Below, one piece after another: positions 1-64,000 of a DNA stretch of 64,000 bases; positions within the stretch are counted from its first letter, which is position 1, and every line of letters starts with the position of its first letter. A program made the translations under genes and the position numbers. The DNA lies in contig JAMCPM010000002.1 of NCBI GenBank assembly GCA_023382335.1, forward strand, positions 1-64,000, written 5' to 3'. This DNA is from Actinomycetota bacterium (lineage in GTDB: Bacteria > Actinomycetota > Thermoleophilia > BMS3ABIN01). The notes below the pieces were generated by a model that was given only the letters and a program-made list of their open reading frames with translations, did not search any database and was not told the origin of the DNA.

Positions 1-77
1 TACTCCTCCGCGTGATCGAGCACCATCCGTACTGCTCGTTCCTTCAACTCTTTGGGATACCGCTTTCGTGTGTTCAT
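1..77 (-). CDS. IS3-family transposase OrfA, N-terminal fragment
   Basis: Reverse translation from the ATG at 77 gives MNTRKRYPKELKERAVRMVL followed by Asp-His-Ala-Glu-Glu. This is the start of the helix-turn-helix OrfA protein of IS3-type elements, which binds the terminal repeats and is joined to OrfB by a programmed frameshift in the family. Only 25 codons lie in the window; the rest continues to the left. A purine-rich GAGGATGGAG stretch precedes the ATG as a ribosome binding site. The family call rests on the N-terminal motif and the adjacent repeat end. Confidence 0.8.
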   Translation of the reverse strand, partial: MNTRKRYPKELKERAVRMVLDHAEE

Positions 78-127
78 GACTCCATCCTCTCAAAAGATGG
101 AGCCTCCAGGAAACCCGGGGCGATTCA
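1..127 (-). mobile_element. End of an IS3-family insertion sequence, cut by the window edge
   Basis: Read on the minus strand, the element begins at base 127 with TGAATCGCCCCGGGTTTCCT, which looks like the terminal inverted repeat of IS3-family elements, and is followed about 50 bases later by the start of an OrfA transposase. Only this end is present, so the second terminal repeat and the target duplication cannot be checked. The neighbouring gene at 173 has an open frame running back into the element, which suggests that the insertion cut it. Confidence 0.8.
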
Positions 128-172
128 TGGTTTCATCTTATTCATCATCCACTTCCTGCCTTTTTTCTTATT

Positions 173-1483
173 ATGGATTTTGAGGGTCAAAATGATTGTC
201 AAAGAGCCTATCTTGTCCACATAGGTTCAAAAACAATTGGCAAAGTTCAAAAAAAGCTTAGGGATTTATATATAAACGATCCTGATTGCAAGCTTAATAA
301 AAGGACAATGCAATTAAAGTGGGCAGATGATGACACCCTGAAATCGTTAGATGGAGAGGGGCTACAAGCTGCAATAATTACGCATGTTGAGCCGGATATG
401 GACGCATATGTAAAAGATAAACAAGAGCTTGTTAACAAAGTAGGCTATGAGAACAGCGGTGGCCTTATGAAAGTGACAGTGAATATCCCACAGGATGTTG
501 ATCCAGATAGACATATCGTTGATTTCGATCTAGGCATAGTATCCCAGCTAGAGGTCAACAGTGGTTCAATTTACGATAATCGCTTTGGAACAAATCTCTT
601 ACAGGCAGATTTGGAAAAAGGTTCTATCTTGGAAATTGTTTCGATCGAGCCTATTGGCAATGGCGAGATTGTTGTTACCAATGAAGATTTAGGTGAAACG
701 GCTAGACTTGACTGCAAAGTATTTGTTCCGTCAGCGTTCGGTCATCTTTTACCAAAAGAAAAAATACGAGCTCGTTTTTCTCATCGTTTCCTTGAATGTA
801 TTGTACCTTTTGCAGGTACCCGGCAAGAGGTTACTTTCACTTTTAAATTTCCGGAACCGGAAGAAACGGTTTCCATTAATGATTTACACGATCTCTCTGA
901 GCTTGTATTGATAATCGGTGAGGCTATTGAAAATTCGCACAAGATAGTTCTCTCTACAAAATTGAATGACGAAAAAGTTGGCAGCGGTGTGATCAACATC
1001 GGTCCAGGTTTTTCTCCCACAATGAAAGAATGGGCAAAATTAGTACAGAGAGCCTGGATTGTAGCACGGCACTTCGAACTGGATAAACAGCTTGCTTTAA
1101 ATACCCGTGAATTATCTCAGCATGAGGGTCCGCTGCTGACAATGGCGGGGTTTCTTGATCATCAGCGGAGAGATTTTAGACTGACTTTTTGGATGAAAGA
1201 ATCTGATTCATTGCAAGGGAAGGAATGTTGCATTCCGTTAGTTGCAATGACTAATTTGGGTCAGCAAATAGTCGGTTTAGCAGCCGGACTTATTGGAATG
1301 ATAAATCTGACTGGCGAGAAAAAAGATAACGAAGTTCAGTGTGAAGTCGTTACGCATGATGTAAGGATCGAGAGCCAATATGTTGGCGACGATATTGAGG
1401 AAGCTAAAGCCGAATCAGAGAAAATGAAAGAACGAGTTAATGAGAAATATAGTGAAATGCATATCATTCAGCTTGAAATGTGA
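173..1483 (+). CDS. Unknown protein, probably 5'-truncated by the IS
   Basis: I do not recognise this 436-residue protein. It has no obvious signal peptide or membrane segment and ends in a charged helical stretch (residues about 405-430). Base composition is clearly AT-richer than the housekeeping genes, suggesting acquired DNA. The ATG at 173 has no ribosome binding site, and the same frame stays open from base 80, through the IS end at 127, to the ATG. The simplest reading is that the IS3 element removed the true 5' end. It could be part of a larger accessory or defence-type locus to the left, but nothing in the sequence names a function. Confidence 0.5.
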   Translation: MDFEGQNDCQRAYLVHIGSKTIGKVQKKLRDLYINDPDCKLNKRTMQLKWADDDTLKSLDGEGLQAAIITHVEPDMDAYVKDKQELVNKVGYENSGGLMKVTVNIPQDVDPDRHIVDFDLGIVSQLEVNSGSIYDNRFGTNLLQADLEKGSILEIVSIEPIGNGEIVVTNEDLGETARLDCKVFVPSAFGHLLPKEKIRARFSHRFLECIVPFAGTRQEVTFTFKFPEPEETVSINDLHDLSELVLIIGEAIENSHKIVLSTKLNDEKVGSGVINIGPGFSPTMKEWAKLVQRAWIVARHFELDKQLALNTRELSQHEGPLLTMAGFLDHQRRDFRLTFWMKESDSLQGKECCIPLVAMTNLGQQIVGLAAGLIGMINLTGEKKDNEVQCEVVTHDVRIESQYVGDDIEEAKAESEKMKERVNEKYSEMHIIQLEM

Positions 1484-1846
1484 GACACGGCAAACTCACA
1501 TCCGCAATATTTCCTTAGACAATACTCACAATCCTATTCACTGCCATTTCCAGCTTATTTAGGAAATATAAGTTCGAATAGTTGCCGATTACGTCCACCA
1601 CTTTTTGACCCCTTGGAAATGGCTTAACAAAGCCATTATTTTATTCTTATATCGATAACACCATAGGGGATACGAACTTTTCTTCCTCTTTTTCAGCTTC
1701 CTCCTTTACGTGGCAGTAGGCTTCATGAATTGCCCCGAGTTCATCGGGGCAATTCATACCCTTTAGCCTCGCACAACAGGTTCGTTAGTTAAGCTTTCAG
1801 AATATCCAGCCCGATGTAAATACACTATCAAAATGGATAAACAGAC
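1484..1846. other. Non-coding gap, AT-rich, with one strong hairpin
   Basis: No convincing gene lies between the unknown protein and the sigma factor. The only structure found is a perfect 14-bp inverted repeat (arms 1725-1738 and 1744-1757, 5-base loop). The remainder is AT-rich filler with stop codons in all plus frames. Confidence 0.6.
1725..1757. terminator. Perfect 14-bp hairpin, possible bidirectional terminator
   Basis: ATGAATTGCCCCGA at 1725-1738 pairs fully with 1744-1757 around the loop GTTCA. It lies downstream of the unknown gene and upstream of the sigma factor. A clear T-run is missing after it on the plus strand, so termination is only one reading; a protein operator would look the same. 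Confidence 0.5.
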
Positions 1847-2401
1847 ATGCTCGACCAAAATTACAATCAGATAATTCAGGCCGCCCTTGTTGGTGCCGAG
1901 TGGGCATGGTCGATGATATACCACGATTTGGCGGGGTCGGTGCTTGGTTTTCTACGCGTCCGGGGCGCGGCAGATCCCGAGGACCTGACCGGGGAGGTCT
2001 TCTTGCAGGTCGTGCGAGATCTCGGTTCCTTCCAGGGCGATGAGCGAGCATTCCGTACGTGGGTCTTTACGATCACCTACCATCGTCTGCTGGATGATGT
2101 ACGCTACCGAGCGCGCCGCCCTGAGAATTCTGGTCTGGATGAAATCATAGTGCATGCGGCATCTCAGGGAAACACCGAAAAGGAGGCGCTGCAATCGCTT
2201 CTCGTCATTAGGATCCGAAATCTAATTGGCCGGCTGTCCTCAGACCAGCAAGACGTTCTGATTTTGCGCCTTATTGGACAGCTTACTGTTGAGGAAGTGG
2301 CCCAGGCTTTAGGTAAGCGGTCTGGTGCTGTCAAGGCTCTGCAACGACGAGGGTTGGAGTCACTCAAACGAGAAATGTTGAAGGAGGGCGTAACCCTATG
2401 A
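1847..2401 (+). CDS. ECF-type RNA polymerase sigma factor
   Basis: A 184-residue sigma-70 family protein of the extracytoplasmic-function class. Region 2 lies at about residues 20-85 (DLTGEVFLQVVRDLGSFQGD then FRTWVFTITYHRLLDDVR), binding core polymerase and the -10 element. Region 4 lies at about 125-178 (LSSDQQDVLILRLIGQLTVE then a helix-turn-helix ending QRRGLESLKR), reading the -35 element. There is no region 1 or 3, as expected for ECF factors. Its stop codon overlaps the next gene by four bases (ATGA), the usual arrangement of an ECF factor with its anti-sigma. The regulon cannot be told from this window. Confidence 0.92.
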   Translation: MLDQNYNQIIQAALVGAEWAWSMIYHDLAGSVLGFLRVRGAADPEDLTGEVFLQVVRDLGSFQGDERAFRTWVFTITYHRLLDDVRYRARRPENSGLDEIIVHAASQGNTEKEALQSLLVIRIRNLIGRLSSDQQDVLILRLIGQLTVEEVAQALGKRSGAVKALQRRGLESLKREMLKEGVTL

Positions 2402-3039
2402 GCGATTTTGACGCTTATAACGACATGGGACGTTTCCTTGATCACAGCGATAGCGACATCGACCGGCTTATCGAAGGCAAGGCGCCTGCCAGCGACTGCC
2501 ATTACGAGGACCTCGCTTCTTTCCTCTTGGAAGCTCGGATGGCTTTTACAGAGCCTCCGACCAAGGAGATAGAGGAGAGCCACCTTGCTGCGATTATTGA
2601 AACATCCAGTAGCCTGATCGAGAAAGGCGACCCGGTCGTGAGGCCGGCAAGCAAAGCCGTCGGGCCTGTACAGCAGGCATCCGGGCTACCGAAACAGAGG
2701 AGTGGCAAAATGAGAAAGAGAATGGTATTCAGGAGTTTTAAGCTAGCCGCGGTATTAGTAGGTCTGATGCTGATCACGGCGGGGGCCGCTTTCGCAGGCG
2801 TCGACCTGCCGGGTACTTACGCCGAAGATGCATCCAGGGCCGTGCTGAATATGGATCTCCCCAACCAGGGTAATCAGGACAGTACCAATGCAGGAGTCGA
2901 ACCTGCAGAACCAGCTGAGCCTGTAGAGGCTGCAGAACCAGCTGAGGCCGCAGAACCAGCAGAGGCTGTAGAGGCTGCAGAACCAGCAGAGGCTGTAGAA
3001 CCAGCAGAGGCTGTAGAACCAGCAGAGGCGGGAGAATAA
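2398..3039 (+). CDS. Membrane-anchored anti-sigma factor with Ala-Glu-Pro tail
   Basis: A 213-residue protein translationally coupled to the sigma factor, with AAGGAGG ten bases before its ATG. Residues 1-110 are cytoplasmic and would hold the sigma-binding part; no HxxxCxxC zinc motif is seen. One membrane segment lies at about 118-137 (FKLAAVLVGLMLITAGAAFA). The outside part ends in a low-complexity tail of Glu-Pro-Ala-Glu-Ala units. The role is inferred from position and topology rather than from a recognised family. The repetitive acidic tail could act as a wall-spanning spacer or protease-sensitive sensor, which is speculation. Confidence 0.75.
   Translation: MSDFDAYNDMGRFLDHSDSDIDRLIEGKAPASDCHYEDLASFLLEARMAFTEPPTKEIEESHLAAIIETSSSLIEKGDPVVRPASKAVGPVQQASGLPKQRSGKMRKRMVFRSFKLAAVLVGLMLITAGAAFAGVDLPGTYAEDASRAVLNMDLPNQGNQDSTNAGVEPAEPAEPVEAAEPAEAAEPAEAVEAAEPAEAVEPAEAVEPAEAGE
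2896..3033 (+). repeat. In-frame tandem repeat encoding Glu-Pro-Ala-Glu-Ala units
   Basis: Imperfect tandem copies of units such as GTAGAACCAGCAGAGGCT (18 bp) and related 9- and 15-bp variants fill the 3' end of the anti-sigma gene. All unit lengths are multiples of three, so changes in copy number keep the frame. Confidence 0.85.
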
Positions 3040-3126
3040 CAGACGCCAGGCGGTGCTGCGATTTCCTAATAAAACGGTTAGGGTCATGGTGAACTAGTTA
3101 CCAGCTTTACTATATGACTTCATAGA

Positions 3127-3150
3127 AAGCCCCCGGAATTCCGGGGGCTT
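3127..3150. terminator. Perfect palindromic hairpin after the sigma/anti-sigma pair
   Basis: AAGCCCCCGGAA at 3127-3138 is followed directly by its full complement to 3150. On either strand the A/T bases flanking the G/C stem give a terminator-like shape. It sits between the anti-sigma gene and the convergent MMPL gene, so it could serve both strands. Confidence 0.7.
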
Positions 3151-3272
3151 AGCCGTTTTCGATCTGCGAAAGAAGAAAGAGACGTGGGTAGTGACTTTTC
3201 AGCCAAATACATTACGACAGGTTCGAATAGCTGCAGGTAAGGGCTGCCACTGCCCTCCCAAAATCCTACTCC

Positions 3273-5612
3273 CTACCTTCTCGAATCCGTGGCCAGGCTT
3301 TGCTCGAGTGCGCGCCGGCTCAGGCGCGAGTCGGCAAGGACGATGAGAGGCGGCAGCACGACCAGCGTGCTGATCAGGGCAAAAAGTACGTTGAGCATGG
3401 TCACTTCTCCGAATTCCTGCAGCACGGGAAAGTCGCGTGCGATCAGCAGCGCGCCAAATCCGGCGATGACGGTGAGCCCCGAGGCGATGATGGCGCGGCC
3501 GATCTTTGCCATCGCTACGGTCATGGCCTCCAGCGGCTCTTCTCCGTTGCCGCGTTCTTCGTAGTAGCGCATCATCAGCAGGACAGTGAACTCGACCCCG
3601 GTGCCGATGATGAGCGCGCCCAGCATCGCCGTGAGTGGCGAGTAGTCGATGCCCAGCAGGCTCATGGTGATCGAAGACCAGCCTATGATGAGGCCGATCG
3701 GCAAGACGGCCAGGAGCGCTTTGATTACGTTGAGCCGGAACAGCAGAAGCAGTCCGATGAAAACGAAGCAGATGCCGATCAGCGTCATCTTTTCCCGCCC
3801 CTGGGTCAATCCCGAAATGATGGCGTCCTGGATCACGGTGCTGCCGGTGACCGTCGCCCTCAGCCCGGGTGGAGGATTGCTGACGTCGCCGGCCAGGCCA
3901 TTGTTAAGCTCCTTAAGCTGGTCGCCTGACAGGTTGCTGACATCGAGCACGATGTTGGCGGCGGTATAGTCGCTGTTTACCAGGTTGCCTGTTATCTCCG
4001 GGGGCATCTGATCTATCAGCTTGCGGATTGCGGCGCTGTCGGACGGCAGCTGGCCGCCCGCCCCCTGCTTGATGACGTCGACGATGCTGTTGACGCCCAG
4101 GATCTTGCCGGCTTCACGGTCCTTGATTCGCTGGCCCGCGGCGTCAATCCACTTCAGAACATTCGGTTCGGTGAAATCACCACCTTCGACGAAGATGTTT
4201 GCCTGGTTGCGTCCGCCGGTGACCGACTGCAGCTTTTCGATGTTACGCACCGCCGGCATGTCGGCGCTCAGGAATTTCAGCGGATCTGCCTGGGTGCCGA
4301 CCTGGTGTCCCGGTATCAGGCCCGCGACGGACAGGACGAGGGCGATCGGCGCGATGAGCAGTGGTCTGCCGATTACGCGAGGCGCCGCCCGCCGCAGGCT
4401 TCGCTCGATAAACCCGGCTGCGCCCGCTGCCTCAGGCAGGCAGCCGGGAGCCCCGGTTTCCGTCACCGCGGCCGGGCGGCCGGCACCACCCTTGCGCCGG
4501 TCATACCAGTAGAGGATGGGCATGAGCAGGAAGACTGCGACGAAATAACACATCACTATGCCAATAATCAGCGTATAGCCAAAATCACGGATCATCGGCA
4601 CCGGGGAGAAGAAAAGCGCCGTGAAGCCGAGTGAGGCGGCGATTATGGCGATGCCGATCGCGTGGCCGATATGGGTTGTCGAGCGCACTATCGCCAGGCC
4701 GGCATCCCCGCAGCGGCGCGCCTCCTCGTCGTAGCGGTGAAAGAACTGGATGGCGTAATCGACGCCCAGGCCGAGCAGCACCGGGAAGGCGGCCATCGTC
4801 ACCATGGTGATGGGGATGCTGAGCCAGCCCATGACGCCAAAGCCATAAATGAGGGCTATGGCCACGATTCCCAGCGGCAGCCAGCGCCAGGCGAAGAAAT
4901 TGCGGACGTTGAAGACGACAGTGAGGATCGCCAGCATCAGCAGCGAGGCGACGAGTAATGTATATCTAAGGTTGACGCTCAGCGAGTCGTCGACCTGCTG
5001 CAGTATCGTCGGATCGCCGGTGATGATCGGTTCGACGTTCCTGAAGCCGGCCTGTGAGACGGATTTCCTTGCCTGGGCGATAATATTGCCGGTCGTTTCC
5101 GTCGAGGCGTTGCCGTCGATCTGGATGGCCATCAGCGCATGGTTCTGATCGGGAAAAACGGAGGCGAAATCCGGCCGCACCTGGCCTGTCGCCGGGTCCT
5201 TGAGGATGGCCGCGATCATCCAGTCTTGTGGCGGTATCACCGAAAAACCGCTGTAATATCTCACCGCCAGCCTGACAAAGAATGCCGGGCTGATCACGGA
5301 CTTCACGCCGGGCACCATGCTCATGTCGGTCCCGACCGAATTCATGGCGTTTATGTTGTACGTCTTCAGCAGCTCGTTGCCGTCCTGCGCTTCCATGAGC
5401 ACGACCAGGGTCGAGCCGCTGAAGTTCTGGCTGAACCGGAGGTAATTCTGGTAGAGCTGCGAGTCCGGCGAGATGAAGGTGTTGTCGCCGCTGGACGTGG
5501 TGAGGCGGCTGGCGCCGTAGCTCGCCGGCAAGATAAGCGCCACCGCCACGGCGATGGCGATAAGGAATCTCTTCTGAATGAAGATGCCCAGGCCGCGGAA
5601 TAGCCTTTCCAT
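3273..5612 (-). CDS. MMPL/RND-family membrane exporter
   Basis: A 779-residue protein with the two-fold RND layout. A first membrane helix (residues about 15-33) is followed by an extracytoplasmic domain (about 35-210) and five helices (about 215-375). This is repeated with a helix at about 425, a second outside domain, and a final helix bundle at about 625-765. Motifs such as GLGVDYAIQFFHRY and GALIIGTGVEFTVLLMMRYY are the conserved MMPL Asp/Glu-containing helix-4 regions. Relatives export lipids, hopanoids or hydrophobic compounds using the proton gradient; the substrate here is unknown. No partner protein is next to it. The start has no clear ribosome binding site. Confidence 0.88.
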   Translation of the reverse strand: MERLFRGLGIFIQKRFLIAIAVAVALILPASYGASRLTTSSGDNTFISPDSQLYQNYLRFSQNFSGSTLVVLMEAQDGNELLKTYNINAMNSVGTDMSMVPGVKSVISPAFFVRLAVRYYSGFSVIPPQDWMIAAILKDPATGQVRPDFASVFPDQNHALMAIQIDGNASTETTGNIIAQARKSVSQAGFRNVEPIITGDPTILQQVDDSLSVNLRYTLLVASLLMLAILTVVFNVRNFFAWRWLPLGIVAIALIYGFGVMGWLSIPITMVTMAAFPVLLGLGVDYAIQFFHRYDEEARRCGDAGLAIVRSTTHIGHAIGIAIIAASLGFTALFFSPVPMIRDFGYTLIIGIVMCYFVAVFLLMPILYWYDRRKGGAGRPAAVTETGAPGCLPEAAGAAGFIERSLRRAAPRVIGRPLLIAPIALVLSVAGLIPGHQVGTQADPLKFLSADMPAVRNIEKLQSVTGGRNQANIFVEGGDFTEPNVLKWIDAAGQRIKDREAGKILGVNSIVDVIKQGAGGQLPSDSAAIRKLIDQMPPEITGNLVNSDYTAANIVLDVSNLSGDQLKELNNGLAGDVSNPPPGLRATVTGSTVIQDAIISGLTQGREKMTLIGICFVFIGLLLLFRLNVIKALLAVLPIGLIIGWSSITMSLLGIDYSPLTAMLGALIIGTGVEFTVLLMMRYYEERGNGEEPLEAMTVAMAKIGRAIIASGLTVIAGFGALLIARDFPVLQEFGEVTMLNVLFALISTLVVLPPLIVLADSRLSRRALEQSLATDSRR

Positions 5613-5687
5613 ACCATAATGTTATCCGCAAGGGCCGCTAAGCAAACGAACAGGTGCGTGCTTGCGGGAAGAAAGAGGACACTTTAC

Positions 5688-6698
5688 CTAACTGATGTTG
5701 CCGTTCCCTTGCCCGCCTTCATGCAGTTGCTTCTCCAGCTCAGCCTTGTTGTACAGCGCATCTGAATGGAACGGATCCAGATTCAAGGCCTTTTGATAAC
5801 TGGCTAGCGCTTCCTTCAGGAATCCGCTGCTTTGCCGGCTTTCAGCCTTGTTGTACCAGATGTCCGCGTCCCCGGGTTTGAGCTGAATGGCCTTGTTGTA
5901 GCTCACGATGGCCTCCTCGTGCCTTCCAAGGGAATCGAGCCCGATTCCCTTGTTGTTCCATAAGTCGCCGTCCTCCGGATTTAATTCTATCGCTCGATCG
6001 AAATAACTCTGGGCTTCCAGATGCCGGGCGTCTTCGTCCAGGGACAGGCCCATTTCGTTCCAGGCGTCGGCGCCCAGATCAAGCGGTTTGTGGCACGAGA
6101 AGCAGGTGGCCTTAGCATCCTGGCCGTAATCGGCCGGGTCGTAGGGCCTGCCGCATACAGAACAGGCCGGCGCGAATTCGCTGGTGCTCTCAAATGAGGG
6201 CATTGCCCAGACACGGCGCGCGATGCGCGTTGAACCAACGATCAGAGCCGCGCCCATTCCAAGCTGCACAAAATCGCCGATCAGTGGAGGCAGAAGTCTT
6301 TTCCAGAAGCTGGTCACGCCCTGCGAAGCAAAGTTCCCAATTTCGTCCATCATCAGCTGACTTTGAATGGCAGCCATTACCGTCACAATGATAGCGCTGG
6401 CTGCAGCCACTGTAAAAAACAGGCCGGCGAAAATCAGACCGAGGCGGACTACATGCACACCCTGAACTGCAAGATGCACAGCGGAATCCGGGAACCATCT
6501 CGAAGCAAGCCGTTCACGAAAGAAGATCAGTGAGGCTCCGAATATAATCAGTGCGGTTGATGGCAGCAGGAAATATATAACATATGCAGGGCTGTACTCT
6601 TGAGCGTCAATCAGGGTATTGATACTGATGCGCGAAACAGCCAGAACGATTGCATAGAGGCCCATCACGATAATAACGGCAGTCCCGAATTTTCTCAC
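5688..6698 (-). CDS. Membrane protein with zinc ribbon and TPR repeats
   Basis: A 336-residue protein in three parts. Four predicted membrane helices fill residues about 5-165. A four-cysteine ribbon follows at about 180-205 (CSVCGRP then CFSCHKP). About four tetratricopeptide repeats run from 210 to 325 (for example AQSYFDRAIELNPEDGDLWN). TPRs mediate protein contacts and the ribbon would bind zinc, so a membrane scaffold is likely, but no specific role can be read. It lies 45 bases downstream of the next gene on the same strand and is probably co-transcribed with it. The CxxCH in the ribbon could mimic a haem site but is on the predicted cytoplasmic side. Confidence 0.75.
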   Translation of the reverse strand: MRKFGTAVIIVMGLYAIVLAVSRISINTLIDAQEYSPAYVIYFLLPSTALIIFGASLIFFRERLASRWFPDSAVHLAVQGVHVVRLGLIFAGLFFTVAAASAIIVTVMAAIQSQLMMDEIGNFASQGVTSFWKRLLPPLIGDFVQLGMGAALIVGSTRIARRVWAMPSFESTSEFAPACSVCGRPYDPADYGQDAKATCFSCHKPLDLGADAWNEMGLSLDEDARHLEAQSYFDRAIELNPEDGDLWNNKGIGLDSLGRHEEAIVSYNKAIQLKPGDADIWYNKAESRQSSGFLKEALASYQKALNLDPFHSDALYNKAELEKQLHEGGQGNGNIS

Positions 6699-6743
6699 TG
6701 ATTGTTCGCTCCTTTAATGTGGCGGTTAATTAAGTCATCCAGA

Positions 6744-7799
6744 CTAGCCGTCAGCATGGTCTTGCCGAGCCTTTCTACCGGCTTCGAACCCTTTTTGACC
6801 GTCGGGGTTTGTGCCCGGATAGTACCTCGCCTCGACAGCGGCGAGTGCGGCGTTAACTTCAGATAGCTTCGAATTCAGACGGTTATTGAGTTCCATGAGA
6901 TTTGAGAGGTCTGCTTCTGTGAGTTCTTTTTCGGGAGGCCCCAGGATACTCTCATACTCGATTGCGAGATTATCCGCCTCGAGAAGCCGCGCATAAAGAA
7001 TCTGCATCTCATCGGGCATATACAGGCCGGGCAACAACTGCTGAATCCGCGTCACGCTGGCGGGAATATTTGGCGGAGCGGTCTGAAAATTCTGACTTGT
7101 ATACGTGGCCTCCATGGCTTTCGCGCTAGCTGCATTCTGGTCGTACATCAATTCAAGGCTTGAGACATTATCGAAAGCTGCGTCAACCAGGAAATTGCCA
7201 GCTTGTTGTACGACTACTTCTGGCTTGCCCGCCGGAAACACGCTGGTGAACTTCGAGATCTTTTCAAACGTGTTTACTGACTGGTCAATCTTGCTGGAAT
7301 TGAAATATGTGGAGACATTGAAAGCTCCTTGTACCTCGCCCATCAATTCGTTAGCCTCGTCGGTTGCCGGATAACGTTTGTAGAAAGCAAAAGACTTGTC
7401 GTAATTTTGACTACCGATTTGGTCTTTTGCATTCGCATAGGCTTGCGCTACATCATCCAGTATTCTTTGAGCAAGGCTTGCTGCGGTGTCGGCGCTTTCT
7501 TTTGCATGATTGTTGTTCCCTACTGAAAAAAGAGAACCGGCTGCGAAATCACTCTTTGCCCGGGCCAAAGTTGATTGGGCGTCATTAAAATTTGTCTCAT
7601 CAGTGCTTCCAACTTTAACAGCGGGCTGCGCTTTCATGAGTACGGCTTCTGCGTTGGCAATTGCATCTTCAGCCGAATGTCGGACTGAAAATAAATACCA
7701 GGCAAACACGCTGGCGACAAGGAAAAGAACAGCAAGAGTGCCAACGATATAACGTGAACGCATGGCCGAATCTTCCATTTTTCTAGTGGCGATATTCAA
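6744..7799 (-). CDS. Single-pass membrane-anchored protein of unknown function
   Basis: A 351-residue protein with one N-terminal membrane helix (about residues 18-38, RYIVGTLAVLFLVASVFAWY) and a helical outside part rich in Ala, Asp and Asn, likely partly coiled coil. The start may be the ATG at residue 13 (MRSRYIVGT) rather than the first ATG. I do not recognise a family. It is divergent from dsrA, separated by about 150 bases that must hold both promoters, and is followed by the TPR protein, with which it probably forms an operon. Confidence 0.6.
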   Translation of the reverse strand: MNIATRKMEDSAMRSRYIVGTLAVLFLVASVFAWYLFSVRHSAEDAIANAEAVLMKAQPAVKVGSTDETNFNDAQSTLARAKSDFAAGSLFSVGNNNHAKESADTAASLAQRILDDVAQAYANAKDQIGSQNYDKSFAFYKRYPATDEANELMGEVQGAFNVSTYFNSSKIDQSVNTFEKISKFTSVFPAGKPEVVVQQAGNFLVDAAFDNVSSLELMYDQNAASAKAMEATYTSQNFQTAPPNIPASVTRIQQLLPGLYMPDEMQILYARLLEADNLAIEYESILGPPEKELTEADLSNLMELNNRLNSKLSEVNAALAAVEARYYPGTNPDGQKGFEAGRKARQDHADG

Positions 7800-7952
7800 G
7801 ATTTAACAAAGACTATCGGATCAGTGCTAAATGTCAACTTTCAGAGAACACGAAAACCAAGATTGGGAATTTACGCCATCGAATGAAGTGAGGATACGTT
7901 GCTTCTTACCGACGGGGTTTCACTGGACTTCCTTCCGGGAAGGAAAGACATC

Positions 7953-9218
7953 ATGACTGATCTTCCGGATACTCCGATGCTCGATCAGCTCGAAGACGGC
8001 CCTTGGCCGAGCTTCGTCACAGATCTCAAGCGCCTGGCCGAATCGAAGGCGGCGGTCGGGCAACTGCTGGGGCAGCTCGAGCGCTCCTACAACAAGCGCT
8101 GGAACTACTGGACCGGCACCGTCCTCAACCTCAAGGGCTATGGCGGCGGCGTCCTGGCCCGCTATTCCGATCTCAAGGATGAATTCCCCGAGGTCGCCCA
8201 GTTCCACACGGTCAGGGTGATCGAGCCTTCCGGCTACGTCTATTCCACCGAGGCGCTGCGCGAGCTCTGCGACATCAGCGAAAAGCACAGCGCCGGCATC
8301 ATGCAGCTGCACGGGATGACCGGCGATATCCTTCTGCTCGGCTCCGGCAATGAGTCGACGCACGCGGCCGGCGAAGAGCTCATGGAAAAGGGATGGGACA
8401 TCGGCGGTTCCGGCGGCGCCTTGCGGACCCTGAGCTGCTGCATCGGCCCCGCCCGTTGCGAGATGTCATGTTACGACACGATGGGCCTGACAAAATTCCT
8501 CACCGACAAGTTCATTGGCGAGCTGCACCGCCCCGAGTTTCCCTACAAGTTCAAGTTCAAGCTCTCCGGCTGCGCCAACGACTGCGCCAACGCCATGATG
8601 CGTTCAGACATGCCGCTGATAGGCACCTGGCGCGACAACATCAGGATCGACCAGGACCGTGTCGCCGGATTCATCTCCGTCAAGGGCGAGCAGTATGTCA
8701 TCGACAACGTCGTCAGCCGTTGCCCGACTCGCTGCATTACCCTGAGCGGCGGTCGCATGGAGATCGACGACGACAACTGTGTACACTGCATGCATTGCAT
8801 CAATGTCATGCACTCGGCCCTGCGGCCGGGGGACGACCGTGGCGTCACCATCCTCATCGGCGGCAAGCGCAGCCTCAAGATCGGCGACATGTTCGCCTCG
8901 CTGCTGGTGCCCTTCATGAAGATGCAGACGCAGGAGGACTGGGAAGAGCTGGCGGCGCTGGTCCGCCGCATCTGGGAATTCTGGACCGAGTACGCGCTCG
9001 AGCACGAGCGCGTCGGCGAGTTTATCGACCGCATCAGCATGACTTCGTTCCTCGACGGCGTCGGCCTCGAGCCCGATCCGCAGATGGTGATTGCGCCGCG
9101 GGCCAATTCCTATATCAAGTTCGAGGAATATTCGACGCCGCGCATGTACGGCGAGCCACAGAAGAAGCCGAACGTCGTCGACCGCGAGGTCATCGGGCCG
9201 GAAGGGGACGATTCCTGA
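7953..9218 (+). CDS. dsrA: Dissimilatory sulfite reductase alpha subunit
   Basis: DsrA forms an alpha2-beta2 enzyme with DsrB that interconverts sulfite and sulfide-level sulfur in the cytoplasm. The ATG at 7953 was chosen over an upstream in-frame start because GGGAAGGAAAG precedes it; this gives 421 residues, a normal length. The sirohaem/Fe4S4 cysteines are present as C163-X5-C169 (CCIGPARC) and C207-X3-C211 (CANDC), with the 44-residue spacing seen in known DsrA. A ferredoxin domain follows (C257, C261, C276, C279, C282). The gene overlaps dsrB by one base. Direction of catalysis cannot be settled from the subunit alone. Confidence 0.95.
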   Translation: MTDLPDTPMLDQLEDGPWPSFVTDLKRLAESKAAVGQLLGQLERSYNKRWNYWTGTVLNLKGYGGGVLARYSDLKDEFPEVAQFHTVRVIEPSGYVYSTEALRELCDISEKHSAGIMQLHGMTGDILLLGSGNESTHAAGEELMEKGWDIGGSGGALRTLSCCIGPARCEMSCYDTMGLTKFLTDKFIGELHRPEFPYKFKFKLSGCANDCANAMMRSDMPLIGTWRDNIRIDQDRVAGFISVKGEQYVIDNVVSRCPTRCITLSGGRMEIDDDNCVHCMHCINVMHSALRPGDDRGVTILIGGKRSLKIGDMFASLLVPFMKMQTQEDWEELAALVRRIWEFWTEYALEHERVGEFIDRISMTSFLDGVGLEPDPQMVIAPRANSYIKFEEYSTPRMYGEPQKKPNVVDREVIGPEGDDS

Positions 9219-10291
9219 TGGCCGCCCCCAAGATGGCGCCGCGCAACCAGGGCGCTCCCGATTTCAAGAAGTTTTTGCACCCGGCCATGGCCCGCAATTA
9301 TGGCCGCTGGGTCGATCACGCCCAGATCAAGCCGGGCGTCTACAAGCACATAGCCGAGAGTGGCGAGGAGCTCTTCACCGTCAGGGCCGGCTCACCGCGG
9401 ACGCTGAGCGTCTATAAAGTCCGCGAGATCTGCGACATCGCCGACCGCTACTGTGAGGGCCACCTGCGCTTCACGACCCGCAACAGCCTTGAGTTCCTGA
9501 CGACCGAGGAAGCGAACATCGAGCCGATGATCGACGAGATCGAAAACAAGCTGGGGATGCCGGTCGGCGGCACCGGCCGCTCATTTTCCAATATCGCTCA
9601 CACGCAGGGCTGGTTGCACTGCAACCTGCCGGGCACCGACGCCGCCGGCGCCGTCAAGGCGATCATGGACGTGCTATTCGAGGAATTCAAGATGGACGAT
9701 CTGCCGCAGCGGCTGAAAATATCATCTTCCTGCTGCCAGATCAACTGCGGCACTCACTCCGATATCTCGGTGATATTGCAGCACCATCATCCGCCCAAGC
9801 CCGATTACGAGATGATCACCCAGTGCGAGCTGCCCAAGGTCGTCGGCATCTGCCCCGTGGCCGCCATCAGGCCGTCGCGCAAGAGCGGCCGGGATTCGGT
9901 TGAGGTGGTGGAGGAGAAGTGTATGTATTGCGGCGCATGTCACGGCCAGTGCCCGGGCCTGGAGATCCGCGACGCCGAAACTGACACGCTGGCGATCTGG
10001 GTCGGCGGCAAATCCGCCAATACCCGCGGCGGCCCGTCTTTCATGAAGCTGGCGACGTTCGGGCTTCCCAATAATCCGCCCCGCTGGCCCGAGGTCAGCG
10101 ATGCCGTGCGCAAGATCGTCGACGCCTGGAAGGAAGGCGCCCATGAATTCGAGCGCGTCGGCGAGTGGATCGAGCGGATCGGCTGGAAGAACTTCTTTGA
10201 CCTCACCGGCTTCGAGTTCACCAAGTACCACATTGACAGCTACCGCTTCGCCCGCACGACCTTCAACATCTCCTCCCAGGCGCGCCGGTAA
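9218..10291 (+). CDS. dsrB: Dissimilatory sulfite reductase beta subunit
   Basis: The start overlaps the dsrA stop (TGATG), giving 357 residues; an open frame extends far upstream but only as a shadow of dsrA. Cluster cysteines sit at C135 (GWLHC) and C172, C173, C177 (CCQINC). The 37-residue gap between C135 and C172 matches known DsrB. The ferredoxin domain has C212 and the run C235-X2-C-X2-C-X3-C245. With DsrA it makes the active sirohaem enzyme. Tight coupling suggests equal expression of both subunits. Confidence 0.95.
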   Translation: MAAPKMAPRNQGAPDFKKFLHPAMARNYGRWVDHAQIKPGVYKHIAESGEELFTVRAGSPRTLSVYKVREICDIADRYCEGHLRFTTRNSLEFLTTEEANIEPMIDEIENKLGMPVGGTGRSFSNIAHTQGWLHCNLPGTDAAGAVKAIMDVLFEEFKMDDLPQRLKISSSCCQINCGTHSDISVILQHHHPPKPDYEMITQCELPKVVGICPVAAIRPSRKSGRDSVEVVEEKCMYCGACHGQCPGLEIRDAETDTLAIWVGGKSANTRGGPSFMKLATFGLPNNPPRWPEVSDAVRKIVDAWKEGAHEFERVGEWIERIGWKNFFDLTGFEFTKYHIDSYRFARTTFNISSQARR

Positions 10292-10343
10292 ACAGCCGCC
10301 GCCATGAGCTCGAGCCCACGGTCATGAACTCGAACCCGCTGTC

Positions 10344-12077
10344 ATGAGCGCCAACCCGGAGACAAAGCCAAACCACGTCCGTCCTATCGATGAGCGTACC
10401 CTGCCGCCGATGGACAGCGGCCGCTGTCCGGTCTACGTCAGGCGCATCCCGCCCTGCAAGAACGCCTGCCCAAGCAGCGAGGACATCCGCGGCCATCTGA
10501 CCACCATCGCGCTTTCAGAAAAATTCGGCCGCGGCCTCGAGCAGTCGTTCGACGAAGGCTGGCGCATCATTACCGACAAGAATCCCTTTCCCGCGATCAT
10601 CGGGCGCATCTGCCCGCATCCATGTGAGGATGCCTGCAACCGGCGCCGGCGCGACTGGCCGGTAGCCATTCATAGTCTCGAGCGCTTCCTCGGCGATCAC
10701 GGCATCGAGCACGGGCTCCCGCTCGAACTTCTGACAGAAGAGACGAAGGGAAAGCGGGTCGCCGTGGTCGGAGCGGGTCCCTCCGGGTTATCGTGCGCCT
10801 ATCAGCTGGTTCGGAGGGGCTACCCGGTGACGGTCTTCGAGGCTTCCGATATGCCAGGCGGCATGCTGCGCGACGGCATTCCTGTCTACCGCCTGCCGCG
10901 CGAAGTGATTGACGCCGAGGTTGGCAAGCTCACCGATCTGGGGGTAGTGATCAGGTATGGCGTCCGAGTCGGCGCCGACGTGACCATGGAAGCGCTGCGC
11001 CGCGATTATGAGGCGGTTTACGTCGCCGTCGGCGCCTATAAGAGCATGACCATGGGCATCGAGGGCGAGAACCTGCCCGGAGTCCTTCCTTCCCTGGAAT
11101 TCCTGCGGCGGGTCAATCGCGGCGAGCTCAAGGATGCCGGCGCCCGGGTCCTGGTCATCGGCGGCGGCAACGCCGCCATCGACGCCGCGCGCGTGGCTGT
11201 CAGGCTTGGCTCCGAAGTAACGATAGTCTACCGGCGCACGCGCCAGGAGATGCCGGCGATCGTCGGCGAGGTCTGGGAAGCCGAGCAGGAGGGGGTCAGG
11301 TTTGAATTCCAGACGGCGCCGATCGGGATCACCGCCGCGGGGAAGGGAAATGCCGGGCCGGCGGAACCGGCGCCGGGTGGGGCCGGCGGCCAACGCCTCC
11401 TGATGAAGTTCATCCGCACCGAGCCGGGACCGCCCGATGAATCCGGGCGCCACCGGCCCGTAGCGATCAAGGGCTCTCAGTTCACGCTGGAGGCCGACAC
11501 GATCGTCGCGGCGGTCGGACAGACGCATGACCCGGCCGGCATCGAGAGTATCCTCGACGGCAACGGCCGCGTGCTGACGTCGGCCTCGCTGTCAACCGGC
11601 AACGACGGCATCTTCGCCGGCGGCGACATGCTCAATCCGCATTTCGCCACAACCGCCATCGGCCAGGGCCGCAAGGCCGCGCGCGCCATCGTTGAATATC
11701 TCGAGGGAAGGGAATTCCGGCTGCCGTATCTTCCCAAGCCGATCGAGGTTTCCGAGATGCGGCTCGATTATTATCAGATAATGCAGCGAAACGACGAGGG
11801 CACGCTGCCGCTGTCCGAGCGCACCAATGATTTCCGCGAGGTCAATCTTCCCCTTATGCGGGATGAGGCCGTCGACGAGAGCCACCGCTGCATGAGCTGC
11901 GGGCGCTGTTTCGTCTGCGACCGCTGCCGCATCTACTGTCCCTGGGAGGCCATCAGCAGGGACATGTCCCGCCCCATCGGCTTCAACATGTTCACCGACT
12001 ACGCCAAATGCTCCGGCTGCTCCATCTGCTCGATGACCTGCCCCAGCCACTACATCCAGATGGAATACGGCGCCTGA
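10344..12077 (+). CDS. dsrL: DsrL-type NAD(P)H:acceptor flavo-iron-sulfur oxidoreductase
   Basis: A 577-residue protein of the glutamate-synthase small-subunit fold. N-terminal cysteines (CKNAC about 38-42; CPHPCEDAC about 90-98) bind Fe-S clusters. An FAD site follows (VVGAGPSG, 141-148), then a dinucleotide site (VIGGGNAAID, 271-280, with YRRTRQEMP). The C-terminal ferredoxin part has C516-C532 and C556-C566 clusters. DsrL in sulfur oxidisers passes electrons between DsrAB and pyridine nucleotide; it also occurs in some reductive or disproportionating lineages. It lies 52 bases after dsrB. The C-terminal ferredoxin and the operon position favour DsrL over plain GltD. Confidence 0.88.
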   Translation: MSANPETKPNHVRPIDERTLPPMDSGRCPVYVRRIPPCKNACPSSEDIRGHLTTIALSEKFGRGLEQSFDEGWRIITDKNPFPAIIGRICPHPCEDACNRRRRDWPVAIHSLERFLGDHGIEHGLPLELLTEETKGKRVAVVGAGPSGLSCAYQLVRRGYPVTVFEASDMPGGMLRDGIPVYRLPREVIDAEVGKLTDLGVVIRYGVRVGADVTMEALRRDYEAVYVAVGAYKSMTMGIEGENLPGVLPSLEFLRRVNRGELKDAGARVLVIGGGNAAIDAARVAVRLGSEVTIVYRRTRQEMPAIVGEVWEAEQEGVRFEFQTAPIGITAAGKGNAGPAEPAPGGAGGQRLLMKFIRTEPGPPDESGRHRPVAIKGSQFTLEADTIVAAVGQTHDPAGIESILDGNGRVLTSASLSTGNDGIFAGGDMLNPHFATTAIGQGRKAARAIVEYLEGREFRLPYLPKPIEVSEMRLDYYQIMQRNDEGTLPLSERTNDFREVNLPLMRDEAVDESHRCMSCGRCFVCDRCRIYCPWEAISRDMSRPIGFNMFTDYAKCSGCSICSMTCPSHYIQMEYGA

Positions 12078-12156
12078 GCCTCGATCGTTGATTGAATCTT
12101 GCCTGCCCTGGTTTTGTCGTTATTTGCCGCGCCGACTTCCCTTCTCCACTCAATTA

Positions 12157-12185
12157 TTGACAAGAAACAGGGCCGGATATACGAT
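12157..12185 (+). promoter_or_regulatory. Sigma-70-type promoter before dsrEFH
   Basis: A perfect TTGACA (12157-12162) is followed after 17 bases by TACGAT (12180-12185). The 221-base gap between dsrL and dsrE holds nothing else evident. This suggests that dsrEFH can be expressed apart from dsrABL. Confidence 0.6.
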
Positions 12186-12298
12186 AGCGCGGGACGTGGG
12201 ATTCGTATTCTCCGGATTGATTCCAGATTATTTTTGCCTCGAGGAACTTTCACGGCGGAATTACCTGCAACTAACTTTACAAGGAAGGAGTGACTGAC

Positions 12299-12658
12299 GT
12301 GAAATTAGGGATGATTGTTATGGAAAGCCCTTACCAGCACGAGGCTTCGGACAGCGCTATTCAGTTCGCCAAGGCCGCGCTGGCAAAGGGTCATGAGATT
12401 CTGCGCGTGTTCTTTTACCAGGACGGCGTGCTGAACTCAACCAAGCTGATGGAGCCGCAGTCGGATGACCGCCACATTCAGAAGCAGTGGACGGCGATCG
12501 GCACCGAGAACAACATTGAATTCATCGTCTGCGTTGCCGCCGCCAAGCGGCGCGGTATCAACGATACCGTCACCGCCGAGGGCTTCACGATCGGCGGTCT
12601 GGGGATGCTCACAGAGCTTGCGATCGAAGCCGATCGCCTTGTCGAATTCAGAGCTTAA
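12299..12658 (+). CDS. dsrE: Sulfur-relay protein DsrE
   Basis: A 119-residue DsrE/TusD-family protein, large-cysteine subunit of the DsrE2F2H2 sulfurtransferase. The sulfur-carrying cysteine falls at residue 78 (EFIVCVAAAKRRG), the position described for Allochromatium DsrE. The GTG at 12299 was chosen because AAGGAAGG at 12281-12288 stands at a proper distance; an upstream GTG at 12290 is too close. DsrEFH hands sulfur to DsrC in sulfur oxidisers. It is the first gene of a three-gene unit with its own promoter. Confidence 0.9.
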   Translation: MKLGMIVMESPYQHEASDSAIQFAKAALAKGHEILRVFFYQDGVLNSTKLMEPQSDDRHIQKQWTAIGTENNIEFIVCVAAAKRRGINDTVTAEGFTIGGLGMLTELAIEADRLVEFRA

Positions 12659-12676
12659 GGAAGAGGTGAATATTAC

Positions 12677-13045
12677 ATGAATGACGAAATGGCAAAACTT
12701 ATGGTCGTCTTCCGCACGGCGCCGTACGGATCGATCTATTCGTTTGAAGGATTGGAGAACGTGCTCATCATGGGTGCGTACGATCAGGACGTCAGCGTGC
12801 TCTTCATCGATGATGGCGTGTTCGCCATCAAGAAGGGCATGGACAATTCCGGCACCGGCATCAAGGATTTCTCACCGACCTTCCGGGCCCTCGAAGCCTA
12901 CGACATCGAGAAGATTTTCATCGACAGGACTTCCATGGAATCCCGAGGCCTGACCAAGGACGATCTGGTTATCGACGCCGAGCTCATCGAGTCCGACACG
13001 GTCGAGAAGATGATGGAGGAGCAGAAGAACTTCTTCATGTTCTAG
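12677..13045 (+). CDS. dsrF: Sulfur-relay protein DsrF
   Basis: A 122-residue DsrF/TusC-family subunit of the DsrEFH hexamer, recognised by the FRTAPYGSIYSFEGLENVL start and the DDGVFAIKKG region. DsrF itself carries no catalytic cysteine in known complexes, and this sequence has none, in agreement. GAGGTG lies nine bases before the ATG. It follows dsrE by 18 bases and precedes dsrH by 12. Confidence 0.9.
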   Translation: MNDEMAKLMVVFRTAPYGSIYSFEGLENVLIMGAYDQDVSVLFIDDGVFAIKKGMDNSGTGIKDFSPTFRALEAYDIEKIFIDRTSMESRGLTKDDLVIDAELIESDTVEKMMEEQKNFFMF

Positions 13046-13057
13046 AAAGGAGCACCA

Positions 13058-13348
13058 TTGCTTCACATGATAAATAAATCGCCTTTTGAATCGATGTCCC
13101 TGGACGACTGCCTCAAGTATGCGTCCAAGGGCTCGGCCATTATCCTTTATGAGGACGGCATTTATGCCGCCATGGCCGGCACGGCCATAGAGTCCAAGAT
13201 GAACACCGTCGCCAGCGACTACAAGGTCTACGTACTCAAGGAAGACCTGATGCAGCGTGGCATCGACAAGCTCATCTCCGGCGTCACCGAAGTGGATTAC
13301 GCCGGCTTCGTCGATCTGGTCGAGGAGCACAAGACCTGCAGCTGGTAA
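13058..13348 (+). CDS. dsrH: Sulfur-relay protein DsrH
   Basis: A 96-residue DsrH/TusB-family subunit. It starts with TTG at 13058, since AAAGGAG ends six bases before it; an ATG three codons later is the alternative. C18 (DDCLKYA) is close to the functional cysteine 20 of Allochromatium DsrH, and a second cysteine sits near the end (KTCSW). With DsrE and DsrF it completes the relay complex. The gene is followed at once by an intergenic repeat and a strong hairpin. No dsrC, dsrMKJOP or sox genes are in the window. Confidence 0.88.
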   Translation: MLHMINKSPFESMSLDDCLKYASKGSAIILYEDGIYAAMAGTAIESKMNTVASDYKVYVLKEDLMQRGIDKLISGVTEVDYAGFVDLVEEHKTCSW

Positions 13349-13350
13349 TT

Positions 13351-13398
13351 AGAGGGACACATTACTTAATTAGTAGTTTTAGGGACACATAGAAGATA
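13351..13398 (+). repeat. Dispersed intergenic repeat, locus 1
   Basis: One full core (GGGACACATTACTTAATT, 13354-13371) and one partial copy (AGGGACACATAG from 13381), joined by AGTAGTTTT. The same unit occurs at 20.06 and 24.07 kb. Here it lies between dsrH and a strong hairpin. Confidence 0.85.
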
Positions 13399-13399
13399 T

Positions 13400-13432
13400 G
13401 GGGACAGGTTACGAAGTAACCTGTCCCCTTTT
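13400..13432. terminator. Perfect 13-bp hairpin plus T-run (REP-like)
   Basis: GGGGACAGGTTAC (13400-13412) pairs fully with 13416-13428 around the loop GAA, followed by TTTT. It can end dsrEFH transcripts. The convergent gene on the minus strand terminates at 13409, inside this hairpin, so the last codons of that gene are made of repeat sequence. Confidence 0.8.
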
Positions 13433-14752
13433 CGTTTGCAGCAGGGGCAGAAGCGTGGCGTCAGTGAGGTTGATGATCTCTTCGTAGAGCCCGCCACAGC
13501 GCTTTGAATTCGAAAACAGCCGATCCCTGAGCGCGCTGATCTGCGTGTCGTCCGTCTTGAGCGGATTGATGGGGCCGTGGGTCATGGCGGCGCTTTCGAG
13601 GCGCAGCAGTTCGGGCGCTTCGCGGGAGAAGGTCTCCGACAGCCGGCGCAGGCTCTCGAGCTTATCGACCGTGGACCGGCCGATGGCGCCGGCGCTCGCG
13701 ACGACGTCAGCCGTTCTGGCGATCATGGCATAAAGCGTAGAATACTCAACCCCGCGGACTCCCCGGCGCCACTGCAGGATCCACGGGTTGCGCTGAAACC
13801 AGAGGCGATTGTCGATTCCAAAACCGATGAGCTCGCCGGCGGAGCGCCGGAGTTCTTCCGCGAGCGAAACGGCTCTCACCTTCAGCTCGCCGGCGGTTGA
13901 CGAATTTGCCGGGCGGTCACCGGCCCCTTCACACGCCCCTGTTGCCGCGGTTGTTCCGCCCGCTTCCTTCCCGGAAGCCTCCGTTCCGCCCGCCGTTACC
14001 GCTGCCGCTTTCCCGCCCGCCAGATACCCGATGATGTTCAGCAGCACTCTGGCGCCGGCAGCATCGCCGGGAGTCTCGAAGTGGGGGTAAGAGAGAAGCA
14101 CTCTCCCTTCACCGAAAACAGTTTCGATAACAGCCGGCTCGCCGACGATCCGTCCGGGATTAAGATTGATGCCGTAGCGATCCTCCCAGACCTGCCAGTC
14201 CATGTCGGGAAGCACGGGCACATCGGTGACAAAAGAGCCGTCTCCCGGCTCCCCGTAACGGGCGAGCACCCGCACGCCTGCTCCGGCGTTCTCCAGCGAG
14301 AATTGCCCCGGCCACCAGGCGTGGAACTCGGTATTGTCAGGCAGTCCCTTCCACATGGGATGATCAGGATCTTCCTGCCTCAAATGGATGGGACCGCTAA
14401 AGCTGGGAACGCGCACGGAGGTGGGGAGGCGGCCGATCTCGACCAGGCCCAGCCCCGAAGAATGTGTCAGCGCCAGGCCGGCGCCGCCGCAAAAACCCAG
14501 GTAGCTGCCGCCCGCCCCCACAAACGACCTGATCGCCTCCGCGCCCTGCTTGCCGAGAGACTCTATCTTGTCGCTGGCCCAGCCGCCGGGGACGAAGAGC
14601 ACGTCGTAGCCTGGCAGCCGCCCTTCGCGGATATCGCCCGCGGTCAAAAGGTCGAAATCTACGCCGAGCTCGCGGAAGGTATCGTAGGCGATGAGCCCCC
14701 AGAGGAATGATTTATCCCAGAAGATGGCGACTCTGGCGGATGAAGGGTTCAT
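13409..14752 (-). CDS. BPL_N / class-I amidotransferase-fold protein
   Basis: A 447-residue protein. Residues about 5-240 match the glutamine-amidotransferase-like fold found at the N-terminus of some eukaryotic biotin-protein ligases, with VLFVPGGWASDK and the nucleophile-elbow segment YLGFCGGAGLAL (Cys about 93). The C-terminal half is separated by a Gly/Ala/Thr-rich linker (about 250-285) and is helical, with no family recognised. No ligase domain is present. It overlaps rmuC by four bases and is probably co-transcribed with it. Its last codons (QVTS) and stop lie in a repeat hairpin, so the C-terminus may have been altered by the repeat. Confidence 0.7.
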   Translation of the reverse strand: MNPSSARVAIFWDKSFLWGLIAYDTFRELGVDFDLLTAGDIREGRLPGYDVLFVPGGWASDKIESLGKQGAEAIRSFVGAGGSYLGFCGGAGLALTHSSGLGLVEIGRLPTSVRVPSFSGPIHLRQEDPDHPMWKGLPDNTEFHAWWPGQFSLENAGAGVRVLARYGEPGDGSFVTDVPVLPDMDWQVWEDRYGINLNPGRIVGEPAVIETVFGEGRVLLSYPHFETPGDAAGARVLLNIIGYLAGGKAAAVTAGGTEASGKEAGGTTAATGACEGAGDRPANSSTAGELKVRAVSLAEELRRSAGELIGFGIDNRLWFQRNPWILQWRRGVRGVEYSTLYAMIARTADVVASAGAIGRSTVDKLESLRRLSETFSREAPELLRLESAAMTHGPINPLKTDDTQISALRDRLFSNSKRCGGLYEEIINLTDATLLPLLQTKRGQVTS

Positions 14753-16071
14753 CCCAGGATCTCGGAGCCCTCCGCAGCAATCTCATCGTCGAGTTCCAGG
14801 ACCGACAGCTCCAGCAGGTCTGCGGCCGAATCGGACGGCAACTGCTCCACGTCGCGCAGCTTGCGCTCCATGACGCGGGTGCGGGTCTCGGTTTCGCCGA
14901 TCGATTTCTCGGCGGTGTGCAGCTGCTTCTTGACCTTGGCCAGTACGTCGCCGAACTTGCCGAACTCGGTTTTGACCGCGGCCAGCACCTGCCAGACCTC
15001 GCTGGAGCGCTGTTCGATCGCCAGGGTGCGGAATCCCATGCGCAAACTGTTGAGGATCGCCGACAGCGTCGTCGGCCCGGCAATCACCACCCGGTAGCTC
15101 TGCTGCATCTTGTCCACCAGGCCCGGCTGGCGCAGGACCTCGGCGTACAGCCCTTCGGTCGGCAAAAAGAGGATGGCGAAGTCGGTAGTCTTCGGCGGAT
15201 TCAGATATTTGTCCTGGATGTCCCTGGCTGATTTCTCGACTGCGCGAAGCAGGGCGTCGCGCGCCAGCTTCTCGGCTTCGCCGTCGGCGTGCTCGGAAGC
15301 GGCGAGCAGCCGCTCGTAATCTTCCTGGGGGAACTTGGCGTCGATCGGCAGCCACACGGTCGAGTCCAGCCGGTCTTCACGGCCGGGCAGCTTGATGGCG
15401 TATTCGACCCTTTCCTGGGAAGTCTCGTGCGTCTGCACGTTGCATGCGAACTGGTCCGGCGTCAGGATCTGCTCGAGGATGGCGCCCAGCTGCACCTCGC
15501 CCCAGGTCCCGCGCGATTTCACGTTGGTGAGCACTCGCTTGAGGTCGCCGACGCCGGTGGCGAGGTTCTGCATCTCGCCCAGCCCCCGTTGCACCGCCTC
15601 GAGCCGCTCGCTGACCAGCTTGAAGGACTCGCCCAGGCGCTTTTCCAGGGTATCGTGGAGTTTTTCGTCGACGGTCTTGCGCATCTCGTCGAGCTTCTTT
15701 TCGTTGCCTTCCTGCAGGGTCTTGAGCTGGCTGTCGATGGCGGAGCGGGATTTTTCCAGCTGCTCGACGTTTGAGTCGCTCAGCTGCTTGATGCCCGCGG
15801 TCACGCCCTGCAGCTGCTCCTGTTGCGACCTGCCCATATGGCTCATTGTCCTGACGATCGTATCCGTCGAATCCTTCTGGGTCCGCGCGACCTCCTCGCG
15901 CAGCTCGCGCGCCGCGCGGGCGGATTCCTCGCGATCCATGCGGAACTCGCGGCTGATCGACAGCGCCAGCTCGTCGCCGCCACCGGCGGTAAGCCGCTTG
16001 AGCACCATTACCAGCAGAACCAGCGCGGCAGCGGAAAAGATCAGGCTCAGGATAACTACGATGTCAGTCAT
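14749..16071 (-). CDS. rmuC: RmuC-family DNA recombination protein
   Basis: About 440 residues: one N-terminal membrane helix (VVILSLIFSAAALVLLVMVL), a long coiled coil (about 45-170), and the RmuC nuclease-like core (about 180-360: GTWGEVQLGAILEQILTPDQ, LPIDAKFPQEDYERL, ILFLPTEGLYAEVLRQPGL). RmuC limits inversions between short inverted repeats in E. coli. The ATG at 16071 is preferred over 16080 because AAGGA stands nine bases before it and would abut the upstream ATG. It leads a two-gene unit with the amidotransferase-fold gene. Confidence 0.9.
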   Translation of the reverse strand: MTDIVVILSLIFSAAALVLLVMVLKRLTAGGGDELALSISREFRMDREESARAARELREEVARTQKDSTDTIVRTMSHMGRSQQEQLQGVTAGIKQLSDSNVEQLEKSRSAIDSQLKTLQEGNEKKLDEMRKTVDEKLHDTLEKRLGESFKLVSERLEAVQRGLGEMQNLATGVGDLKRVLTNVKSRGTWGEVQLGAILEQILTPDQFACNVQTHETSQERVEYAIKLPGREDRLDSTVWLPIDAKFPQEDYERLLAASEHADGEAEKLARDALLRAVEKSARDIQDKYLNPPKTTDFAILFLPTEGLYAEVLRQPGLVDKMQQSYRVVIAGPTTLSAILNSLRMGFRTLAIEQRSSEVWQVLAAVKTEFGKFGDVLAKVKKQLHTAEKSIGETETRTRVMERKLRDVEQLPSDSAADLLELSVLELDDEIAAEGSEILG

Positions 16072-16171
16072 GGGAACCATTCCTTGACGTTTTCTGGAGG
16101 ACGAAAGCCTCGGTTTTCTTATCTCGGCATGAGCCTATCACACCAGCCGGACGGAACAAGTGGGGGATGCG

Positions 16172-17839
16172 CTATCCGGGAATTTCGCCCTCAGGCAGCG
16201 GCGCTTGCGCTTCCCGCACCGCGTAGAACCTGCCGTCCTTGCTGCCGAAAAATATCACTCCGTCATGGACGGCCGGGGAGGAATGGATCCAGCCCAGCGT
16301 GGGAAATCGCCATTTCCGCTTGCCGGTATGGCAATCCACGGCATATAGCCCGCCGTCATAGCTGCCGACGTACGCCGTCTCGCCGGCGATAGCGGGTGAC
16401 GAGGCCAGGGAGCTATCGGTTCCGAACTCCCATTGCTGATGGCCCAGGCGGGCGTTCACGGCATAGAGGAAGTTATCGTAACTGCTGAAGATGACATCTT
16501 CCCCGAAGACCGCCGGCCGAGATGAGATCACGCCCCCGGTCGGGAAGGTCCAGAGCGGCTCTCCGGTAGCTTTATTTACCGCGTGCAGATTCTTGTCGTG
16601 GCTGCCAAAAAATATGATGCCGGCCGTTACCGCCGGCGAAGAGTCATTGATGCCGCCGGTCTTTGTGCGCCAGCGCAGCTCTCCCGAGGCGGCGTCAAGA
16701 GCATAGAAGTATTTGTCATAACATCCGAAATATATTATTCCGCCGGCGACGACCGGCTGGCAATCGATGAGATCCCCGGCCTGGTAGCTCCAGCGCTCAT
16801 CGCCGCTTTTCAGATCGAATGCCCGCAGATGCCGGTCGAATCCTCCCAGATATGCCAGGCCGCCGGCGATGGCAGGGGAAGGCGACGCCGCCGCCTGGAT
16901 CTTGCGGTGCCAGACCTGTTTTCCCGATTGCGCGTCCACGCATATGAACGCGGCGTTGCCGGTGAAACAGACCGAACCCTCCGCCACCGCGGGCGAGGAG
17001 TCGATCGGTCCGTCGGCGCGGAAGCGCCATTTCGCCTCGCCGGTTTTTGCGTCGAGCGCATACATGTGGCGGTCGTTGCTGCCAAAGAATACCGTTCCTT
17101 CAGAATAAGCCGGGGAGGAATTGATCTCGCCTTCGGTCTTGTAGCTCCAGATCACTCCCGCCGGCTGGTTCCGTTGCTGGGCGAAACCGGCATCACGCCG
17201 GCCGGGAACCAGAAAGGGAGCCTCGATCGGCAGCAAGCCGTCCTCGGTCAGCTTCCTGTATTTGACCGTCTGGCGGGAGTCGACCTTCCAGACGAACAGG
17301 ATCGCCAGCGCCAGGCCCTCGATGGCCAGGGTGTAATTGAGATACCACGCCTTCCAGATGACGGAGGTCGACAGCATCCAGGAGATCCACCAGGCCAGCA
17401 CCCAGTGGGGCACCGATGATTTTTTCCAGGCGAAAGCGTTGGACAGGTCTGTGTGGGGATTGCTGCCCTTCCAGATCTCGCGAAAGACGATGTAGGGCAT
17501 GAACAGATTGGCCACCGGAATGATGAACCAGAGGAAGGTCCAGAATGACCGGCGCTTCAAGCCCCGGGCGCCGAGGGCGTTGAGATTCCTGTGGACCCGG
17601 TATTCCCAGGTGAGGAAGGCCAGCGCGGTCATCAGCATCAGCATCAACCTGACCAGCCCCGGTTGCAGGTACAGGTTTACGAAGCGGTTGTCGACCTTGA
17701 TGATCCCCATCACGGCGATGTCCATGAGGATGCTGGCGGCCAGGAAGACGATCAGCGTTATCGCCATCGTGTGGCCCGGGTTAAATGCTTTATCGCGGCT
17801 TGTGGTTGCAGACGCGATGTTTGCGTCGGATAGCAACAT
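16172..17839 (-). CDS. DUF4328 membrane domain fused to a PQQ-like beta-propeller
   Basis: A 555-residue fusion. Residues about 20-205 hold several membrane helices with the DUF4328 pattern (LTWEYRVHRNLNALG then IPVANLFMPYIVFREIW). Residues about 225-545 form about eight PQQ-like blades, each with a SSPA...G.V.FGS.D...YALDA.TG...W motif. Propeller proteins of this kind may bind partners or cofactors, or assist envelope assembly; no catalytic pocket can be inferred. The gene stands alone on the minus strand between rmuC and acs. The propeller is probably outside the membrane, but topology is uncertain. Confidence 0.8.
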   Translation of the reverse strand: MLLSDANIASATTSRDKAFNPGHTMAITLIVFLAASILMDIAVMGIIKVDNRFVNLYLQPGLVRLMLMLMTALAFLTWEYRVHRNLNALGARGLKRRSFWTFLWFIIPVANLFMPYIVFREIWKGSNPHTDLSNAFAWKKSSVPHWVLAWWISWMLSTSVIWKAWYLNYTLAIEGLALAILFVWKVDSRQTVKYRKLTEDGLLPIEAPFLVPGRRDAGFAQQRNQPAGVIWSYKTEGEINSSPAYSEGTVFFGSNDRHMYALDAKTGEAKWRFRADGPIDSSPAVAEGSVCFTGNAAFICVDAQSGKQVWHRKIQAAASPSPAIAGGLAYLGGFDRHLRAFDLKSGDERWSYQAGDLIDCQPVVAGGIIYFGCYDKYFYALDAASGELRWRTKTGGINDSSPAVTAGIIFFGSHDKNLHAVNKATGEPLWTFPTGGVISSRPAVFGEDVIFSSYDNFLYAVNARLGHQQWEFGTDSSLASSPAIAGETAYVGSYDGGLYAVDCHTGKRKWRFPTLGWIHSSPAVHDGVIFFGSKDGRFYAVREAQAPLPEGEIPG

Positions 17840-18000
17840 AATTTTCGAATCATATCAACAAAAGGATATTTGTTAAATAGATAGATTCATGGCTGGCGGA
17901 GCGGCTGCAGCCCTGTTAGAATTCGAAAACCCGGGGTTCAATCCGGCCTTTTTGGGTAATTAGAGCAGAGGTTTTTTACTTGGATTGATAAGGAGCGAGC

Positions 18001-20049
<2,049 letters not shown>

Positions 20050-20060
20050 TTTCAGAATTT

Positions 20061-20122
20061 CAGGGACAGAATTTCAGGGACACATTACTTAATTGCCAGT
20101 TTTAGGGACACATTACTTAATT
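20061..20122 (+). repeat. Dispersed intergenic repeat, locus 2
   Basis: A short partial copy (CAGGGACAGAATTTC) followed by two full cores GGGACACATTACTTAATT (20078-20095 and 20105-20122), spaced by GCCAGTTTTA. This is the best tandem array of the family in the window. It lies just after acs. Confidence 0.9.
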
Positions 20123-20156
20123 CCAACTCAGGCAAAGGTTTTCTAGTCCCTGCCCT

Positions 20157-20834
20157 CTAGGTCTGTGGCGCCGGCTCCAGTTTCGATGACGTCTGCACGA
20201 ATGTCTGGCTTGCCGCCGACCAGGTGTAAGTAGTCACCTTCAGGTTGCCGGGGCAGCAGTTGGGATCCTGAGGTCCGTAGACAGGCTCGGTCTCCACGAA
20301 ACCACCGCCGGCTCCCAGCTCGACCTTCCCGTGGGAAACATCGAGTCGTTCGAATAGCTTTTGCGGGGCGCCGGCCTCCATCGTGTATACATAGTACGCC
20401 AGGTAAGCGCCGCTGCCTTGCTGGCGGACCAGCACCAGCGCCTCCTCGTTGCCGTCCCCGTTCAGATCCTGATAGAGCACCGATTCGACGAAGCCCCTGG
20501 TGGCTGCGCCAGCGGAATCTGCCGACGCGGCGGCGCCGGTCACCGACGGCCAGTTTACTGAACGGATATCGCCCGCGGGTTGCTCCAGGACGGGAGTCGT
20601 ATCGGTGGTAGCAGTCTCCGTAGGCGCCGTCTTGGTTATGGCCGCCGGCTCCTCGGGAGCCGTAGCCGTCGACACCGTATCCGCTGAAGTCAGCGCCACC
20701 GGCGCCGGCTGGTCGCCGCCGCAGGCCTTCAGGGCGATGACGATGGCGCCCGCAACCAGAAAGATTGCGATGATTGTTACAAAGATAAGGTACTTATCCT
20801 TGCGGGTCGATGGCCGGGTCGATTTCAAATTCAC
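20157..20834 (-). CDS. Single-pass secreted/anchored protein of unknown function
   Basis: A 225-residue protein with a basic N-terminus, one hydrophobic segment (about 16-36, YLIFVTIIAIFLVAGAIVIA), then LKACGG, which could be a weak lipobox. A Thr/Pro/Ala-rich linker (about 45-90) leads to a C-terminal domain with DLNGDGNEEALVLV (a calcium-loop-like turn) and a DPNCCPG motif, reminiscent of actinobacterial LppP/LprE-type lipoproteins. Divergent from the pyr operon; no functional context. Confidence 0.6.
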   Translation of the reverse strand: MNLKSTRPSTRKDKYLIFVTIIAIFLVAGAIVIALKACGGDQPAPVALTSADTVSTATAPEEPAAITKTAPTETATTDTTPVLEQPAGDIRSVNWPSVTGAAASADSAGAATRGFVESVLYQDLNGDGNEEALVLVRQQGSGAYLAYYVYTMEAGAPQKLFERLDVSHGKVELGAGGGFVETEPVYGPQDPNCCPGNLKVTTYTWSAASQTFVQTSSKLEPAPQT

Positions 20835-20959
20835 TCCTTAGGGAAGATCCAGTTTTCCTTAGACATTATATAATTCTACGATTAGCTGCGCTCTGTCCTT
20901 AAACAAAAAACAGAATCCGCTGCATTGATGGCCACGCCTCTGGAATATTGTGGCCTGAT

Positions 20960-21692
<733 letters not shown>

Positions 21693-21759
21693 ATTCCCGG
21701 AAATTGACATTCGGCGACATATCGATCTGCAATCTGCTACTGGCAAAGGCGGTGCGTCC

Positions 21760-22716
21760 ATGAACTGGAACCTGCTTTCTATCAACGATCTTTCCCGCGA
21801 AGAGATCGAATCGGTGCTCGGTACGGCCGCCAAGGATTTCCTGGAACTCTCCAAACGCGACATCAAGAAGGTGCCGACCCTGCGGGGGCGCACCGTCATC
21901 AATCTTTTTTATGAGAAGAGCACCCGCACCTCGACCTCGTTCGAGCTCGCCGGAAAACGCCTCTCGGCCGACGTCATCAACGTCAAGGCCGACTCCAGCG
22001 CCGCTGGCAAGGGCGAGTCGCTCAAGGACACGACCCTGACCCTGAACGCCTACCGTCCCGACATCATCGTCCTGCGCCACCCGCATGTGGGGGCGCCTGC
22101 GTTCATCTCGCGGTACACCGAGGCGCATGTGATCAACGCCGGCGACGGCAAGGGCGAACATCCGACACAGAGCCTGCTGGATATCTTTTCCCTGCAGCAG
22201 GAGTTCGGCGACCTCAAGGGCCTCAGGGTGGCCATCGTCGGCGACGTCTTGCACAGTCGCGTGGCCCGCTCGAACATCCAGGGCTTCAGCAAGATGGGGA
22301 TGAAGGTGACCCTGGTGGCGCCGCCGTCGCTGCTGCCGCGCGGGGTCGAGACTTTGGGCGCCAAGGTGGCGCACAGCCTCGAAGCGCTTGCCGGCATGGA
22401 CGTCATCTATCTGCTGAGGATGCAGCGGGAGCGCCATGAGGGCGCCAATTACCTGCCCTCGATGCGCGAATACATTTCCAGTTATTGCGTCGGCCGGCGG
22501 CACGTGGCCGAGGGTCAACGCGTGCTTCATCCGGGGCCGATCAACCGTGGAGTTGAGATCGAGAGTGAGCTCGCTGATTCCGGGGAGAACATGATCCTGC
22601 AGCAGGTCGAAGCCGGCCTGGCGGTGCGGATGGCGGTCCTCTACCGCATCATCCTCGACAACGCTGTGCCGCTCGCGGGCGAAGCCGAAGTGCGAAATAT
22701 CCAGGCTGTGGGATGA
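21760..22716 (+). CDS. pyrB: Aspartate carbamoyltransferase catalytic subunit
   Basis: Condenses carbamoyl phosphate with aspartate, the committed step of UMP synthesis. 318 residues from the ATG at 21760, which matches the length of the mycobacterial enzyme; an open frame runs 40 codons further upstream over the end of pyrR. Active-site segments are the carbamoyl-phosphate loop FYEKSTRTSTSFE, the GKGESLKDT loop, HPTQSLLD and VLHPGPINRG. No regulatory subunit gene (pyrI) is present. Confidence 0.95.
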   Translation: MNWNLLSINDLSREEIESVLGTAAKDFLELSKRDIKKVPTLRGRTVINLFYEKSTRTSTSFELAGKRLSADVINVKADSSAAGKGESLKDTTLTLNAYRPDIIVLRHPHVGAPAFISRYTEAHVINAGDGKGEHPTQSLLDIFSLQQEFGDLKGLRVAIVGDVLHSRVARSNIQGFSKMGMKVTLVAPPSLLPRGVETLGAKVAHSLEALAGMDVIYLLRMQRERHEGANYLPSMREYISSYCVGRRHVAEGQRVLHPGPINRGVEIESELADSGENMILQQVEAGLAVRMAVLYRIILDNAVPLAGEAEVRNIQAVG

Positions 22717-22717
22717 G

Positions 22718-24076
22718 ATGACGTCAACCATCGCCAAACGGGGAGCCAAAGCCACGCTGGTCATCAGGGACGCGCGCGTCTTCGATCCGGCGTCGGGCGT
22801 AGATGCCCGTGCTGATGTCACCATTGAAAAGGGAATCATCACGTCGGTCGCGCCGGTGAAGGGCAAGTCTGCAGGCGCGGGCAAGGCCGGCGACGCCAGC
22901 GGCAAGGCCGGCGACGCCCAGGTCATCGATGGAACCGGCAGGCTCCTGCTTCCCGGATTCATCGATCTGCACGCGCATCTGCGTTCTCCCGGGCGCGAAG
23001 ATGAAGAGGACATCGCCAGCGGTACAATGGCCGCCGCCGCCGGCGGCTACGTCACTATCTGCGCCATGCCCAATACCGATCCGGTCGTCGACAATGCCGC
23101 GGTCTTGGCTTCCCTGGCCGAGGTGGCCGAAAGCGATGCTCATGTCAGGGTGGCTTTCCTCGGATCGATCAGCCGCGGCCTCAAAGGCGAACATTTAAGC
23201 GACATGTGGGATATGGCGGACGCCGGAGCCGTTGCTTTCAGCGACGACGGGCGCCCTGTGTCCGACGCCGGCCTTTTGCGCGCTGCATTCCAGGCAGCAC
23301 AAACCTTTGACCTTCCCTTGAGCCTTCATTGCGAGGACCTCGACCTCGCCGGAGCCGGCGTCATGAACGAGGGCGGCGTCTCAGCCCAGCTGGGTCTGGC
23401 GGGCATTCCCTGCACTGCGGAATCCGCCGATGTGGCGAGGGCTCTGGAGGTCGCTGTCTACGAGAACGGCCGCGTCCATATTGCCCATGTGAGCTGCGCC
23501 AGGACGCTGGAAGCGATCAAGGCCGCCCGCGGGGCCGGCGCTGCCGTCACCTGCGAGGCGGCGCCGCACCATCTGCTGCTGACCGACGAATCGGTGCGGC
23601 AGCTTGACGCCAATTTCAAGATGAACCCGCCCTTGCGCGGCGAGGAAGACCGCCAGGCGTTAGTGAAGGCTCTGGCTGCGGGAGAGATCGACTGTGTGGC
23701 CACCGATCACGCGCCACATGCCGGACAGGAAAAAGAGACGCCCTTCGAGGAGGCCCCCTTCGGCGTCATCGGGCTCGAATCCGCTTTCGCGGTTCTTTAT
23801 ACCGGGCTGGTGCAGCCGGGCGATGTGCCCCTGGAAGCGCTGGTTCGCGCAATGTCGACAAATCCGGCCCAGGCCTTCAAGCTGCCGGTTCCCGCGATCG
23901 CCGAGGGCCAAGAGGCCAACCTCTGCCTGATCGACATCGACGAGGAATTCGAGATCGACCCCGAAAGTTTTCACAGCAAATCGCGCAACTCCGCTTTTGC
24001 CGGGACCAAGGCCAGGGGGCGCGTGCTCATGACCATCGCCGCCGGCCGGGTCGCCTTCAAGCACAAACAATTTTAG
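22718..24076 (+). CDS. pyrC: Dihydroorotase
   Basis: A 452-residue class-I dihydroorotase that cyclises carbamoyl aspartate. Metal ligands are visible in GFIDLHAHLRSPGREDEEDI, in SLHCED, in HIAHVS and in ATDHAPH. The start lies one base after the pyrB stop. An Ala/Gly/Lys insertion at about 49-66 (two copies of GKAGDA) extends an early loop. The stop codon TAG is supplied by the dispersed repeat (TTTTAGGGACAC), so the repeat has landed at or replaced the natural 3' end. Confidence 0.94.
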   Translation: MTSTIAKRGAKATLVIRDARVFDPASGVDARADVTIEKGIITSVAPVKGKSAGAGKAGDASGKAGDAQVIDGTGRLLLPGFIDLHAHLRSPGREDEEDIASGTMAAAAGGYVTICAMPNTDPVVDNAAVLASLAEVAESDAHVRVAFLGSISRGLKGEHLSDMWDMADAGAVAFSDDGRPVSDAGLLRAAFQAAQTFDLPLSLHCEDLDLAGAGVMNEGGVSAQLGLAGIPCTAESADVARALEVAVYENGRVHIAHVSCARTLEAIKAARGAGAAVTCEAAPHHLLLTDESVRQLDANFKMNPPLRGEEDRQALVKALAAGEIDCVATDHAPHAGQEKETPFEEAPFGVIGLESAFAVLYTGLVQPGDVPLEALVRAMSTNPAQAFKLPVPAIAEGQEANLCLIDIDEEFEIDPESFHSKSRNSAFAGTKARGRVLMTIAAGRVAFKHKQF

Positions 24077-24153
24077 GGACACATTACTTAATTCATAGTT
24101 TTAGGGACGCATAACTAAATTGCCAGTTTTAGGGACACATTGCCAGAATCCAG
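24071..24153 (+). repeat. Dispersed intergenic repeat, locus 3 (pyrC-carA junction)
   Basis: Three tandem units: a full core at 24077-24094, a diverged one (GGGACGCATAACTAAATT, 24104-24121) and a partial one from 24131, spaced by TCATAGTTTTA or GCCAGTTTTA. The array provides the pyrC stop codon and runs to within 20-30 bases of carA inside an otherwise tightly packed operon. Confidence 0.9.
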
Positions 24154-24172
24154 AGACATAACGACAAATGAC

Positions 24173-25396
24173 ATGCCCGCCGCGGTCCTCCTCGAGGACG
24201 GCACCATCTATCGTGGCCGCGGCTTCGGCGCATCCGGAGCCGTCTTCGGCGAGATCGTCTTCAACACCGCCATGACCGGCTATCAGGAAGTGCTCACCGA
24301 CCCTTCCTACCACGGCCAGATGGTCACCTTCACCTATCCGCTGATCGGCAATTACGGGGTCAACCGGATGGCCGACGAGTCCGGCGAGGTGCATTCGCGC
24401 GCGGTCATCGTCCGCGAAGCGCACAACATGGCGCGCAACTGCAGCGCCGAGCAGGGCTGGACCGACTGGCTGGCCGAGCAGGGCGTCACCGGGGTCTCCG
24501 GTATCGACACCCGGGCCCTGACCCGCCGCATCCGCAGCCGTGGAGCCATGCGCGCCTGTGTTTACTGGGGCGATTTCGCCGAGGAAGAGATAGCGGCGCG
24601 TCTGAAGAAAACGCCCTCGATGGCCGGCCTCGACCTCGCCAGCCGGGTCTCCTGTGCCGAGCCCTACGACATCGAATTTCTCAACGGCATGTACCGGGTG
24701 GCGGTCATCGATTATGGCATCAAGCGCTCGATCCTAAAGCGACTTGGCGCCGCCGGATGCAACGTCATGGTCCTGCCGGCCTCGGCCACAGCCAGAGATG
24801 TGATGGAGCTGGAGCCCGACGGCGTCTTCCTCTCGAACGGTCCCGGCGACCCGGCGCCGCTCGATTATGCGGTGGAATGTGTGCAGGGACTGCTCGGCAA
24901 GCTGCCCGTGTTCGGCATCTGCCTGGGTCACCAGATCCTCGGCCAGGCGCTGGGGCTTAAGACCTACAAACTGAAATTTGGTCATCGGGGAGCCAACCAT
25001 CCCGTGAAGAACCTCGACCTCAACCGCGTCGAGATCACTTCCCAGAACCACGGGTTCGCGGTCGAGTTGCCGGAAGCACTGGAAGCGCGGCTGCAGGCTT
25101 CGCGCGCCGGTGACGAAACCGAGCCCACGGGCGATGCGCAGCCGGGCGCAGCCGCCGGCAAGACTTTCTTCGAGGCGCCGCCAGCCGAGGAGCTCATGCT
25201 CGGCACCGATCACGGCCAGGCCCGCATCAGCCATCTCAACCTTTACGACGGCACCGTCGAGGGCATCCGCTGCCTCGACGTCCAGGCGTTCTCGGTCCAA
25301 TATCATCCCGAGGCCAGCCCCGGGCCGCACGATTCCCGCTATCTCTTCGAGGAGTTCGTCAACGACATGGTCATCAACAAGGTGAAGAAATCGTAA
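24173..25396 (+). CDS. carA: Carbamoyl-phosphate synthase small (glutaminase) subunit
   Basis: Releases ammonia from glutamine for CarB. About 407 residues from the ATG at 24173; a TTG at 24140 lies inside the repeat and is unlikely. The N-terminal domain ([18 protein letters not shown]) is normal, and the class-I amidotransferase triad is visible: Cys in [11 protein letters not shown], with His and Glu in [13 protein letters not shown]. An unusual insertion of about 35 residues, rich in Ala/Gly/Glu, lies before the [10 protein letters not shown] segment. Confidence 0.94.
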
Positions 25397-25433
25397 TGCC
25401 GCGCCGCAGCCAATCCACCGGAAGGAATTCGTA

Positions 25434-25445
<12 letters not shown>
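25391..25445 (+). repeat. 17-bp direct repeat at the carA-carB junction
   Basis: TCGTAATGCCGCGCCGC occurs at 25391-25407 and again at 25429-25445. The second copy carries the carB start codon; the first carries the carA stop and a decoy ATG. It looks like a short duplication of the junction. Confidence 0.9.
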
Positions 25446-28617
<3,172 letters not shown>

Positions 28618-28643
<26 letters not shown>

Positions 28644-29436
28644 CCTTTACGACTGTCCCGTCGTCGAGAGCCGGCCGGTAGGGGCTTACCGACTTTTATC
28701 CCTTGTCGCCCGCGAGGTGGCGGCCTTGGCGCGCCCGGGGCAGTTCATGATGGTGCGCGCCGCCGGCCAGTCACTCGACCCGTTGCTACCGAGGCCCATC
28801 TGTGTACATGAGATCGATTCCGACCTGGTCAAGGTGCTGATCGAGCCGGTCGGCCGCGGTACCGCATCGCTGGCGGATCTGCGCGTGGGCGACAGGCTGT
28901 CGGTGCTGGGCCCGCTGGGAAACGGCTTTGACATCACCGGCAGCGGTCCGGCGCTTGTCGTCGGCGGCGGCATCGGCGCCGCGCCGCTGGCGTTCCTGGC
29001 CCGGGCGCTTTCGGAGCGGGGAAGGCAAGTGCGCTGCCTGTTAGGATTTAAAACCAGAGGCCAGGCGGTCGCGGGCGAGCTCTTCCGCGAGGTGGCCGTT
29101 GACATTTTTACTGAAGACGGGTCAATGGGAAGCCAGGGGCTCATCAGCGAGCCGCTGCCGGGATGCCTGGCGGAGATGGGCTCGTTGCCGCTGGAAACCG
29201 GCGATGACAGCAGCGCCGAGGCCGGCGCCGAGATCTTTGCCTGCGGACCCGATCCGATGCTGGCCGCCGTATCCCGGATCGCACACGACTGCGGCACGAC
29301 GGCGCAGCTGTCGGTGGCGGCCCACATGGCCTGCGGCGTCGGCGCCTGCCAGGGTTGCGTCATCAGCACCAAAAGCGGCTATCGTCGGGTCTGCAGCGAG
29401 GGTCCGGTCTTCCCTGCGGGTGAGATCGAATGGTGA
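28618..29436 (+). CDS. pyrK: Dihydroorotate dehydrogenase electron-transfer subunit
   Basis: A 272-residue FAD/2Fe-2S protein that links PyrD to NAD+. FAD-binding part: RPICVHE and [12 protein letters not shown]; nucleotide-binding part: [19 protein letters not shown]-terminal Fe2S2 cysteines in [13 protein letters not shown] and [10 protein letters not shown]. It overlaps the end of carB by 26 bases, showing tight coupling. Its presence means that the adjacent PyrD is the class 1B heterotetrameric, NAD-dependent type, usable without oxygen or quinone. Confidence 0.93.
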
Positions 29437-29464
29437 AGCCGTCAACAAATCTCAAGGAATCCGC

Positions 29465-30382
29465 ATGACCGGTCTGAAAACAAGTCTCGGCTCCCTGGAG
29501 CTGCGGCATCCTCTGATCAACGCCTCTGGGACCTTCGACGTGCTTGCCGCCGACAACGTCCTGGAAGCCGATCTTTTCAGCGATTTCCCCTTCGCCGCCT
29601 ACGTTCCCAAGACGGTCACCCTCGAGCCCAGGACCGGCAACCAGCCGCCGCGCCTCTACGAATCCGCGGCAGGCCTGCTCAACTCCATAGGGCTCGCCAA
29701 CAAGGGCATCAAGAACTTCATCGAGGAAGATCTGCCGCTGCTTTCGAAGCTGCCGGCGCCGCTCATCGCCAGCGTCGCCGCTGACAAGACGGCCGGATAT
29801 GGCGAAGCGGCGGGGATGCTCGAAGCTTGTGAGGAAGTCGCCGCCATCGAGCTCAACGTCTCCTGCCCCAACGTCGAGCTGGACGGACGGGCGCTCGGAT
29901 GCGATCCCGACCGCACGGCGCGCGCCACCGCGCTGGCGCGGGAAAATACCACAAAATTTCTTATTGTCAAACTAACCCCCAATGTCACCGATATCGTGCA
30001 GCTGGCTCAGGCCGCCGCCGCCGCCGGCGCCGACTGTATCTCGCTGATCAATACGGTGCACGGCATGGCGCTCGACCCCTGGACCCTGAAGCCGGTGCTC
30101 GGCCACACGACCGGCGGCCTTTCGGGGCCGGCGATCAAGCCGGTGGCGTTGCGCGCGGTTTACATGGTGAGCCGGGCCCTGGAACTGCCCGTGATCGGCA
30201 TGGGCGGGGTCACGACGGCGCAGGACGTGCTCGAATTCCTGGCCGCCGGCGCCAGCGCGGTGGCTGTCGGCACGGCCACCTTCCGCGATCCGATGCTGGC
30301 CTCGCGCCTCACCGGCGAGCTGGCCGATCTCATGGAGATCCGCGGTATCGGGTCCGTGAAAGAGCTCATCGGCATGGCCTGA
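29465..30382 (+). CDS. pyrD: Dihydroorotate dehydrogenase, class 1B catalytic subunit
   Basis: 305 residues from the ATG at 29465, with AAGGA seven bases upstream. Oxidises dihydroorotate to orotate with FMN. Recognised by the N-terminal LRHPLINASGTFD, the ELNVSCPNVE segment, LINTVHGMALD, and the FMN phosphate loop GMGGVTTAQDVLEFLAAGAS. Catalytic base is probably the Cys in RALGCDPDRT, which corresponds to the class 1 cysteine loop. Last gene of the operon; orotate phosphoribosyltransferase and OMP decarboxylase genes do not follow and must lie elsewhere. Confidence 0.94.
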   Translation: MTGLKTSLGSLELRHPLINASGTFDVLAADNVLEADLFSDFPFAAYVPKTVTLEPRTGNQPPRLYESAAGLLNSIGLANKGIKNFIEEDLPLLSKLPAPLIASVAADKTAGYGEAAGMLEACEEVAAIELNVSCPNVELDGRALGCDPDRTARATALARENTTKFLIVKLTPNVTDIVQLAQAAAAAGADCISLINTVHGMALDPWTLKPVLGHTTGGLSGPAIKPVALRAVYMVSRALELPVIGMGGVTTAQDVLEFLAAGASAVAVGTATFRDPMLASRLTGELADLMEIRGIGSVKELIGMA

Positions 30383-30410
30383 GGAGCTTGTGGAAATCCG
30401 GGAATGATAA

Positions 30411-30440
30411 CGGGCGGCCGTAAGGCCGCCCGTGATTTTT
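30411..30440 (+). terminator. Intrinsic terminator of the pyr operon
   Basis: CGGGCGGCC (30411-30419) pairs fully with 30424-30432 around GTAA, followed by TGATTTTT. It stands about 30 bases after the pyrD stop. Confidence 0.85.
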
Positions 30441-30520
30441 CCGCTCCAAATCCCTTTTCCGCTCTAAATCCACTTCCGGCCTCAAGCTTCCCGAAAACCG
30501 GTTCATCAATTTGGTCCCTG

Positions 30521-31249
30521 CTATTGACTGGGGCTGGCGCCTCCTGGCGCGATATTTGTGCTCATGCCCGGCACGCTCACGCCGCCGCCGCCGTAACCGT
30601 TGCTATTCGTGCCGGTGCCACCCGCCGGAATGATCTCGATGTTCGCCGGCAGCTCAAAGGTGCTGTCAGGGACGTTGCCGACATTGCTGTATTTGAACTC
30701 GGTGACCGTGGTCTTGCCCGTCTGGGCGTCCTCGCTGGTCATCTTGGTCGGAAGGCCTTCGGGGCCGTTCATCTCCATGGTCAGCTTGCCGGCTCCGGGG
30801 ACGCTGAACTCCCAGGTGTTATCCGAACCGCCGGTGCGCGGCATCATCGAATAGATTCCCATGATCATTGCCGGGTTATATCCGGAGACCAGGGACTCGG
30901 AATCGCCGGCGGTCTCCGTGGCGGAATTGCCACTGACCACCCAGGTCTTTTTCTTCTGGCTGTTATAGATCATGTAGGAAGTCTTGTCGGTGGGATCGTC
31001 CCAGCGCCAGCTGCCGGCTTTCTGCGTCCATTTGCCGGAGCTCTGGCCGTCATTGACCACCTCGACCGTCATCTCCATCTGCTTCAGCTGCTCGAGGCGC
31101 CTGTCGAGCGTGTCGCCGGTATTGATTCCGGCAAGGCCCGAGTGTGGCTGCTGCGAACTGCTGTCGTCTCCTCCACATCCACCCATAAGCAAAAGGACCG
31201 CCAGTCCCAGCGCGACCGCAAAAATAGTTGCCGCTATTTTTTTTCGCAT
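30521..31249 (-). CDS. Lipoprotein, possibly LolA-like
   Basis: A 242-residue lipoprotein with a signal peptide ending in the lipobox LLLMGGC (Cys about 25). The mature part (LKQMEMTVEVV, KTSYMIYNSQKKKTWVVSG, FKYSNVGNVPDSTFELP) has the alternating beta pattern of LolA/LolB-like or DUF4412 proteins that bind lipids. The tail is Gly/Ser/Pro-rich. Convergent with the pyr operon; it occupies the place where pyrF is often found in actinobacteria. Confidence 0.7.
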   Translation of the reverse strand: MRKKIAATIFAVALGLAVLLLMGGCGGDDSSSQQPHSGLAGINTGDTLDRRLEQLKQMEMTVEVVNDGQSSGKWTQKAGSWRWDDPTDKTSYMIYNSQKKKTWVVSGNSATETAGDSESLVSGYNPAMIMGIYSMMPRTGGSDNTWEFSVPGAGKLTMEMNGPEGLPTKMTSEDAQTGKTTVTEFKYSNVGNVPDSTFELPANIEIIPAGGTGTNSNGYGGGGVSVPGMSTNIAPGGASPSQ

Positions 31250-31371
31250 ACCTGTCCTTTCTCGTTTACCTGGCTGCTTAAATGACCTTTGCGCCGCTAC
31301 GATATCACAAGGAAACGGAATTTACCCGCGCAGGGCGGGATTTTGATATAAGCGCGGGCGACAGATACTTC

Positions 31372-31401
31372 TTGCAAATCGAGCCTCCAAATTCATATAA
31401 T
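31372..31401 (+). promoter_or_regulatory. Promoter of mihF, probably leaderless
   Basis: TTGCAA at 31372-31377 and a perfect TATAAT at 31396-31401 (18-base spacer). The -10 box ends five bases before the ATG at 31407, so transcription would begin at or next to the start codon. Leaderless mRNAs are common in actinobacteria. Confidence 0.7.
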
Positions 31402-31406
31402 AGCCG

Positions 31407-31739
31407 ATGATGTCTCCTTCCGAACCGACATCCGCCACCCCGGTAAGGACTCTTGAGCAGCGTCTCGATGCGCTCAGGCGAGCGAATGATATTCGCTCCA
31501 GGCGCGCGCGCCTAAAGAAGGACCTGAAACGGGGCCATAAAAAGATCGATGAGATCCTGGCGGAACCGCCCGAATTCATCAAGACCGCCAAGGTCGTTGA
31601 TGTTTTGCTGGCCGTCCCTAATTGTGGCAAGGTAAAATCCACCAAGGTTCTAAACCACTGCCGCATCAGCCCCAACAAGACCGTGGGCGGACTATCTGAA
31701 AGGCAGCGCCGGGAGCTGGTGACTTTTTTTCGCCCGTAG
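31407..31739 (+). CDS. mihF: Integration host factor, actinobacterial type
   Basis: A 110-residue nucleoid-associated DNA-binding protein. The helical N-terminus (RTLEQRLDALRRANDIRSRR) and the helix-two-turns-helix region VLLAVPNCGKVKSTKVLNHC then RISPNKTVGGLSERQRREL match the mIHF/sIHF family, which is unrelated to E. coli IHF. The gene is a lineage marker in this position (pyr genes, mihF, gmk, rpoZ, coaBC). Its 3' end overlaps the open frame of gmk by 17 bases at a seven-T run. Confidence 0.9.
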   Translation: MMSPSEPTSATPVRTLEQRLDALRRANDIRSRRARLKKDLKRGHKKIDEILAEPPEFIKTAKVVDVLLAVPNCGKVKSTKVLNHCRISPNKTVGGLSERQRRELVTFFRP

Positions 31740-32346
31740 CAGCGAAGTCCCGGAGAAAAGCCGCGGTCAACGCGGCCGGCTCCTGGTAATCTCCGGACCC
31801 TCCGGCGTCGGCAAGGGCACACTGATCGGCGAAGTCCTGCCGCGCCTCGAGCATACCTCCCTCTCCAGGTCCGCAACCACCCGTCCCCGCCGAGCCGAAG
31901 AGATAGATGGCCGCGAGTATTACTTCCTGACTCCCGATGAGTTTGAGGAACGCGTAAAAGCGGGAGACTTTCTCGAATATGTCAGCTACGGCAACAACCG
32001 TTATGGAACTTTGAAGAGCGAGGTGGTACGGCAGCTGGACTCGGGCGAGGACGTCATCCTCGAGATCGAGCTGGAAGGAGCCCGCAATATCCGCAAGCAG
32101 ATGCCGGAGGCGATACTGATATTCATCGCGCCTCCTTCCGTCGAGGAATTGCGCTCCCGGCTCGCGGGCAGGAACACCGAAGCCGACACCGAGCGAAAGT
32201 TGCGCCTCGAGCGTGCCGATGAGGAACTTGCGTCTCAGAAGGAATTTGACTACATTGTAGTCAATCAAACTGTCAGTCAAGCGGCCGATGAGCTCGAAGA
32301 GTACATCAGGTCCAGCCGGGCTGAGATTTCGAGGAGGAAGAGTTGA
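31723..32346 (+). CDS. gmk: Guanylate kinase without a canonical start codon
   Basis: Converts GMP to GDP. The P-loop [15 protein letters not shown], the GMP-binding [18 protein letters not shown] and the lid region are intact to the stop at 32346. The frame is open from 31723, but it holds no ATG, GTG or TTG before 32011, which is inside the kinase. The coordinates given are the open frame. Possible explanations are a CTG start at 31783, an atypical start after GGAG at 31752, or a +1 shift on the seven T's (31724-31730) fusing it to mIHF. An assembly error of one T would give the same picture. Its stop overlaps the TTG of rpoZ. Confidence 0.85.
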
Positions 32347-32573
32347 ACAAACCCAGGATAGACTTGCTCTTGGAGAAAGTTGACTCCAAGTATGCTCTGG
32401 TCACAATCGCGGCCAAGCGCGCGCGGCAGATAAATAATTATTACCGCAACCGCGAAGAGGGCAGCATCGACGATATACCGCCGCCGCTGCTTGACACGCG
32501 CAGCCGCAACATCCTCACGATCGCTCTCGAGGAAATCGCGGAAGGCCACATCTCCTACCGCTACCGCGTATAG
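32343..32573 (+). CDS. rpoZ: RNA polymerase omega subunit
   Basis: A 76-residue omega subunit that helps assemble beta-prime. It starts with TTG at 32343, overlapping the gmk stop, with GAGGAGG just upstream. The conserved segments [19 protein letters not shown] and [18 protein letters not shown] are present. Order gmk-rpoZ-coaBC is typical. Confidence 0.93.
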
Positions 32574-32631
32574 GCTTCACATTACGCGGCGGTCTTCCCA
32601 GGCCATTCCAGGAACGGTCTGACCCTTTGCC

Positions 32632-33849
32632 ATGAAGAGCACCGGCAAAAGAATCACTCTTGCAGTCACCGGCAGCATCGCCGCCTACAAGGCGGTCGAG
32701 CTGTTGCGCCTCTTGACGCGCGCAGGCCATGACGTACACGTCGTGCAGACCCCTTCGAGCCTCAAATTCGTGGGTGAGATGTCCTTCCAGGCCCTGAGCG
32801 GCCATCCCGTCGCCGTCGATCAGTTCGAGGCTTCGACCGATGCCTTCAGCCACATCGAGCTTGCCAGCGCCGACCTGATGCTGGTCGCGCCGGCGACGGC
32901 GGACACAATCGGCAAGATGGCCGCCGGCATCGCCGACAACCTCCTGCTTTCGACCTACCTGGCCACTCAGGCTCCCGTCGTCATCTGCCCTGCCATGAAC
33001 GAACGCATGTGGGAGCACCCGGCCGTTAAGGAAAATCTGGCGACGCTGCGCCGCCGTGGCGTCGCTGTTATCGATCCCGGAACCGGCGAGCTTGCCTGCG
33101 GCGAGGAGGGCGCCGGCCGCATGGCCGAGCCGTCTGACATTGCCGGACATCTCGAAAAGTTACTGTCATCCGCTTTGTCAACCGATCCGATTAGCAAGGT
33201 TGACCTCAAGGGAGTCCGTATCCTGGTAACCGCCGGCGGCACCAGGGAACCGCTCGACTCCGTGAGATACATCACAAACCGCTCCAGTGGCCGCATGGGT
33301 TTCGCCATGGCCGACGCGGCGCTTGACCGTGGAGCCGAAGTGACCGTTATCGCTGCAAACTGTACCATTGCCCGTAACCCTGCCATAAAGTACGTTGACG
33401 TGACGTCATCTTCGGATCTGCAAAAAGCGGTTGAGGTAGAGTTTGAGCGTTGCGATGTTTTGTTGATGGCCGCCGCCGTTTCTGACTATAAGGTTTCGGC
33501 TGGAGAAGCAACGGGAAAGCTTGAGCGGGAGGGAAAAAATGACTTGCAGCTTGTGCCAACCAGTGATATTGTGTCTCATCTGCAAGGCAATGGAAATGGC
33601 AGGTTAAAAGTAGGATTTTCCGCGGAGTACGGCGAAGATAACCGCGAACGGGCCAGGAGTAAGCTTCTTGAGAAAGGCCTGGGCATGATCGTCTTCAACG
33701 ACATCTCCCGGGCCGACATCGGATTCGAATCCAACCTCAATGAAATTACAATCATGGCGCCCGGACGTGAAGACATATTTGTAGGGAAGACCACCAAGAG
33801 GGAATGCGCCGAGCGCATACTTGACCAGGTGGTGGAGTTGCTGAGCTGA
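32632..33849 (+). CDS. coaBC: Bifunctional phosphopantothenoylcysteine synthetase/decarboxylase
   Basis: A 405-residue coenzyme A biosynthesis enzyme. N-terminal CoaC flavoprotein: VTGSIAAYKAVELLRLL, active-site His in FSHIELASADLMLVAPATADT, PAMNERMW, and the substrate clamp ACGEEGAGRM. C-terminal CoaB: VTAGGTREPLDSVRYITNRSSGRMGF, AAAVSDYK and VFNDISR. Joins cysteine to phosphopantothenate and decarboxylates the product. No clear ribosome site before the ATG. Confidence 0.95.
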   Translation: MKSTGKRITLAVTGSIAAYKAVELLRLLTRAGHDVHVVQTPSSLKFVGEMSFQALSGHPVAVDQFEASTDAFSHIELASADLMLVAPATADTIGKMAAGIADNLLLSTYLATQAPVVICPAMNERMWEHPAVKENLATLRRRGVAVIDPGTGELACGEEGAGRMAEPSDIAGHLEKLLSSALSTDPISKVDLKGVRILVTAGGTREPLDSVRYITNRSSGRMGFAMADAALDRGAEVTVIAANCTIARNPAIKYVDVTSSSDLQKAVEVEFERCDVLLMAAAVSDYKVSAGEATGKLEREGKNDLQLVPTSDIVSHLQGNGNGRLKVGFSAEYGEDNRERARSKLLEKGLGMIVFNDISRADIGFESNLNEITIMAPGREDIFVGKTTKRECAERILDQVVELLS

Positions 33850-33869
33850 CTCATGGGGGGTTTGCTTAT

Positions 33870-34020
33870 GCGAGGAGAAGGCGGGCAACCAGAGACGAAG
33901 GCAATATCAGTCTCGGGGGACTGTTTAGCAGCCGGTCAAATCCGGCAATATATTGGTGGGAAACCCTCAGGGGTTTCATTTCCAGACCCCGGTAGGACGG
34001 GGCCGAATTAAGGAGAGGTA
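33870..34020 (+). ncRNA. Structured 5' leader with competing hairpins
   Basis: The 170 bases before the next gene hold several short perfect stems: GAGAC/GTCTC (33892-33896/33910-33914), CAGTC/GACTG (33908-33912/33919-33923), GCCGG/CCGGC (33931-33935/33942-33946), AAACCC/GGGTTT (33961-33966/33971-33976) and CCCCG/CGGGG (33987-33991/33998-34002). The first two exclude each other. GGGGT (33970-33974) can instead pair with ACCCC (33986-33990), which would break the last two. The ribosome site AAGGAGAGG follows. I do not recognise a known riboswitch class. Confidence 0.45.
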
Positions 34021-34025
34021 GGAGA

Positions 34026-34739
34026 ATGGACAAGATCTACAGTGACCAGGACCTGTTGAATGCGCTCAAAGCAGAGGGCAAGAAACAAGACAAAGACGGG
34101 ATGATGGGACCTACCTACCATGGGTACCTCGCCGGGAAGAATCGTCCCAGCGCTGAAGCAATCCGCGCCCGTTTCGGTGGCTGGACCAACGCGGTCCGCA
34201 AAGCCGGCATGATTCCCGCGGCGCGCCGCACCAAGGATGAGATGAAAAGGCTCGTGAAGCTGGGCAAGGTCGACGCCAAGTATCCGGCCCTGCGCATGGG
34301 CATGAGCGTACGGGAGCTTAAGGTCTCCGTCGGTCTCGAGAAGCCGCGCAAGCCCACCCGCGAGCGTTACATCGACGAGGGTGTGCGCATCGCCAAGAAG
34401 CTCGGCCGCGCGCCGAACTTCCACGAGTTCAACCGCTTCACCAAGACGGTCACGGCCTGGAACCCTTACCGGCTCTATGGTCGCGACTGGAAGGCGTTCA
34501 AGCGCGATATCGAGAAGAAGATGAAGGGCGGCGGCGTCAGCAAGCCGAAAGCCAAGGCAAAGCCGAAGGCCAAGGCCAAGTCGGCCGCCAGGAAGGCAAC
34601 CGCCAGGAAGGCGACTCGCAAGGCAGCGGCCAAGCCGAAAGCCAAGCCGAAAGCCAAGGCAAAAGCCAAACCGAAGGCAAAGGCCAAGGCCAAACCGAAG
34701 GCAAAGGCCAAGTCGAAGGCGAAGTCCCGCAGGCGCTAG
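34026..34739 (+). CDS. DNA-binding protein: HNH-repeat-like domain plus histone-H1-like tail
   Basis: A 237-residue basic protein. Residues about 1-165 hold repeats resembling the homing-endonuclease-associated DNA-binding repeat (RPSAEAIRARFGGWTNAVRK then AGM; a second at APNFHEFNRFTKTVTAWN), without any nuclease motif. Residues about 170-237 are almost only Lys, Ala, Pro and Arg in PKAKAK-type units, like bacterial histone-H1 homologues. A nucleoid or chromosome-binding role is likely by analogy; specificity is unknown. It has a strong ribosome site, a structured leader and its own terminator, so it is probably a separately controlled unit. Confidence 0.7.
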   Translation: MDKIYSDQDLLNALKAEGKKQDKDGMMGPTYHGYLAGKNRPSAEAIRARFGGWTNAVRKAGMIPAARRTKDEMKRLVKLGKVDAKYPALRMGMSVRELKVSVGLEKPRKPTRERYIDEGVRIAKKLGRAPNFHEFNRFTKTVTAWNPYRLYGRDWKAFKRDIEKKMKGGGVSKPKAKAKPKAKAKSAARKATARKATRKAAAKPKAKPKAKAKAKPKAKAKAKPKAKAKSKAKSRRR

Positions 34740-34768
34740 GGGTTCCTTCCTTTTGAATCTGAAGCTCC

Positions 34769-34800
34769 GCAACGGAGGCCGCAAGGTCTCCGTTGCTTGT
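34769..34800 (+). terminator. Terminator-like hairpin
   Basis: GCAACGGAG (34769-34777) pairs with CTCCGTTGC (34788-34796), followed by TTGTTT. It lies 30 bases after the basic DNA-binding protein gene. Confidence 0.7.
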
Positions 34801-34861
34801 TTCGCGCTCAAAATGCAGCGCTGATTTGCGTAAACGCTCAACCCAACAGGAGGCGATCTCC

Positions 34862-35035
34862 ATGCATTGCTGCAAAAAGAAATCCGCCGGCAACGGCAAT
34901 CACCACCACGGCATGAAAAAACTGCTCTTCGGCGTGCTCGTGGGCCTGGTGCTGGGGTTGCTGTTCGCGCCCAAGCCAGGATCTGAGACGATGAACCTCA
35001 TCTCCGACAAGATCATTCGCAAGCTGCCGGTCTGA
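34862..35035 (+). CDS. Small YtxH-like membrane protein
   Basis: A 57-residue protein from the ATG at 34862, preceded by AGGAGG at the right distance; a longer frame from 34793 lacks such a site. It starts MHCCKKK, has a His run, then one membrane helix (KKLLFGVLVGLVLGLLFAPK) ending in the LFAPKPGSET motif typical of the YtxH/gas-vesicle-like small proteins. Function in this family is not established. The CC and HHH residues could bind metal. Confidence 0.65.
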   Translation: MHCCKKKSAGNGNHHHGMKKLLFGVLVGLVLGLLFAPKPGSETMNLISDKIIRKLPV

Positions 35036-35210
35036 TTTAATGTTAAGTGGGGAAGGGAAACCATTCCCGCCAACGAAATGACATTTATGTTGCGCAGGTA
35101 AGAGAGACCAGTGCGGCCGAGGCATAGTGGTAACTGATTTGCATACGGCGGTCGAGCCTCCCGTCCTCCGCAGACGGATGCGCAGCAGGATAGATTGTCA
35201 ATCAACCTTC

Positions 35211-35243
35211 GCGAAATGGGAGCCGGAACGGCTCCCATTTCGC
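35211..35243. terminator. Perfect 14-bp inverted repeat before uvrC
   Basis: GCGAAATGGGAGCC (35211-35224) pairs fully with 35230-35243 around GGAAC. No long T-run follows. It stands about 105 bases before uvrC and could be a terminator for the upstream gene or an operator. Confidence 0.6.
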
Positions 35244-35350
35244 TTCCCCAAAAAGAACCTCCCGGTGCTATCATTAGTACGGCACAAAAACCTGCTTTTG
35301 CGGGGATATTCCACATTTAATGATACTGGCGCCACGAGCGGCCGCATCCT

Positions 35351-37294
35351 ATGACAGACACCAAGATTTCCGAGAACAAGACCACCAAACGCACCAGGAC
35401 CCTGCTGGGCTCGCTTCCTGACAGTCCGGGCATATACGTCTTCCGCGACGCCGCCGGCAAGGTGCTTTACGTCGGCAAGGCCAAGTCGCTGCGCAATCGC
35501 GTGCGCTCGTACTTCCGTAAGGCCAGCCCCGTCGAGGAGATGCGTATCGCGCGGCTGGTCAAACGCATCCACGATTTCGATTTCGTCGTCACCGGCAGCG
35601 AGACCGAGGCGCTGCTGCTGGAGTCCAACTTCATCAAGCATTACCGGCCGCCGTTCAACGTCATGCTGCGCGACGACAAGTCCTATCCGTATGTCGCCAT
35701 CACAGTCAGCGAGGAATTCCCGCGGGTGTCGATCACGCGCAAGGCGCACCGCGCCGGCGTCGTCTATTTCGGGCCATTCACCAGGGCGGGCAACGTGCGC
35801 GAGATCGTCGAGATGCTCGGCAAGATCTATCCCTACCGCAAGTGCCGCGGACCCGAACCCGGCAGGCGCACCGGTTCGCCCTGTCTCAACTATCACATCG
35901 GACTGTGCATGGCGCCCTGCGACAAGCGGGTCGATGCTGTGACATACAGGGACATGATCAACAAGATAGTGAAACTGCTGTCCGGCAAGTCGGAAGGGCT
36001 TGCCGAGGAGCTGCAGCGGGCCATGGAGTCGGCGGCCTCGGGACAGCGATACGAGGAAGCCGCGATCATCCGTAACCGCATCCAGGCACTTGACCATCTG
36101 CTCGAAAAGCAGCAGACGACGGCCTCGGGGGTGGAAAGCGCCGACTTTATCGGCATCCATGCGGAGGGCGATTCCGCCAACGTCCAGGTGCTGCAGGTGC
36201 GCGACGGCTCGCTGAGCGACCGCCGCAGTTTCTTCCTGGGGAACGTCGCCGGCGAGAAAGAGAGCGATATCCTCGAGCAGTTCATGATCCATTACTATTC
36301 CAGCCCCATCGGTTTGCCGGGCGAGGTTGTCGTCCCGGGGAAGTTCTCGCCGATTGCCGAGGCTTTAAGCGAATTTTTAAGCAGGCTCAAAGGCTCGCGT
36401 GTCGAGGTGCTGACCTCCGTGCGCAATAAACGGCGCAACCTTTCGAAGATGGCGGCCGAGAACGCCAGGATCGCCTTTGAGTATGACCGCCTGCGCGAGG
36501 AGGAGAAGAAATCGCGCCCGGCCAAGGCGCTGACCGACCTTAAAAAAGAGCTGGGACTCAAAAAAATCCCCCGCCGCATCGAATGCTACGACATCTCCAA
36601 CATCGGCGCCGAGCACCCGGTCGGCTCGATGGTCGTCTTCGAGGAAGGACTGGCCCGGCCGGGACATTACCGCAAATTCGGCATCCGTGAGGCCGCAGGC
36701 CCTGATGATTTCGCCATGATGGCCGAGGTCCTGCGGCGGCGGTTTGCACGCGGGAATGAAAACGCCGCGGCGGATACTATGGCGAAGATCGATGCAGCGG
36801 AGCAGGCGCTCACGGAGCCCGGGCCCGACGACAGCTTCTCCATCCGCCCCGACCTTGTCGTCGTCGACGGCGGCGCCGGGCAGGTGTCGGCCGCCGCGGG
36901 AGCCCTGGCCGCGGCCGGACTCAAGGAGATTCCGGTCATCGGCCTGGCCAAACGCTACGAAGAGATCTACCGTTCCGGCAAGCCACGGCCGCTGCGCCTG
37001 CCCCAGGATTCGCCGGCGCTCAGCCTGCTGGTGCAGATAAGAAACGAGGCGCACCGTTTCGCCATAACTTTTCACCGGCAGCGGCGCGGGCGCGCCGTCA
37101 CCGGTTCCATCCTCGACGGCATCCCCGGCATCGGCCCGGCCCGCAAGAAGGCGATCCTGGCGCATTTCGGCGCTCCCGAGAGATTCCTCGCCGCCAGCCG
37201 TGACGAGCTCGAGGCGGTGCCCGGCCTGCCGGCCAAGACCGCCAGGGAGGTGTATGCTTTTGTCCATCGATTTGGGAGAAACGAAGAGGAGTGA
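35351..37294 (+). CDS. uvrC: Excinuclease ABC subunit C
   Basis: A 647-residue nucleotide-excision-repair nuclease that makes both cuts beside a lesion with UvrB. Domains: GIY-YIG nuclease (about 20-100, SPGIYVFRDAAGKVLYVGKA), a cysteine cluster near 165-197 (CRGPEPG, SPCLNYHIGLCMAPC), the UVR UvrB-binding segment (about 208-243), the RNase-H-like nuclease (about 395-560, IECYDISNIGAEHPVGSMVV, DLVVVDGGAGQ), and C-terminal helix-hairpin-helix motifs (IPGIGPARKKAILAHFG). First gene of the uvrC-ogt-rapZ-yvcK-whiA run. Confidence 0.95.
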   Translation: MTDTKISENKTTKRTRTLLGSLPDSPGIYVFRDAAGKVLYVGKAKSLRNRVRSYFRKASPVEEMRIARLVKRIHDFDFVVTGSETEALLLESNFIKHYRPPFNVMLRDDKSYPYVAITVSEEFPRVSITRKAHRAGVVYFGPFTRAGNVREIVEMLGKIYPYRKCRGPEPGRRTGSPCLNYHIGLCMAPCDKRVDAVTYRDMINKIVKLLSGKSEGLAEELQRAMESAASGQRYEEAAIIRNRIQALDHLLEKQQTTASGVESADFIGIHAEGDSANVQVLQVRDGSLSDRRSFFLGNVAGEKESDILEQFMIHYYSSPIGLPGEVVVPGKFSPIAEALSEFLSRLKGSRVEVLTSVRNKRRNLSKMAAENARIAFEYDRLREEEKKSRPAKALTDLKKELGLKKIPRRIECYDISNIGAEHPVGSMVVFEEGLARPGHYRKFGIREAAGPDDFAMMAEVLRRRFARGNENAAADTMAKIDAAEQALTEPGPDDSFSIRPDLVVVDGGAGQVSAAAGALAAAGLKEIPVIGLAKRYEEIYRSGKPRPLRLPQDSPALSLLVQIRNEAHRFAITFHRQRRGRAVTGSILDGIPGIGPARKKAILAHFGAPERFLAASRDELEAVPGLPAKTAREVYAFVHRFGRNEEE

Positions 37295-37298
37295 GAAA

Positions 37299-37871
37299 TT
37301 GCAGCAGTTGATTTCCAAAAAAGCAGAACGAACGGTCGCGCAAGCCAGAACCGGCGGCATCCGCCGCGTAAAATATGAGACCCGTTTCGGGGAAGGAATA
37401 CTCTACTGGCATGATGGCGAACTCGTCGCCACTTCGCTGCCCGGCGTGGCGCCCGAGCCGGCGAGCTTGCAGCACCTGAAAGCCGGCAGGCAGCAACAAC
37501 CTTCGGAACCTCATACAGATTCCGAGATTCTCTACGCCCGCCTGCTTGAATCGTACTTCCGCGGCGAGCCGGCCGGCTTCCCGCTTGACGACATACCACT
37601 CGGCCGGCTCTTCCCGACGCCATTTCAGCTCGACGTCATCAGGGCGCTCGCGGCCGTCTCCTACGGGCGCACGACATCTTACGGCGAGCTGGCCGCTGAG
37701 GCCGGCTATCCCCAGGCGCACCGCGCCGTCGGCAACCTCATGGCCGCCAATCCGCTGCCGCTGATCCTCCCCTGCCACCGCGTGCTCAAAAGCGACGGCC
37801 GCCCCGGCCGTTTCTCCGCCGGCGACGAATGGAAGCCCCGCCTACTGGAGCTCGAGGGCTTTATCCAATAG
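37299..37871 (+). CDS. ogt: Methylated-DNA--protein-cysteine methyltransferase
   Basis: About 190 residues. Removes O6-alkyl groups from guanine by transfer to its own cysteine, seen in LILPCHRVLKSDGRPGRF; the helix-turn-helix part FPTPFQLDVIRALAAVSYGRTTSYGE precedes it. A TTG at 37299 is chosen because AGAGGAG ends seven bases before it, just after the uvrC stop; an ATG at 37254 inside uvrC is the alternative. Its insertion between uvrC and rapZ couples two DNA repair genes. Confidence 0.88.
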   Translation: MQQLISKKAERTVAQARTGGIRRVKYETRFGEGILYWHDGELVATSLPGVAPEPASLQHLKAGRQQQPSEPHTDSEILYARLLESYFRGEPAGFPLDDIPLGRLFPTPFQLDVIRALAAVSYGRTTSYGELAAEAGYPQAHRAVGNLMAANPLPLILPCHRVLKSDGRPGRFSAGDEWKPRLLELEGFIQ

Positions 37872-37881
37872 ACTCTGACTT

Positions 37882-38763
37882 ATGGAAGAACTCCACCACA
37901 AGATCGAACTGACCATCATCACCGGACTCTCCGGGGCGGGCAAGTCGCATGCCATGGCCGCCTTTGAAGACGCCGGCTTCTTCTGCATCGATAACCTGCC
38001 GCCGCAGATGATCGCCGCCGCCGCCGACCTCTTCTCTCTGGAAGGCAGCAAGGTCGAGCGCGTGGCCGTGGTCAGCGACGTTCGCGGCGGGCAGTATTTC
38101 GCCGAGATCGAAGGCTGCCTCAACGAGCTCGACAGCAAGGGCATCAGCTATCAGCTGCTCTTCATGGAAGCCTCCGACGAAGCCCTGCTGCGCCGTTTCA
38201 AGGAGACGCGCCGCCCGCATCCGCTGGCTCCCAACGGCAATATCCCCGAGGGAATCCGCCACGAGCGGGAGATGCTGCATGGGCTCAAGGAGCGCGCCGG
38301 CTGGGTCATCGACACCACCGGCCTCAACATTCATGAACTCCGCGCCGGCATCGTCAGGGAAGCAACTCCCGGGGGCGTCAGCGAGTTCATCGTCACCTTT
38401 GTCTCCTTCGGCTTCAAGTACGGGGCGCCGCTCGACGCCGACCTCGTCTTCGACGTGCGCTTCCTGCCCAATCCTAACTATGAACCTGAGCTTAAGCCTT
38501 TGTCAGGGCTCGACAAGGCGGTGAGCCACTATGTAGTGCGCCACCCGGTGGCCAAGGAATTTTTCGTCAAGCTCACCGACCTGCTCGACTACCTGCTGCC
38601 GCTCTACGTGGCCGAGGGCAAGTCGGGCCTGGTCGTCGCCATCGGCTGCACCGGCGGCCGCCATCGCTCGGTGGCCATCACCGAATGGCTGGCCAGGCAT
38701 TACCGGGGGAAGAAATACGATTACAGCGTCGTTTCCCGGCACCGGGACCTCGCCAAGGATTAA
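37882..38763 (+). CDS. rapZ: RapZ-family nucleotide-binding protein
   Basis: A 293-residue P-loop protein (ITGLSGAGKSHAMAAFEDAG, about 14-33) with the conserved FCIDNLPPQMI and the C-terminal CTGGRHRSVAITEWLARH. In E. coli RapZ is an RNase adaptor for amino-sugar control; in Gram-positives the role is less clear but it always travels with yvcK and whiA. It follows ogt by ten bases. Confidence 0.94.
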   Translation: MEELHHKIELTIITGLSGAGKSHAMAAFEDAGFFCIDNLPPQMIAAAADLFSLEGSKVERVAVVSDVRGGQYFAEIEGCLNELDSKGISYQLLFMEASDEALLRRFKETRRPHPLAPNGNIPEGIRHEREMLHGLKERAGWVIDTTGLNIHELRAGIVREATPGGVSEFIVTFVSFGFKYGAPLDADLVFDVRFLPNPNYEPELKPLSGLDKAVSHYVVRHPVAKEFFVKLTDLLDYLLPLYVAEGKSGLVVAIGCTGGRHRSVAITEWLARHYRGKKYDYSVVSRHRDLAKD

Positions 38764-38769
38764 CCTCGG

Positions 38770-39720
38770 GTGCCGCGTCTGAGTGACAACCCTTCAGTAG
38801 TGGTCCTGGGAGGCGGCACCGGCCTTGCCACTCTCCTGAGCGGCCTCAAGTTCTACACGACGGACCTCACCGCGGTCGTGACCGTCGCTGACGACGGTGG
38901 CAGCTCCGGACGCCTGCGCCGCGAGATGGGCATCATCCCGCCGGGCGACATCCGTAACTGCCTGGTAGCCCTGGCTGAGGACGAATCGCTGATGGGCGAA
39001 CTCTTTCAGTACCGTTTCGAGGAAGGGCCCCTCTCGGGACACAGCTTCGGCAACCTCTTCCTGGCGGCGCTCACGCGCGTGTCCGGAGATTTCGAGGAAG
39101 CGGTGCGCCTGTCGAGCAAGATCCTCAAGACCCGCGGCACGGTGCTGCCGGCTTCGCTGGACATGGTCTGGCTCAAGGCCGAGCTCGACGACGGCGAGAT
39201 GGTCGAGGGGCAGTCGGCGATCGCCGGCTCCAACCGCGCCTGCAGCCGCATCTGGCTGCACCCGGAGGATGCGCGCCCGACCGATGACGTGCTGGCCGCG
39301 ATCGCCGCGGCCGACATCATCGTCGCGGGGCCGGGAAGCCTTTTCACCAGCATCATCCCCAACCTGCTGATCGGCGGCATCGCCGACGCCGTCGCCGGCG
39401 CCGATTGCCCGCGGCTGTTTGTCTGTAACGTCATGACCCAGCCGGGCGAGACCATCGGCTTTACCGCCGCCGATCATCTGGAAGCTCTCATCGCGCACTC
39501 GCGGCCGGGCATCGTCGACGGCATACTGGTCAACACGTCCGAACCGCCGTCACCGGTCGTGGAGTTCTACCACGCCAAGGGAGCGCTGCCGGTAGTGATC
39601 GATGAAGGCCGCCTGCAGCCGCTGGGAGTGAAGGTCCACGCGGCCGAGGTGGCCTCGGGCGGCAACTACTTCCGCCATGACAGCCAGAAGCTCGCGGCCG
39701 CGGTCATGTCGCTGTTGTAG
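38770..39720 (+). CDS. yvcK: YvcK/CofD-like gluconeogenesis factor
   Basis: A 316-residue protein with the nucleotide-sugar-binding motif VVVLGGGTGLATLLSGLKFY at the N-terminus, VADDGGSSGRLRREMGIIPPGDIRN and AGPGSLFTSIIPNLLIGGI. In Bacillus and mycobacteria it binds UDP-GlcNAc and controls carbon flow to the wall. GTG start six bases after rapZ. Confidence 0.94.
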   Translation: MPRLSDNPSVVVLGGGTGLATLLSGLKFYTTDLTAVVTVADDGGSSGRLRREMGIIPPGDIRNCLVALAEDESLMGELFQYRFEEGPLSGHSFGNLFLAALTRVSGDFEEAVRLSSKILKTRGTVLPASLDMVWLKAELDDGEMVEGQSAIAGSNRACSRIWLHPEDARPTDDVLAAIAAADIIVAGPGSLFTSIIPNLLIGGIADAVAGADCPRLFVCNVMTQPGETIGFTAADHLEALIAHSRPGIVDGILVNTSEPPSPVVEFYHAKGALPVVIDEGRLQPLGVKVHAAEVASGGNYFRHDSQKLAAAVMSLL

Positions 39721-39783
39721 TAAAACGGCGCCGGCGCCGCGCCCTGATTGCTGTGCACAGCCAAGCAGCCGAAACAATTTGCC

Positions 39784-40707
39784 ATGTCCTTTACCACACA
39801 GGTAAAACAGGAACTCAACCGCGTCTCCCGCGAACGGCCATGCTGCCGCATCGCCGAGCTGGCGGCGCTCTTTCGCGCCGCGGGAAGCTTCCACATCAAG
39901 GCCCATGAGCAGTACGGCCTGCATGCGTCCTTCGGCCTCTCGGCGACGGCGCGCACGGCGGTGTCCCTGGTGAGGTCGTTTGACTTGCCGATCGAGGTGC
40001 GGATAATCGAAGAACGCCGCCTGGGCCCGCACAAACGCTACGAGATCCATCTGGAAGGCGGCGGCCGCCTGGTGCAGTTCCTCAATGAGATTGGCGTGCT
40101 GTCGGATTCGATGTCCCTGCAGGACCGGCTGCCTCACCGCATCATCAAGCGTCCCTGTTGCCGCGTGTCGTTCCTGCGCGGCGCCTTCATCGCCTCGGGC
40201 TCGGTCAGCGAGCCGGGCAAACCGGCGCACCTCGAGATCTACTCCGACAACCCCGCGTTCCTGGAGACTATAAAAGAGGCGGCGCAGGCGCTGGACCTCA
40301 AACTGTCGCTGACAAACCGCAGCACGCGCCCGGCAGTTTATTCAAAAAGCCTCGATACCATCCGCGATTTCCTGGTGACGACCGGAGCCCATCAGGCGGC
40401 GCTCAAGTTCGAGGAGCGCTCGGTCGTCAGCCGCGTGCGTGAGGGAGCCAACCGTCTCGCCAACTGCGACCAGGCCAACGCCGCCCGCTGTTCGCGCGCC
40501 GCCGCCCGCCAGATCGAAGCGATTCAACGGCTGCAACGGAGTGGGGCATGGGAGCGCCTCAGCCAGCCGTTGTTAGAGATCGCCGAGCTGCGCCTGGCAC
40601 ATCCGTCTACCACAATTGCCGAACTGGGTCAAATGGCCGAGCCGCCGCTTAGCAAGTCGGCGGTGAATCATAGGTTGAGGAGGTTGGTGAGGGCTGGGAT
40701 GGAATAG
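39784..40707 (+). CDS. whiA: WhiA-family DNA-binding regulator
   Basis: A 307-residue protein, from the ATG at 39784 (MSFTTQVKQELNRV), which fits the family start better than the upstream ATG at 39748. It has a degenerate LAGLIDADG domain (about 20-200; RVSFLRGAFIASGSVSEP) and a C-terminal helix-turn-helix (about 215-300; PLLEIAELRLAHPSTTIAEL, SKSAVNHRLRRL). WhiA controls sporulation and division genes in Streptomyces and chromosome segregation in Bacillus. In most actinobacteria gap-pgk follow at once; here a 10.6-kb island intervenes. Confidence 0.94.
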   Translation: MSFTTQVKQELNRVSRERPCCRIAELAALFRAAGSFHIKAHEQYGLHASFGLSATARTAVSLVRSFDLPIEVRIIEERRLGPHKRYEIHLEGGGRLVQFLNEIGVLSDSMSLQDRLPHRIIKRPCCRVSFLRGAFIASGSVSEPGKPAHLEIYSDNPAFLETIKEAAQALDLKLSLTNRSTRPAVYSKSLDTIRDFLVTTGAHQAALKFEERSVVSRVREGANRLANCDQANAARCSRAAARQIEAIQRLQRSGAWERLSQPLLEIAELRLAHPSTTIAELGQMAEPPLSKSAVNHRLRRLVRAGME

Positions 40708-40762
40708 TGAACGTTTTTCACGAGAATGAGGGCGCATTTACAAATCGACGCAGGGCCTTTTG

Positions 40763-40789
40763 TTGACTACATTAGTCGCATCTGATAAT
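40763..40789 (+). promoter_or_regulatory. Candidate promoter of the Rhs gene
   Basis: TTGACT (40763-40768) and GATAAT (40784-40789) with a short 15-base spacer, about 80 bases before the GTG start of the Rhs protein. The short spacer makes this tentative. Confidence 0.35.
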
Positions 40790-40872
40790 TTCTCGCCGAA
40801 GCACTCTCGGGAAGCAGACAGCAGCAGCAACAGGTGGGAGCTTTTATCATGATTTTCTGATGGGGAGGAATT

Positions 40873-43800
40873 GTGAGCGCGACTATCTTTCCGGGTAATC
40901 ATTTCGTCATCGGCGGCCATTTGCGCCGCCTTTTGTTCAGCCTCATTGCAGCGACTTTCCTTGGACTTGCTTTCACGATAATCTATAGCCCTTCCGCTTA
41001 TGCAGCTACTCACGTCAGCGGCTCCATCTCAACCGACACTGAATGGACCGCGGCCAATAGTCCGTATGTGATCGATAGCGACCTCACGGTGGCACAGTAC
41101 AAAACGCTCACGGTTGATTCGGGCGTCGTCGTCAAATTTCAGACTCAAACTTCCCTTATGGTCAATGGCACCTTATCCGCCTCAGGAGCTATTTTTACAT
41201 CATTAAAGGATGATGCTAACGGCGGAGACACGGATGGCGATCATGGGCCAGCAAACAATGGTGACTGGAAATACATCATGTTTGAATCTGCTGGTGCTGG
41301 ATCGCTTACCAATTGTAAGGTCCTCTATGGCGGTTTCCTTTCATCTGGCATGGTCACCATTTCCAGTACCACGAGCATTTCAATTTCCGGCTCCACTTTT
41401 TCTAATTCTTATGGTTATGGTTTATATATATTCCCGAATACAGGCGGGGCCCAGATAACAGATTCTTTCTTTTTAAATAATGGTTTCGACGGATTATATT
41501 CTGAGCAACCCTTATCCACCCTTTCGGGGAACAGTTTTTCGGGAAACGGACGCGCCGGGGTCAATATACCGGCAACAATTGGTGCAAACGTAGTAAATAA
41601 TACATACTCCGGCAACAAGTATGATGGTATGTATCTCACTGGTCATGTCACCCAGACTACAACCTGGCCGCTTTCCAATTCTCCGTATGTTGATGCAGGA
41701 AAATATGAAGGTTACTACCCGAATGACCGCTATACCGATATAAAAAGCGGAGCATCACTGACTATAGAAACCGGCTCCGTCGTAAAATTCCTGGCTACCC
41801 GAAGCGGTCAAACGCAGACAAATCCCTACGGCGGTTTCGATGTTCAGGCCCAAGGTTCTCTAAACGCCAATAACGTAGTCTTCACCTCTCTATTTGACGA
41901 TTACGGCGGCGACACCAACAATGACAATGGCGCTACCCAACCGCTTCCAGGCGACTGGTTAAATATCCAGTTTGAATCTGGCAGTTCAGGTGATATTGAA
42001 AATTCGGTGATCCGCTATGGCGGCAGCAAATACATTGGTTATTACGACCAGGGAGAGATATATATAAGTGGTGGCTCGCCAGCGATAAAGAATACGGCTA
42101 TAAGCTACTCAGGCTGTAGTGGCGTCCACATTGCTTCTGGCAGCCCCTCGATTCATTACAACGATATCTTTGGCAATAACAATGGTATTTCTAGCAGTGT
42201 TGCCCTGGACGCCACCCACAACTACTGGGGAAGCAAACACGGCCCCAAGCCCTACGGCATCGGCAACGGCTTCTCGGGACCCGTAAACGCTGCCCCCTGG
42301 TCGCGCATCCCCTTTACCGCCGCTGGCGCCGCCTACCAGGCGACATTAGGTCTCGACGATTACTGCGCCTACTGCGGCGACCCCATAAACACCGCCACCG
42401 GCGCCTTTGTCTATCAGCACAAGGACATCGACATACCCACCAAGGGCCTGCCACTGGAATTTGACCGAACCTACAACTCCAATGACTTGAGTGACGGTGT
42501 TCTTGGATATGGTTGGTCTTTTAACTGGCAGATTAGTGTAAGTCCGCTGGCAAATGGAAACGTGGTCATCCTGCGAGGCGACGGCCGGCAGGACATCTTT
42601 ACTCTAAATCCAGACGGGTCCTACTCCCCGCCGGCCGGCCGGCATGACGCCTTGAGCTTAAACGCAACAGACGGCACCTTCCGCCTTTTAACCCAGCAGC
42701 AGGTCATCTACAACTTTAACAGTGACAATGCCCTGGCCTCCGAGGTTTCAGAAACAGGCCAGACCACCACGTTCGCATACAACGCCAACAAGCAGCTGGC
42801 CACGATCACCGAACCGGCGGGCAGGACGCTTTCGGTTACATGGGGAACCGACCCGGCCCAGGCAAATTTCAACCGCATCGATCATATAACCGATCCTCTC
42901 ACTCACTCCGTCACTTTCAGCTATACTGCTACGTCTGACGGAGGCGCCGATCTCACATCTGTAACCGACCAGAACAACCACACGACTAACTATCTCTACG
43001 AAAATAACGATCATCGCATCACCGGAATCACCGACCCTGAAGGCCATACCTCAGCGAAGAACATTTACGACATCGGTACTCATCAAGTGACAAGCCAGAA
43101 GGATGCCGAAGATCATCTGCTGAGCTTTGACTATAGCGTCCCCGGCCAGACCAAGATGACGCGGCAGATGGATCCTCTCGATTCCGCCAAGGACGAAATT
43201 ACCTACTTCTACTACGATTCCAGCTACCATCTGATTAAGGAGACAGACCCATACGGCAAGGAAACGCTCTACACCTATGACGGCTATGGCAACCGCGACT
43301 CGTTCACCGACAGGCGCGGTGGTCTAACCAAACAGGTCTTTGATAGCTACGGCAACGTCACCGACAGCTACAAGGCATATGGCCTTACCGAGCAGCAGCA
43401 CACCCACTACACCTATAACGCCAAGAACCATCCGCTGACCAAAACCGATTCAAGGGGATTTACCACCAGCTATACCTATGATGTTTCCGGAACCTATCTC
43501 ACCCAGGTGGCCTACCCTGCGGTCACTAACTATAGCGCCGCCGTCTCAAACTACACCGAGTCCTTTACCTACAACAGCGACGGCACCAAGGCTACGCATA
43601 CCGACGCCAACGGCGATATCACCAGCTACATCTATGACAGCAACACCGGTTATCTCAGCTCCGAGACCAGAAATACCAACCGTCCCAGCGGCGATCAGAT
43701 AACCATCGGCTACATCTTCGACGATCTGGGCAGAAAGACCCAGCAAGTCGACGGAAACGGGAACGTCACCGACTTCACCTACGACAATGTGGGCAATCTT

Positions 43801-46563
43801 CTAACTCAAACCAGGCACTTCACCGATCCGGCAGTTGTGGCCACCACCGAGTACCAGTACGACCGCGCCAATAACCGGACTCTCCAGATCGATCCCGAGG
43901 GTAAGAACACTTCATATTCGTACACTGCAACAAACCGCCTCGACACCGTTACCGATGACAAGCTAAATACGCTCCAGTTCAGATACGACGTCACCGGCAA
44001 CAAGACCGAAGCAAAGGACAGAAACGGCAACTGGAGCTACTTCACCTTCGACAAGAACAATCGCATGGTCACGGCCAAGGACCCCGAGGAATATGTGACC
44101 AGCTTTACCTACGACGACGAAGGCAACCAGCTCACGGCAACCGATCCGCTAGGAAGAACCACCACCAGGACTTTCGACCATCTCAACCGGGTGACAGCCA
44201 TCACCGTGCCCGATCTGGACAACGCTACCAGGACGACGTCCTACGCCTATGACGCAGCCGATCAGCTGCTTTCAAGTACCGATCCGCTAAGCCACACGAC
44301 CTCTTACAGTTATGACGAGCTGAGCCGCCTGAGGCAATCGACCGATGCGGTTGGAAGCTCCACATATACGGCCTACGACGGTGCAGGAAACATCGTAAAG
44401 AGCAGGGACGCTCTGGGCCACGAGACGCTCTACGCCTATAGCCCGAGTGACTATCTCACCAGCGTCACCGATCCCATGGGCGGGGTAACCGGCTACGGCT
44501 ACGATAAAAACGGCAACCGCACCTCCCAAACCGACGCCGAGGGCCACACGACTTACTACGGTTACGATGAGCTAAACCGGCTGACAAATGAGAAGGTCGA
44601 CGCCGGCGGCGGAAGCTACCTCCTGGAAAAAAGCTACAGCTACAACAAGGCCGGCCATCTGTTGACCGACGAAACAACCGCTGGCACCATCACCTACTCC
44701 TACGACGGGGTCTATAACCTCACCGGCATCACCGACCGGCAAAACGCATCCTTCACATTTACGTACGACGCCAACCACCAGCAGCTGTCAGCCACGGATA
44801 ACTCTGCCAGCAAGACCGTCTCCTTTACCTACAATCCGCGAGGTCTTCTCTCCCATGTAGAAGACGCCTTCGGAGCCACCCAGGACTACAGCTATGATCC
44901 GGCCGGCAATTTAACCTCTCAGCAGGACAGCGTCTCTGGCAACAACTTTGCAACGACCTACTCATACACTCCCAGAAACCAGATGGCGAGCGTTACCCGA
45001 AACAATCAGACCTCGAGCTTCACCTATGACGCTGCCGGCAACCTCACCTACAAGCATTACCCCAACGGCATCGGCAGTTTCTATAACTATGACGCCGACA
45101 ACCGCGTCACTTCCATGGAGGCCATAAAAAACAACGGTGTCTGGCAGCAGTGGTTTTCCCAGGCCTACGATGCCTCCGGCAACATAACCCAGAAAGGCGA
45201 GTCCACCGGGCTCTACAGCACCACCTACAGCTACGACGCCCTAAACCGGCTAACGGCCGAGAACATCGGCGGCTACGGCAATATCTCCTACGCCTACGAC
45301 CACACCGGCAACCGCACGAGCTTAACTAATCCCGCCACCGGCCAGACCAGCTACGCCTACAACGAGGCCAACCAGCTCATCTCTTCAACAAACAACGGCA
45401 CGACCACCGACTACTCCTACGACGCCAACGGCGCTATCACCAGCAAGACCACCGGCTCAGACACCACCAGCTACTCCTACAACGGCATGGACAAGCTCAC
45501 CGAGGTGGCCACGCCTTCCTCCACGGTAAACTACGCCTACGACGCCCTGGGCAGGAGAGTGCAGCGCACCGAGGGCTCTGACACCAGAAACATCCATCTA
45601 AACGCCAGGAGCGACCTGCCGGATTACTGGAGCGACTCCTCCGGGAGTGTCACCGCCTCGCTTCTAAGAGGTGCAGACGGACTTATCTCCTTTACTCTGG
45701 ACCCGGTCAGTAATCCAAATCTGAGCTATCAGCTCTATAGCCCCCACGGCGACACCACCATGATCATGGACACATCTGGCAATCCCTTCTTCACCGCCAG
45801 GTACGATGCTTTCGGAGACGCCATCTCCGGCGCCGGCCTATGGTACGGCTATACCGGCAAGTACCAGCGCTACAGTGATTCTTCCACCGGCACCATCGAG
45901 ATGGGCGTGCGCGAGTACGATCCGAGTCTAGGAAGATTTATCAGCCAGGACCCGCTTAAGGGAACGGCCACCGATCCCCAGCAGCGAAACCGCTACCAGT
46001 ATGTGGGGAATGATCCGCTGACGAGGTATGACTTGAGCGGCTACTCCGGGTTGAGCGATGTCGGAGGTTGGGTTGCGGATAGAGCCAGTGACTGGAAGGA
46101 AGGTGCTGGTATCGCCAGAGATATGTATTGGGAAGGTTACAATACGATGCCAAGATGGGCTCAATATACAGACACTGGAGTTATTCTGGGTGGAATGACA
46201 TTCTTGGATCTGTATTCGATGGGGGCTTTTTCTCCAGCGCAAGGGGAATATGCTTCAGAGTTGTTGAGTGAAGAGGAAGGATCCATAGGGTGCAGGGGAG
46301 GATCTGCTGAAAGCCAAGGATTCAATCCGTTTGAAGGAAAATCGGCTGAGGAAATAGATGGAATGTTTAAGGCGAAAGGATTTATTCCTAAGGGACCAGA
46401 CCCTGCATCAGGTCAAGGAAGTTATATCAACCCCAGTACAGGCAGAATGTATTATATCGATAGTGGTGGTGTATATGGAAAGTCTTATGAAGGTCCACAC
46501 GTTGATGTTCATCGTTTGCCTGATTCAATTTTTCCAAAAAGAAAATTTCCATTCGGAGGGTAA
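40873..46563 (+). CDS. Secreted beta-helix/Rhs polymorphic toxin protein
   Basis: An 1896-residue protein starting at GTG with GGGGAGG upstream. A signal peptide covers about 1-44 (LLFSLIAATFLGLAF ending AYA). Residues about 45-485 look like a right-handed parallel beta-helix (repeats such as GGDTDGDHGPANNGDWKYI). A DUF6531-like entry follows at about 495-545 (CAYCGDPINTATGAF, FDRTYNSND), then YD repeats to about 1640 and the Rhs core end YDPSLGRFISQDPLKGT and YQYVGNDPLTRYDLSG. The last 175 residues are a variable tip ending in GPDPASGQGSYINPSTGRMY and EGPHVDVHR, whose activity I cannot name. YD shells enclose such tips. The immunity gene follows six bases after the stop. Confidence 0.92.
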   Translation: MSATIFPGNHFVIGGHLRRLLFSLIAATFLGLAFTIIYSPSAYAATHVSGSISTDTEWTAANSPYVIDSDLTVAQYKTLTVDSGVVVKFQTQTSLMVNGTLSASGAIFTSLKDDANGGDTDGDHGPANNGDWKYIMFESAGAGSLTNCKVLYGGFLSSGMVTISSTTSISISGSTFSNSYGYGLYIFPNTGGAQITDSFFLNNGFDGLYSEQPLSTLSGNSFSGNGRAGVNIPATIGANVVNNTYSGNKYDGMYLTGHVTQTTTWPLSNSPYVDAGKYEGYYPNDRYTDIKSGASLTIETGSVVKFLATRSGQTQTNPYGGFDVQAQGSLNANNVVFTSLFDDYGGDTNNDNGATQPLPGDWLNIQFESGSSGDIENSVIRYGGSKYIGYYDQGEIYISGGSPAIKNTAISYSGCSGVHIASGSPSIHYNDIFGNNNGISSSVALDATHNYWGSKHGPKPYGIGNGFSGPVNAAPWSRIPFTAAGAAYQATLGLDDYCAYCGDPINTATGAFVYQHKDIDIPTKGLPLEFDRTYNSNDLSDGVLGYGWSFNWQISVSPLANGNVVILRGDGRQDIFTLNPDGSYSPPAGRHDALSLNATDGTFRLLTQQQVIYNFNSDNALASEVSETGQTTTFAYNANKQLATITEPAGRTLSVTWGTDPAQANFNRIDHITDPLTHSVTFSYTATSDGGADLTSVTDQNNHTTNYLYENNDHRITGITDPEGHTSAKNIYDIGTHQVTSQKDAEDHLLSFDYSVPGQTKMTRQMDPLDSAKDEITYFYYDSSYHLIKETDPYGKETLYTYDGYGNRDSFTDRRGGLTKQVFDSYGNVTDSYKAYGLTEQQHTHYTYNAKNHPLTKTDSRGFTTSYTYDVSGTYLTQVAYPAVTNYSAAVSNYTESFTYNSDGTKATHTDANGDITSYIYDSNTGYLSSETRNTNRPSGDQITIGYIFDDLGRKTQQVDGNGNVTDFTYDNVGNLLTQTRHFTDPAVVATTEYQYDRANNRTLQIDPEGKNTSYSYTATNRLDTVTDDKLNTLQFRYDVTGNKTEAKDRNGNWSYFTFDKNNRMVTAKDPEEYVTSFTYDDEGNQLTATDPLGRTTTRTFDHLNRVTAITVPDLDNATRTTSYAYDAADQLLSSTDPLSHTTSYSYDELSRLRQSTDAVGSSTYTAYDGAGNIVKSRDALGHETLYAYSPSDYLTSVTDPMGGVTGYGYDKNGNRTSQTDAEGHTTYYGYDELNRLTNEKVDAGGGSYLLEKSYSYNKAGHLLTDETTAGTITYSYDGVYNLTGITDRQNASFTFTYDANHQQLSATDNSASKTVSFTYNPRGLLSHVEDAFGATQDYSYDPAGNLTSQQDSVSGNNFATTYSYTPRNQMASVTRNNQTSSFTYDAAGNLTYKHYPNGIGSFYNYDADNRVTSMEAIKNNGVWQQWFSQAYDASGNITQKGESTGLYSTTYSYDALNRLTAENIGGYGNISYAYDHTGNRTSLTNPATGQTSYAYNEANQLISSTNNGTTTDYSYDANGAITSKTTGSDTTSYSYNGMDKLTEVATPSSTVNYAYDALGRRVQRTEGSDTRNIHLNARSDLPDYWSDSSGSVTASLLRGADGLISFTLDPVSNPNLSYQLYSPHGDTTMIMDTSGNPFFTARYDAFGDAISGAGLWYGYTGKYQRYSDSSTGTIEMGVREYDPSLGRFISQDPLKGTATDPQQRNRYQYVGNDPLTRYDLSGYSGLSDVGGWVADRASDWKEGAGIARDMYWEGYNTMPRWAQYTDTGVILGGMTFLDLYSMGAFSPAQGEYASELLSEEEGSIGCRGGSAESQGFNPFEGKSAEEIDGMFKAKGFIPKGPDPASGQGSYINPSTGRMYYIDSGGVYGKSYEGPHVDVHRLPDSIFPKRKFPFGG
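45303..46040 (+). repeat. Rhs core duplication, copy 1 (within the full-length gene)
   Basis: About 738 bases encoding the last YD repeats and the Rhs core. They recur at 47160-47897 with the same length and only scattered, mainly silent differences. Similarity stops just after the codons for DLSG, where the toxin tips begin. Confidence 0.92.
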
Positions 46564-46568
46564 ACATC

Positions 46569-46799
46569 TTGAACTATATTCTATCTTTTGAGCTTTCCAA
46601 AAAAGACAATGCTTTAGAAATACATTTTGACACGGATGGGTTAGAACATTTTATTTCATTGCTTAATAAGCTTCGTAAAGATAAAGGACATCTTCATTTA
46701 ATGACTTCAGAATGGGGTGGTAATGACCTCTCGAGCAAAAAGTTAGGTGAAGACAATTACTTGCTTAATCACGTTAAAATATTTCTGTGGGAAGAATAA
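46569..46799 (+). CDS. Imm32-like immunity protein
   Basis: A 76-residue protein starting at TTG, with GGAGGG eight bases upstream inside the end of the Rhs gene. The pattern ALEIHFDTDGLEHFISLLNK, HLHLMTSEWGG and NHVKIFLWEE resembles the Imm32 family of polymorphic toxin immunity proteins. Its place directly after the Rhs tip makes it the likely antidote to that toxin. The family call is from memory of its motifs. Confidence 0.7.
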   Translation: MNYILSFELSKKDNALEIHFDTDGLEHFISLLNKLRKDKGHLHLMTSEWGGNDLSSKKLGEDNYLLNHVKIFLWEE

Positions 46800-46838
46800 T
46801 AAAGTCTGTCTATTACCACAAAAATACAATCCGATTAG

Positions 46839-47138
46839 AAGTTTCTGAAGATCAGTTTCTCGAAAAATACACTCTGTCTAGTTTGCGGTTTTGACCTAGG
46901 TTTTCAAGCGTGGCGAGGAAATTCCGCATCACATGAAATTTGTCCTTCATGTGGTATAGAATTCAGTCTTGATGATGTTGAAGCTGCAAGTGGGAACACG
47001 GGCTCGAAAGTAGAAATTTACGAAAAGTGGCGTCAGAATTGGATTAGCAATGGAATGAAATGGTCAAGTAAGGGTATTCCATTGCCTGTGAATTGGAAAC
47101 CGATTGATCAATTGCTCAGGATTGGCATATCTGATTGA
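46839..47138 (+). pseudogene. Broken zinc-ribbon gene (possible lost immunity protein)
   Basis: An open frame encodes CLVCGFDLGFQAWRGNSASH, EICPSCGIEFSLDD and a Trp-rich end (WRQNWISNGMKWSSKG, PLPVNW). This is a recognisable small zinc-ribbon family often found after Rhs tips. No ATG, GTG or TTG precedes the first Cys pair; the frame opens at 46839 after a stop. The 5' part seems deleted, so it is probably a remnant of an earlier toxin-immunity pair. It overlaps the formal start of the next frame. Confidence 0.6.
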
Positions 47139-48498
47139 TTCCTTGTTTCCTTTCAGCCGCACCGGCAACCGCACTTCCCTAAACAATCCTACTACCGGCC
47201 AGACCAGCTACGCCTACAACCAGGCCAACCAGCTCATCTCTTCAACAAACAACGGCACGACCACCGACTACTCCTACGACGCCAATGGCGCTATCACCAG
47301 CAAGACCACAGGCTCAGACACCACCAGCTACTCCTATAACGGCATGGACAAGCTAACAGCTGTAGCCACGCCCGCCTCCACGGTTAACTACGCCTACGAC
47401 GCCCTGGGAAGAAGAGTGCAGCGTACCGAGGGCTCTGACACCAGAAACATACATCTAAACGCCAAGAGCGATCTTCCAGACTACTGGAGCGACGCCTCCG
47501 GGAGTGTCACCGCCTCGCTGCTAAGAGGAGCAGACGGGCTTATCTCCTTTACTCTGGACCCGGTCAGTAATCCAAATCTGAGCTACCAGCTCTATAGCCC
47601 CCACGGCGACACCACCATGATCATGGACACATCTGGCAATCCTTTCTTCACCGCCAGATACGACGCTTTCGGAGATGCTATCTCCGGCGCCGGCCTCTGG
47701 TACGGCTACACCGGCAAGTACCAGCGCTACAGTGATTCATCCACCGGCACCATCGAGATGGGAGTGCGCGAGTACGATCCGAGTCTAGGCAGGTTTATCA
47801 GCCAGGACCCGCTTAAAGGAACGGCCACCGATCCTCAGCAGCGAAACCGCTACCAGTATGTGGGGAATGATCCGCTAACGAGGTATGATCTTAGTGGAAT
47901 GATGTGGGGTGTAGACGACGCTTTGGGATGGGCTGAGGATAGGGCAACGGATGTTGCTGAAGGTTGGCGAATTACCATGAATGATCCCTCCGCATATGCA
48001 TCGGGTGTGGGAGATATGCTTCATCCAAGGAATGCTGTGGTAGTCGTGAGAATATTCTCGGGCTACAACCAATTTGAATCTATGGTAAATGCAAAGAGTC
48101 CATCGGAAGCTTTTATGCATGGTACTTTTTGGGCTACAGATATCATTGGCATATTTGGAGCGGGAAAATTGATAACAGCGGGAGAGGGTTGTATTTCCGA
48201 AGCGATCGCTGGTGATGCCATCAACGTAACAGATACCACGTTTGGGACAAAAATTGAAGGTCAACTAGCAAAACGTGGGTGGACCAAGCAATTAGCACAG
48301 TCAACAATTGAAAATCCGGTTCGAACTGTTCCTACGCGAGATTTGCGATATCTTTCGGACGGTGGAAGGCTTGATGAACCAGCAACTGCCTATTACAGTC
48401 GAAGGGGTGGTTACATAGTCAGGAATGACAGAACTGGTGACATTGTTCAAGTTTCAGATCGTACCAACTCAGCGTGGAGGGCTCCGTGGGATCATTAA
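47104..48498 (+). CDS. Orphan Rhs tip with colicin-E5-like RNase domain
   Basis: A 464-residue frame. Residues about 18-264 repeat the end of the large Rhs protein almost exactly. A new tip follows at about 265-464. Its last 85 residues (GTKIEGQLAKRGWTKQLAQS, TIENPVRTV, PATAYYSRRGGYIVRNDRTG, DIVQVSDRTN) match the colicin E5 RNase family, which cuts queuosine-type tRNA anticodons. There is no signal peptide, no shell and no convincing start, so it is likely silent until recombination joins it to the full Rhs gene. The next gene is probably its immunity gene. Confidence 0.85.
   Translation: MINCSGLAYLIDSLFPFSRTGNRTSLNNPTTGQTSYAYNQANQLISSTNNGTTTDYSYDANGAITSKTTGSDTTSYSYNGMDKLTAVATPASTVNYAYDALGRRVQRTEGSDTRNIHLNAKSDLPDYWSDASGSVTASLLRGADGLISFTLDPVSNPNLSYQLYSPHGDTTMIMDTSGNPFFTARYDAFGDAISGAGLWYGYTGKYQRYSDSSTGTIEMGVREYDPSLGRFISQDPLKGTATDPQQRNRYQYVGNDPLTRYDLSGMMWGVDDALGWAEDRATDVAEGWRITMNDPSAYASGVGDMLHPRNAVVVVRIFSGYNQFESMVNAKSPSEAFMHGTFWATDIIGIFGAGKLITAGEGCISEAIAGDAINVTDTTFGTKIEGQLAKRGWTKQLAQSTIENPVRTVPTRDLRYLSDGGRLDEPATAYYSRRGGYIVRNDRTGDIVQVSDRTNSAWRAPWDH
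47160..47897 (+). repeat. Rhs core duplication, copy 2 (orphan tip)
   Basis: Constant offset of 1857 bases from copy 1 with no length change. Most differences are in third codon positions; amino-acid changes are few and mild (for example NEANQL to NQANQL, NARSDL to NAKSDL). Confidence 0.92.
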
Positions 48499-48797
48499 CT
48501 GAAGACCTGGCGCGTCATGCGCAAATTAATGTCGTGAATATTGGCGGTCTTCATCTTGTCGCCACCACAGATATTGCGACTTTTCTGGATACTTGTCAGA
48601 CAGAAAATGTACTTGTGATCGGGATTGAAGGATTCAGGTTAGAAGGCGAGCGTGTTCTTCCCGATATTAATGCAATTGCAGACTTTTCGCATCTTTCGAA
48701 CTCAATAGAGTCAATAGTTGAGGCCAGAAGGTTTTTTGATGCAGTAGACAAACCTGGAATGGTGTATGACTTTACTCTTTCTATGTCTACTGATTAA
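48486..48797 (+). CDS. Candidate immunity protein for the E5-like tip
   Basis: About 103 residues from the GTG at 48486, which overlaps the end of the toxin frame and has GGAGGG just upstream; a GTG at 48474 is the alternative. The protein is acidic and soluble (VGSLTEDLARHAQINVVNIG, NVLVIGIEGFRLEGER), fitting an antidote to a basic RNase. The VIGIEGF segment is reminiscent of immunity proteins beside E5-type tips. The assignment rests mainly on position. Confidence 0.65.
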   Translation: MGSLTEDLARHAQINVVNIGGLHLVATTDIATFLDTCQTENVLVIGIEGFRLEGERVLPDINAIADFSHLSNSIESIVEARRFFDAVDKPGMVYDFTLSMSTD

Positions 48798-49192
48798 AAA
48801 CGTTCAAGTTACGGCTCTTCCCCAATAGACCCAGCGTGTCTCCTCGGGGAGAATATCAAAAGCTACCCGGCCTACCTTCGATTGATAAGAGTTGACCTTC
48901 GCCCGTTTCTGTTTACATACCAAAGGCTTGCCCACCAACTTGGAGTCTTCGCCTTTCCAGTGACAACCAACCACTACGGCACGAACATCAGCGTCCCCAC
49001 AACCAGCAGCAGCGCCAGGAACGCCTCACGCGCAGGAATTGGTGAGGTCATTAATAATCTAAGAGAAGAATTAGGAATGCCTAGTGCATCAGGGCTGGAG
49101 AAATTGTCATTTCTCGCCCAGAGAGCGAAGGAAATTTTTGATCAAATGGCAAATTGGGAACAATGCTGCGGTGTCAGATGAAAGGGCGCAAT
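48798..49192 (+). other. Remnant region inside the Rhs island
   Basis: A 100-codon frame (48882-49181) exists and reads open further upstream, but it has no ribosome site and matches nothing I recognise. The C-terminal half (GEVINNLREELGMPSASGLE) is helical and could be the end of a decayed gene. I treat it as decayed accessory DNA. Confidence 0.3.
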
Positions 49193-49769
49193 ATGTATGA
49201 TTTATCTTTACAAAAGTATATGACAATACTTGCAAGGGCAACATTTGGAATATTGATAATTTTCATTTTTTGCATGTTTAGCTACGAGCGGTTGTGCAAA
49301 CGATGTGCAGACAACCTCAGTTGGCACTGATAAAACAGTGTCCTTAGCCCCAAACCAGGTCTTGCAACTGATCACGGGTGAAGGTGAAAGTCAAATAACG
49401 TGGCATCTAAATGAAACTCAACGGAAGAAGGAATACTTTAATTCTTCTCTGGAATACGTTACAGGCGATTCTATTTATATTAAAGGCGATGGAACAGCAA
49501 ATTCGAGAACACTTTTTCAAGAAAAGAAGTTTCCATTTTTTCAACTTGAAGATGGTGCGGGGCACGCTTTTGATATAGAAACTCATACCCTCGACGGCAA
49601 TGGGCTAACTTTTTCTTTCACTGTGTATTTTAAGCTTTCCCAAGATGGTTCCATAAATGAGAATATTAAATCGGGTGAAGACTTAAAAGCTGTGGATCCA
49701 TCACCGTCTCAGCGCGGGTTACCAGGCCACATCGTAAATCTAGATCTTTTTGATGACATCAGTCCATAG
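49193..49769 (+). pseudogene. Frameshifted lipoprotein gene, paralogue of the 49.9-kb gene
   Basis: From the ATG at 49193 the frame gives a hydrophobic signal segment (ILARATFGILIIFIF) and then leaves it. A different frame continues with the lipobox ATSGC and the rest of the protein to 49769. The switch point is a six-T run at 49266-49271; with five T's one frame would read through a proper lipoprotein signal. The mature part shares FFQL..GHAFDIET, DG..NENIK and LPGHIVNLDLFD with the gene at 49886. A real decay, an assembly indel or slippage are all possible. Confidence 0.7.
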
Positions 49770-49770
49770 G

Positions 49771-49873
49771 GCTATAGCACCACAAGCTACGTCTACAACG
49801 GCTTGGACAAGCTCACCGAGGTGGCACGCCTTCCTCCACGGTAAACTACGCGTATGACGCGTCCGGCCGAGTA
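49771..49873 (+). pseudogene. Third Rhs core fragment (about 100 bp)
   Basis: This stretch repeats bases of the Rhs core (equivalent to about 45,460-45,565), including a long identical block around GACAAGCTCACCGAGGTGG and CTCCACGGTAAACTACGC. A one-base loss (GTGGCCACG to GTGGCACG) breaks its frame. It is closer to copy 1 than to copy 2. It lies between the two paralogous lipoprotein genes and marks a former recombination joint. Confidence 0.85.
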
Positions 49874-49885
49874 AACGGAGGTAAA

Positions 49886-50503
49886 ATGAATCAGTTGCAT
49901 CATGATTGTCCAGAAAGAACAAACATTTTTTTTGTCAGGACTCGCGGTTTGGTGATGATCCTTACATTCATATCCTTATTTACGGTACAACTGACCACCG
50001 GTTGCGCAGGAAATCAGACTAGTAGCGACGGGTCAAGCAAAGTTAGCCAATCCACCAAGGAAGTTATTCTGACAACGGGCGCTTCTGGCAAAGAAATTGA
50101 ATGGAAGATAACCGATATCAGACGAGTCGACCATTATACGCAGATCAATCCAACGGTGGAAGTTATGAAAGCAGATACGGTTGAACTTTCAGGTGAAGCG
50201 ATGGTTTCGGATTTCATACAGTCGGTAGGCTTATTCCAAAAAGATTATTCCTTTACGTTTTTTAAATTAACGGATAAAGAGGGACACGATTTTCAGCTTC
50301 TTACAGACATTGCTACTAGCAGTCAGGATCAGGGTGAAACGCAGGAGCATTTTACGGTTCCTTTCGTTCTCGCTGATAACGGGAAGAATAACGATAATGT
50401 TACTAAATGGGGCGACCTCATAATTAAAGATCCCGATCCGGCAACCGCAAGTCTTCCGGGACATGAGGTTTCTCTTTCCGTTTTTGATAATGCCCTAAAT
50501 TAA
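49886..50503 (+). CDS. Lipoprotein of the Rhs island
   Basis: A 205-residue protein; signal segment about 23-40 (LVMILTFISLFTVQL) ending in lipobox TTGC. The start at 49886 has GGAGG upstream. The mature part shares FFKLTDKEGHDFQLLT, ADNGKNNDN, DPDPATASLPGH and VSLSVFD with the frameshifted neighbour. Two paralogues beside Rhs remnants suggest membrane-anchored immunity or a linked accessory role, but this is inference. AT-rich, like the rest of the island. Confidence 0.65.
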   Translation: MNQLHHDCPERTNIFFVRTRGLVMILTFISLFTVQLTTGCAGNQTSSDGSSKVSQSTKEVILTTGASGKEIEWKITDIRRVDHYTQINPTVEVMKADTVELSGEAMVSDFIQSVGLFQKDYSFTFFKLTDKEGHDFQLLTDIATSSQDQGETQEHFTVPFVLADNGKNNDNVTKWGDLIIKDPDPATASLPGHEVSLSVFDNALN

Positions 50504-50637
50504 GGCAGGTTTTAGCTTTCGATCTAATGGCATGGATAAGTTAAGGTAGGGTCAATTATAGAAGGTATGTTTACGCCCAATTTAATCAGTCATTTTTTGA
50601 CGCTTAATCAGTAAAATCTGTCACGACCATTTCTATA

Positions 50638-51021
50638 ATGAAATCGATTTCAATTAAGAAAAGACACCAAATTCCGTCAGGCTACTATCTCGTTTGCATC
50701 GTGGGGAAAACAACTGCGTCTCGATCACTGAAAAATATTGCAGAGTTATTGTTTTTCAGGAGTTACGGCCCGGAGTTAACCGATTTTTGGATCCTCATCT
50801 TTGATTCCATGAATTTACTTCACGTTAATAAAATTGGAGGAAATCTTGAGTTAGCAAAAATCCACCACAAGCAATTATGTTCCAACCTTCGCGACCTTCC
50901 AAGGTCAGAACTAAAGAAAATATATTTTAATGAAAATCCGGAATCTTTAGCAGAGAAATATCAGGATTTGCTCGAACTCAAATGGCTTGAATCGTGTTTG
51001 GTCACAAGTGAAAAAAAGTAG
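50638..51021 (+). CDS. Unknown protein at the end of the Rhs island
   Basis: A 127-residue soluble, basic protein (MKSISIKKRHQIPSGYYLVC ...). I do not recognise a family. AT-rich codon use ties it to the island, where small orphan genes near Rhs tips are often immunity proteins. The ATG at 50638 has no good ribosome site, so the start is uncertain. Confidence 0.45.
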   Translation: MKSISIKKRHQIPSGYYLVCIVGKTTASRSLKNIAELLFFRSYGPELTDFWILIFDSMNLLHVNKIGGNLELAKIHHKQLCSNLRDLPRSELKKIYFNENPESLAEKYQDLLELKWLESCLVTSEKK

Positions 51022-52315
<1,294 letters not shown>

Positions 52316-52329
52316 ATAAATCCGGTATC

Positions 52330-52397
52330 GGGGCGGGATGTTCCCGCCTCCGCTGAAGGCGTCTTCGACAAACGCTGCGGCGGAAACATCCCGCCCC
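52330..52397. repeat. Long inverted repeat between gap and pgk
   Basis: GGGGCGGGATGTTCCCGCC (52330-52348) pairs with 52379-52397 with a single mismatch, enclosing a 30-base loop that can itself pair in part. It starts 15 bases after the gap stop. It could be a processing or partial termination signal setting the gap/pgk ratio. Confidence 0.75.
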
Positions 52398-52429
52398 GTT
52401 AAAGTTTCACTTACAAGGGTCAGGGCCAA

Positions 52430-53611
52430 ATGAAAAAGACCATCAAGGACATAGACATCGTCGGTAAGCGCGTGTTGGTGCGCGTCGACTTCAACGTGCC
52501 GCTCGAGGACGGCAAGGTCGCCGACGACACGCGCATCCGCGCGGCGCTGGCGACGATTAATTACCTGCGCCAGGCCCCGGGCTGCCGTGTCATCCTCATC
52601 TCGCACCTGGGCCGTCCCAAGGACGGCCCTGACGACGCCTTGCGCATGGACCCTGTCGCCAAACGGCTCGGCGAGTTGCTTGGCATCGACGTCATGAAGC
52701 TCGACGACTGCGTCGGCCCCGAGGTGGAGGAGAAGCTCAAGGAGCTTCCCGTCGGCGGCGTGGCCCTGCTGGAAAACAGCCGCTTCCATCCCGAGGAGAA
52801 GAAGAACGACCCCGCCTTCGCGGCCCAGCTTGCCCGCCTGGCGGATGTCTTTGTCATGGACGCTTTCGGCGCCTCTCACCGCGCCCACGCCTCTACCGAG
52901 GGCGTCGCGCATCTGCTTCCATCGGTTGCAGGCTTCCTGGTCGAGCGCGAGCTGGAGCGGCTTTCGCTGCTTACCGGCAAGCCCTCGCATCCGTTCGTGA
53001 TCATCCTCGGCGGCGTCAAGGTTTCCGACAAGATCGGCGTCATCGACCGCTTTCTCGATCTCGCCGACTCCATCCTCATCGGCGGCGCCATGTGCTTCGG
53101 TTTCCTCAAGGCCCAGGGGATCGACGTCGCCGACTCCAAGGTCGAGGAAGAAGCCGTCGGCGTTGCCGCCGCGGCGCTCGAGAAATCGAAGACCACCAAG
53201 TGCAGGATACTGCTGCCGGTCGACCTCATCGTCGCCGATTCATTTTCCGCCGAAGCCAACACCCTGATCGTCCCCGTGGACAAGATTCCGGCGGGAATGA
53301 TGGGCCTCGACATCGGCCCGGCCACTTCGCAGCATTTTGTCGATGAGATCAATCTGGCGCACACGATCTTCTGGAACGGCCCTATGGGCGCCTTCGAGAT
53401 GGAGCCATTCTCATCCGGCACCCGCACCGTGGCCGGCGCGGTCGCCAACTCCGAGGCCCTGACGGTCACCGGCGGCGGCGACACTGTAGCCGCGCTGAAC
53501 CGCTACGGATTTGCCGATCACATCGATCATGTCTCCACCGGCGGCGGCGCCGCCATGGAATTCCTCGAAGGCAAGGAACTTCCCGGAATCGCGGTCCTGC
53601 AGGACGTCTAA
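52430..53611 (+). CDS. pgk: Phosphoglycerate kinase
   Basis: A 393-residue enzyme that makes ATP from 1,3-bisphosphoglycerate. RVDFNVPLEDGKVADDTRIR at the N-terminus, SHLGRPK, FVMDAFGASHRAHAST and the nucleotide site VTGGGDTVAALNRYG / STGGGAAMEFLEGKELPGI are intact. It follows gap across a long hairpin. Confidence 0.96.
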   Translation: MKKTIKDIDIVGKRVLVRVDFNVPLEDGKVADDTRIRAALATINYLRQAPGCRVILISHLGRPKDGPDDALRMDPVAKRLGELLGIDVMKLDDCVGPEVEEKLKELPVGGVALLENSRFHPEEKKNDPAFAAQLARLADVFVMDAFGASHRAHASTEGVAHLLPSVAGFLVERELERLSLLTGKPSHPFVIILGGVKVSDKIGVIDRFLDLADSILIGGAMCFGFLKAQGIDVADSKVEEEAVGVAAAALEKSKTTKCRILLPVDLIVADSFSAEANTLIVPVDKIPAGMMGLDIGPATSQHFVDEINLAHTIFWNGPMGAFEMEPFSSGTRTVAGAVANSEALTVTGGGDTVAALNRYGFADHIDHVSTGGGAAMEFLEGKELPGIAVLQDV

Positions 53612-53722
53612 GCCATTTTGCCCGGGCATCCAGTGCGCAGGCAGCAGTCACCGCCTGCTTCGTGTTATCATTATTAACGTGTTTTCACGCGCCTGCATCC
53701 CATCCCCAGGACGGCCTTCGTC

Positions 53723-55366
53723 GTGAGGCGCAGCATCAGACAGGATCTGATCGTTTCCGCTGCGCTGTTCGCCGCTACCATCGCTGTCCGCATCCCATAC
53801 TTTGGGCACACTCTCTATAACTGGGATTCGGTCAATTACGCCCTGAGCCTCGAGCGCTTCAGCGTCGCCGACCATCAGCCGCACGCGCCGGGATATATCC
53901 TCTATGTCGCCGCCGGCCGTATCGCTCAGGCTCTTTTCGGTAATCCCAATAGCGCCCTTATCTTCCTGAGTATTCTCGGCAGCGCCGCCGCGGTCGCCGG
54001 CATCTATCTCGCCGGACGCTCGGTATTCAATCGCGCCACCGGCATTGTGGCCGCCGTTATCCTCCTGTTCTCTCCACTCGGCTGGTTTTACGCCGACATC
54101 GCATCGCCCTACAGCTTCATGCTTCCCATCATGATCGCCTGCATATGGCTGGTCTATCAATTGCTGTTTTACAAACGCTTTCCGCTGGCGAGCGCGATCG
54201 TCCTGGGCGTCGCCGCCGGCTTCCGCCCGGATGTGCTTCTATTCCTCGGGCCGTTCTGGCTTTATGGAACTTTTTTAGTGGGACGGCGCAGGATGCTGCT
54301 GGCCTGGGCGGCCATGGCGGTCTCGGTGGTGGCCTGGCTGGTGCCGCTGATCGCCCTGTCGGGGGGCATCAGCGGCTTCAGGCAAGTGATCGACAACCAG
54401 TATTCGTCGGGGGTCCGCCCATCGTCAGTCTTCTCGAGCGGCTTCGCCGCCGCCAAGACCAACGCCAGGCGCGTTCTGCAGGCGTTGTTCTGGATGTTCG
54501 GGCCCGCCGGCGCCGGCCTGCTTTACGCGCTGCTGTTCTGGATACCGAAGCGCCTGCGCCCGGAGCGAAAATCTTCTTTGCTGATGCTGCTTCTGCTGGT
54601 GCCGGCATCGGTCTTCTTCATTTTTTTCCTGTTCGATCCGCTGGGCTACCTGTTACTTTACGTGCCGCCTCTCTTATTGCTGACTGCGCGCGGATTCACG
54701 GTCGCGTCTGAATGCATCAAGGATCGGTTGGAAAAAAGAGCGCTCGCTACAGGCCCCAAGCATGGCGGTGAGCCGACTTATGAAACCAATGGCGGCGGTC
54801 ACAGCACCAAACCGGTCTGGGTGTCGCTGGCGATCGTTCTGGCAGTTATTTCGCTTGCCAATTCATATCTATACCTGAACGGCGCCGACATTACCTGGCG
54901 CCTGCCGACTACCGGACCGCTATCGGTTGTTTTTGGCGCCTACAGCGCCGGCGGCATCCGCGACGCCGATGGCGAGCTGTATGCGGCCGTCGACGCCGTC
55001 AAACGATTCGACCCCGTTAGAACTGTCGTAGTGACGACCACGGAACCCTTCACTCCCTATATTGCCGACTGGCGGCGGCTCATGTATTACCTGCCGGACT
55101 ACGACACGATCATGTTGAGGCGTCAGGCCGGAGCCGGGTTCCTGGTTGGGTTCGAACATCAGTACGAGGATTCCGGAATGCCTTTCGTACCTCTGCCGCA
55201 CGATTCACAGCAGGTTCTGCTCCTGCAGAGACATGCGCCCCAAAATATCTATCCACCGGATATGACTCGCGTGGATGTCCCTGGCAGCGGCCTGTTCATG
55301 ACGCTGCTCGACATCCCGTCAGACGGCCGCGTGCAGTTCGACCAGGTCACCCTCATCCGTCAATAG
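53723..55366 (+). CDS. GT-C-type membrane protein (possible glycosyltransferase)
   Basis: A 547-residue protein with about ten membrane helices in the first 400 residues and an outside C-terminal part. The early loop contains NWDSVNYALSLERFSVADHQ then PHAPGYIL, resembling the acidic first loop of polyprenyl-phosphate-sugar glycosyltransferases (GT39/83 type). GTG start. No other polysaccharide genes are nearby, so donor and acceptor cannot be guessed. A large Pro/Gly-containing outside domain ends the protein. Confidence 0.65.
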   Translation: MRRSIRQDLIVSAALFAATIAVRIPYFGHTLYNWDSVNYALSLERFSVADHQPHAPGYILYVAAGRIAQALFGNPNSALIFLSILGSAAAVAGIYLAGRSVFNRATGIVAAVILLFSPLGWFYADIASPYSFMLPIMIACIWLVYQLLFYKRFPLASAIVLGVAAGFRPDVLLFLGPFWLYGTFLVGRRRMLLAWAAMAVSVVAWLVPLIALSGGISGFRQVIDNQYSSGVRPSSVFSSGFAAAKTNARRVLQALFWMFGPAGAGLLYALLFWIPKRLRPERKSSLLMLLLLVPASVFFIFFLFDPLGYLLLYVPPLLLLTARGFTVASECIKDRLEKRALATGPKHGGEPTYETNGGGHSTKPVWVSLAIVLAVISLANSYLYLNGADITWRLPTTGPLSVVFGAYSAGGIRDADGELYAAVDAVKRFDPVRTVVVTTTEPFTPYIADWRRLMYYLPDYDTIMLRRQAGAGFLVGFEHQYEDSGMPFVPLPHDSQQVLLLQRHAPQNIYPPDMTRVDVPGSGLFMTLLDIPSDGRVQFDQVTLIRQ

Positions 55367-55380
55367 CATCGAGCTTCCCT

Positions 55381-56619
55381 TCAATCGATAAACAGGCAGT
55401 CGCCCGTCATGTCGATGACGGGAACCTGTATCGCCCCGCTTCCCATTGATTCGTTAATCTGTGCCTGAGTCGCCGTGCGGTAATGGACGGTCACCCAGGC
55501 TACAAGCGGCCGTGGCGCATCTGGCGGCAGCTGCGCCTGGACCACGTCGACGAGGCTGGCCTGCGGCGGCACGCGGTGATCGGAGAGCACGCCGGCTGCC
55601 TGCCATGCTTTCACCGTCGGTTGGCCGTTGGCGGTCTTGTATATGGTGCCGTACCTGACAGCGCTGGGATCGACGGCGCCATTGGCGTCGATGCCGCCCG
55701 AATGGAAGACCGGGTTGCCCGCCCAGTCCGTCACCTCGATCTCCAGCCACATCTCCCTGATCTCGGTCACCCCGGTGGGAAGATAGTGCCCGGCGCCCTT
55801 GTTGTCGACTTTCACCTGCAGCTGCGCCGGGCCCGCGGGATCCATCCTCACCGTCGCCGCCGCCTCGAGGTTCTGCGTCGCCAGTTTCTGATGCTCTTCC
55901 GACGCCAGCTGAGTGGCGTTACCGCCGGTAAAATAATGCGTAAAGATGTTGGGGCGCAGAGGCCCGTCGTTGGCCGCCCTGCCTGGATTGGGCTCGGTGA
56001 CGCCAGGTCCCGGAGTCATATGACAGTCCTGGCACTGAACGCCCTGGGCGGCATAGCCGCTGTTCTTCCATTCCGTGAAGGTCGCCTGCACCGGCTGCTG
56101 GTTGTCGGGATTCACCTGGTCGTGGCAGAGGCCGCAGAACTCCGATCTCGTCTGCAGCGCGAAATATGCCGTCGCATGGAAAGTCGACACGGAGTCCGTG
56201 AACGGCCCGTATTTGATCTGGCTGGGCCCGTAGGCATCCGTGCTCCTCAACGTGTGGCAGAAGTCGCACTGGATGCCCTCCCTGGTTATGGCGCTGATCT
56301 GCGGCCCGGTCGTCGGCGGCACCTCGCCGGAATCAGAGCCGAAGGGCGTGTGGCAGCCGACGCAGTAGCCGGCGCTGGCGCTCTCGGTGCTGGCCTGCCC
56401 CTGCATGCCCACGAAGAAGGGGTCGGTGAGGGAGTTGTTATGCATCGATCCCTGCCACTGGGTATAGATATCATCATGGCAGGTGCCGCAGGTCGATGAA
56501 GGCGTGAATTCGGTCGTCTTGAAGGGAGCTTTTGCCATCAGCGCCGAGGTGGAGATCCCCGCGAGCAGTAGCACTGCCATGGCGGAAAATATACCCGCGG
56601 CCAGCGGCATTCGCCTCAT
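55381..56619 (-). CDS. Secreted pentaheme cytochrome c
   Basis: A 412-residue protein with an N-terminal signal/anchor helix (IFSAMAVLLLAGISTSALMA) and five CxxCH haem sites: CGTCH, CVGCH, CDFCH, CGLCH and CQDCH (all in about residues 40-205). The spacing resembles the cytochrome c554 family. The C-terminal half (about 215-400) has no haem sites and is beta-rich. It would carry electrons outside the membrane; partner enzymes are not in the window. It could serve an extracellular acceptor or a sulfur/nitrogen compound pathway. Convergent with the GT-C-type gene. Confidence 0.88.
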   Translation of the reverse strand: MRRMPLAAGIFSAMAVLLLAGISTSALMAKAPFKTTEFTPSSTCGTCHDDIYTQWQGSMHNNSLTDPFFVGMQGQASTESASAGYCVGCHTPFGSDSGEVPPTTGPQISAITREGIQCDFCHTLRSTDAYGPSQIKYGPFTDSVSTFHATAYFALQTRSEFCGLCHDQVNPDNQQPVQATFTEWKNSGYAAQGVQCQDCHMTPGPGVTEPNPGRAANDGPLRPNIFTHYFTGGNATQLASEEHQKLATQNLEAAATVRMDPAGPAQLQVKVDNKGAGHYLPTGVTEIREMWLEIEVTDWAGNPVFHSGGIDANGAVDPSAVRYGTIYKTANGQPTVKAWQAAGVLSDHRVPPQASLVDVVQAQLPPDAPRPLVAWVTVHYRTATQAQINESMGSGAIQVPVIDMTGDCLFID

Positions 56620-56740
56620 TTATTCACCCTCCGGGAATGGGATTTACCGGACAATTTCTATTTCTCCGCCGGTGGGTAAAATAAAACCAATTATCGAGCA
56701 AATACGGCGATTTCCAATGTTAAGCCTTGCCGAAAAAGGT

Positions 56741-56767
56741 TTGCCGCACACCTTTTGGGGTTATAAT
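56741..56767 (+). promoter_or_regulatory. Promoter of ncRNA 1
   Basis: A perfect TATAAT (56762-56767) with TTGCCG at 56741-56746 (15-base spacer). Transcription would begin near 56774-56775, exactly where the inverted-repeat RNA starts. The same TTGCCG stands before the second copy. Confidence 0.6.
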
Positions 56768-56774
56768 GAGTGTA

Positions 56775-56923
56775 GGTCCCAAGGAGTCCGAAAGACTTGC
56801 TGGAGATCTGGCAAAGAAGCCAAGCGGAGGAAATGCGGAGGTAAAAAGCCGCAGAGTACGGTGAAGGTTGGTGAAGCCCGGTCGGAGAAGGCAAGGAAGG
56901 AAGGTTTCTTGGGACTTTTCTTT
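56775..56923 (+). ncRNA. Putative rod-shaped non-coding RNA, copy 1 (6S-like?)
   Basis: About 149 nt. The ends close on each other: GTCCCAAG (56776-56783) with CTTGGGAC (56908-56915), followed by TTTTCTTT. An inner stem pairs CTTGC (56796-56800) with GCAAG (56891-56895), and an apical hairpin TGCGG/CCGCA (56834-56838/56849-56853) lies at the exact midpoint. This long rod with internal bubbles, starting at a promoter and ending in a T-run, recalls 6S RNA. GAGTACGGT at 56854-56862 is shared with copy 2. A leader of the downstream lipoprotein gene is an alternative. Confidence 0.55.
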
Positions 56924-57016
56924 GCCCGGTTTCAGGCCGATCGCCACCCCGTTTCAGCGCCAAATGATTTTCCTCGCAAATACCGCCTAAAACTTTTTTT
57001 CGGGGTTTTCTACCCC

Positions 57017-57045
57017 TTGCCGGCGGCCTGCCCGAGGAATAGAAT
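57017..57045 (+). promoter_or_regulatory. Promoter of ncRNA 2
   Basis: TTGCCG (57017-57022), 17 bases, TAGAAT (57040-57045). Predicted start at 57052-57053, the first base of the second inverted-repeat RNA. The -35 hexamer is identical to that proposed for copy 1. Confidence 0.65.
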
Positions 57046-57052
57046 CTATGAC

Positions 57053-57212
57053 GGTCCCAAGGAATCGGACGATGATCATTCCGGGTTACTCCGGAAGCTG
57101 CCTGGTTCGGAAACGCGGAGCTTCGCGCCCGTGGAGTACGGTATCAGCCGGGAAGTTCCTCTCGCGATGGGGAAAGTTGATCCGAAGGTTCCTTGGGACC
57201 TGATTTCGTTTT
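57053..57212 (+). ncRNA. Putative rod-shaped non-coding RNA, copy 2 (6S-like?)
   Basis: About 150-160 nt. GGTCCCAAGGAA (57053-57064) pairs perfectly with 57189-57200, continued by TCGGA (57065-57069) with TCCGA (57181-57185) after a small bulge; TGATTTCGTTTT follows. A side hairpin TTCCGG/CCGGAA (57079-57084/57091-57096) and a near-central hairpin CGCG/CGCG (57114-57117/57124-57127) fill the body. GAGTACGGT (57134-57142) sits at nearly the same distance from the 5' end as in copy 1. Shared ends, motif and promoter with a diverged middle point to a duplicated structured RNA. Confidence 0.55.
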
Positions 57213-57239
57213 AACCAAGCCCACCGCCGCCGGAGGTCC

Positions 57240-57890
57240 ATGATGCGCCACAAACCAGCGGGTTTCCTTCTGCCATCAATGGCGCTTTCACTGACATCGA
57301 TCCTGGCGTTTTCCCTCATGTTCGCCGCGGCGCTCCTGGTGCAGTCCGGCTGCGGGAGCTCTTCCTCCGATGTCACATCCGCGGGCGTTTCCAGCTCAGC
57401 CACCGAGGCTGTAACCACCCCGGCCGCCACCACGCGCACCGATATGGTTTCCACCCAGACCGTGACCGTCGAACAGCCGGCGTCTTTTGGAACCGGCAGC
57501 GCCGCGCCACAAACGGTCGGAACCTTGATTGATGGATTGCAGCTTAGTGATATCCGCTGGTCCGACCATGGCGATTATTTCCGCATCGTTTTCGAGATGA
57601 CCACCACCGACGGCAAACAGGTGACCGAGGTTCCCCATGCTAACGCCACCATGTCGGCCGACGGCAAGCAGGTCAGCGTCATTCTCGGCGGCATCCGGGG
57701 GCTCGGCAACAACGCTGATGTGACTACCGCGAATCTGAGCGTGGGAGACGCCGTCGTGGTTTCCATGCAGAGAGTCCCGTCGGGGGACGATCAGGCCCTT
57801 ATCTATAACATCAACCTCGCCAAGGCCTCTACATATACGCTCTCCGGGCTGGACTCGCCCGGCCGCATCGTCGTCGACATCACCAAATAA
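57240..57890 (+). CDS. AMIN-like domain lipoprotein
   Basis: A 216-residue protein with a signal peptide ending in the lipobox LVQSGC (Cys about 38), a Ser/Thr/Ala linker, and a C-terminal domain (about 95-216) with IRWSDHGDYFRIVFEMTT and SGLDSPGRIVVDIT, the pattern of actinobacterial AMIN-like domains that may bind envelope polymers. The ATG is preceded by CCGGAGG. It follows the second ncRNA by about 30 bases. Confidence 0.72.
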   Translation: MMRHKPAGFLLPSMALSLTSILAFSLMFAAALLVQSGCGSSSSDVTSAGVSSSATEAVTTPAATTRTDMVSTQTVTVEQPASFGTGSAAPQTVGTLIDGLQLSDIRWSDHGDYFRIVFEMTTTDGKQVTEVPHANATMSADGKQVSVILGGIRGLGNNADVTTANLSVGDAVVVSMQRVPSGDDQALIYNINLAKASTYTLSGLDSPGRIVVDITK

Positions 57891-57902
57891 ACAGGAGGAA
57901 AA

Positions 57903-58076
57903 ATGGCCGCCAACGATCTACTCACCGCCGGCAAGATAGCCACAGAGCTGGGAGTCTCTCCGGCGAAGGTAAAGAAGGCCATCCAGGAACTGGGGCTGGA
58001 GCCGGACGCCAAAAAGGGCGCCTGCAGTTACTACTCCACGGCCACGGTAAACAAGATCAAGAAACAGATCAAGTAG
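57903..58076 (+). CDS. Small helix-turn-helix protein
   Basis: A 57-residue protein (MAANDLLTAGKIATELGVSP ...) with AGGAGG five bases before the ATG. The sequence TAGKIATELGVSPAKVKKAI forms a helix-turn-helix, and SYYSTATVNKIKKQIK gives a basic end. It matches the small winged-helix proteins that read DNA as monomers or dimers. It is 12 bases downstream of the lipoprotein and 10 bases before the hydrolase, so it shares their transcript. Confidence 0.75.
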   Translation: MAANDLLTAGKIATELGVSPAKVKKAIQELGLEPDAKKGACSYYSTATVNKIKKQIK

Positions 58077-58086
58077 GAAGAAGCTC

Positions 58087-58824
58087 GTGGCGGTTAGTTT
58101 TCGCCGAAACGGGAAAATACGCTGCATGGACAACCGCAGCGCCTCGAAATCAACGGTCATGGAAGTGATGGTAGATGCCGCGACCGCGGCGCTCGAAGGC
58201 ACGCTGACCGTTCCCGAAAACGCCACCGGCGTCGTTCTCTTCGCCCACGGCAGCGGCAGCAGCCGCCACAGCCCCCGCAACCGTTTCGTGGCCGGCGAGC
58301 TCAACCAGGCCGGTCTGGCCACCCTCCTCATAGATCTTTTAACAGCTGACGAAGAGAGCGTCGACGTCTACACCGCCGAGTTCCGGTTCGACATCGGCAT
58401 GCTGGCCCAGAGGCTGGCCGGCGCCGCCGCCTGGCTTGCCGGTCAGAGAGACACTCGCGAGCTTGAGATCGGATACTTTGGTTCGAGCACCGGCGCCGGC
58501 GCCGCACTGGTGGCGGCGGCCGCGAGCCCGGAGCGCATCGGCGCCATCGTCTCCCGCGGCGGCCGGCCCGACCTGGCCGGGCGCGACGCCCTCTCACGTG
58601 TGAAAGCGCCGACCCTGCTCATCGTCGGCGGCAACGATCCCCAGGTCATCGGGATGAACCGCGACGCGCAGGCGCAGATGAAGGTCGAGAGCGAACTCAA
58701 GATAGTGCCCGGCGCCACCCATCTTTTCGAGGAGCCGGGGATGCTCGAAGAAGTCTCCCGACTGGCGGCGGATTGGTTCAGCCGCTATCTCGGCGCTTCC
58801 CGAACAAAAACAGCGCCGGAATAA
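58087..58824 (+). CDS. Dienelactone-hydrolase-type alpha/beta hydrolase
   Basis: About 245 residues (GTG at 58087; an ATG at 58126 is the alternative). VVLFAHGSGSSRHSPRNRFV forms the oxyanion region; the nucleophile elbow is GYFGSSTGAGAAL; Asp in VGGNDPQV and His in GATHLFEEP complete the triad. Relatives in this subgroup are often fused or linked to phosphoribosyltransferase-like domains; the substrate is unknown. The 3' end overlaps the convergent MFS gene by 47 bases. Confidence 0.82.
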   Translation: MAVSFRRNGKIRCMDNRSASKSTVMEVMVDAATAALEGTLTVPENATGVVLFAHGSGSSRHSPRNRFVAGELNQAGLATLLIDLLTADEESVDVYTAEFRFDIGMLAQRLAGAAAWLAGQRDTRELEIGYFGSSTGAGAALVAAAASPERIGAIVSRGGRPDLAGRDALSRVKAPTLLIVGGNDPQVIGMNRDAQAQMKVESELKIVPGATHLFEEPGMLEEVSRLAADWFSRYLGASRTKTAPE

Positions 58825-60280
58825 CCGCCAGCAGGCACGCTACTGCTGATATCAGGAAGAAATCGCTCAGCACCCGAAGGATGATCTCTACATTCTGCTT
58901 TTCCCACGCCTGCAGCGCATCCACATACTGGCTCAGGTTCATGCCGTTGAAGCCCGGCACCGGCGCCGAGACCTCAGAAGTCCGAAATTCGCTGATACCC
59001 CAGCTATTGAGGGCCGCCAGGCCCACGGTCATGCCGATGATGCGGCTGGCGGTCAGCACCGCCGAGGCCGACGCCATCCTCGTTTTCCTGACCGAGTTGA
59101 CCACCGCCAGGCCTATCGGCGCGATCACCAGGCCGAAGCCGAAGCCGGTGACCAGCAGATCGATGGTCTGCGTGGCCCCGGACACGTCGATGGCCCACAG
59201 ACTCGTGCGCCAGAGCCCCAGCGCGCTTAAAAGGAAGCCGCCGACCGCGGGAAAGCGCCCGCCGATGCGTCCGGTCAGCACTCCACCCAGAAGGGCGCCC
59301 ACGGGAATCATCAGCGTCAGCCTGAGCAGCAGAAGGCCCCCGACCATAGGCGACCCGAACGAGGTTGCCGGCCAGCCCGAGCTGTAGGCGAAGGTCGGCA
59401 CCTGCACGAGCGCGGTTATCAGAGCCACGCCCAGCAGGAAGTGGGCGATGTTGGCCGAGGAATATGATCTGTTGGCAAACAGCTGCACGTTTACCAGCGG
59501 ATGCGCCGCGCGCAGATCGCTATAGATAAAAGCAGCCAGGAAGACGATGCCCGCGGCAACCAGCGGCAGGCCGAAAGTGGTCCAGCTGATCTCGCGGGCG
59601 CCGGAGACTCCCAGGGTGGATAACCCCAGCCCCAGCGCCAGCAGCACGGCGCTGCGGTAATCCACCGCGACCTTCGAGCGCTCGCTCTTGCCGACATAAC
59701 GATAAATCAGACCGATTATCAACAGCACGATCGGTATGTTGAGATAGAATATCGCCCGCCAGCCGGCATATTGCCCGACGACCGAGCCGTAGATGGGGCC
59801 CAGCACGCCGCCCGCCTCGCCGGCCGCGCCGATCACCCCCAACGCCAGCGCCCTCCTTCCCGCGGGAAAATTATGGCCGACAACAGCCATCGCGATCGGC
59901 ACCACGGCGCCGCCGCCGATGGCCTGCAGCGCCCGGAAGCCGACCAGCATGTAGAGGCTGGTGCTTACGGCGCAAAGCAGCGAGCCGCCGGCGAAGATGA
60001 TCATGGCGATGATGTATGTGCGCCGGTGCCCGTGCAGGTCGGCGACTCGTCCCATCAGGGGCAGGACCACGGTGAAGCCGAAGAGGTAGGAGGTCACGAT
60101 CCAGCCGGCGCGCTCCACGGCCGCGGAGCTGAAGCCGCCGCCGAGGTCATCGATTATTCGGGGTAGTACCGTCACCACCACGGTCTGGTCGATCGCGGCC
60201 AGGAAGATGCCGGTGCAGAGCACCGCCAGGATGAGGTTCTGACTGTGGCTGGTGTTGATAAAACCTCCCGGAAAAGTCAT
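58778..60280 (-). CDS. MFS drug exporter, DHA2 family (14 helices)
   Basis: A 500-residue proton antiporter of the EmrB/QacA type. Motif A-like GRVADLHGHRRTYI, motif C-like GVLGPIYGSVVGQYAGWRAI, and 14 predicted membrane helices are seen. The N-terminus reads LAAIDQTVVVTVLPRIIDDL, typical of the family. The ATG at 60280 has GGGAGG after rather than before it, so the true start may be slightly internal. No TetR-type regulator is adjacent. Confidence 0.88.
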   Translation of the reverse strand: MTFPGGFINTSHSQNLILAVLCTGIFLAAIDQTVVVTVLPRIIDDLGGGFSSAAVERAGWIVTSYLFGFTVVLPLMGRVADLHGHRRTYIIAMIIFAGGSLLCAVSTSLYMLVGFRALQAIGGGAVVPIAMAVVGHNFPAGRRALALGVIGAAGEAGGVLGPIYGSVVGQYAGWRAIFYLNIPIVLLIIGLIYRYVGKSERSKVAVDYRSAVLLALGLGLSTLGVSGAREISWTTFGLPLVAAGIVFLAAFIYSDLRAAHPLVNVQLFANRSYSSANIAHFLLGVALITALVQVPTFAYSSGWPATSFGSPMVGGLLLLRLTLMIPVGALLGGVLTGRIGGRFPAVGGFLLSALGLWRTSLWAIDVSGATQTIDLLVTGFGFGLVIAPIGLAVVNSVRKTRMASASAVLTASRIIGMTVGLAALNSWGISEFRTSEVSAPVPGFNGMNLSQYVDALQAWEKQNVEIILRVLSDFFLISAVACLLAVIPALFLFGKRRDSG

Positions 60281-60414
60281 ACATGCGGTCGCATCTGTCG
60301 ACCGGACTGCGCCAGTTGACTAACCATACCCAGCAACATCGATATTTACAACGAATCGTGGTGTGATAGACGTCATTGAAACCACTTTACAAGCTAAAAA
60401 AGTTGTAGTACGGT

Positions 60415-60448
60415 TGTCCTGTAATTGGGTCTGCTAGGACATCTTTTT
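60415..60448 (+). terminator. Hairpin plus T-run upstream of cspA
   Basis: TGTCCT (60415-60420) pairs with AGGACA (60436-60441), followed by TCTTTTT. It lies in the 5' region of the cold-shock gene and could be an attenuator or part of a temperature-sensing leader rather than a plain terminator. Confidence 0.45.
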
Positions 60449-60516
60449 AGTTCCGGCAGAGGCAAAAAGCGCAGTCACCCCTGCGACTGCCTGGGCAGCA
60501 GATGGGAGGTAGAAGG

Positions 60517-60717
60517 TTGGCAGAAGGAACCGTAAAATGGTTCAGTAACGAGAAAGGCTACGGCTTCATCGAAAGGGAGGACGGCGAAGATCTCTTCGTG
60601 CACTTCTCCGAGATCCAGGTTGAGGGCTACAAGACCCTGAACGAGGGCCAGAAAGTCGAATTCGAAGTTACTGAAGGGGCGAAGGGCCTGCAGGCTTCCA
60701 ACGTCGTCCCGCAATAG
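60517..60717 (+). CDS. cspA: Cold-shock protein (CspA family)
   Basis: A 66-residue OB-fold RNA chaperone: [20 protein letters not shown] with RNP1 (KGYGFIE) and RNP2 (DLFVHFSEI). A TTG at 60517 is the likely start because GGGAGGT precedes it at the right distance; the ATG at 60502 falls on that ribosome site. It melts RNA structure and prevents termination in relatives. A strong terminator follows. Confidence 0.93.
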
Positions 60718-60743
60718 TCTTAATTAAAACCGAATATCCGAAA

Positions 60744-60783
60744 GGGCCCCTCTCTCGCGAGAGCATGGGGTCCTTTTTCTTTT
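60744..60783 (+). terminator. Terminator of cspA
   Basis: GGCCCC and GGGGTCC enclose a perfect inner stem CTCTCG/CGAGAG, followed by TTTTTCTTTT. It begins 26 bases after the cspA stop. Confidence 0.85.
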
Positions 60784-60928
60784 GGCGCAGGATTATAGAA
60801 TTGATGAATCCCTCGAAATCGTGGCTATCTCTCTGCTACGTACAACCAAAGTACGATGGAAAAATATTTTGTATCAAACTATAGTTGTATATCAATTAAT
60901 TCCAGCTGGAGTGAAGGGGGAGTAGGAC

Positions 60929-63778
60929 ATGGGTGGGGAAGCCCTGAGGGAGGGGACGCAGGCCGCCGGCGTAGAGGCTGAAGGCGGCGCCAAATCAGCG
61001 CTACCGGGCAAATTGCGGCCTCCACGCCTGCGCCGGACGCTAATGCGGCCGAGGCTGATGCCGCAAAATTATCCTAGCAGCAGCCCGCGAGTAATAAATA
61101 TCTGCGCGGGCCCCGGTTTCGGCAAGACCACGCTCATGGCTCAGATCGCGAAGAATTTCGATGGCAAGAGCGTCTGGTATCAAGTCGACTCACTGGACCG
61201 CGATCCGGCAGTATTTCTTAGACACCTGATTGCCGGCATCGATCATGCCTTGGAAAATAGTGAGTCAACGATTCTAACCAGGTTTGGCTGCGCGGCCAAT
61301 ATGGTCCGGGACGACGAAAACATCATCATGATGTTGATCGATGAGATGTCAGAGAATCCGGCGAACCCTCTCCTTTTTTGCTTCGATGACTTCCACTTAT
61401 TTGGCCCGGAGGATCGCGTTCCCCAACTGATCGACGTCCTGGCTCAGAATCTGCCGGACCATGCGGGGATGGTGATAGCTTCCCGTGAAGCTCCGAAACT
61501 ATCGCTGGGGCGTCTTAGATCTCAAGGGGAGCTCAGCGATCTTCGCGAACCCGACCTCGTGTTTTCGTTTGATGAGCTATCTGATTTGATGTGCAACTGG
61601 AACCTTAAGACATCCGAGGCAACACTCCATCAGGTTCATCGAAGCACAGAAGGTTGGCCGGCCGGGCTTGTCTTGATGGAAAATCATCTGCGGTCCAGCG
61701 ATGAGATCCCGGATTTATTCGCTAATCGCCAGATTCAGCACAACGTCTATGACTACCTGGCTGAGGAAGTATTGCAGGCATTACCCGAAGAAACGCAGGA
61801 TTTTCTGAAACGCGTATCACTTGTGGACCCGATGGAACCCTCAGTATGTTCCGCTGCCTTAAGGATCGAGAGCGCCGGACGAATGCTTGCCGAAGTCGAG
61901 CGCGCAAACCTTTTTACCACCAGCCTCGATGAAATTGACGCGTATCGCTTTCACCCACTTTTCAGAGACTTCCTGTTATCTTATTTTCGCCGCGAATACG
62001 GCGAAGAAGTAAATAAGCTACGGATAGACTTTGCCCACGCCTTTCAACAGGCAGGGAAAAAACGGGAGGCCATCCAGCAGTTCCTCAATGCTGATTGCTA
62101 CAGTGAAGCAATCGAACTCATCGAAGAGATTGGTGAGGAGATGCTCAGCCGGGTAGAGTACAAGAACCTTGAAGCGTGGTTCGCTTGCCTGGCTCCCGCA
62201 AATTTCACTCCGGTACTTAAAATGCTCCATGCATATTCGCTTATTTCTCGAGGGAAGTATTACCAAGCACTTAATTCCTTTAAATCAACAGAGAGTGAAC
62301 TGAAGGCCGAAGATTTGTATCTCAAATGCAGGCTCGCAATGGGGATGGCTGAATGTCATCGTGAATTGGGGGAAAGCGAGAAGGGCATTGAGGTATTGCT
62401 GCCATTTCTAGGAAACGATTCATTAGAGCCTGCCCTAAAGTTGGAAGTTGTGTACCGACTATCGGGCTGCTACTTGGTGAAATTTGACCTTGAGGGGATC
62501 CATGCCTGTAATGAGATTGCCAACAAGATTAGTCGCCAGCAAAATTTATCAGCTCCGAGTTACAAATTTTTGATTGCCGTGCAGTGTTTACGGGAGGGTG
62601 ATTTTCCCACCGCAGAAACGCTGCATAAAAAAATGATTGAGAAAAGTAATTACAGTGGCAGTCAGTGTTTGTTAATGAATAATCAGGCCTCTTGTCTCAT
62701 GATGGTAGGAAAATACGAAGAAGCTCTAACTCTTGCTAATAAATGTATTGAGCGAATGAAAAAATTGGGTGAAATAAAAATGCTTCCGGCAGCCTTAGAT
62801 ACGCTTGGATGCTTACTCGTTGCTTTAGAAAAACAATCGCAGGGATTAGACACTCTAAACGATGCCTTGGAAGATCTATCGGAGATCGAACATAAGCGAA
62901 CTGATCAACAGGCCGGGATTATTTGCCATTTAGGGACAAATGCGCGGCGTCAGGCAAATTATGCTAGAGCAATTGAATGCCACAAGAGAACGATTTCCAT
63001 AGCTGAGTCATCCAATGAATTGTATGAAATGGCAATGGGTTGGGCTAACCTCGGATGCGACCTAACACGCAAGAAGCTTTACTACCAGGCAGGTACAGCC
63101 TTTAGAAAGTCGATGAAACTTGCGGTGAAATATAATTTGCGATATGTAAAAACTTTTATTGAATTTGGCAGTGCATGGTTGGCGAACATGCAAAACAATG
63201 AAAAGAATGAAATTAAATATTTATGCTCTACTCTCAAAAGAGCGCGGAAATATCAACATAACCACTTCATTATTCAAGAAGGCAAGATTTCAATGCCCTT
63301 ATTTTCAACTGCCCTCGAACACAATATTGAGGTCGATTATGTTTGCTGGATCCTAGAAAAAATCGGTCCAGAATCATTGTCTGCGTTCGAGCCAGTTCTT
63401 GGTCATCAGGATTCATCTGTGAGGGCGAAGATTGCCGCTTCAGTGGGAAATATCGGAACAAATAACGCAATAACCCTATTAAGGCGTATGCGTTACGACC
63501 CTGACGAACATGTTGCTGAAATTGTGAGAAATTCTTTGCATATATTAAGAAAGAGCATGAATTCGCCGCTTGAGTTGCTTACGTCTAGAGAGGCTGAAGT
63601 TCTCAAGTGGCTATCAAATGGTATGTCCAATTGCCAAATTGCCTCGAAGCTCTTCATAACCGAGCGTACTGTAAAAACTCATGTAGCAAAGATTTTCCGA
63701 AAGCTTGGTTTCACCAACCGAATCGATGCGGCTCTTTATTTCAAGCAATTTGAGGAAGATGATCCTCAGGAAGCATAA
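60929..63778 (+). CDS. MalT-type LuxR-family ATP-dependent regulator
   Basis: A 949-residue large LuxR regulator. The N-terminal STAND ATPase has Walker A GPGFGKTTL (about 62-70) and Walker B-like LLFCFDDFHLFG (about 150-161). A TPR-like helical array runs from about 370 to 800. Two HEAT-like repeats lie at about 825-885 (LGHQDSSVRAKIAASVGNIG; DPDEHVAEIVRNSLHILRK). The LuxR helix-turn-helix is at the end (LTSREAEVLKWLSNGMSNCQ to RTVKTHVAKIFRKLG). In MalT an effector frees the helix array for oligomerisation; the effector here is unknown. The middle part is AT-richer than the N-terminus. Monocistronic. Confidence 0.9.
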   Translation: MGGEALREGTQAAGVEAEGGAKSALPGKLRPPRLRRTLMRPRLMPQNYPSSSPRVINICAGPGFGKTTLMAQIAKNFDGKSVWYQVDSLDRDPAVFLRHLIAGIDHALENSESTILTRFGCAANMVRDDENIIMMLIDEMSENPANPLLFCFDDFHLFGPEDRVPQLIDVLAQNLPDHAGMVIASREAPKLSLGRLRSQGELSDLREPDLVFSFDELSDLMCNWNLKTSEATLHQVHRSTEGWPAGLVLMENHLRSSDEIPDLFANRQIQHNVYDYLAEEVLQALPEETQDFLKRVSLVDPMEPSVCSAALRIESAGRMLAEVERANLFTTSLDEIDAYRFHPLFRDFLLSYFRREYGEEVNKLRIDFAHAFQQAGKKREAIQQFLNADCYSEAIELIEEIGEEMLSRVEYKNLEAWFACLAPANFTPVLKMLHAYSLISRGKYYQALNSFKSTESELKAEDLYLKCRLAMGMAECHRELGESEKGIEVLLPFLGNDSLEPALKLEVVYRLSGCYLVKFDLEGIHACNEIANKISRQQNLSAPSYKFLIAVQCLREGDFPTAETLHKKMIEKSNYSGSQCLLMNNQASCLMMVGKYEEALTLANKCIERMKKLGEIKMLPAALDTLGCLLVALEKQSQGLDTLNDALEDLSEIEHKRTDQQAGIICHLGTNARRQANYARAIECHKRTISIAESSNELYEMAMGWANLGCDLTRKKLYYQAGTAFRKSMKLAVKYNLRYVKTFIEFGSAWLANMQNNEKNEIKYLCSTLKRARKYQHNHFIIQEGKISMPLFSTALEHNIEVDYVCWILEKIGPESLSAFEPVLGHQDSSVRAKIAASVGNIGTNNAITLLRRMRYDPDEHVAEIVRNSLHILRKSMNSPLELLTSREAEVLKWLSNGMSNCQIASKLFITERTVKTHVAKIFRKLGFTNRIDAALYFKQFEEDDPQEA

Positions 63779-64000
63779 AGATACAACCAAAGGCCGATTT
63801 GCATCGAATTTTTTCGTGTTAGAATGGCCAAGCTGAATCGCCGAAATTGTCATTTCGGCGCTCGGGAGGTAGGGGAGGACTAGATACAAAGGGAAGTGGG
63901 TTTTGAGACTACCTGGTGACTTCGCCCAGCGGTTATCGGGTCTCGGGCAGGCCGATCTACGCTTCTGCAGTGGGACGGTGAGAGTGGGGAACTACCAAAC
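63779..64000 (+). other. Promoter-leader region of a gene beyond the window
   Basis: TTTGCA (63798-63803) and TAGAAT (63820-63825) make a plausible promoter. Just after the predicted start a perfect hairpin GCCGAAAT/ATTTCGGC (63840-63847/63852-63859) is followed by GGGAGG and GGGGAGG. The remaining 120 bases are G-rich and hold no start with a supported frame; they could be a structured RNA that continues to the right. Confidence 0.4.

Follow-up and report, generated by a model that had tools for sequence, protein, structure and literature searches.

Two tandem units, A and B, each predicted to encode a structured RNA, lie upstream of a lipoprotein gene in the window, by which we mean the whole 64,000-nt stretch of DNA that was analysed. 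The features of the locus are as follows.

56697–56706, forward strand: AGCAAATACG, a degenerate copy of the unit B upstream element, at −77 of A
56741–56746, forward strand: possible −35 box of A, TTGCCG, spacer 15
56762–56767, forward strand: −10 box of A, TATAAT; orthologs keep a −10 box at equal distance from +1
56774–56920, forward strand: putative RNA unit A (type A ncRNA gene), from covariance model R1, compensatory pairs and a match to model R3
56775–56788, forward strand: 5' strand of helix P1 of A, partner 56903–56916, 99.5% of cells paired, three double-change pairs
56820–56825, forward strand: 5' strand of helix P5 of A, partner 56866–56871, double changes in 6 of 6 pairs across orthologs
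56827–56859, forward strand: apical module of A, with GAGGAAA (56827–56833), a hairpin (56834–56838/56849–56853) and AGTAC (56855–56859)
56903–56916, forward strand: 3' strand of P1 of A, with a T-run next, terminator-like
56975–56984, forward strand: CGCAAATACC, possible activator site at −77 of B, seen ahead of 9 of 11 B copies
57017–57045, forward strand: promoter of B from a promoter scan, TTGCCG (57017), 17-nt spacer, TAGAAT (57040)
57052–57204, forward strand: putative RNA unit B, a paralog of A with extra hairpins, from an R1 match and covariation in alignment A3
57053–57066, forward strand: 5' strand of P1 of B, partner 57187–57200, 98% of cells paired, three double-change pairs
57109–57139, forward strand: apical module of B, GGAAA ... 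AGTAC
57240–57890, forward strand: lipoprotein gene with an AMIN-like domain, 35–39 nt after B and a conserved neighbour in relatives

The domain assignment of the lipoprotein gene is tentative, because its PF24837 score of 25.2 bits is under the 27-bit cut-off. A sequence-only reading of this DNA had described the two units as twin regulatory RNA genes with matching promoters and self-closing ends, and both were found where it had placed them: each starts with GGTCCCAAGGA (at 56775 in A and 57053 in B), carries GAGTACGGT about 80 nt in (56854 and 57134) and ends in a complementary closing strand (56903–56916 and 57187–57200). Its finer claims held in part. A sigma-70-type −10 box ends 6 nt before the start of both units and the promoter of B is complete, but the −35 box of A, with its spacer of 15, is poorer than had been implied. 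A T-run (TTTTC) directly follows the closing stem of A, whereas B has only a weaker T-rich tail.

Chance can be excluded as the origin of this pattern, because the 472-nt region holding both units had matches in 16 of the 40 genomes searched (the window's own included) and because a covariance model of A recovers B (E 3.9e-7). The predicted folds are also more stable than those of dinucleotide shuffles (z −2.3 for A, −3.2 for B). A 243-aa open reading frame spans both units, yet their conservation takes the form of compensatory base pairing, and a protein-coding reading was rejected. Neither unit matched Rfam 15 at gathering score; laxer Rfam searches that included family members returned chance-level matches only, and no description of such an RNA was found in the literature searched. 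The window's sole gathering-score Rfam match is a c-di-GMP-I riboswitch at 2616–2693 on the forward strand (RF01051, 42.5 bits).

For the structure, 13 orthologs of unit A were aligned and a rod of six helices (P1, P2, P3, P4, P5 and P6) was written by hand. P1, with 14 bp, unites both ends of the RNA and P6 is apical, while the alignment of the short P4 is poor, with 46% pairing; across the whole structure, 95% of the cells pair. The sequence-only reading had staked itself on compensatory changes in relatives, and these are present: 17 of the 37 pairs (48 cells) changed on both sides yet remained paired, a count reached by none of 500 shuffles. Sliding one side of the helices by 1–3 columns brought pairing down to 31–53% and left 1–5 double-change pairs. 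In the wider family (50 distinct sequences), double changes affect 31 of the 37 pairs and 364 cells, again with 0 of 500 shuffles reaching this, in an alignment that was fitted to the model so that the counts lean towards structure. Unit B, which has two hairpins beyond those of A, gave a more modest signal, with eight double-change pairs in an alignment (A3) of nine sequences. Since covariation exceeds the shuffled and slid controls for A and the wider family, and more modestly for B, comparative sequence evidence establishes A and B as structured RNAs. The same covariation strongly supports the earlier description of tandem regulatory-type RNAs whose ends still pair while their sequence drifts.

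Three covariance models were used: R1, built from the 13 unit A orthologs without B; R2, a broad model; and R3, built from the type-H RNAs described below. R1 scored unit A itself, one of its building sequences, at 153.6 bits and found, besides B, a third copy on another contig of the same genome; R2 revealed a fourth, bringing the paralogs in the window's genome to four (A, B, C and D). The type C copy lies before a DAHP synthase gene and D between murJ and a UPF0182 gene; the neighbours seen beside the RNAs comprise pgk, lipoprotein, murJ, UPF0182, DAHP synthase, fpg and carB genes. When 399 genomes of the class were scanned, 34 were positive, and these belong to just two families: f1, that of the window itself, and f5, whose genomes carry up to six copies. 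In a tree, the B, D and f5 copies form one group each. A pattern scan of genome contigs gave 17 matches, all from actinobacterial or Thermoleophilia MAGs, which assigns the window to Thermoleophilia. A phage origin was rejected after the same kind of scan of IMG/VR found no A-type core; the H-type pattern had three matches there, in apparently protein-coding sequence and none fitting R3.

Some observations concern the surroundings of individual copies. The type C copy (L052, G000:C6:133918-134039) precedes genes for DAHP synthase, prephenate dehydrogenase and aroA, and its TATAAA-like box is followed by an additional 5' hairpin. At eight f5 loci (L036, L037, L038, L042, L043, L045, L047 and L050) the main f5 copy lies about 200–400 nt from an opposite-strand tRNA gene, and in L043, L047 and L082 an fpg (mutM) gene follows downstream, either next or nearby.

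Outside the helices, conservation is strongest in purine-rich internal loops, such as GAGGAAA opposite AGUAC, which are flanked by covarying helices. The apical module of A, whose AGUA/GAA internal loop is loop-E-like by inspection, is near-invariant in type A and f5 copies, occurs in most D copies and is for the most part shared by B, while the hairpin loops differ among A, B and D. By eye the module resembles the GGAAA...GUAAAA...AGUAC apical module of the Dictyoglomi-1 RNA (RF01703). That model matched at only 14.5 bits (E 0.91) against a gathering score of 150 bits and was absent for three other members, and a relation is not supported.

This pattern of conservation bears on how the RNAs would act. 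Small RNAs that regulate mRNAs in trans by base pairing typically have an independent promoter and a terminator and occur in multiple copies, and units A and B could belong with these. Against this, the hairpin loops differ between A, B and D, and conservation among unpaired positions falls on purine-rich internal loops enclosed by covarying helices. Conserved internal loops together with variable hairpin loops fit protein recognition better than mRNA pairing, and we consider trans-acting base pairing improbable. A protein partner, in turn, is suggested by the fact that the paralogs conserve the closing stem and the purine-rich internal loops rather than an exposed single-stranded seed.

Beyond the class, R2 gave weak matches in other actinobacterial classes. 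In one of these, type-H RNAs were recovered from 24 of 36 genomes at E ≤ 0.1, compared with about four expected by chance; a few of the individual matches (e.g. L106 and L115) look unlike members by eye. The type-H RNAs are about 175 nt long, share P1 and the adjoining loop, show covariation in 21 of 36 pairs and start at a near-consensus promoter. R3, which contains no sequence of the window's class, found unit A at E 2.2e-6 together with further A and C copies from f1, which indicates that the RNA reaches beyond Thermoleophilia. That detection works reciprocally, from R2 to H and from R3 to A, argues for common descent of the A-type and type-H RNAs, with a cross-class signal that lies mostly in P1 and its neighbourhood. 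Directly 3' of many type-H RNAs, beside unrelated genes, we also observed a strongly conserved hairpin, CCCCCCATGGTTAATAGAGGCACGGGTCTCGAGAACCCACTGGGGGG (L093, L097, L102, L107, L108, L114, L118 and L120); the two of these loci scanned whole, L093 and L097, gave no Rfam match for it.

The RNAs recall 6S RNA (SsrS, RF00013), which is duplicated in some bacteria, and the sequence-only reading had suggested a pair of 6S-like or other regulatory RNAs. As 6S RNAs, A and B would be a divergent pair, binding the holoenzyme of RNA polymerase and mimicking an open promoter, and the similar length, the long rod with paired 5' and 3' ends, the sigma-70 promoter and the duplication all agree with it. Yet RF00013 remained unmatched in 56650–57300 even at E ≤ 10, and a separate full-length 6S RNA (80.4 bits) lies on another contig of the window's genome; all 19 f1 genomes, that is, the window's and the 18 relatives searched, carry one. 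The new RNA differs further in its other conserved loops and in its number, up to six per genome, and the unit A consensus forms a rod interrupted by short internal loops of purines rather than the large open central bubble, with GC-rich helices on either side, that 6S demands. The 6S reading fails because a true 6S coexists in the same genomes, and we regard a divergent 6S pair as very unlikely.

A related proposal is an extra RNA of the Ms1 type, binding core polymerase with a sequence unrelated to 6S, which would be a special case of protein binding. Ms1 is a core-RNAP-binding RNA of other actinobacteria with a 6S-like shape (PMC4191392, PMC9130861), and the rod architecture fits; both RNAs are actinobacterial and stand-alone, and Ms1 binds protein, as is presumed for the new one. 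Ms1, however, is reported from other orders and with conserved neighbours, a HAD hydrolase and an oxidoreductase (PMC9130861), that are not seen beside A–D, and the portions of these reports available to us describe no multi-copy tandem arrangement such as that of the new RNA. We consider an Ms1-type identity doubtful, on a par with trans-acting base pairing.

Several GGA triplets in A and B, and the multi-copy state, would also suit sponges of the CsrB/RsmZ type that sequester CsrA/RsmA through many GGA motifs. The GGA sites, however, sit in internal loops and stems, and the new RNA is a strongly covarying rod and not a series of repeated short hairpins. This candidate was rejected as practically negligible, since CsrA (PF02599) is absent from the window's 99% complete genome, with the control positive in known CsrA genomes; only some other, unrelated protein that binds GGA would revive it.

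Being absent from Rfam, conserved with covariation in several actinobacterial groups and distinct from 6S, A and B look like genes of an undescribed bacterial RNA family, and we are highly confident that this family is real.

We then compared the units' flanks across types. The −10 box ends 4–8 nt ahead of the unit in nearly all of them, and a promoter scoring 9 or more out of 12 sits exactly at the unit start in 8 of 14 A, 8 of 9 B, 18 of 21 f5 and 18 of 18 H copies, against a background of 1% at random positions. Of 68 copies, 64 are followed by a U-run (at least 5 T of 8), compared with a background of 12%, and U-runs were seen after A, D, f5 and H. Type D has a recognisable sigma-70 promoter in only one of six copies. 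Five D copies (L053, L057, L059, L061 and L101) lack a sigma-70 −35 box and have in common a box with CGATA immediately ahead of the start, which could be a site for a different sigma factor. With genes defined as open reading frames of 110 or more codons rather than by annotation, the unit is convergent with the next gene in 5 of 5 D, 13 of 18 H and 11 of 20 f5 copies. Types B and C, in contrast, lie just before same-strand genes, and the feature after unit A in most genomes is unit B, not a gene.

These data also bear on whether the elements are cis-acting leaders, either attenuators or riboswitches, with P1 as an attenuator hairpin controlling the downstream gene. In 5 of 8 copies, 31–35 nt (ORF-caller distance) separate unit B from the lipoprotein gene that follows it, the B unit of the window ends in only a weak T-rich tail, and C precedes the DAHP synthase gene; at one locus (L010, about 1700–1800) unit B is missing, yet its −10 region, CATAAAATCCAGCGGTCC, is retained before the lipoprotein gene. 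As a general explanation, however, a leader is opposed by the A-then-B order, by the U-runs, and by the orientation of D (always) and H (mostly), which as convergent units are not leaders; one element before unrelated genes further argues against a single ligand. We consider this explanation unlikely, if somewhat less so than the Ms1 type. Promoters, U-runs and convergent neighbours (D, H and half of f5) instead point to mainly stand-alone RNAs, whose closing stem would double as terminator. A leader role is possible where B stands just before the lipoprotein start codon and C before the aromatic-biosynthesis operon; unit B may thus also act as leader of the lipoprotein gene, and the type C copy L052 may be a leader as well.

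Upstream of the promoters, CGCAAATNCC-like sites occur at −77 to −75 of most B copies and at −66/−65 in two, about one helical turn nearer, and similar sites lie near −77 of several A copies. By its position the CGCAAATNCC element looks like a candidate activator site common to the A and B RNAs, and a shared element at about −77 suggests their common control.

Taken together, we favour, with a probability of roughly 0.6, the reading that A and B are paralogous genes of stand-alone structured RNAs that bind, titrate or regulate a protein. Comparative evidence supports RNAs that start from a sigma-70 promoter of their own, at the 5' strand of P1, fold into an irregular rod in which P1 pairs both ends and, in most types, end at the U-run after P1. 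Paralogs occupy several conserved chromosomal places, and one activator at the −77 element would probably switch on A and B together, so that copy number and induction would set the RNA dose. The RNA would then bind its protein partner and titrate or regulate it, by the same logic as 6S, Ms1 and CsrB but as a different family, and unit B would probably double as leader of the lipoprotein gene.

When structured RNAs occur in several copies and have promoters of their own, they often regulate a central machine. It is conceivable, though we put it forward only tentatively, that the units belong to an undescribed superfamily of abundant, multi-copy RNAs of a regulatory housekeeping type that several deep Actinomycetota classes share, possibly a third controller of the transcription or translation machinery beside 6S and Ms1. 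If expressed, they would represent a structured RNA family that is widespread yet has no Rfam entry and that occurs in multiple copies per genome, in lineages documented chiefly by metagenomes. The covariance models and the member list make the question testable now, and identifying the partner would uncover a new level of regulation and provide a marker RNA for use in metatranscriptomes.
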